Origin: Hyperoplus lanceolatus
Lineage: Eukaryota > Chordata > Actinopteri > Uranoscopiformes > Ammodytidae
Direction of reading: 5' to 3'
Length of the DNA stretch: 64,000 bases
Assembly: GCA_026929865.2 (NCBI GenBank)
Contig: CM049396.1
Coordinates: 19,275,001-19,339,000 of the forward strand
Of the stretch, positions 1 to 64,000 are shown piece after piece (within the stretch, counting starts at the first letter, position 1; every line of letters starts with the position of its first letter). A program made the translations under genes and the position numbers. The notes beneath the pieces are model-generated. The model made no database searches. It saw only the letters and a list, made by a program, of their open reading frames with translations, and was not told the DNA's origin.

Positions 1-1290
1 AGAGAGGGGCAGAGCTTTCAACCGATAGCCATACAGTTGTGAGTTGGGTCAACGGGTGGGGGAAGATTCTGGACGGACCTTGTAAGCCCAAACGGGTAGT
101 GCGGGTGAACTAGGAATATCTGGAGGAGTCTCCTCAAACCCTTGAACACCATGGTGGACACCGGTACAGGGAAGCTGCGACTGATTATCTCGGGGGACTC
201 CAGATACCACAGTAAGCTACAGACGGGCCCGAAGGACTGCAGCCTCCGCGTGAAAGAGGCAAAGCAGCGGGTGTGGGAGAAGTTCGGAGAAGCCATGGAG
301 GAGTACTTCGGGTCGACACCAAAGTTTTTCTGGAATACCATCCGGCACCTCAAGAGTGGGAAACGGGGAAACCATCCAAACTGTGTACAGTAAGGATGGG
401 ATGCTGTTGACCTCAACTGAGGAGGTAATCAGCCAGTTGAATGAGCACTTAGAGGAACTCCTGAATCTTTACTAACACAACCTCTATGTTAGAAGCAGAG
501 CTTGAGGCTGATGGGGGATCATCGTCAATTTACCTGGTGGAAGTCACTGAGTTAGACAAACAACTCCACAATGGATTGATGAGATCCGTCCGTAAATGCT
601 GAAAGCTCTGAGTATGGAGGGGACTGGTATGAGGATCAGCACCTCTTAATCTGAGGCCATGGTTCTCAGCAGGAAACCGATTGATTGTCTACTCCAGGTA
701 GGGAATGAGTTCTCACCCCATGTTAAGGAGTTACCTTTGTGTCTTGTTCGTGAGTGAGGGGAAAATGGAACATGAGAGAGGCCAGAGAATCGGAGCAGCA
801 GGGTCGGTATTGCACTAGCTTACCACACCGCTGTGACAAAAATTAATTTGAGCAGGAAGGCAAAACTCCCGATCTATCAGTCGATCATTGTTCCTACCCT
901 CACCTATGGTAATGAAGGTTGGGTAATAACGAAAGAACAAAATTGTTTGTACAAGCGGCCAAAATGTTTTATTTCTCAGAAGGGTGGCTGGCGTCTCCCT
1001 TAGAGATAGGGCTGAGAAGCTCAGTCATTGGAAAGTAACTTTGGGCAGAGTCGCTGCTCCTTTGCGTCAAAAGAAGCCAGTTGAGGTGGTGCGGGTATCT
1101 GCTAAGGTTGCACCCTGGGCTCTTCCTCAGGGAGGTGTTACAGGCACGTCCATCTGGGAGGCGGCCTCTGGGAAGACATAAGACTAGGTAGATAGATTAT
1201 ATCTACCAGCTGACCTGGGAACGTGTCGGGATCCTCCAGTTAGAGCTGCTGGAGCTGCTGCCCCTGTGACCCACCCAGTTAACCGGTTGA
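1..1290 (+). mobile_element. LINE fragment, internally deleted
   Basis: This is a non-LTR retrotransposon remnant in sense orientation. Residues translated around 230-390 (WEKFGEAMEEYF, then FWNTIRHLKSGKR) match the segment before the reverse transcriptase core of a very common teleost LINE. Around 840-1010 the sequence resumes with the far C-terminal part (LSRKAKLPIYQSIIVPTLTYG, then RVAGVSLRDR). The last part, about 1080-1290, corresponds to the arginine-rich tail of that protein. The catalytic core is missing: at about 625 the text jumps from the pre-core region to the C-terminal third. Many frame breaks are present, so no product is expected. The clade (I/Nimb-like or another) was not determined. 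The 5' end lies outside the window or is truncated. Confidence 0.85.
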
Positions 1291-4200
1291 CGATGAGATG
1301 AGAGAGACCAAATTTATCAGTTTCCCCTTGTGGCGAGCTTTAGACTTATTTAAGTCTTTCTCGTCAGAAAAGGTTCAGTCATCTGAGTCTTTATTTAGGA
1401 TTCAGATGTTTAGGTATTTCTTTAAGCTCCATTTACAGTGGAATATCTCTCCATCTCTTAATCAGAGTCGCCATTGCTGAGTGCTGCGCACCTGGAAAAC
1501 ACAAGGGACTTTGGGTTGAGTTAGGACAACTATAATTGGGACCTTTCATGTCACCATGTTACCTGAATCATGACTGCTTACTAACATGGTTCCTAATACG
1601 GTGATTTAATGTTTGAAATGTTTAAAAAAGTGTGATAAATGTGTTTTTCTTTTAAACTGTGCTTTATAAAGAAAACGATTCATAACAACATCTTGCAGAA
1701 TCATTTGTCCTTCCTTAAAGTGTCCTACTCAATGAAAGACTGCTGGAAAGGACTTATTTTCTCATGTAATGATGCTAATTGACAAAAGTCAAATAGTCCA
1801 ATAGCTGTCCCAGTGTTGTCTTTTGATCAGCCATTACTCCAGTTTATGTCTCCTTTCTTCCATGTACACATATCTCTGCTGGTTTCCTGTAACACTGCCA
1901 ACAACAGGATGATGATGAGGGAATTTGGGCATAATCCTTGCTGTGACAACCAAAGCTCTAATATTGTTTTGAAGGGTGAGATATATTTAAGACTTCCCAC
2001 TTTATGATTATCATGTTCCAGTCTGCCTATAGTGTCTGCTACATTTTGTATAGAAAAGAAGAATCAACTGCAGGATGTGTTATTTTTAGTGTTACGTTGT
2101 CTCTCACTTTCACATGATTCAGTCACCACTGGAGGAGCACAGCCATGCCATGATGTTGAACCACTACCCAAACATTTCTTACCTGCACTCAATCCAAATT
2201 CCGCAATGGGAACTTTTTAATTTTTTTGAGGAGAGGGCATTCAGGTGTGCAGGTCATGCAGAGAGACTGACAGCTGAGAAGGTAATTTGAGACATTTTAT
2301 ATTAGGGCACACATAATGTATTATAGCACACAGGATGAATTGATCCAGTCATCAAAAATGCATATCCAAACTGCAACTTACATTACATTTTCTTGTTCTT
2401 GGTGACCAGGGACCTCTTCTTTCTGTGAACAGGAGCAGGTGTCATCCATATCCCCCACACAGGATCACAGATACAGGACAGAATTGGAAGGCAAGAGACG
2501 GATGCTTCTCCGATAGAGAGACAGATTTGCTCTGTGTCAGATTCTTGCTTGGGGCATGTGTGCGATCAACGTGGAAGCCCTGCATCAGAGGTTTCACAGA
2601 AGTCACCTCCCCTGTCTGACTGTCACTTGCTAGATGCTGCCCCTCTTCAGGCCAACAAGATGTTCCTCCCAGTAAAGATCACATGAGTTTCTGCCAGCCC
2701 AGTATTTGTTCTTCATCCTTTTTCATTTTACTGATTCAAGATCATGGTCGTATTGCTGTTAGTTTCACATGCCTGACTGACTCTTCCGGCTCTGGCTTGC
2801 TGACCTTCCCCCGGCGGCCCGCCTGACTTTGTCAAGGTTTCTTGATCCTCACTGCCCTGCTGAGATGTGACCCCTCTACCTGACTATCATGACCCAATAC
2901 TTAAATACATTCCCCATCCACCATACATTTCTAGAGGAGCAGATTTTCAGCATTTCCAAAAGTGATCTATTATCCCTTCACCTGCTTTTTTTCCACACAA
3001 AAAAAACTGAGTTTGGCATGTTCCACACACACCAGATTTGAGTGAATTTTGTTGCCATTTCTTGTTTGTAAAAGAAAGGAAAAGAAAGAGCTTAGAGATT
3101 TCTGATAGTATGCCTTTCGCCTTGACTGCAGCATCGGAAGTTTCCTTGGCTGAGTGAGCAGGGCCCTCCTGTTCCATGGCGTGTTTTAGCCTTAAGGCTG
3201 TGGCTGCCATCAACGTTTCTCTTCATGTTACCTCCTTTAATTCTGAAGTAGTCAAAAATATATATATATTTATCAATCTATGCAGGTGTCCACATAGAGT
3301 GAGTGCATTTTATTTTCCCCATTATTATGCCAATTTATTGAGCAAAGTGTAATTAACCATCCATTCAACAAGGCCAAGAGAGTGGTCAGAAAATATTCAT
3401 CAGTTAAATTATTTTGAGGTTCTGAGACTATGCACCTATGCACCTCCTCCGTGTTGCAGGAATTTTTACTAATGGTGCTTCTGCTGGTGCTCAAACTAAA
3501 TGTTGTCAGATGACCTGGTCAATAGTGGAGGGACTCGACCCACAACAGGTTGCAGAAATAACTGTTAACGACTGCTTTGTACTTAGGATTTACCCCGGGG
3601 GGCTTTGTGAGCAACAATCACATCAAGACCCAAATAGAGGGGATTTCCCTGTATGAATACTGCTACTATACATACCATTATAGACTATTAAGTGGAGGCA
3701 ATGTTCAATAGATGTTTTCCCTGCAGGTCTACTGGTACCATTGACAGCCCAGTCTCTGGCTTACAATATGCTCCTGCATCCTTGTGATTCTCCTCTTCCA
3801 GCAGTAGTCTGTGTGAGCTACCTGAAAAATAGTGACTTGTTTTCTCCTTCTCAACAAGGTGGCCTGTGCCTCGTAAAAACTGTACACATATGATAGATAT
3901 GCATATATTATACATATAGAGAGAAATCTATAGAGTGTGTCTATACGTGGTCAGAAAATCGTTTCAAACTGACGAGATAATATATGTTTTTTTTTCTTGA
4001 TGGTTATTTTTCTAACTGGCTGGAGGTCAGAGAGGTGTCTTATTCAGAGTTGAGCAGTTGGATTTTCCTCCTGGTTTGTTCATTGTGGGAAATGCTCCTC
4101 AGCAGCAAGTAACATTCCCTGTCTGAAAACACAGGACAGCCCAAAAAAAGAAGAATGAAAAAAAAAGCTTTTGAGCAGTTTAAGGAGAAAATAGAACAGT

Positions 4201-6279
4201 ATCCAAATCTATCTAGAAAAGATTACATTGTAACATTCCTTTCTTAATGTGAAAACATTCAGTTGGAGTCCACTTGGCCTGTGGTGACAACTTTGAACAA
4301 AAAGAATATATTTTTTGAAACTCACATAAGTAGCAAAGAGATCATGTCTGCTGCACTCAGCGGTCAGAAACTTGCACTTGTGAGTGAGGACTATCACTAT
4401 TAACATCCAAGTGGAGGTTTCGAGTGACTCTGTCGGGATGCATTTCTTTCGCGTGTTTGTTGTTGTCGTCTTGTGAAGTGGTGACATATTTGACCGTGAC
4501 AGCTGATCAAGTAGAAAAAGCAACACACGTTGTTAAACTATATTGGAAATCTGAATTAGACTGTTACTATCCCCACTCCCTCTCTCTTACCCCTACGGTG
4601 CGTGTGTTGTTTGTTGTATATAAGTGTATTTCCATCTTCCACAAACTAAGGTGATCCACGCATCATCTTTTCGCGTATCCACTTCGCACATGAACCTATA
4701 CAGCTCCTGTCACAGACCAAGAATCGGCAGTGTGAGTGAAATGTTGGTGTTTGTGTTTACAAATGTTAAAAGAAAGGTCCTGATTTGGATTTGTTTTGAT
4801 TTTAAATGGAAAGACAATGCAAACAGACAGAGGAGCAAAAATCCTCCCACTTTACCATCAGGGGGACGGAAAACGAATCCTCCATTTTCAGGTCGTATCT
4901 ACTGAATACTTGAAGTAGGGGGTTCTCCTACCATGAAATAGCATAAATGATTTACATGGTAGAAAACATGAAACATTTCAATTGTGCCCATGCATGCTGA
5001 TTTTTACATAATGTGCCAACTGAAAGTGATGACGCAAGGATAATCTCCTGTTCACTATGCAGAGCGATTTCTCAAATGTTGTGTTAAAAAGGTTTAGGAG
5101 ACACAGAGGCTTTTAGAGGCTTGGGCTGCTTTCCCAGGCTTAGACTAATCCTGGTCAGACTGACGTCACTCTCAGTTTGAGGTGGAGTCAAGAAGTCAAG
5201 TCTGCAGCCATGTCTAGAAGCGGTCTTGTAGAACGAATCCAGTTGAAAGGCCTCTAGTTTCACCAATACTTTTCAAAAGGCCTACTGGAAAAAGGATGAA
5301 AAGCCTAACATACATTTTCACTTTATTGTTGTATACAGATTGTTTTTCTTTTATTATATGTTGCTAAACAACTTTGGGTTAAACAAAGCACTGTGACCAA
5401 TGCCAGAAACATTTTTTGTTTGACGGAACAAATATAGTTTACTTTTTTTATTATATCATTTGTTATTTAAGTATACTTTATTTTTTCTATTGTTTCAGAT
5501 TATCAAAAATGCCAGTTTGAGACTGTACTATTTGTATAAGTAAATGTTTTGGGCTGTACAGTAAAAACCTAGGAACAAGTTAAATGTGAGTGTCCAGCAT
5601 GCTGAATGATTACTTGTGTGAACGTGAGCAAATCTCTCATTAATTGCATCTGCATCGTGACGGTGTGATGTTGTGTTTGAGAGTGATGTGTGTGTCTCAC
5701 TTACTGTGTCCCATTAGTAGACAGCCTGTGCAGTTTTGTGAGAGTGCAGCATGTTTTAAGGGTTGCTTGTATTAATGCATTCAGAAAAAAAGAGAGACGT
5801 GTGTATGCGGGTGTGTGTGTGCGTGTGTCTGCATAGCTGCTTTTACGGATTTGGGTGTGTTTGTAAGTGTGTGTGTGCGTGTGTGTATATGTGAGTGTTA
5901 TGAATGCACAAGAGAAACTCTATTTAAAAAATGTTATCAGAGGAAGTCCATAGAAAAAACAAAAGCAAGATTGAGTCAAGGTTTTGAATGAAGCATGGAT
6001 ACTCTGTGATGTTTTTTGTTTGTTTTTTAACCTAGGAGGCTGTCCTCAGTGCCCCCGTTTGCTATTGTATGTGCTGTATCAGAATATTACTATTGAGTGT
6101 TGGCCAGCTTGTTTATATCCATCAAATAAAGGTGACATTCTTTCTGTCTCTGTTTGTGACTTTCTTCTAAAATCAGTTCGATCTTAGTCGTTAATACCAG
6201 AATTTTCTATCACTAACACAGTCATGGTGTTCAACTTAAATGCAATTATGATACTGTTGAAAGCTGCAAACTGAAAATT
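1291..6279. other. Intergenic stretch, no gene recognised
   Basis: I find no exon with conserved protein motifs on either strand. Open frames here are short (under about 110 codons), lack recognisable domains and overlap one another. A TG-rich, imperfect microsatellite lies at about 5785-5895. A short TA run sits near 3258-3270. The block at 2740-2940 is GC-richer than its surroundings but was not identified. Confidence 0.5.
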
Positions 6280-6287
6280 CAAATGTC
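6280..6287. repeat. Target-site duplication of the Merlin element, left copy
   Basis: CAAATGTC stands directly before the GG end of the left arm. The identical octamer at 19878-19885 directly follows the right arm. A perfect 8-bp match at both boundaries supports a single insertion event for everything between. Confidence 0.88.
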
Positions 6288-7392
6288 GGTAAAGCTTTAC
6301 ATTACGTAGACACTCGTCAGCATTAATTGATACTTAACTAATGCCTAGTTCATCCTGAGTTAATGTAGGACTCATGTAATACTCATAGATGACTCAGCCA
6401 TGAATGAATGGTTACTCCATCAGTAACTAATCAGAAGTCAGTCTTAATTACAGACTGAGTCTTTAATGATCATTGCTTACCTAAGACATCTATTGCAGAT
6501 TAACTCAGACATGTTTCTTAAAATGTATTAATACTATTAATTAATTAATTATTTACCAACAACACTTGAATTTAGAGTCCAGTATGTCAGCAACCTCCAT
6601 TTCGCAGTACTATTTGAACTGGTATCTGTTTATTAACGTACCTTAAGTCCTGTTTTTGGGATGGGAACATTTCTGCAGGATTCTTTGCAGTCCAGGATTA
6701 AAATCCAGGGGACATATGTGGCCAAGTGCTTGATGCATATATACTTGTTGGCAGTCCAAATATTATGACCTATTCACTGTGCAACTTTCCCACTTTGATC
6801 AAGCATACGTGTATATGTGTGGCCTTTCAGGCAGTATCAACAGATATAACCACAACCAGAAGTTACTTAATAATTAATTAATAGTTATGTGTCCCGCTAG
6901 GTAAAGCCACAACATGAAGATATATTTGTAATTCCTTACCTAATGACTAACTAATACAGGTACATATCATGATTTCATTTTAATATGGTAGTATGAAAAA
7001 CTATTGTCAATAATGGTTAGTTGAGTGTTATGTGTCCCGCTAGGTAAAGTCACAACATGAAGATATATTTGCAAATAATTACTTAATGATTAACTAAGAC
7101 AGGTAAAGAGCTTGATTTATCTGAAAGACGGATGTGACAAATATACAATCAGTACAAAACTGTTATATTTACATGACTGCATTCCCGTTGTGATTTAACA
7201 AAGGCTACTGTATATTTCTTCATTGAAGACCATCATTTGGGATTTTAAAAGTTTTATTGTATTCAAAAATTTTAATTTTCTGTTAAAAGAACATTCACAA
7301 AAAAAGATCAAATAAAACCAAGCAATCTTTATTAGCTAGCTTGTTGTGGCAAAATAACAGCATTGACATCTTCAACCTTATCTCAAAAGCCC
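6288..7392 (+). repeat. Left terminal inverted repeat of the Merlin element
   Basis: This arm, read forward, matches the reverse complement of 18184-19877 along nearly its whole length. Landmarks found in both are the end GGTAAAGCTTTAC, the block around 6450-6700 and the inner block with GCTTGTTGTGGCA near 7340. The arm holds an internal direct duplication: the block starting TTATGTGTCCCGCTAGGTAA occurs at about 6886 and again at about 7028. It lacks roughly 40 bp present in the right arm near 19395-19440. Arms over 1 kb long are unusual for Merlin, whose inverted repeats are known to be mostly short. Confidence 0.85.
7328..7333 (-). terminator. Poly(A) signal candidate for the CCDC106-like gene
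   Basis: AATAAA is read on the minus strand about 240 nt past the stop codon of the CCDC106-like gene, near the inner edge of the left terminal repeat. A second AATAAA lies at 7253-7258. The transcript would therefore end inside the repeat arm. Confidence 0.45.
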
Positions 7393-7571
7393 GTACTAAC
7401 ATAAAGCTCTAAGCTTTACATGGTAGACAATGAAAATATAACCTATGTTCTTTAATATAACCACGGCATCATAACAGCCATAACTACAGTATTTTGCTAT
7501 GCATTTCTACAAAGGAAACGTATTTATAATGTCCTTAAACTGACTGCATCAGAAGAATGCATCAAAGACCT

Positions 7572-10500
7572 TTATTTGATGTCTAGAAGGTCATTGGCTT
7601 GTTTCAATCCAACAATGACTCCAGCATTTGGCTCCAAAATACACTGCGACTTGCATTTGTCTGCAAACCTTTGGAGGCTATCCCCCTTCTTAAATCTAGC
7701 CCTCAAAACCTTGAACATGTCCGGATTTGCTGCTGCTAACTCTGCGATAGCTGCCTGGTAGACAATCGTGTTCCTGTCCACTCGAATCGTGTTGTATGCA
7801 TCGGATTTTGTCGCGCCACCCTTCACAAGACCAAGGACCCTGTAATAGCGCTGGATGGATTCTTCAGGAGTTTTTACTGAAAGAAAAGCACACAAAGTGT
7901 GTTTAAACATCATCAGGATGAAGGGAATGCATGAGTAGAGAACAAAGAAAACAAATGTATAAGGTTGTGCATTCCCACCAATAAATAGCGCAAAGTTACT
8001 TCTAAAGCTCTAGAGCTGAATACCATTCTATCGTAACTACATTTATCATTTCACAATGTCACAAATAGGGATGCCCATGGTTAACCGCTTAACCGTTAAG
8101 AATAATTATAACCGATTAATACTAAAGGTTCAACGGTAAAAAAATAAAAATAAAGATTTCAGCCCAACATTTGTAACTTCACGACTGTCCGTATGGAAAG
8201 CACACCGACTGTGGATGCTCAAGTACGTAAAGCCTTTCGCAACTGTGATGCCGCTTGTCAGGGGTGCCCTCAAAAAATAGTATTGCAATGTTGAAAAAAA
8301 AGAAAAAAAGAAAGATGGTAACATAAAAATGCAACATCATCCACCCAATACATGTGGACTCCACTGCTCCCTGTGGGACAGTCAACCGGGGCAGACTATC
8401 GTCAGCCCAGTCGGTGACCGGCTCACGTCAAAGGTGGAAGGGATCAGCCACTATGAAAACAATTCTAAATGGACATCTCTAGTCAAAAACACATTTCCTG
8501 TTTTTCAACATACTGTATAGTACCTCTCTTGTATTCTTTAGCCTTTGATTTGGACTTCTTCTTGTTGTGTTTCTTCTTTTTCATCTTCTTTGGTGAGGGC
8601 TCTGACCCAGATGTATCAGATGTAGAATCTGAGTCAGACTCTTTCGAGCTGCTGTCTTCTGGATACTTTTTAGGTGTGTCTACCAGTGCAGGCCGGGAAA
8701 CCATCTGTGACTGTACTGCAACTTGCAATTCAAGGGCTGTCAAAAAGAACACATTGAAACTATTTTATCTATTGTGTCTTGAACTGAGAAAAAATATTTT
8801 AAGGTTTATATGGTCGCACAGTTTAACCGGAAACACAGTGTTACTTTTTAAACAAAAACTTAAAGATCCACCATGCAAGATTCAGAAATTCCTTCTCAAA
8901 AGCGGCACAAGTGGTGGTAAAGTGACACACAATACATGGGATTGACCGGTTATAATGATGACTGAAGTAAATTTTGTTGCACGGTTTAGTTTATTTCTAC
9001 ATAGTGGACTGAATGTCGTTGTAAAAAAATGTATAGGTAATATAACAAGTTCTGTAATTTAGTCCTAGAGATACTAGTTAGAACCAAGCCCTACATTTTC
9101 AACATGCACCTTCTCAGAACTTACCATCTTTCAGTCTGTCACGAAGGTAATTTCTTTCTTCCTCAAGGGAGGTGATCTTCTCCTTGAGGTTCTCAATTGT
9201 TTGTTTGGCTTTGTGAAGCATCATTTGGACCGTTGGAGCCTCACCTTAAAGAAAAAAATTATAATTAGTTTATGGCCTAATAGCATAACATCTGACATGC
9301 AAACAAATATTCACAATGATATAATGAAATTTAGCATATCACAACAGAAACAATTTAAAATAAATAAATACATTTACTGTATTTTAAAGTTTATATTTGC
9401 AATATTATCCATGGAAAACAGAAATATTGGTTACATTCAGAGAAAAGTACAAATATTTTACAAATAAGATCCTATTTGGATATGCAACCAGTTGTTGAAC
9501 GTTTCTATCATTAAGTGATATTGAAACAGATTCACAGGCTTACATGCCTAATGTGAATTATGATTTTTTATGAGTAAAGATTAATTACCACTTTAGGATT
9601 TATCATTGAAGTTATGTGACTCAACAGTTCATAAAAGTGTGTATACTATAGTTTAATGACACCACTGATGTAAACCAACCTTCCTCATCATTGTTCTTAT
9701 GCACCCTTTGGTCATCATTTGTCTTTTCCACCCTTTTTCGAAGTCGTATCTCTGAGAATTTATAAGTGTTATACGAGACAGTTATATTAACATTAACTCA
9801 AGATAGCAAACAAATGTATCTATAAACATTAAAGCGTATTTTATTAAAGCTTTTTTTCTTCCAAAATAACTTACTTGGAAAGTCAAACCCAAATGTTAAT
9901 ATTACTCCAGGCAAACACAAGGCTAATAATCCATTGGCCAGACCAGATATTAGAACCATCTGGGTGTGCAAATTCTAGTTGTGATTTTGTTTTATCCTAT
10001 ACATCCCTAGCAGAGGTATTGATGTGATAGACCTTTTATATTGTTAACTTTTTAGTGGTTATCCCCTCTTAAAGTATAGGATACTTGTAATAAAGGTGAC
10101 ACACTGCAGGTGAATAGGGTAACATTTTTAACTTGTACCATGACACTTTTCCAGTTGATCACAAACATTAAAACAGCAATTTCTTAAATTACAATTTTTC
10201 AGAAATGTTTGAATAAATATGTAGCCTAAATTTTGCAATATCGAACAAAATATGTGGAAATTTGCATTTCTTTCACATATTTTTTGATAGTATTGTTTGG
10301 ATTTATAACATGAAAAAAAGCTGTACTATCAATATTCTGTTTTGTGAAAAATTCCCACATAATGTGTAAGATATTGCCAGATTTGCAGATGTATTCAAAC
10401 ATTTCTCAAAAATGTGTCATTTGAAAAACAATCGTTTTAATGTACGTAATCAACTAGGAAGGTGTCACGATGATGTCTATACATTAGAAATGTTACCCTA

Positions 10501-11185
10501 CTCACCTGCAGAGTCTCGCCTACATTACAGAAGCATACACTTAAGAGGGGATAACCACTAAAAAGTTACCGATACAAAAGGTCTATCACATGATCTAGGG
10601 ATGTATAAAATCACAACTAGAATTTTCCCACACAGATTGTAGCCTACCGATAAGTGATATTGTAGGACTTGGCAATGGACTATAACGTGAGTACGCTAGC
10701 TTTTAATATTCCAACTGCATGTTACCCCAATGGACCTATAAAAAAAGGTTACCCCAGGCAAACATAACCATTAAACTAACATGACGTTAGCTAAATGTAG
10801 ACGTAGCCTACGTTTTACGAATGTTTGCTAACATGTCTGCTAACTTTTCTTAAAAACGTTCCCATAAAAGTCAGAAGAATTGAGCTGGTAGTTTGCAATT
10901 AGTTTGAGCTGGTAGTTTGCAGTTAGTTTACTAACCTCGTTTTGTTGCCTGCCTCTCCATTTCGGCCTCCTCCACGATGTCCGTCTCCGTGTGCAGTGTG
11001 GTGTTTTGAACGTCTTCACGGTCCATTGGTTTTATTGGAAGTGATATAATAGAGGACTGCAACTTGACCTGCCGCTCTGGAGGATCTTGCACCTCCTTTG
11101 TGTTATCAAAAGTACTGGATACAGATAGAGTTGGTGCTGTTCCATATATTTGAACGTTATTCAAAATGTTGAGAATCCCATACAT
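7572..11185 (-). CDS. CCDC106-like protein, five exons, intact
   Basis: Coding exons on the minus strand are 11185-10936, 9751-9680, 9244-9125, 8736-8524 and 7876-7572. All four introns have GT..AG ends and all are phase 1. The spliced frame is open for 319 codons from a true ATG to TAA. Parts in order: an unremarkable N-terminus (1-107); a predicted coiled coil (about 113-146, with IENLKEKITSLEEERNYL); a Ser/Asp-rich then Lys-rich nuclear-type tract (about 165-217); and a C-terminal conserved domain (219-319) opening VKTPEESIQRYYRVL and containing VDRNTIVYQAAIAELA, which looks like a helix-turn-helix. This order is that of fish proteins named coiled-coil domain-containing protein 106-like. 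Function is not established; nuclear localisation and DNA binding are inferences. It lies wholly inside the Merlin element, divergent from its transposase. Confidence 0.85.
8066..8481. mobile_element. hAT-type MITE in an intron of the CCDC106-like gene
   Basis: The ends are TAGGGATGCCC and, inverted, TAGAGATGTCC. They are flanked by the octamers GTCACAAA (8058-8065) and GTCAAAAA (8482-8489), which differ at one base. An 8-bp duplication and ends of this kind fit small non-autonomous hAT elements common in fish. It sits between the last two coding exons and leaves both splice junctions untouched. No coding capacity was seen. Confidence 0.7.
9964..10634. repeat. Foldback element in intron 1 of the CCDC106-like gene
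   Basis: The two halves are imperfect inverted copies of each other. The outer ends read TGTGCAAATTCTAGTTGTG and, inverted, TGTGGGAAAATTCTAGTTG. The inner parts share GGTTATCCCCTCTTAA and CTGCAGGTGA plus GTAGGGTAACAT-like blocks. Each arm is about 320 bp with many small differences, so this is an aged foldback MITE or palindromic duplication. No coding capacity and no clear target duplication were seen. Confidence 0.7.
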
Positions 11186-11873
11186 TTTTTAAGCTTTGTA
11201 AATAGGCTATTTCAACTTCAAGGTGGGTTGGGTTGCCAGATCTATCTAGTAAGGTCCTGTACTAAGTGAGAAAAAACATGACTGGATGAGGACATGAATA
11301 CATTTGCAAAAACAAATATATAATTAATTAAATAAAAATCTTGAGAGTGTGTTCTGAGAAAAGGTTGAATTGAATATGTTGATGAGACTATTAGCCTAGG
11401 CTACTTGTCACATCAGCCCATATCTGTAGGCCATAGGCCTATCAGTAATTTCCAACTCTGATCTCGGAAATCCGACTTCCCAGTACAACTGGAACGCACC
11501 ATTGCTTTGCCTATTTATTCCTAAATATAAGGAACCTATGTGGCTAATAACTGAAATTGATTAATCAGCAATAGAATATTTTAATAAAGCTACATTAATA
11601 TGTCATTTTAAATAAAATAAAAAATACAATTAACAATAAAATTGTGTGGTGAGTGTAAGAGTTTAGTTGACACATTTTTACTTATTTCCAGCCATTACAC
11701 ATGGCAACTTCCACCAAGCCTCGGATCGGAAAGGCGCCATCTTTCTTTGTAGGTCCATGGGCAGCATGTGCTTGTGCCGTGCACGGCTGAACGAATCGTG
11801 TTTCATCTAAAAATACCTAATAATTTTAAGAAAAATAATGAATCTTACACAATAATTATTACTTTTGGTTATT
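11186..11873. promoter_or_regulatory. Shared intergenic region between the two divergent Merlin-borne genes
   Basis: The CCDC106-like start codon (11183-11185, minus) and the first recognisable transposase codons (from 11874, plus) face away from each other across this interval. Any promoters for the two genes must lie here or in unrecognised 5' exons. No TATA box or other site could be assigned with confidence. A short segment at 11735-11765 carries a copy of the recurrent fish motif related to CTTTATATGTCCATG. Confidence 0.35.
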
Positions 11874-12281
11874 AAGAAGTCCACCAAGAAGGCTACCGCA
11901 AAGCTTATCAAATGGCTCCAGAAAAGAAGATTGTTGGCAAGAAACATTAAGTGTCAGAGATGTGGCTCCTTCATGAAAATGAAGAGACTATCTGATGTAT
12001 CTGATGGCGTTCACTGGTGGGTTGTATTTTTTTTTTCATAGGCCTAGCCTACATACTGTGAGACCAGGGTTCTCAACGCTCACGCAATGAGAGTGAGACA
12101 CACGCATTTCAGGCAATTCACACGCTCCACGCCACACCTTGCATTTCTCACGCAAATTATAACTCTGCCAAACTTTTTTTTTATATAGCTTCGATAAATC
12201 CTGACCGTCACCACCATCACATATTAGTGCATATTATGCATATTAGTTAACGTAACGTATTAGGCAAAGACTGAAGAGAGG

Positions 12282-12410
<129 letters not shown>

Positions 12411-13140
12411 GACTGCGGAGTGACCATAGTGACTGACTATGAGTGACAGATGGAAACTCCTATCATATGTGCGTTGACGGTCATTTGGCCAATCAGAACC
12501 TGTATTTGCCTTTGAGGGGCGGTGACATCAGTCAGTCAGAGCCTCTGCAGGGAAGTTGACTCTTTCCTCTCTCCATATTATCGGAGCATGCAAGAAGCCG
12601 CTGTAATAGTATTTTAACGTATTAATGTGCCTACTTTGGCTACTTTATGTGAATCAATTTTATGAATAAATACGCAGTTTGCTTTGTTGTTTTATTTGGC
12701 CGTTTGCATTGATATGCACGTTAATTAACAGCCGCGACTCGCGGACAGTCACTGCACATTATCGTGTCTATCTGTGTCTGTACACGAGAGAAACTACATG
12801 TAACTGGAGAGTAGTGTTAGCTATTTCTATGTTTTTGAATGATGGTCATTATGTGGCTAGGATAATGAAAATCCTTTTTGCCACAATCTTAATAGTTTAT
12901 TGTAAGGGACTTTGGTGTGATTAAGTTGAGGCTCCATGTTATTATTGATGCCTGTTTTCCCTCACTCGTTTTCTAAAAATGTTTTTATCAACAAGCTGGT
13001 TTTTGCAATTTCACAATTTTCTGAGCAGTTTATTACCATTTTTCTTGGTAAATAACCACACACTTTTTATGGCTGACTAACTTGTTTTGCTCATTTAGTA
13101 CTCATCTGAACTGAAATAAATGTTGTCTTTTCCTTTATTC

Positions 13141-13907
13141 CAGGGGTCTCCAAACTTTTTTCACTGAGAGCCACATACAGAAAAATCTACGAAGGGCTGG
13201 GCCACTTTGCAAAAATAACACATTTATCAGGACATGTAGCTGCTCTGATGTTTAGTTTCATAGTGTCTTCGTAAATTGTAATCCTTCTTCACGGCAACAC
13301 TTTCCTTGCACATTAAACAGACACATTTCCCCTCTTGTTTATATGCCAATGATGCACCCAGTGTTTTCTGCCTTTGCGTCCAATGTCCAGCAGGGTGAAA
13401 ATAGTATCCAGCCGAGGTCCTGACCCTCCTAGAGAGGTCCGGGGGTATTTTAAAGTTTTTAAAGTGAAATGCATGAATCTGGTGCACTTTGAGAGGGAAA
13501 TTAAGAGGCTAAATCTGAAGAATTTTGTATGAAAAAAAAATGGAGACACTGTGTCAGATGAATTAGAAGCTATTGGAGAAGGACACTTCCATAATAATAT
13601 TATTTTAAAATAAAATACTATGCAGGGTCCTCTGGGATGGGCTTGTCGCTCATTTTCTTTTATGGGACATATTTCTCTGTAATATAATGAGTGCATTTAA
13701 ATTATTTAAAAATTAAAAGCGCCATATTACATTATATTTTTAAAATGTGCCACGGGCCAATCAATCAGTGTTTGACACCCCTGCACTAGTGGGTTAACTA
13801 AGAAATACAAAAAAAAAAATTTCAAAGGGCCATATTACATTAAATTTTTAAAATCGGCCACGGGCCAATGAAAAGCGGGCTCGTAGGCCGTAGTTTGGAG
13901 ACCCCTG
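13141..13907. mobile_element. hAT-Charlie-like non-autonomous element
   Basis: The ends are CAGGGGTCTCCAAAC and GTTTGGAGACCCCTG, a typical hAT terminal inverted repeat. The flanking octamers CTTTATTC (13133-13140) and CTTTAGTC (13908-13915) differ at one base. The minus strand at about 13227-13330 encodes CVCLMCKESVAVKKDYNLRR followed by HYETKH. This is a BED-type zinc finger of the kind found in Charlie-like transposases and their host derivatives. Only that fragment of the transposase remains. The element is nested two levels deep in the Merlin element. Confidence 0.8.
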
Positions 13908-15255
13908 CTTTAGTCTCTCCACAAAAAATACACCAAAATGGCTTCTATTACATGTTCAAATCACAAAAACAATCTTCTGAGGAGTTTAGTTAACAGATGT
14001 CATGTCACCTTTTTCATGGCTTATGACTTTGCACACCCCTCCTCACAATAATTGTAATTTTCAAGTGCAAAATGTGTTTGTATTAAGGGATATTTGTTCA
14101 AATGGTTTTAATGTAATGTAATGGGCATGAACTGAACTAAGAGTTTTACTGAAATAAAAGAGTTTTATAACCCAACACCCGTCAAGTTTATCCCCAACAC
14201 CCCCCCCCCCCCCCCCCCCCAACAACTACCCTAGGCCTACACCCATCTCACTAGTCTGGCATTTGGTATTAATCTTGTTGTTCTTACATCATAAAATTAC
14301 TACAATAGGCTATATTTTAACTAAAACAAATAAATTATACTGAACTGAACTTGTGTTAAAAACCATTATTATGCTTTAAATTAATAAATAAACACAAAAA
14401 TGTGTGCGCTTGCATGGGAAATCCGCTTCTGTCTCACGCTAAACAATTTCCAAAAGTTGAGAACCCTGTGAGACTTTGACCCCAACATTAGGCTACACGT
14501 TGGTTAGGCTATAGGCTAGTTATAGTCAAATTATCAACTTCACCGACAATTAGTAGCCTGTGTTCTTTCAGTCATTAAAGCAATCTGGTAGCCTATGTTA
14601 CGTTATTCAAGCGTCAGAGACTTTCAGTGGATTTGGGTTAGGGACAGAATATCGTTTTTGTAAGGGTTAACCAAGCTTCATTTAAAATTCTTATTTTTTT
14701 CAGAAACATGTTTTTGAATTACAATAACCTTACCACAAAATCTTGTCAAAAATGTTTGCTTTAAAAAGGGAATGCAGACATAAAAGCCACAGAGGAAAAA
14801 AATGCAGCCGCACTGTTAGAGCAGGCTCGCTCTTTGAGAAGTCCAGGATATCATTGTCTTCCTGGATGACATTTATTTACAGGTAAGTCAACATTTGTGT
14901 CCATATGATTAAATAATTAAATAGGTCACATTTGGTGATACTTTTACTGTTAATTATTGCTGCTGCTCAATAAGATCATTGTACCTCAAAATAATAAGAA
15001 ATATTCTCCCCTTCCAGGTTTTGTCAGGGCCTGCACCTCAGGCAAGTAGACATGATGGAAGATGGGATTGCAAAAAGTTCCCGCACTCTCTCCAAGATGG
15101 CTACAACTTTGAGAAAAGTTTGCCGCTGTACAATGAAAAGTTACAGAAGAAGGAACGCTCAAATGATTGGGGATGCCAGGGAATTTGGTTTCATTGATGA
15201 AAGCTGCTTCCGTCATAAACGTAAGGTGAGTGACATCTTACATGGAAGATTATAT

Positions 15256-15262
15256 ATATAAG

Positions 15263-15350
<88 letters not shown>
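15256..15350. repeat. (TA)n microsatellite
   Basis: A run of TA dinucleotides lies in the intron between the third and fourth recognisable transposase exons. It begins just after the splice donor region. Confidence 0.95.
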
Positions 15351-15351
<1 letters not shown>

Positions 15352-15850
15352 TGCTTTAGACCAGGTAGGGCTAAGTCGATAATAGCTGCAAAGGCTGATC
15401 TATTCCCTTTACTTACAATTATTAATATCTAATTGACATATGTGATTTATTCAGGTTTACTTAGCATGTAATTTGTAGTCATTGAGGTTTATTACCTACT
15501 TTATCTCTTATTACAGTAGTATGGCCGAGGAAGGGCAGCAGCAACATGGAGACGAAGAAAGTGGGTCTTTGGAACACTAGGAGTGAAGGATCAGAGGCGA
15601 CGTCCAGTCTTACGACTAGTGCAGAGACGAGGAAGGCAGGATCTGGTGCCGATAGTAGTTAGGCATGTGCGCCCAGGCACCACCATAATAAGTGATGAAT
15701 GAGAGAGCATATACACGTGCATTAACTGCCATGGGCTACACTCACTTCAGGGTGAATCACAGCCAGTGGTTTGTGGATCCAAACAGTGGAGCCCACACTC
15801 AGCACATTGAGAGAGCATGGTTGAAGTTCAAGTGAACTATTTGGAGACTT

Positions 15851-17914
15851 AGGGTGTATTCACACATGCCGTGTTTAGTTCGGTTGAAACGAACTCAGGT
15901 GCACTTCTGCCTTCAGTGCGCATCTTTCAGGCAGGTGTGAATACAGCAATCGCACTCGGGGGCGGACCAAACAAGCGGACCGAGACCCAGCTGAAGAGGT
16001 GGTCTCGATGCGCTTCAAAACGAACTCTGCTGCAGTTCGTTTGTGGTGTGAATTTGGCCGGACTCGATCCGACCCAATTGCAAGAAGCACTGCGCCTTTG
16101 ATTTATTTTCTTTTCTTTTTTTTCTTTTATCGCCATCAGCTTCACATTATGGGAAAGTGTTGTTGTCGCCGTTGTTAGGAAGATTAGTTGTGGTTTGACC
16201 GGGAGCCCCGAGCGAAAATATTACAGTTGATAATGACGCGTACACATGTTTATATGTTCAGCGATCTGATGGAGAGGGGAGCGTCTCCCGCACAGTGCCA
16301 ACAGGTTCACCCTGCGCTTTGCATGAAGTGTGTTTTTTTATTTTTCTTCCCAACGTGACCGTCAATACTGTCCCTGTGTCAGTTTGGAACTGAACTGCGC
16401 CGAACTGACACCCAGCTGATACACTGCTTAATCAGCTGAGTGTCAGCTTGAGCCTATTCTTCTCTCGAGCCGCGCTCCAACAGCAACCATACAGTAGGCT
16501 ATACATTATGTTTCACATCGTAGGCTACAAGCCACATAACGTGGCATTGACATTGTACATATTATAACCATATGAAACAACAATAATTACATTTTCTTCT
16601 TCTTTATTTATAGGCTAGATGTAGGCATTTTTATTATTTTTAACCCCGTATTATATCAATGATATATTTCGCTGTTTTTACTTCGTTCTTCCTGCTTCTC
16701 TCCACCCCAGAATGTCTGTCCAATGAATGAATGACCTCAGATCACGTGTGGTTTTGCTTCGTAATGCTGGTTCAATTGCAAAAGAGGCAATATGAAAGTG
16801 GACCACACCAAACAAAAAAAATCTAAACTCTATTTGGTCTGGACCAAAGCAAGTGAACTAACGGACTTTCCATGTGTGAATACACCCTTAGGGTGTATTC
16901 ACACATGCCGTGTTTAGTTCGGTTGAAACGAACTCAGATGCACTTCTGCCTTCAATGCGCATCTTTCAGGCAGGTGTGAATACAGCAATCACACTCGGGG
17001 GCGGACCAAACAAACGCTCCGAGACCCAGCTGAAGAGGTAGTCTCGGTGCGTTTCCAAACGCACTCTGCTGCAGTTCGTTTGTGGTGTGAATTTGTCCGG
17101 ACTCGATCCGACCCAAATGAAGGAGGCACTGTGCCTTTTCTTTCTTTTCTTTTTTAATAGATAGCCGTCAGCTTCACATTATGGGAAAGTGTTGTTGTTG
17201 CCATTGTTAGGACGATAAGTTGTGGTTTGACCGGGAGCCCAGAACAATATATTACATTTGATCGAGAGGACGCATAAACATGCTGAATGTGTTCAGCGAT
17301 CAGATGAAGGAGAGGGGAGCGTCTCTCGCACAGTGCCAACAGGTTCACGCTGCGCAAGAAATGTGTGTTTTTATTTTGCTTCCCATGTACGGGACCGTCA
17401 ATACCCCGTGTCAGTTTGGAGCTGAACTGCGCCGACCCAGCTGATACACAGCTTAATCAGCTGAGTGTCAGCTTGAGCCTATTTTTCTCGCGTGACGCGC
17501 GTCCAGCACCAAAACTACAGTAAAAATGATATTTCACATTGTAGGCTACACGCCACATAACGTTGCATTGACATAGGGCTACATATTATAACCATATGAA
17601 ACAACAATAATCCGATGTTTTTCCTCTTTATTTATAGGTTAGATGTTGGCCATTTTATTATTTTTAACCCCATATTATATCAATGATATATATTTCGTAG
17701 TTTTAACTTCGTGCTTCCTGTTTCTCTCCACCCCAGAATGTCTGTCCAATGAATGAATAACCTCAGATCACGTGTGGCTTTGCTTCGTAATGCTGGTTCA
17801 CTTGCAAAAGGGGCAATATGAAAGTGGACCACACCAAACAAAAAAAATCAAAACTCCATTTGGTCTGGACCAAAGCAAGTGAACTAGCGGACTTTCCCAG
17901 TGTGAATACACCCT
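15851..17914. mobile_element. Tandem pair of a ~1.03-kb non-autonomous DNA transposon
   Basis: Two head-to-tail copies (15851-16888 and 16890-17914) each begin AGGGTGTATTCACAC and end with its reverse complement, GTGTGAATACACCCT. They are highly similar throughout, with scattered substitutions and small indels. One T separates them. TA is present on both outer flanks, which may be the target duplication. No transposase is encoded. The pair interrupts the last transposase exon: coding sequence stops at 15850 and resumes at 17915. Copy 2 is not identical to copy 1, so the tandem state is not an assembly duplicate. Confidence 0.8.
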
Positions 17915-18183
17915 AAGAGGAAACCAAACGGAAAAAATCCTCAAGCAACACCTCTCACTCATTGAATGGACTTACTGGTTAGGTGAAAAGCATCAACAGG
18001 GTCCCCTTGGGAGACTGTTTAAAGACATTAGACATCAGTTTCACTTGTAGAAATGGTCAGTAAGAAACTGTAGTTATGGCTCTCTTGATGCAGTTTTAAG
18101 AACATAAAGAAATATGTTATATTTTTAATTTCCAGGGTTTAGCTTCAAGCTTGTTATATGTTTAAAGCAAAAATATCCAAATA

Positions 18184-19877
18184 AGGGCTTTTGAGATTAT
18201 TTTTTAGATGGAAATGCTGATATACTGCCACAACAAGCTATTATTTTTTGGATTGCTTTATTTTATATTAGATTTTTATGGATGTTGATTAAACAAAGAA
18301 AATGTTGCTTGAGGTAGAAACTTATTTGAATATAATAAAACTGTTAAAATCACAAATGATGGTCTTTAATAAATAAATATATTTTAGATGATTGGAATGC
18401 AGTCATGTAAATATAACAGTTTTGTACTGATTGTATATTTGTCACAACTGTCTTTCAGATAAATCAAGCTCTTTACCTGTCTTAGTTAATCATTAAGTAA
18501 TTATTTGCAAATATATCTTCATGCTTCAGCTTTTAAGATCAGTTCTGCTCCGTTCTGAGTTTCTGACATTGCAGAGTTTGTTTTGCCCTTTTATTGTGGC
18601 CTTTTCAATGTCATTATCTGGTAGTCTAAACACAACTGCAAAAGTATTCAAACCCAAACAAGTCATTCTGTTGACCTATCTTTTACAATAATGTTATGAA
18701 AGTGCCATCCACCTTTTATCAGCTTCTTAGTGCTCTGCATTCAGTCTATAATTTTCCATAATTTTAGAGACATACATTTTTTTGAAATTTCGCAAACTGC
18801 AACTCCCTGTGATATCTTCATCAAGTTCATTCCATAATTTAATACCCTTTACAGAAATCGAAAATGATTTAAGTGTGGTCCTTATGTTTTTCTCTGTGAA
18901 TCTTCTTTTTCTTCTTAAATCATGTGAGACTCCTCTTTCTTCAAACATTGCTTGTAAACTGACTGGAAGGCTTTTTTTTGAAGCCTTGTACATCATTTGT
19001 ACGGTGTGGTAACTTACTACGTCCCGTAATTTGAGAATTTTACCATCAATAAAGAAGTTATTAGTGCGTGCCCTGCGTTATTAGTGCGTACATAACACTC
19101 AACTAGCCATTATTGACAATAGTTTTTCATACTACCATATTAAAATGAAATCATGATTTGTACCTGTATTAGTTAGTCATTAGGTAAGGAATTGCAAATA
19201 TATCTTCATGTTGTGACTTTACCTAGTGGGACACATAACTATTAATTAATTATTAAGTAACTTCTGGTTGTGGTTATATCTGTTGATACTGCCTGAAAGG
19301 CCACACATATACACGTATGCTTGATCAATGTGGGAAAGTTGCACATTGAATAGGTCATAATTTTTGGACTGCCAACAAGTATATATGCATCAATATCCGA
19401 GCAATTACCTTCCGTCACTTCTAATGGAAGTGAAAGCACTTGGCCCTGGATTTTAATCCTGGACTGCAAAGAATCCTGCAGAAATGTTCCTATCTCAAAA
19501 ACAGGACTTAAGGTACGTTAATGAACAGATACCAGTTCAAATAGTACTGTGAAATGGAGGTTGCTGACATATTGGACTCTAAATTCACGTGTTGTTGGTA
19601 AATAATGAGTTAATAGTATTAATACATTTTAAGAAACATGTCTGAGTTAATCTGTAATAGATGTCTTAGGTAAGCAATGATCATTAAAGACTCAGTAGCC
19701 TATGTAATTAAGACTGACTTCTGATGACTTCTGATTAGTTACTGATGGAGTAACCATTCATTCATGGCTGAGTCATCTATGAGTATTACATTAGTCCTAC
19801 ATTAACTCAGGATGAACTAGGCATTAGTTAAGTATCAATTAATACTGATGAGTGTCTACGTAATGTAAAGCTTTACC
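18184..19877 (-). repeat. Right terminal inverted repeat of the Merlin element
   Basis: This is the inverted partner of 6288-7392. It is longer (about 1.7 kb) because a LINE 3' fragment replaces a short stretch at about 18528-19088. On each side of that insert the match to the left arm resumes. The outer 400 bp is the best preserved part. Confidence 0.85.
18528..19088 (-). mobile_element. LINE 3' fragment inside the right Merlin arm
   Basis: The minus strand at 18727-18996 encodes the extreme C-terminus of a LINE reverse transcriptase protein, with a YKASKKSLP segment and the motif VKGIKLWNELDEDI. That is the end expected for L2-like fish LINEs. The fragment breaks the inverted repeat and replaces about 20 bp of arm sequence. 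Only the 3' end is present, as expected of 5'-truncated insertion. Confidence 0.7.
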
Positions 19878-20819
19878 CAAATGTCTAATTTAATGAAGTT
19901 TGGTTTCTATTTCTATTATTCATTACAATGTTGGTACCTCATTAAAGGTCACATATTATGCTAAATGCACTTTTTAAATGTGTTCCAACATGTCCATGGG
20001 TCCACGGTGTGCCTAGAGACTGCCAAAATATCAAAAAAAACTAGAAATCCCACGGAGATTTTGAAAGTACGGGCCGCCCGTGCAAATCGGGGAAGAAAAA
20101 AAATCACGGCCGACCCCTGTGGTCCGAGAGACTTTACCGTAGAGCGGCACGAGCTGTACATGTCTGACAAATGATGAGTCAATCGGAGTCAGGGGGAAAG
20201 GGGCGTGGCCTGGCAAACATTGCATCGGCGAATGACGTTTTTCGCATTTGCGGCGCCCCCTACGGGTTGACCTCGACAAGCTTAGAGGGAGACGCCACCA
20301 CATGTCTTTTGCACGTATCCTGCAAGTTTCATGATGATAGGACCTACGGTCAATGAGTTACGGCCAACGTGTTATTAAGCCCCGACCCTGCGTAAACGTT
20401 TTAGTCAATGGCGGCCCTGTTTTTGAAGCTATCCTACCAATATTTTTCGGAGACGTGCGTCATAGTCCCCCGGGGCTTCGTGACACATTTGGCGTTGATG
20501 GAGTAACACTTGAAAAAGTTGTGGATAAAACCCTGTTTTTCAGTTTATGCTAATTAGCCGAAAGTATTTCCAGGTTGACTCTTATGTTCCGAGAAGCTTT
20601 TTGGTAGAGCACCCTAAAATACACCAGTGTGAGAAATTTCAAGTTAATCGGACTTACGGTGTGCGGGGCGCGGCCTCTCAAACTTTCTTCAGTCGGGGAT
20701 TAATAACAGCGCCCCCTAGCGGAAATTAAAAAAAAATTCCTTTGAGCGAAATTGTAGAGCACCATGAGCTGTACATGTGTAATCAATTTCAAGTCAATCG
20801 GAGTCGGGTGACTTTTGTG

Positions 20820-21525
20820 GCGCCCCCTATGGGTTAATCGCGATAAGCCTCGAGGGACATGCTACCACATGACTTCTGCACACACCCAGCAAGTTTGATG
20901 ATGATAGGACCTATGGTTAAGGAGTTATGTCCAATTTGTGGATAGGCCCCGCCCCTGTGCCGCCCCCTACGGGTTAATCGTGATAAGCTTCGAGGGACAT
21001 GCTACCACATGACTGCTGCACACACCCAGCAAGTTTGATGATGATAGGACCTATGGTTAAGGAGTTATGGCCAATTTGTGGATAGGCCCCGCCCCTGTGG
21101 CGCCCCCTATGGGTAAATCGCGATAAGCTTTGAAGGACATACTACCACATGACTTCTGCACATACCCAGCAAGTTTGATGATGATAGGACCTATGGTTAA
21201 GGAGTTATGGCCAACGTGTTATTAAGCCCCGCCCATTTGTGGCGCCCCCTTTGGGTTAATCTCGATAAGCTTCGATGTACATGCTACCACATGACTTCTG
21301 CACATACCCAGCAAGTTTCATGATGATAGGACCTACGGTTAAGGAGTTATGGCCAACGTGTTATTATGCCCCGCCCATTTGTGGCGCCCCCTATGGGTTA
21401 ATCGCGATAAGCTTCGAAGGGACATGCTACCACATGACTTTTGCACATACCCAGCAAGTTTGATGATGATAGAACCTACGGTTAGGGAGTTATGGCCAAC
21501 GTGTTATTATGCCCCGCCCCTGCGT
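20820..21525. repeat. ~140-bp tandem array, about five units
   Basis: Units begin GCGCCCCCTATGGGTTAAT at about 20820, 20960, 21100, 21242 and 21383. Each contains GCTACCACATGACTTCTGCA, GATGATAGGACCTA and GGAGTTATGG. A more diverged single unit lies at about 20251. Units differ by scattered substitutions. The repeats are contiguous and lack unique spacers. Confidence 0.88.
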
Positions 21526-22125
21526 AAACGTTTTGGTCAATGGCGGCCATGTTTTTCAAGTTGTCCTACTAATCTTTTACGGGTATGTTTATTGTAGTCC
21601 CCCGGGGCTTCACGAGAAATTTGGTGTTGATACAGTCACATTTCAGAAAGTTTTGGATAACACGCTGTTTTTCACGTTATGCTAATTAGCCGGAAATATT
21701 CCCTGAACACTTTTTATGGTCCAAGAGGCTATTTTGTAGAGCACCCTAACGTACACCTGTGTGAGAAATTTCAAGTCAATCGGAGTTACGGTGTTCGGGC
21801 GTGGCCTCTCAAAGTTTTTTCAGTCGGGACTTCATAACAGCGCCCCCTAGCGGAAATTCAAAAAACTGTATAATAGCACACCCCGCGGGGTGGGGACTCA
21901 CGTTGTGTGAAATTTTTGCGTTCCTACGTGCAACGGTGTGGGAGGAGAAGCGGCTAGAAATTTGAGGCAGAATAAGAAGTAAGAAGTAAGAAGTAAGAAG
22001 AATAAGTATGGTGCATAGTAATAATTACGGGTCCCCTGTTGACACTGGGGACCCGTATTTAAACTCTCCTTGTCTCACTCTCCCCCTTTCTGAAACCCCC
22101 CCAATATACTCGAGTCAGAATTCTA

Positions 22126-22149
22126 GCCGACTATTACGTAATAGTCGGC
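22126..22149. other. Perfect 24-bp palindrome
   Basis: The half-site GCCGACTATTAC is followed immediately by its exact reverse complement. About 70 bp upstream, at 22027-22056, a 10-bp stem (ACGGGTCCCC) with a 10-nt loop forms a second perfect hairpin. Both lie in the right third of the TTAA-flanked element. A protein-binding or cruciform role is only a possibility. Confidence 0.85.
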
Positions 22150-23084
22150 ACAGCCACATCCCCATATTTTCTTTATATGTCCATGCTTCCCCCCACATTA
22201 GTAACCAGAAACGTCCACCATATGATAATCCACCCCCGCCCCCCATTTCTTATTGGTTCTTTATATGTCCATGGTCCACGCCCCGAGATCCGATGGAAAA
22301 TTTTCAGAGCGACAGCCATGTTGCTTTCTCCGTTAAGCGACAAGATGCCCATAGTACAGCCTGAATGTTACATAGCCTACACCAACACAGAATGCTTTTG
22401 CTCATACTAAGTTATCTTAACCACAGCATTCTATTAATGCCTCGTTTTTAATAAGACAACGGCTAGGAAGTTACTTGTTTGTTTTTTTAACGGTGAAACT
22501 AAAATAATTGTTTTTATTGGTATTTTTGCCTGCCTGGTGTATAGCTATTAGCTTTGGGACAAGCAACCAGCTTTTGCTCATAACACGCTGTTTATATTCC
22601 CCACAGCAGTCTGACAAAGCCTCGTTTTTAGCAAGACAAAGGCCCTTTCTAGAACCACCCCCTACACCCTATCCCTATCCACTATCCCTCCGTTTGCGCG
22701 TTCGCGAGGAGGGCCCGCCATATTGAGTGTCATCCCAAACCACAGAGCCTCGAGTGTGAGTGGGTTATAAACATAGACATTATACTGCCAATAGGCAGTA
22801 GCGGCTGAAAGTACAGGCACTTTCTTTATAGGTCCATGCTGTGGACCAGTCGCTTCCAGAGAGGGGCAGGGGCAGCTCAAAGATTGTATATTTACGAGGG
22901 GAGCGGCAGCTCGGTTTAAAAAATAGGCCATCGTGAGATTAGCTGAACATCAGGGTATATAGGCATACTAGGCTACAATAAATGATCTGAACGTTTTTTT
23001 CAGCAAACAACTAAAGAAAAACGTATTAGGGAACTCTAAGACCATATAATATTGACAGAAAAGTGTATAATATGTGAGCTTTAA

Positions 23085-24294
23085 TATGTTTAGGGTAGGA
23101 ATAATATTATGTGGTTAGAATAGTAATAACACAATTTAAAAAATAGCAAAAATGTCTAACTTGTTTAAATAACTATTACTACCAACTTCACTAAAATGTA
23201 AATCATCATTTTTCAAATCACCCAAAAAACCGTGAATTTTCAGTAATCCAGGGAAGTAAGAACAGCGCCCTGCAAAATGACAAGAGACTGGTAATTATAA
23301 TATAATTATATTAACACTGGAAATTTTAATGTAAGTAATTTATATTCTTAAAACAAAGTCTATTTAAATGTACACATGGACAACAGGTGCATATTAAAAT
23401 TATACTTTTTAACACATGTTACATGTTTAGAGAGTGCTATCACAGTGTTATTGACTAAGAATAAAAAGCAAATCTATAACATGGTTTATGCACTCATATA
23501 AATTCGAACAAGCTGCGCTTTCTTTCATCAAGCTACAATTGGTCACATTATGTACTGGTGGCTCCAAATACCATAACAATATGGCAACTTGCAAACAATA
23601 AATATCACAGGGTGATAAAAGCTCATTTCCAGCTCAGTACAGGGAAAGGTTAGATCTGGATGACAACTGGAAAAGTTAAAAGTCTTTTTAATTTGTTGTG
23701 AGATCGATAACCCTTACCCAGTTCAACTGAATCTCACAGTGAATAGTGTCTGTTTAGCTGTCATGACAACAAAGACAATTCCATCCACAGATGGAGAAAT
23801 AGCCATTTAAAGGGGCACTGTGTAACATTTTAAGTAATTTATTATCAAAAATCAATATCCTCCTTCATAAATATGTCCTCATTGGTGTAAAATCACCTCT
23901 GCCAATAATCTGAATTATCCTCCTGAGCGGAGAATTACTATATTAATATTACATTTTGTACATTGAGCAGGCAAGTCTTATGGAGGCATCCATGTTTTTG
24001 GAATGTCATCAGGTGCATTGTTTAGAATTTAGAATTGTTCTTGTCCTTGAAGGCCACTGTAGCTTCTGTTATTATTCAAAAGGGGTGGGGTTACCCAGGG
24101 AGCGTTGCATTCTAGAACTTTCTAGATGATGTCATATTACACAGTGCCCACAGTGTACTTTTAAATCAATTACTTAAATTGTAAAACAAGATTCACCTCC
24201 TTTGTTTGAGTAATGATTTGAGGCCTCGCCAAGCGGTGACACGTGCATTTGCGCATCTGCAATATAAATCCTTTTCCTGCAACAGTTTTGATCT
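23085..24294. mobile_element. Intergenic region with a MITE at about 23813-24150
   Basis: The MITE begins GGGGCACTGTGTAA and ends TTACACAGTGCCC, giving a terminal inverted repeat of about 13 bp over roughly 340 bp. It lies downstream of the creld1-like stop codon. An AATAAA on the minus strand at 23838-23843 is within it and could serve as a poly(A) signal. The remainder of this interval shows no gene. Confidence 0.6.
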
Positions 24295-26721
24295 TTAATG
24301 TCCCCTCAGGAAGCTCTCTAAGAGACGGTCTCCCTTGTCAGAAAGCCAGTACCCAGCCATGGCTGCCACCGCTCCCATGAATATAGATGTGTAGACCAGA
24401 TCTCCCTTAGCAGCCAGTGTGGCCAGAGCACAAAGCACCACCCCGGAGAACATCTGCTGCAGCACCTCCACCTCATCGTCCTGGACGTCCTCAAACAGAC
24501 CTTTCTCCTGGGCGCCTGCACAGAGGTTGCAGTAAGTTGAGGTGATCACGGCAGTGTGGGTGCAAACATCTCTATGCATGATTGTACTGTATGTGATGGA
24601 ACTCACTAGGCTGTCGCTCCTTCACACAAACGCTGTCCCTGAGGAGGAATCCTTCAGCACAGTCACAGCGGAAAGAGCCTTCTGTGTTAACACAAATCTC
24701 ATCCAGACCGTGACAGGCGAGGACCCTTTCACTGCATTCATCCACATCTGACCAAATAATGAAAGACACATAAGGATGCATGCTGCTAATGGCATAATAC
24801 TTAAAAATATGATGTGATAATTATAATACCCAAACACTTGGCCCCTGTCAGTGTGTACCCAAAGGCACATTTCCTGCAGCGTGCTGGTCCCTGACCCATA
24901 CAACCCACACAGGCCGGGTCACAGTCTGAGGAAAGAGAGAAATACCATTTAAATCTTTACAACATAACTATGTTACAGGTATGTGAGGTCTCTTTACTGA
25001 TTGCTCTGCCATGTCTAAATAATTAGCCAAAAAATATCAAAAGTGTGTTACTGTTTTTATTGTTGTCGCTACATTTCTGTGCAGATAAACACACCACCAC
25101 ATATTTTAGTGTGGCAGAAGTGATCAGTGAGAGGGATTATTTTTGTGTGACTATATCATTTATTTTTTCATTACAATTTTGCATAATTTTGCAAAAGCTC
25201 TCAAGTGGAGCTACTTAGTTGGACAAAATAAAAAATGTCTTCATCAAGGGCCATAATGGAAGACTTCTTGGCCTTAATTGAGCTATGATCGACAGTTTGT
25301 AGATGTTTGTGATTCAATTTCCCCTTTCTCAAGATGTCTAACAAACTAAATCAAAAATTAACTTACTTTGTGGGCATTTACATGACTGCTAAAAATTGTT
25401 TACCTGCTGTTTAGAGTTTATACTGTTATGCTTCAGCTGTATACACTACAGTTCAAGAATGATTATAACATGATCTCGACTTAATGCCATGGTGTAGTTT
25501 TATAAAGAAAGTTAACCTTGGCTACAGTTGGTGGCTAGTCAACACACACAACCTTCAACAACTGTACATTCAGCACACTGATTTCATGATCACATAAATA
25601 TTATAAAAACTGAAGATGTTGTTAAAATACGGCATTGATAAATAAATAAAAATGTAGTAAAACTAATAAAATGTTGCACTCTTAATTTATCTTAATTATT
25701 ATTCAAATATGATTTATTGATGTACTCAAGATTGACTTTTTTACTTTTTCATATAACCTTTTACCAACTTTTTTTTCAGTTTTGGTGCTTAAAGGTGGAG
25801 TCCGGGATTCTGGAGAACGCTTGTCGTCCAAATCCCTTTTTGTCAAAATCAGTGACTAAGTCTTGATCCACTACCTGACCTTATTCTGTGCGCGCTAAAA
25901 AACATCTGGTGTTAAAGACGAGGCGCTGTAAACTGGTATGTAAACAAAGGGGCCACGTAAGTAACAACATGCCTGTTTGCCTGTGTATTAACACTGACTT
26001 TTCAAAGCACACAGTACGGACAGGTAGCAGATCGTGAGGAGATTTTCACTGATTTTGACAAATAAAATATTTTGACAACAAGCATTCTTCAGAATCACTG
26101 ACACCACCTTTTCCCTGGAATAGTGCTAAAACATTTTAATGAGTAGATCAACGGATTGCAAAATTACTGGTTCTCTCTCTTCCATATTATTATAAACTGA
26201 AAAGTCTATGGATGTTGGACTGTTTGGTGGGTAAAAATACGTCACCTAACAGTGAAATTATAATTGACTATTTTGTGATACTTTAAAGGTTTATTTAGTT
26301 ATAAAGTTTAATTTTATTTTTTTTTTACAATATAAGTATATATGTGTATTTTACACTAATTATAATACACTGACCTCTGCACTCAAAGGAACCCTCTGTA
26401 TTGAAGCAGTAGCTGTTTGCAGGACAGATACCCATCTTGGTGCCACACTCATCAATGTCTAAAACAAATTAGAAAACATGTGACCAATAGTCTTATTTTA
26501 TTCTTGTGCCATACCAGTATGATTTCCAGACTCAAACAATGAGCTCTGTTTACAGTACCTACACAGGTGTTATAATGGAGCATCCATCCTGCTTTGCATT
26601 CCTCACACTGGTCATTTTCTGGGCTTGAACACTTATTGCAGGAATGTGAACAGCTGTGCACCATAGCCATCAGACAACACAGCAAAGAAGCCTGCAGGAG
26701 GTCCCAATGAAGAATCCTCAT
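24295..26721 (-). CDS. creld1: CRELD1-like EGF membrane protein, short form
   Basis: Coding exons on the minus strand are 26721-26559, 26458-26375, 24925-24830, 24747-24607 and 24515-24295. All junctions are GT..AG and phase 1, giving an intact 234-aa frame. It has a hydrophobic start (about 1-23), a cysteine-rich furin-like repeat, a calcium-binding EGF (DIDECGTKMG), a second cysteine-rich repeat (CVGCMGQGPARC), another calcium-binding EGF (DVDECSERV) and a C-terminal pair of membrane segments (about 184-220, with ALATLAAKGDLVYTSIF and GYWLS). The C-terminus is diagnostic for CRELD1 rather than CRELD2. Canonical CRELD1 is about 420 aa with an N-terminal WE domain; neither that nor the first EGF was found up to il17rc. 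It sits just downstream of il17rc on the same strand, as I recall for mammals. It may be a truncated ohnolog. Confidence 0.85.
25791..26113. mobile_element. MITE-like element in a creld1 intron
   Basis: The ends are inverted copies: AAGGTGGAGTCCGGGATTCT and, read backward from the right, AAGGTGGTGTCAGTGATTCT. The next ~20 bp also pair (AACGCTTGTCGTC against AATGCTTGTTGTC). The length is about 320 bp and there is no coding capacity. No clear target duplication was seen. It lies in the long intron between the second and third coding exons of creld1. Confidence 0.6.
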
Positions 26722-28478
26722 ACCCTCTCAGTCCAATCAGGTCCACCAAAGATCAAATTGTGTATCTTATATATAATATAAAATACAACATCCAGGTTTG
26801 TTAAGCTAAACCATTAAAGTGCTTATTTCATACTTATTAATTGGTGCGCCCTGAAATGTGTCCTTTTCCCTTTTGAATACTTTACATTTTTAAGTTGGCT
26901 ACTTATTGATTCTAATACTTATGTAGGCTAGACCTAGCCTATTACATATTTTGAATGCAGGACTTATATTTTTAATTTACAGTATTGCTACCTTTTATAC
27001 AGTCGATGTTTTCTACAGAAAATCTCCCACCAATGTGAGGAAACGGTCTGACAAATGGAAAGAGTAACAGTTTCTCCAACAGCACTTTCTTAAATGACTG
27101 TTTAACAGACAAGGACAGAATTTCGAAGGATAAAGCGAATTTAGGCCTAATATTCGGAGTGTTCAATATGTCATCTATTACACATAGGCCTAGTATTGAG
27201 CGAGATTTTAATGTCAGCTCACGGTAAAAACTGATATTTGAACAGTCAACGCTCCAAACACTTGAATGGAGCTTAAAAGAAAACAGTGCCATGTATTAAG
27301 GGATTTGTTTTTACCTCTTCTATGTCCGTCGACAGAGTCTAAACTTTGAAGTCTATGGCAAAGTTTAAATGCTGTAACGAGGCGAAAGACGCGTGCGTTA
27401 CACTGACTGTTGATTACAGACAAATAAACCAAACAGTCCGGGCGGGCGGAATGCATCAGCCTGGCAGCACCGCCCCTCCAGAGTGTAATGAAATTATTAA
27501 CAAGCGCAGGAACTGACACCAGCTTGCACCAATAAAATCCATCGCACTACACGTAGAGATGGCCAATCACAATCCCAGATTCGCCGTGCACTAAAATAAG
27601 CACATTTATTTATAGACAAGGGTTGAGAGAGACTACAGACTTACAGTAGGCCTACATAGATAGGCCTATAATTAGTCCATTGAATATAATGTTAAACATG
27701 TTCTCATTTAAAGAGTAGCCTAAGTCTGGTCATATTCTGTATTTTTTATAATGTAATCAGCAAATACCAGGAAAAGACTAAAAAAACATGAATTAATCTG
27801 CAGTCACAGACTGATATCTTTTCCCCTGTGCCACAGACCTAAATTGTATATGGACACGATATAGCCTACAAAAGTGTTGTCGTTATATTTAACATCTTCT
27901 GTAAGACGAAACAAATAAATGGTTTGGGGTTTGAAAACACCAGACAGGGAAGTATCGAGAGACAAACTACTAGCATATTTTTGTTTTTGGTCAATCCATG
28001 ACATTACTTGACAATAACAACAAAATAGATGAAAGCCTTCCAGCCTTTAAAAGTGTCAAATGTTTATTAGTGGTTGAGGAAACGTTTGTATCTTCTATGG
28101 CTGGTGCCAATGGAGCAGGTTGGTCAATGGCTGATAATGCCGATATCACGTTGGTGTGTTTTTTGTTTGTTTTTTGCATTTAAAAAATGTATAAAGATTT
28201 CATACTTGAAAATGAGAAATAAAATTGAACTTGCGGTAAATGAACATGTATTAAATAAAAGTAGGCACAGAAAAATATTTGAAAAAAAAAGAATAGTCAT
28301 TGTCTATTGCACTTTGCCTTCCCTGGCTCTGTGAAATATTGCCATAGGGGACTTCTGGATATCGATCCAGCAGTCTGTAATTATTAAATTAGAAACAGAT
28401 ACAAGGTACAGTAAATATTTAGGGTTTTTTTTTTTTTTCAAGCGCTAATGTTGTTCCACAGCAGCAAATCAGTACTTT
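26722..28478. other. Region between creld1 and il17rc, possible creld1 5' leader exon
   Basis: No coding exon was recognised. On the minus strand a candidate non-coding first exon ends at a GTAAAA donor at 27309-27314, in a locally GC-richer patch with several CpGs (27360-27480). I looked here for the missing N-terminal half of CRELD1 and did not find it. Confidence 0.35.
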
Positions 28479-28484
28479 TTTATT
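28479..28484 (-). terminator. Poly(A) signal candidate for il17rc
   Basis: AATAAA is read on the minus strand about 120 nt past the il17rc stop codon. It is the nearest canonical signal. Confidence 0.5.
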
Positions 28485-28603
28485 GGCCTACAACCGGAGT
28501 GCAGGTATTGGCCATTGATATTCATCTCTTCCACAATTTGGATGATCATGTCCTTCATATGCAAAGAGCAACAGTAATGTTCAGGATGACAATTATGGGT
28601 GCT

Positions 28604-34197
<5,594 letters not shown>

Positions 34198-34777
34198 CCT
34201 AGTCCAGCAGCATTTTTCTCCAAATATCTTTCCCCAGGAAAGAAATGAAAATCTTGTTTAACAAGTCCAGTTTCTTCCTCCCCATCGTGACTTCAGGTTA
34301 GAGATTCACTTGATGGCTGAAAACGAAACAAACTGTAAGAGCCAATAGAGGATTATGATTGATACCTGGGTTTCACCTTTAGTTATGTGTGTGTCCTGTG
34401 GAAAAAAAGACATCTGTGTTCTCTGGCAGTTGTTTCTTCATAGGTTTCCTTTGAGTTGAACATGGAACAATTGCAAACACCCCATTTTTCTATTTAATGC
34501 TAAAAAAACTGACACAGACAGTTTTGTGGTGTACGACTAACTTCACAAATATAGGAGGATATTACTCTAACATTAGAAATCAGGCTGCATCAAGTTTCAC
34601 TAGTTAGCATAGAAATAGCACCTGCGTTACTTACCGAGTTAAGTAATCAGTTGAGGAGTGGTTTTCCTCTCTACAGATCATTCTGCGGGACACCTTGTGA
34701 AAAGTGTTTGAGTCAACTGAAAAATTAGCCATACAGCAACGTCTAAGTCATGACTCAGGAGACGTCCCGCCCTATCT

Positions 34778-34837
<60 letters not shown>

Positions 34838-36144
34838 GCGGTTGTCTCTGATTTATTCTCAGCAAAGAGCATAACATGTCACAAAATGCAATATCCTGAA
34901 ACTTCCTGCTCCCATTCCTGACTACAGCGTAATCAGCATGACCTATAGGTCAAAGTCCACAACTTTTTTTTTATCTTAACAAGACTGCACCTTGAAGAGT
35001 GGCTTGAGGCAGCGTTATACACAGAACTGTGTTGAACCAGCATGGTTTCTCTGGCAACAACTGTGCCAAAGTCAGCTTTTACTTGTTCATAGGATTTGGC
35101 ATAGATTTTTTTCACTTTCAGTAAACTGTGCCTTGACAAACAAGTTTGTCATCTCGGCTTGTAAGAATCCACATACCTTAAACATGAACAAATAATGCAC
35201 CTTACTGAGGACAATCCCACATCACACAATGAAAAACAGCAGCTCAACTGGTTTGACCACATAAAGTCGAGCTGAACACAGACCCCTGTCTGCCTTAAAC
35301 TCACCAGAGTAAAAAAAACATCTTCTATTTACTCAAGCTCATTTCTACTTCAAGTGTGACTGTGTTGGCTCCTTTCCATTTAATTAAATTGTACATTCAC
35401 TCTGCAATATGTTGCTGTAGTTTTTCCAGAGTAAGATATAATCCTTTGTTTAAACTAAACAAGCAGACAATGCAATGCATGATCAAATACTTCTAACCTT
35501 TCTTTTTATTTTAGTAAAGTTCTTAATGCAGGAACTTTTTTATTATTGTCATGTTTTTTTTGTATTGTGGTATTGCCAAAAAAAAGGATTGAACAGTCTA
35601 CTGTGTAATATGATGTGTGACATTGTGCTTTCCTTTTATCGAGAGGAGAAAATTGCATCTAAATCTTTAGGAAAAACATCTTAAGCCTTTCCTTTCACAT
35701 TTCATAAATGTAATGCCAGGCTGTAATAATGCTGCGATATAAAAACAGTACGCTAACATTCCACTGCTTCCACTTTCAACGTTCTTACCACAGAAACAGT
35801 CTCACACAGGGTTGCAGGTTACTTTTAAAGCATTCATTATGTATAAAGCACTAAGATTGCTTAGCTTTAGGGCCGGCTATGATAAGAAGAGATTGCAGGA
35901 TTCGTTGTTCTGTTATTTATTATGAATAAGAAAGAAATATACAATTTACATATTGCATATAGTAGCATGTAACTATACAACGTAATATCATTTTAAAAAG
36001 TTGCATTTTTAATTACAAGGTTTTAACAGTAGACCTTGTAGTATTGATGCCAATTATTTCAAATCTGTGGATCGAGGTCAATTTGAAAGGGAATATGGTG
36101 CAGGGCTGTTGTGCTGTAGAACAAATGCCACTTTGAAGTCTTAA
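34198..36144. other. Region between il17rc and itih, no gene recognised
   Basis: No conserved exon is seen on either strand. A (CT)n microsatellite occupies about 34783-34834. The il17rc promoter is expected somewhere in 34198-34900 but no TATA box or initiator could be chosen. The remainder is AT-rich single-copy-looking DNA. Confidence 0.5.
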
Positions 36145-36150
36145 TTTATT
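36145..36150 (-). terminator. Poly(A) signal candidate for itih
   Basis: AATAAA is read on the minus strand about 220 nt past the itih stop codon. Confidence 0.45.
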
Positions 36151-36365
36151 ATGTTCACTTTAGAATAGCCTCTTTAATTTTTGAAGAATTATAGCAAAAC
36201 AAGTATAACAGTGACACCATTGCCAAATCCCCAATATCAATGACTTAGGTTCTTAAAAGACAACTGAAAATCTAGGATACAATTGATTTGTTTATGTAGA
36301 TGACAGATGGTACGTATTTTTCGATGACGAATCTCTGATTGCCTAATTATTCTTCAACATGGTTC

Positions 36366-52310
<15,945 letters not shown>

Positions 52311-52599
52311 GATAGCTCCCACCAGAGTGCAATCAAGGCAGCTGAAACAGTCTTTTGTACTCAAACAGTAAAGGGCAGCATTGATTTTCTCTAACACTCC
52401 TCTTTCAACAACTCTCTCACTTGTATACGTGACAAAAACTCTAGAATAAAAACACACAGCCACTCATTTTCATACTTTGCATACTTGGAATCAACCCCCA
52501 TAGCAACGTCATAAATCAGCAGAAATGTATTGTAGTATCTAACGTTATGACACATTCTAAGATTACTGTTTAATCAAGAGATTGCTTGATTACATATAA

Positions 52600-53280
52600 A
52601 ATTAACTATAAGGATAGGCAGGAAGATTGTCCCCTCGTGTGTGCAGTAGAGCTAGAAATTAATGTGAATTGTTAAGATTAGAAGTCTGCATGTAAATGAT
52701 CATTAAATCACGTTTAGTCTGTGTATCTGCTTAGAAACAGATAGAAAGGATTTCAATGTCCTATTGTATGGCAAGGCTCGGTCAGAGAGAGTTCACAGCC
52801 TCTAGCGTCCAGGAATGCTTCTTTTAATTGGCAAAGCCTAGAGATAAGTCATAGGTTATAGTTACACAAATTCAGGAGATGAAAATAACTATAAGTTCAT
52901 TTATCTGAGGTGTCCAGCAAGGTTTCTGTAAGGAGTGGGACCAGACTTTCTTGAGTCTCCTCCTTCGGTCAATTTATAGCCTCAGACAGGTCAGTGAAAG
53001 GATGTTTTACCAGACATAATTAAAGGAAGATAGCATAGAGACACTTAGAATTCACCAATCAGAAATGAGTGAGGGCAGATCTTAGAGAGGGAGACTGACC
53101 AACCAGGACATCACATTTTGCGGTTTAAAAAGGACACACACATGCAGAGAAGGTAGGTGTAATATGGAATTGGGAAAACTAGGTTGGCCACCTGGACTGA
53201 TGCAGGCTTGAGTTCATTGTCTTAAATAAAGTCTGTTTTTATCCACCTCAACTCAACCTGTCTCAGCAGATTATTTTATC
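52600..53280 (+). mobile_element. Possible solo LTR-like block (fossil)
   Basis: The block has a TATA-like TTTAAAAAGG at about 53123, an AATAAA at about 53226 and a following stretch that resembles an R-U5 end. No paired LTR, primer site or coding part is nearby. The ends and the family could not be fixed, so this is only a suggestion. Confidence 0.25.
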
Positions 53281-56033
53281 TTTCAAACTGCACCTTTTTG
53301 AATGGAAACCAGCCCAGATACTTCAGTATCTAATATGGAACTGCCTTATTGAGGGCCTGTGCACTTTGCCAGGAAGCTTTTAATGTAAACACAGACAGCA
53401 CTGGTTTGATAATTTCCAGTGAGGAGACACTTTTGAGAAAATGTGGCTTATTAGGTTCATTGTGCCCTGTGAGGCAAACTACTGTTGATGATGCAAATAC
53501 AAGCAGGCTTATTTCCTCTGTTTGATCATACTGACTCCTGTACAATGTCACCTCATGTCATCAGGGAAATCTAGACATTTGACACATGAGCCCTTTGTCT
53601 TAAGACAGATGATAGATTTGCATTTCCTTAAAGATATCTGTGTGAACTCTATGAACTCACCCAGGAGGACTTCCCATGAGAAGCTCACTTGAAGCAAAAT
53701 GGGAATTAAATTACACCCATTGATTGTAATAGTATCAAGGTAAAAATAGAAAGAACAGCTTCCTATTTGCATGCGTGTTAGTCTTACTTTTTCTTTATTA
53801 TCTTGTGTACCATGCTCAGAGCATTACATGGTTTTTGTGGGATTGCCAAGTCACTGTGATATCACTGTTAATCAAACAACACACACACACAATCAAGCAA
53901 AAATTAATTTATTGTCTCTGTCTTTAAGTTTGTACAGCTTTTATGGAGGAGTACCAATCTGACGAGGTCAGGAAAGAGTGAAAACAGTTGATGCAGCAGG
54001 CAAAAGCAATCATACACCTAGCTTTCATTGTAAGCATTAAATAGATCAAACACAGGTGCTACTGTGTAAAGCACAAAGAAAATGGCTGCATAGGTAAAGT
54101 AATCAAGAAAAATACCTTGAAATACCCTGATGATGTCAATGATGCTACTGTGTTGTATTATAGGAAATGTAGGTTCCAGCGTTTCTCACAATCAAGACAA
54201 AAAGTCTGGATGCCTCGGCCTAGCTTTATGACTTGGAGCAATCTTTTTTAAATGTCCCTCTTGTGAGTGTATCTACCCCACCCCACCCCCACCCCCCAAC
54301 TGTATGTAAATACAAATCCTGGATTATACCTTTAATTGTAAGAAACATGTTAAAGTTTAGGGGGCTATGAGTTGGGAAAAACTCTCTTAGTTTTGAAGAC
54401 TAATCATACCCATTTTACTTCTTGACTACATAGATTTTTGCAACTGCTTTTTTTTGTTGCAAAATACATAAAGCATTGATACATTTTACAAACTATTTGT
54501 CCGATAGGAATTATAGCAGTTATAAAAGAGAAGTAAGTATTGGAAGTGAATGTGTTGTTTTTGAGGCTGAACTACTGAATCAACTGAAAATGTGATAGTG
54601 TAATATTTGTTAAAGATCTTTGAATTAAGTCAGCCATAATACACACAATTACTTGTGTGAGCCAGATGATGTTGTCAAGCCAGCATCTAATGAATATAAT
54701 TTAGAAAACCTATGCATTGTACAAATAGCATGTCAATTGGCTGTGGCTTCTCAATAAATCACATTCTTTGTGTGCCTCTATCGCCATCATATAATCAACA
54801 TGTATCAACTGCCGGCCACACAGTAATCTCTTAAAAACCACAAAGGCAACAATATGTAAAGCTACTGATTGCATTATTAGAGGTATGGTATGATTATGAT
54901 TGTGACTCGTACTTTTAATCGAGTCCTTCAGCCCTCCTTGGCGTATGGTTTCAATGCCAGTTGCCAATCTTTTCACAATATCCTCTCGTAACCCACCACA
55001 TAAACCTGTGAAAATTCAGAATATCAATATCTGTATGCATGCAGGCGGTGGTTCAGGTGGTAGGACTTCAGTGAACAATATACACAGACATATATATATT
55101 GTTCTGTTTTTACAATCTGTGATATTTTGTGAGCTGCAACACGATCCGATTATAGTTATTGTTTATGTGTTGTTGCTAAATTAACTGTTTCAATCCACAT
55201 TCATTATTAAAATCTCATGTTTAACCTTTGAAGGCAAAAGCGTATATAGAATATCTATTGTCTGCTTTGAATCTAAATGCTTTTCTTCATAAAATTTAAA
55301 CTGCAATACAAGGCACTCTCACAGGTGTTTTTAGTTTTTTTCCACCTGAAGATAAAGTTCAAGTTCATTCAAATCTCTTAAGGATATTCCAAGAGCTTGT
55401 GCTGGAAGCATTTCATCGATGAAGAATGAAATCTATCCTTGGACTGACAGAGCAGAGGAAAGCAACCGGTCCTAGAGACCAGGATGTCAAGTCTTCACAG
55501 TGACGGCATGATGTTGGCCAATTAAGTGTTGCATTAAGACACATATCTGCAGCACCGACCAATGGATTATCTAATGTTAACTGTACAAACACAGGAGCTA
55601 TGTACAGACTAACAAGAATTCATATGTACACACGGCGGTTTACACATAGGGATGATATGAGCAACACAAACAGGAACTATTCATATAAACACAGCATGGA
55701 CAGTATCTTATGTACATTCAATGGGTGGTAAGGTTCATACATAAGCAATGCAACCAAAGTCTGCACTCTTAAGCCTGATGGGCTCATTTAATTTGTTTTG
55801 TAATGTACTATAGTGCCTTTACACTGCACTCAAGTATTGTGTTCTGTATTATGGACATGAGGTATGTTGATGCAAATGAAACAAAAAACATAAAACTCAA
55901 GAATTGGGACGAGTATGTACATAATATGGTTAAATACATGCCGGTTAAATATATACAGTATGCACATAAGATTGACTAGACATACAATGCGATTTCTTTT
56001 TGGTAACGGAATTGGAAGACACAATCCTACTCA
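53281..56033. other. Intergenic stretch, no gene recognised
   Basis: Only short open frames without conserved motifs are present. An 88-codon minus frame at 54710-54976 (KRLATGIETIRQGG) is not recognised. A short (AC)n run lies at 53880-53892. Confidence 0.45.
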
Positions 56034-56035
56034 AA

Positions 56036-56332
56036 TTACAGAGTCCTGGCTTTGGGGTCAGGCGGCTGATATGATGGAGCCGGATTGGGACCGGGGCTGT
56101 CCCGCGCTGAGGGCACAGCGGGAAAGGCAAAGACACCGGAAGGAAGAGGGAAAGGAAAGCCAGGCCATTGGCTAACACAGAGCGGTGAGGACAGGGACAA
56201 AGCCCTGAATGGAGGAGGAGAGTGGAGTTGATAACTGGGAGGGGGCCGTATGGAAGGGCTGCTCCTCACTGTTGACAGCCACGGCAAGGGGAGACTGTTG
56301 CCCTCTGGACCTGGGGCAGTCCATGTTGATAC
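56036..56332 (-). other. Orphan proline-rich open frame, possible 3' exon
   Basis: A 99-codon frame runs from a possible splice acceptor at 56332 (TTAAG before the exon) to TAA at 56036-56038. It lies in a GC-rich island surrounded by AT-rich DNA. It is rich in Pro and Ser and contains RPPPSYQL and APSYQPPDPK. A second frame of the same strand is also open for about 54 codons from an ATG in good context (MDCPRSRGQQ). Neither is recognised. A candidate start exon (MSDSE, minus strand, near 57920) exists, but linking the two is speculation. Confidence 0.3.
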
Positions 56333-56456
56333 CTTAAGTGGTTAGGCAATAGACAAATATTAAACTCCCCGACAATGATTAACTACATGTATACAATAAA
56401 TAGTGTGGGTACACAATCTTGTAAAGTGTGTTTAAGCTTTTCTTATGACCACAGGC

Positions 56457-56640
56457 AGAGGTGGAAAGAGTACAAAAACATTCTACTCAAGTAAAAGTAT
56501 GATTACTTAATTTTTAAAAGTAAAAGTACTGGTCTAAAAATCTACTGAAGTAAAAGTGAAAAAGTAGCTGATTTAAAATGTACTTAAAGTACAAGTTACT
56601 AGTTACTTTTTAACAGCGGGAGGGGGCAGGGGTCTCTTCA
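56457..56640. mobile_element. hAT-like terminal fragment
   Basis: The text CAGAGGTGGAAAGAGTAC followed by CTACTCAAGTAAAAGTA and several more AAGTAAAAGT blocks is a widespread fish repeat related to hAT ends. No partner end was located nearby, so it is treated as a fragment. Confidence 0.55.
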
Positions 56641-57334
56641 GTGTTGGCGGGCATTATATATATAGACAAGGGGATATAAATCTCAAACTAGTTTTGTTTA
56701 ATTAATGCAACAATTTTACAAATTAAAGTACACAAATTAAACAAATCATGTCACCACACATGTATGGATGTATACTGTGTCATTATACTTTAGATAAGCA
56801 AATATGGAGCAAATAGTCTGTTAATGTGGGAATGGGAATGTAACCGTTCTACAGACCTAAACAGACTGCAGTTCTAATAATGTAATTGTGTATAATTGAT
56901 CTAAACCATGGAAATTGCAAGCTGCTCGATTGACAAAAATCATAATCATGATTAGTTTGATTGACATTGTGTAATCACAATTATTATAGAAAATTATTTG
57001 TTGATTTAAGAACTGCAACATGCACTTATTTAACATTTGACACCATGACTTTTGACTTTAAACATATCCTAATTGAACTGAAAACAAGGAAAATGCAAAT
57101 AGCCTAAGTAAAACATATTTTTAATAATTAAATAAAATAAGTGTCAAAATCAAAATAAACCGTTGCAAATGTTGTTGATAGGGCACGTATTTTGCTAGCA
57201 GGAATGTGAGGGCATATTTATTTATATCTCATGGAGCTGGCTGGTTAAGCAAGTTGCATTGTAGGCCACAGTGTTCTTAATTGATGACTGTTGTGGTGGC
57301 AAGAGTCAAGGAGCTTTAAACGCAAGTATCATCT

Positions 57335-57520
57335 CTTCTCAACGAGCAGCGGGAGCACTGACACGCAGCCCGCTCCTCGCGCAGCAGCCCCGAGCTGAGA
57401 GGTGTAGCCTATCTCCTGCTCTGACCGCAGCTGGCAGGGCTGCTGCGCGAGGACCGGGCCGTCTGTCAGTGCTCTGTGACGGGGGACGGGCCGGGAGGCT
57501 CCCGCTGCTCGTTGAGAAGC
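57335..57520. repeat. GC-rich foldback repeat
   Basis: TTCTCAACGAGCAGCGGGAG at the left is matched by its inverse at the right end. Inner arms share CCTCGCGCAGCAGCCC. The central part (GCTCTGACCGCAGCTGG) recurs inverted at about 57685-57710. It sits beside the dispersed repeat at 57541-57672 and is related to 39586-39860. Confidence 0.7.
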
Positions 57521-57540
57521 GTTACAAGTGATATTTGCTT

Positions 57541-57672
57541 CGGCGAAAAAGTCACCAATTACACCAGAAAAAAAGCTAGATGTGTCGCTTGTCGCTGTTT
57601 TGAAAAAAAAGTCGCCAGGGGGGCTGAAAAGTAGCTAAATATAGCGACACAATCGCTAAGTTGGCAACACTG
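57541..57672 (+). repeat. Dispersed repeat, copy 2
   Basis: The segment contains GAAAAAGTCACCAATTACACC, TGTCGCTTGTCGCTGTTTTG-like text and ends TTGGCAACACTG. It is a known-looking teleost interspersed repeat and matches 39590-39690 in inverse orientation. It has no coding function. Confidence 0.6.
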
Positions 57673-58526
57673 CCCGAGCAGCCCCTCCCAGCTGCGGTCA
57701 GAGCAGGAGCATACACACACACCTCTCCGCTCTGTTACAATTAGTTTGCTATCTTGCCTGGCAGTTACAGCTACTTTTGTTAGGCCTACCAGCACACTTA
57801 AAATGATTTTAAGCTAACATACATGGTATGTCAGTGATTAAAATGTATGCTCAATATGTACGTATGTAGTTATCATTATACTAATGTTTAATCACCTCGG
57901 AATCGGACATGGTGTTTGTCTCCTGTCAATGTAACTGAATTCACATGAACGCGCGTAGCTGTCGTTCAGAGGGAGGAGCTACAGCAGGTAGAGCGTTGGG
58001 AAAACAGCCTTTGGGATCCCAACGGCTGAAACGATCAACTGCAGCTTTAATGACGAGGAAAAACACCACACAATAAACAGTGCCGCGCTCACATTTTCGC
58101 CAAAACTCTCTTCACTCTAGCCGAGGTGACTACAAACGGCGGAAATGATTCAAACCAGCGGTTTCTTACCGGGGTGAGATTGGTTTTATATTCGACATTC
58201 GTCTATTTTCCGGGGTTGTAACTGTAATAGCGTCACGAAAACCGCACCAATTTCCTCCAGAATGGTATTATTATGTACAGAAGACTAAGACTGACATTGC
58301 ACAGGCTTGATCAACTCACCAAAATCAGCGAGTCTCGAGAAAGATCAAAGAAACCGCGCCGAATATAGTTTTTAGTGCCACACGGCAGCGGACTGCTTAG
58401 GGACCGTCGCAAAAGTGCAACGTCTTTTTTCTATTCTTACTAACTCACTGGAAATTCATCCTATCAACACCAAACCACTTCTGTTGTGTTTATGAACACA
58501 TTTTGTAGTTACCACAACCCTTTGTT
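57673..58526. other. GC-richer region with candidate minus-strand leader exons
   Basis: Two donor-like sites on the minus strand (GTGAGT near 58318 and GTAAGA near 58170) and a short start (MSDSE near 57920) could mark the 5' end of a gene reading left. The segment also resembles dispersed fish repeats in style, so a real promoter is not established. Confidence 0.25.
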
Positions 58527-58867
58527 TTAAAGAGGACCTATTATGCTACTTTTCTGGTCTTAATTTCTTGTTTTACACTGCTATAGAGCCAGGGGCGTTG
58601 CACCACATTCTGGGCCCCTATACAGGAAGTCCTGATGGGCCCTCTGAGAGGCGGTCTTACAATACAAACATGTAAAAGCTATGTTTGTCTATAGTCCAAA
58701 ACTTATGAGTGACTGGTCCCTCTCTGAGCCAGATAACAACATAATGTTTCTATTGAAGAATGACCAAATCATTACGCATACTTGAACACAACCCCTGGTA
58801 TAATGACTCTTAATAACCATGCACACACACAGTGTTTCTCACAGGACTTTGGGAGACTGTGTGGTGG

Positions 58868-58985
58868 ACCCTGGACCTTGTAGGGGGGTCCGGGGGAATG
58901 CTCCCCCGGAAGATTTTTTTTTAAATGTTAAAGTAAAATTCATCAATCTGGTGCACTTTGAGAAGAAAACTAAGGCTAAATCAAC
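58868..58985 (+). repeat. Dispersed repeat shared with 63779-63890 and 13415-13530
   Basis: GACCCTGGACCTTGTAGGGG, GGAATGCTCCCCCGGAAGA and CTGGTGCACTTTGAGAAG occur here and, with small changes, at 63779-63890. A more diverged copy with GGTGCACTTTGAGAGG is at 13415-13530 inside a hAT-type element. Confidence 0.7.
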
Positions 58986-59705
58986 TGTTTCCTATGTAAG
59001 CTATTTAGTACTATTTTCTGGAATAATTTATAGACACAGAATGACCAAAAAGCAGAAAGAAGGAATGTACATGTTTAAAAAATCCAGTCAGCTTCAGGAA
59101 TTTTTTCCCTTCGTTTGTATTTTTTGATGGCCCAATATAGGCCGGCGATCTTCGTAGTCCTGAACAATGTTATTTAAAAAATAACAAAAATGTACTGACG
59201 AATGAAAGGCCCCTGATATCCGTTTTTTTTCTTCCTAAATAAAAATGTTCTGGGCCTTCAAAGATCAGGGGCCTATATTGAGCCAGTAAAAAATAAAAAT
59301 AAAAATACGTTTTTATTTTTTTTGGGTGCAGCCCCCCTCTGCCTTGGGCCCCCCAAGCCTGTCCGCAGTCCGGCGGCCCTGAACGTAACTGACCATCGTC
59401 AGATGCTCATAATTACCGAGTAGAAGTTGAATGCGTCATAATACAATTCAATGCAGCCTTTGAATGGGCGCATAGGCTACTGGAGCACTGTCAGACAGTA
59501 ATATGTTTTAAACACATAGTCACTGTAGGAACCGTTGCTCTACAATGAACTGGCGACTTTTTTTTTTTTATGATCTGACGAATTGATCAGAGTGTAGCGC
59601 GGCCAGATGACAGCTAACGTAGGATTCAGCCTGCACCCCGTCAAAGGTAATGTTATGAATGAACAAGTAGCAGGCTAATTGTTTCAGCCTCGCTCTGTAG
59701 TTTTA

Positions 59706-60767
59706 GGGGCACTTTACACTGTGAAAACGTGACAGTTTTCCAGTTTTTGGTTTAAAAAAAAACCCCGTTCAGACACAATTTATCTGACATCTTCACCCGT
59801 ACACATGTTTTCAGAGGAAACGGGCCGAAATCGCTGTAGAAGCAGTGTAGCAGCCATGCCAAGCCAATAGTCAGCTGTGACACAGCCTAGGAGATAGCTC
59901 TTCCAGTACAATTTGATGCATAAAACCTTACTGTAACCGAAAATGAATGCCACTAACGTTCATAAAGCGGTTGGTGTAAGCTTGGGGTTACAAGTATTGT
60001 AAATGACAAGCTTTCTGTCCTCTTATTTCACCGCATTGAACTCGTAAAAACAGAAGACTTGCTGATAGTGAAGGGGCTTCGTGAGCGGATACCTTCCTGT
60101 TAGTCGTACTTCAAAATAAAAGTCAACTCACGTGTGTCCAGTGAAATGCTATTAATGTTTAGCCAGTGAAATGCTTTTACTGTGAAGCCGTAGCCTTAAT
60201 GCTCCTTTTGTTGAACAGTAACTTAACCGCTGCGCGCTGAACTATGGATAGTGTTTTTTAATGTAGAGAGAGCCGTGTCGCTGCCCTGGCATAGAAGCTA
60301 CACACGTTTATTTGGCTAGAAAAACCGGCAGAGCACAAATCTTTCCCCAGACAGTGGCCGGTGGTCTCAATAACTTACTAATCGCTTAGACTAAATTGGC
60401 GAGTGTTAGGCTATATTTTAGCCCTGCACGTCACTCTCCGCTGATCACAGTGATGGTGCCGTGGAGACACCGTTCATGTTGTCTTCTAACTTTATAACTC
60501 GCTTGTGTTGTGGGTATTTTGACAGCAAATGTTATAGACTACGCATGTGTGAGGGTCGAGCCGTGACGTCAGCGTTATCAGGGGAAATGGTTTCGGTGTT
60601 TACAGGAAACCAAAACCGTTAAGTTTTCCAAAAAATCCTCCCTGGGAGGTGATCTCAAAAACCTGCGGTTTCATGCCTGCGTTTGCTGTTTTCCTGTAAA
60701 TGATATAGTGCAACCGCGGGAATTTTTCCGCGTTTGCACCGTTTCGTGTTGTCGTGTAAAGTGCCCC
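59706..60767. mobile_element. PIF/Harbinger-like MITE, third nesting level
   Basis: TTA flanks both sides (59703-59705 and 60768-60770). The ends are GGGGCACTTTACAC and its inverse. A 3-bp TTA duplication and G-rich ends fit PIF/Harbinger. It has no coding capacity at 1,062 bp. Confidence 0.7.
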
Positions 60768-61715
60768 TTACTCTCACCATTCTTAGGAAAAAAGTTTTTT
60801 ATGTCCTGGGCCCCTGCTCTGCTGCTTATACTCCTGGCCTCCTTCTCAACTCTTATCTGCTTGTTTGGGGGCATCCTCGCCCTGCTGGAGTTTGCTCGCG
60901 CTCACTTAATTCCAATGAGGAAGAACGAACCGCGGGGTGGACCAAACCATTTTTTAAGAAGGGGCCAAGGGGGTTATTGACATTATTAAAATTAGAATAT
61001 CGTATGACTTGTGGCTTTGTTTTAATTTGGACTCATTCGTATGATTATATATTAGTTCACTGTATGCATAATCATTTTGTCGTAGATTCTACTGGGGGCT
61101 GTGTGGGCCCTAGCTGGCTGTGGGCCCTTATAATCGTCATAACCTTTACCCCCTATACGACGGCCCTGTATAGAGCAACCTGACACGAATCACATCACAA
61201 AAAACTATTTAGATTTTCGGGAAGCTCTTTTTTCTTATTTTGGCGATCCAGCACATCCTGTCAACACTTGAGTGTGTGTGCTTCGGCTCCCTCCGCCTGT
61301 GCTTCGCCCATCTCCGCTACCCTCCCCCCCCTCCTGCAAACCCCACTCCGTTGTGATTGGTTACCTTCCTTCCGGAACATTTTCAGTGGCGGGAAGCGCG
61401 AGCATGGACCTATAAGGGTGCGAGGCAGACGCGAACAGGGAAGTGACAGCATTACCATACATGGAAACATCCGCGTGGTGACGTCTCAAATTTTTATGCA
61501 ACGTCACAAATTATGAAAGGCTAGACCGCTTTGAACACGCAACTTCTCCACTGTGTTTAGTGGTCTGCGCAGACACCCCAGACGGTCAGCAGGGAATACG
61601 TCGAAATGCATGTAAGTCATTATTTGGTAATTTAGTATGGTTAAGCATGACTATGAATCATCATAACAACGTTTATAGGTCATAAAAGTAAAAAAGCATC
61701 ATAGGTCCTCTTTAA

Positions 61716-62589
61716 AGAAAAACCTTTGATTTTTTTTTTAAAAAAGGGAAAATTATTCAGTGTGTATATTGCATCCATATTTAACCCTAAAACAGGCAAC
61801 GTGCACTGGGAGATACATACTCTTTAACATCCTGTAGGGGGCTTGCTGGAAGGTTTTCACTAATCTAGTTAGCATTTATCAAAAGACTTGTCTGATATTA
61901 GCATCTAGGTGACATGATTTGGTTCAAGTTATCTTTCATTGTTTAGTCAGGCTGATCAGAAATCAACATGGACGCCAGTGGTGAAGCGCCAGCTTCCCAG
62001 GGTGTAAGTAATCATATATTAGACATACTTATTTTTGTTAAAATAACAATCTAAATTCATATATTGAATTAGGACATTTGTCTTAACATGCTGATGAAGA
62101 AAAAAAAATCCATCTGTGTTTGTGGGTTTTGTAGCAGAATTTGAAATGTATGTATCCCCGGAGATAGGTTGCCTGCTTAGGGGGTAGAAATTTGGTCAAT
62201 GTTCATTATTCTGAATTTTTTTAAAACTTGAAAGCATGTTGATAATGACTGCAGAACCATATATTATCATGAACAGTTGTGCCCATTACAACATTATTAC
62301 TGTATTTCAATTTTAAAATGATCTTTCTATATTTATGTATACTTAGGGCAGTGCTGCCCGGAAGGCCCTATCCCTAACCGTTGGGGGAGGGGAGTGCCTT
62401 CCAGGCACAAAACACAAACTTAACTGCCCAGGGATGGCCAAAGCCACTGGCAGGGAAAGTAAGCTGCTGTTAATTAAATATATAATTTCCAGCTGGTGGC
62501 TGCTGGTCGTTGTAGGCGCACAGTGTAGCATCATGCCTGCATCTTCAGAGGAGCCTCTGACGCACCTGTGACAGCTGTTTGAAAGGATC
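61716..62589. other. No gene recognised
   Basis: A short candidate exon (MDASGEAPASQ, 61971-62003, + strand, followed by GTGTAAGT) cannot be linked to any other exon. The rest shows no conserved motif. Confidence 0.35.
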
Positions 62590-63480
62590 AGGGTGTAGTG
62601 ACTAATAGTCAATCCTGCTTAGTTACAGTTTGGCCTGTCATCCATTGCTTTCCTTGGGCACTGCTTTCCACAAAGGGAGCCATTAAACTGGTACACAAGT
62701 AGGACACCGTGCCAGGTTCATGCACACGGCACCATAAAGTCCCTACATTCCTGTTGGACGGCCTCCATTTCACTGCCTTCGTGGACCACAAGCTGTATAC
62801 TAAGCTGGTGGGTGTTACATTTGTCTGGCCCCGCCTCAGGAGTGATGTAAAGACCTGGGCTAGCTTCAGTTTGGCCTGTCAGCGTGTTCAAGGTACACAT
62901 GATACCAAAGCCCCCTTGGCGCCGATTCTGGTCCCCGAGAGGCATTTCGACCAGGTCAAAAAGGACCTGGTGGGCCCCCTGCCTTCCTCCCGTAGGTTCA
63001 CTGACCTCTTCACCTTGGTGGACAGCACCACCAGGTAGCCAGAAGCCATTCCTCTGCATTCGCTGAGGTGGACTGGGCGTTCCTCAGGTCATAGGTGGCC
63101 CGTTTTGGTATGCCGGCTGACCTCACCTTGTACAGAGGCCCACAGTTCACATCCGAGCTGCATGGCTAAAGGGTCGCAACTGGGTTGACTGCCTCCTGTG
63201 GTTGTTGGCCTGTTTGGCTCTCTGCCCCTAAGGAGGACCTGCAGTTTTCATCTGCTGAATTGGTTTACAGACAGCCACTGATGGTCCCGGGAAAGTTCCT
63301 TCCGGATGCTGCGGTTCTGTGGATGGGCGCGTCACATTGGACTTTTGCCCTGGGCAACTCCAGCCCCTTCACTCAGGTCCCCCTGAAGACTCCCCTATGA
63401 TGGGCCCTTCTGTGTCCTGGAGGCGGGGACCAAGAACTTTGTGGTGGACATGGGGGATAAGCAGTGGTGTAGTGGTGCCT
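62590..63480 (+). mobile_element. Ty3/gypsy LTR retrotransposon fossil, integrase part
   Basis: This is a decayed piece of a Ty3/gypsy pol gene. Recognisable parts in order are the tail of the RNase H/connection region (AFVDHK), the integrase zinc-binding and core start (FVWPRLRSDVKTW, DLVGPLPSS), more core (PADLTLYRGPQF) and the integrase C-terminal side. It is broken in several places and lacks gag, protease, the polymerase core and paired LTRs within the window. It looks old. Confidence 0.75.
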
Positions 63481-64000
63481 GGAGAAGTGGGTATACTCTA
63501 AGTTGTACTGCGCACGCATCCGCTTTTGCCGGTTCTATATTTCCCATAATTGCGCTGCCTCACACAGCCCCTCGCGAGTAGTGGTCCAACACAGACCTAA
63601 TGCATGAATATAAGATATAGAGAGCAGAACGGCTATATGTTTAGCCTCCGTGTCCGCTCCATTTACAGCCATTAATGCGAGTGGGGGGGGGGCGTTCACT
63701 GTCCTGACAGCTGACTGCTGCTACGGTCTGCTGGACCATCACTGTTTGCACAGTAGGCTAAATAGGGAGACTGAGGTGGGGACCCTGGACCTTCTAGGGG
63801 GGTCCGGGGGGAATGCTCCCCCGGAAGAAAAAAATGCAACCTTTTAAAGTAAGATTCATCTGGTACACTTTGAGAAGAAAACTGCATGCAACCAGGCCCA
63901 GGGGCCCAAGGGGGCCCTAAGCCAGAGATACTGATAGTAACTTTAAATGTCGCATTGTCAAAGAGCTCAGTCACTCATGTCAATAACAGCCTAGGGTCCA
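63463..64000. mobile_element. hAT-like end and dispersed repeat at the window edge
   Basis: CAGTGGTGTAGTGGTGCC at 63463 resembles the end of common fish hAT elements and immediately follows the gypsy fossil. A second copy of the dispersed repeat described at 58868 occupies about 63779-63890. The right boundary is outside the window. Confidence 0.45.

Follow-up and report, generated by a model that had tools for sequence, protein, structure and literature searches.

Can a Merlin transposon, a eukaryotic relative of IS1016/IS1595 that is usually described with one transposase gene only, carry a second gene as a regular part of its structure, and what might such a gene do? The question was raised by a 13.6-kb stretch of the Hyperoplus lanceolatus genome, which an earlier note had read as a Merlin element with a transposase gene on the plus strand and a separate spliced gene on the minus strand. 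In the following, the window denotes the whole stretch of 64,000 nucleotides that was analysed, and coordinates without further specification refer to it.

The element extends from position 6288 to 19877 and is directly flanked on both sides by CAAATGTC (6280-6287 and 19878-19885), which confirms the perfect 8-bp target-site duplication. Read inward, both ends give GGTAAAGCTTTACATTACGTAGACACTC; the start GGTAA is common to the window element, nine short copies and the C21 and C9 elements described below. The left inverted arm (6288-7540, plus strand) is composed of an outer part (6288-7033) and an inner part (7056-7540), and the right arm (18017-19877, minus strand) contains an insertion at about 18524-19089. 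The outer parts (6288-7033 versus 19090-19877) were 90% identical over 792 columns (E=0) and the inner parts (7056-7540 versus 18017-18523) 74% over 525 columns (E=4.6e-92). As the outer and inner alignments combine, the left arm measures about 1.25 kb; the right arm measures about 1.86 kb because of the insertion, which is absent from the C15 copy. The proposed inverted ends of more than 1 kb were therefore found on both sides. The left inner arm ends at 7540, and the stop codon of a CCDC106-like gene (7572-7574) follows after about 30 bases; the right inner arm, starting at 18017, crosses the stop codon of the transposase gene (18048-18050). The space between the arms is filled by these two genes, arranged back to back. 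Furthermore, repeats with a length of roughly 108-125 nt lie in subterminal positions in the arms of the window-type family. Two 108-nt copies, 83% alike, lie on the plus strand of the window at 6868-7118 (6868-6975 and 7011-7118), a 125-nt repeat occurs four times in the arm of the short element L042, and an arm of the C9 element holds a 102-nt array with 5.4 copies. These repeats are possibly binding sites for the CCDC106-like protein.

The extent of 13.6 kb stands, but the size is inflated by elements nested inside. A hAT-like element of 2404 bp (12065-14468), itself with an apparent insert of 763 bp (13143-13905), lies in a transposase intron and is not part of the Merlin element. Two head-to-tail MITEs of 1036 and 1023 bp with TTA-type duplications (15852-16887 and 16891-17913, together 15852-17913) split the last exon of the transposase gene, and the insert in the right arm accounts for about 0.57 kb. 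In the C15 copy, the sites of both the MITE pair and the right-arm insert are empty. Altogether, about 5 kb of the element are later nested insertions, and it would measure about 8.6 kb without them.

The second gene was found as proposed, on the minus strand and separate from the transposase gene. Its five predicted exons form one open frame throughout and encode 319 amino acids, with AG/GT borders at all four predicted introns. Exon 1 carries the start codon (10936-11185) and is followed by exon 2 (9680-9751), exon 3 with a stretch that reads as coiled-coil-like (9125-9244), exon 4 with a Ser/acidic stretch and then a Lys-rich stretch (8524-8736), and exon 5 with a C-terminal helical domain, according to an AlphaFold model, and the stop codon (7572-7876). 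The protein matched positions 7-218 of the 220 positions of the Pfam model CCDC106 (PF15794; E=4.2e-43) and scored 148.1 bits against a cut-off of 30.2, which places it in the CCDC106 family. No Myb/SANT match was found in it by Pfam at E-values up to 1. The model of the exon 5 domain comprises six helices with a mean pLDDT of 90, and a short helix, a turn and a long helix surround a partly conserved VDRNT motif. From this modelled shape, the domain may bind DNA. A sequence search of the PDB with the C-terminal domain returned nothing significant (best E 0.049, RsbU). Intron 1 contains an imperfect palindrome of 686 bp (9955-10640), which must be older than the insertion in the window as the short copies also have it. 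The stretch between the two divergent genes (11186-11855) is largely kept in the short copies and is probably the promoter region.

The transposase gene lies on the plus strand and comprises at least four exons. An exon with the first Cys pair (11856-12016), in a frame open from about 11856, is followed by exon 2 (14769-14882), exon 3 with the first catalytic Asp in the motif FIDES (15018-15225) and a last exon in two parts, of which the first (15520-15851), interrupted by a frame shift and one in-frame stop, contains the second Asp in ISDE and the Glu in HIERAW, and the second (17914-18050) the remainder with the stop codon. The start codon and the start of the first exon were not identified in the window copy. 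The blocks IDES, ISDE and HIERAW, which we take to be the catalytic D, D and E blocks, were read in the window pieces as well as in the C15 relative, which is 94-98% alike the window and has the same last exon unbroken. Compared with the transposase model PF12762 (cut-off 27 bits), the window pieces alone scored 23.9 and 18.3 bits, and the window locus reached 27.2 bits in the genome profile search only together with its neighbours in frame. The relatives scored 54.6 (C15), 46.6 (C4) and 46.3 bits (C21). The N-terminal part of the transposase gave a match to a zinc ribbon that was just below the cut-off (24.2 versus 25.3). Hence, a Merlin-type transposase is present on the plus strand as the earlier note had claimed, but the window copy is broken by the frame shift, the stop and the MITEs.

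Two other superfamilies were considered for the outer element and rejected. Elements of the hAT type also create 8-bp duplications, but their ends start with CA and their transposases contain hAT/BED domains; the ends observed here start with GG, and Pfam detected no hAT domain in the transposase pieces. Harbinger elements have a DDE transposase of their own and a 3-bp duplication; here, the duplication has 8 bp and the Pfam results contain no Harbinger transposase.

How regularly do the two genes occur together? With the first 201 bp of the element as query, a search of the host genome (807 Mb in 527 contigs) yielded 101 candidates, 40 of which were scored and fell in 30 loci including the window. 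A match to CCDC106-like exon 5 was located within 4 kb in 26 of these 30 loci (25 of 29 without the window), and the CCDC106-like gene thus recurs with these ends as predicted. The other four end loci differed: the copy at C5:8.65M (L045) had no exon-5 match nearby and kept exon 1, the C15 copy (L047) represents the transposase half of the element with no CCDC106-like exon 5 nearby, a locus at C1:19.68M (L050) has one end and neither gene, and the locus at C6:3.94M had no match in the genome searches with the CCDC106-like and transposase genes.

Longer stretches were examined for 12 of the 29 non-window loci. Ten of them (L039-L046, L048 and L049) contained relics of exon 1 and/or exon 5 of the CCDC106-like gene, and no transposase match was detected in the same ten stretches at E-values up to 0.01; their DNA extends to about position 11925 of the window, into the start of the frame of transposase exon 1. 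The relics carry stops. Nine short copies with both ends measured 3.3 to 4.0 kb, with an 8-bp duplication that was perfect in five and had one or two mismatches in four. Since one internal deletion is mostly common to the short copies, they largely represent one amplified event and are not independent. Compared with the window, their interiors were mostly 66-81% and their outer arms about 90-95% identical (alignments below 100 bases were left out, and in another comparison those below about 80 or 60); as the interiors are more diverged than the arms, the CCDC106-like gene was aboard an older relative. The locus L052 (C1:365k), which was found via the CCDC106 search, holds both of these CCDC106-like exons and pieces of both ends. 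Within the window family, no second copy turned out to have both genes; each of the other copies examined contains one half or the other.

The two genes do occur between common ends in two diverged families. The C9 element (2912070-2928605) is 16.5 kb long and has inverted arms of 1.47 kb (86%), the perfect duplication GGCAATTT, the transposase on the minus strand and a CCDC106-like exon on the plus strand, in the same back-to-back layout as in the window. The C21 element, with 6189 bp and arms of about 0.56 kb, contains both genes in this layout as well; its CCDC106-like exon 5 was matched only in part (residues 2-59 of 101), and no clear 8-bp duplication was seen. A C4 element is 95.5% alike the C21 element and has lost its right end. 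The expectation that several copies hold both genes within the same ends was therefore met by other families and not by the family of the window. A search with C21-type ends (68 candidates, 40 scored) revealed copies with the transposase only (C3:20372702-20376378), with the CCDC106-like gene only (C6:6500226-6504009 and C13:16849811-16852438) and, compared against the gene match lists, with neither gene (about 1.9 kb). Full two-gene elements measure 6.2 kb (C21) and, as it stands, 16.5 kb (C9), next to about 8.6 kb for the window with its nests subtracted. Both genes lie inside the element's own ends in all three diverged families, with a duplication seen in two. The CCDC106-like domains of the three families are only about 31-44% identical, and the frames are still open in the window, C4 and C9. 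As separate families carry the same pair, the CCDC106-like gene seems to belong to the element regularly and not by accident, which supports the proposed new architecture.

A fourth lineage at C3:131.6-140 kb contains both genes on the same strand, 6.7 kb apart; they are paired by proximity. At a C16 locus (C16:634k), a transposase exon 1 of this lineage (635538-635714) is followed 0.7 kb downstream by a CCDC106-like exon on the same strand (634511-634804). Inverted repeats at this locus (L058, 3118-3188 and 7878-7948) were not supported as Merlin ends, as neither a start with GG nor a duplication was observed. Altogether, the genome search with the transposase yielded ten multi-exon loci and five fragments. 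Among the multi-exon loci, four have a divergent CCDC106-like partner and one a same-strand partner; at the other five (C15, C1:6.80M, C2:38.16M, C17 and C3:20.37M), the genome match lists contain no such partner.

To these observations we added a comparison with random placement. The 30 genome matches to PF15794 were grouped by hand into 22 loci, and PF12762 gave 12 loci, five of which (window, C4, C9, C21 and C3:132k) have a PF15794 locus no more than 15 kb away. When 12 and 22 points were placed randomly in 20,000 trials, the mean was 0.01 co-located loci and never more than two were obtained. Between families, amino-acid changes were fewer than silent ones in both genes, a statement on selection that is only rough because silent changes are saturated at these distances. 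The pN/pS values of the element-borne CCDC106-like domain pairs (window, C4 and C9) were 0.60, 0.66 and 0.70 and belong to the weaker values among all 15 CCDC106-like pairs of six loci (0.46-0.71; rows L051 and L060 left out). For transposase exon 3, pN/pS was 0.42-0.46 in four between-family comparisons and 0.39 for the window versus C15, and for the last exon it was 0.38 (C15 versus C4). The exon 3 sequences of C4 and C21 differ by two amino-acid changes and no silent change.

The host genome also contains three host-like CCDC106 loci (C7:22868575, C21:7134874 and C19:4767760) that match both ends of the Pfam model, the best being C7:22868575 with 176 bits. Further CCDC106-like loci (C16:22.43M, C210 and C10:3.19M) share this C-terminal domain, and the frames of some of them are open; no match to a Merlin transposase was found in stretches of 9.9 kb around C16:22.43M and C210. 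The C-terminal domains of element and host proteins are deeply diverged. In a tree of ten rows from at least 22 loci (103 columns; row L051 left out), the C9 row joined two host rows with a support of 88/90 and four element rows parted from two host rows only at 76/77, and the tree gives no direction of descent.

Based on these data, we regard it as fairly probable that the element in the window is a decayed copy of a Merlin transposon with two genes, in which the CCDC106-like protein serves as a partner of the transposase. By analogy with Harbinger, a DNA-binding partner is its likeliest role. The CCDC106-like protein would pair through its own coiled coil, the Lys-rich stretch would take it into the nucleus, and the C-terminal helical domain would bind the long element ends, possibly at the subterminal repeats of about 100-125 nt. 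Like the Myb-like protein of Harbinger, it could then help the transposase to locate the ends and bring them together. We are considerably more doubtful about a wider version, according to which an entire lineage within Merlin is a two-component system that needs a CCDC106-type partner and vertebrate CCDC106 is a domesticated partner gene.

Two rivals of the partner model are serious. An ancestral Merlin element may have captured a host CCDC106 gene that has travelled since as a passenger with no role in transposition; the host-like genes in the same genome and the copies that bear a transposase and no CCDC106-like gene (C3:20.37M and C15) are in line with this. A gene without any use should decay, however, and this one persists in three families as diverged as those described above, with frames open in the window, C4 and C9. 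We consider the capture of mere cargo rather unlikely. Alternatively, the second protein could repress or time the transposase, or act on DNA-damage signalling of the host, without taking part in the cut itself. Such a regulator would fit the p53 interaction reported for human CCDC106, as well as the retention of pieces of the first and last CCDC106-like exons and of the intergenic region in short copies; yet the relics in these copies carry stops and yield no full protein, and we rate this role as clearly improbable.

The heavy nesting of the window element (hAT-like element, MITEs and right-arm insert) might suggest a coincidence, in which a Merlin element was hit by a CCDC106-like gene or by some independent element, or in which the long inverted ends are those of something else. 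This has to be reconciled with the recurrence of the gene pair in diverged families that have ends of their own (C9 and C21), with inner arms that reach both genes and with five co-located loci where random placement yields 0.01, and we give it hardly any credence; in view of the C9 and C21 elements, we reject the idea that the CCDC106-like gene arrived by chance or as a nested insertion. If the partner reading is correct and a second superfamily retains a partner gene, the recruitment of partners would have happened more than once. CCDC106, which is reported to bind p53, would gain a possible transposon connection, and the Merlin link may account for some of the CCDC106-like loci that are scattered in the host genome.

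How does this lineage compare with known systems? The consulted part of a published survey (PMC8101967) gives ends starting with 5'-GG and an 8- or 9-bp duplication as criteria for Merlin and reports inverted ends of 24-462 bp, a range of that survey and not a strict criterion. The elements described here share with Merlin the DDE_Tnp_IS1595 domain (PF12762), the terminal GG and the 8-bp duplication. They differ in their inverted ends, which at about 0.56-1.5 kb exceed the reported range (about 0.75 to 1.25 kb in the window, 1.47 kb in C9 and about 0.56 kb in C21), and in a second gene and introns. A single transposase gene is stated for IS1595 in the portion of PMC8101967 consulted, which judges one extra overlapping ORF a chance product, describes fused domains and mentions no separate partner gene; the word intron is absent from that paper. 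The description with one transposase gene only does not apply to the three families with a second gene inside their ends.

The element protein resembles CCDC106 over almost the whole Pfam model and differs in that its gene sits inside transposon ends and its C-terminal domain is deeply diverged. CCDC106 itself is described as a p53-interacting partner (PMC10713525) and linked to p53 stability (PMC6423756). Our search of the literature found no report of a Merlin element with CCDC106 or with a separate accessory or second-ORF partner; a precedent recorded only in a database such as Repbase is possible. Papers joining CCDC106 and transposable elements had other subjects, judged by title and the start of the abstract, and among 15 and 22 pattern matches in viral contigs no relative was confirmed. 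The closest parallel is PIF/Harbinger, with which the lineage shares two separate genes, for a DDE transposase and a small putative DNA-binding protein, that are kept across families. The Harbinger Myb-like protein interacts with the transposase, acts in nuclear import and binds the TIRs, according to the consulted part of PMC9179366. The present lineage differs from PIF/Harbinger in its transposase superfamily, its target duplication and its CCDC106-like second protein. As far as the searched literature shows, the two-gene lineage therefore adds a new architecture to the known Merlin superfamily.

A search of the host genome with the ends of the second Merlin family, which carries both genes and is represented by the element at C9:2912070-2928605, returned at least 409 candidate matches. 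Since the 40 of these that were scored were 96-100% identical, the family appears to have undergone a recent burst in the host genome, to which this end similarity points. Comparison of the short copies (L042 and others), which share the ends of the two-gene element in the window, with window positions 6288-11925 revealed outer arms that are approximately 90-95% alike and interiors that are mostly 66-81% alike. Judged from the alignments, it is as if the ends had been exchanged, or held constant, during divergence of the middle.

In the fourth Merlin lineage, the start piece of transposase exon 1 (approximately 22-32 amino acids) occurs about 100 times in the genome, including at C16:635538-635714 (126 matches in the host genome at E-values up to 10). 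These pieces are probably retained in non-autonomous copies.

The element in the window also contains nested insertions. Two MITEs at 15852-17913 are arranged head to tail, are 87% alike and have one TTA common to both at their junction; one MITE may have landed in the duplication made by its neighbour. A remnant of a Spin-doc-type zinc finger (PF18658, E = 2.3e-8) lies on the minus strand at 13227-13508, inside the elements nested in the transposase intron. The insertion in the right arm holds an open stretch of 116 amino acids (18727-19077, minus strand), which had no match in a Pfam search and which we take to resemble the C-terminal region of a LINE-type reverse transcriptase.

Elsewhere in the host genome, a host-like CCDC106 relative at C21:7133920-7135176 is intronless within that stretch, because a single open frame of 476 amino acids spans the matches to the CCDC106 model (model positions 2-47, 55-131 and 121-219). 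In another fetched stretch, two CCDC106-like exons lie near an 820-amino-acid open frame that reaches the end of the stretch (L053:7442-9901, plus strand) and, by its motifs, resembles a Copia-type retrotransposon polyprotein.
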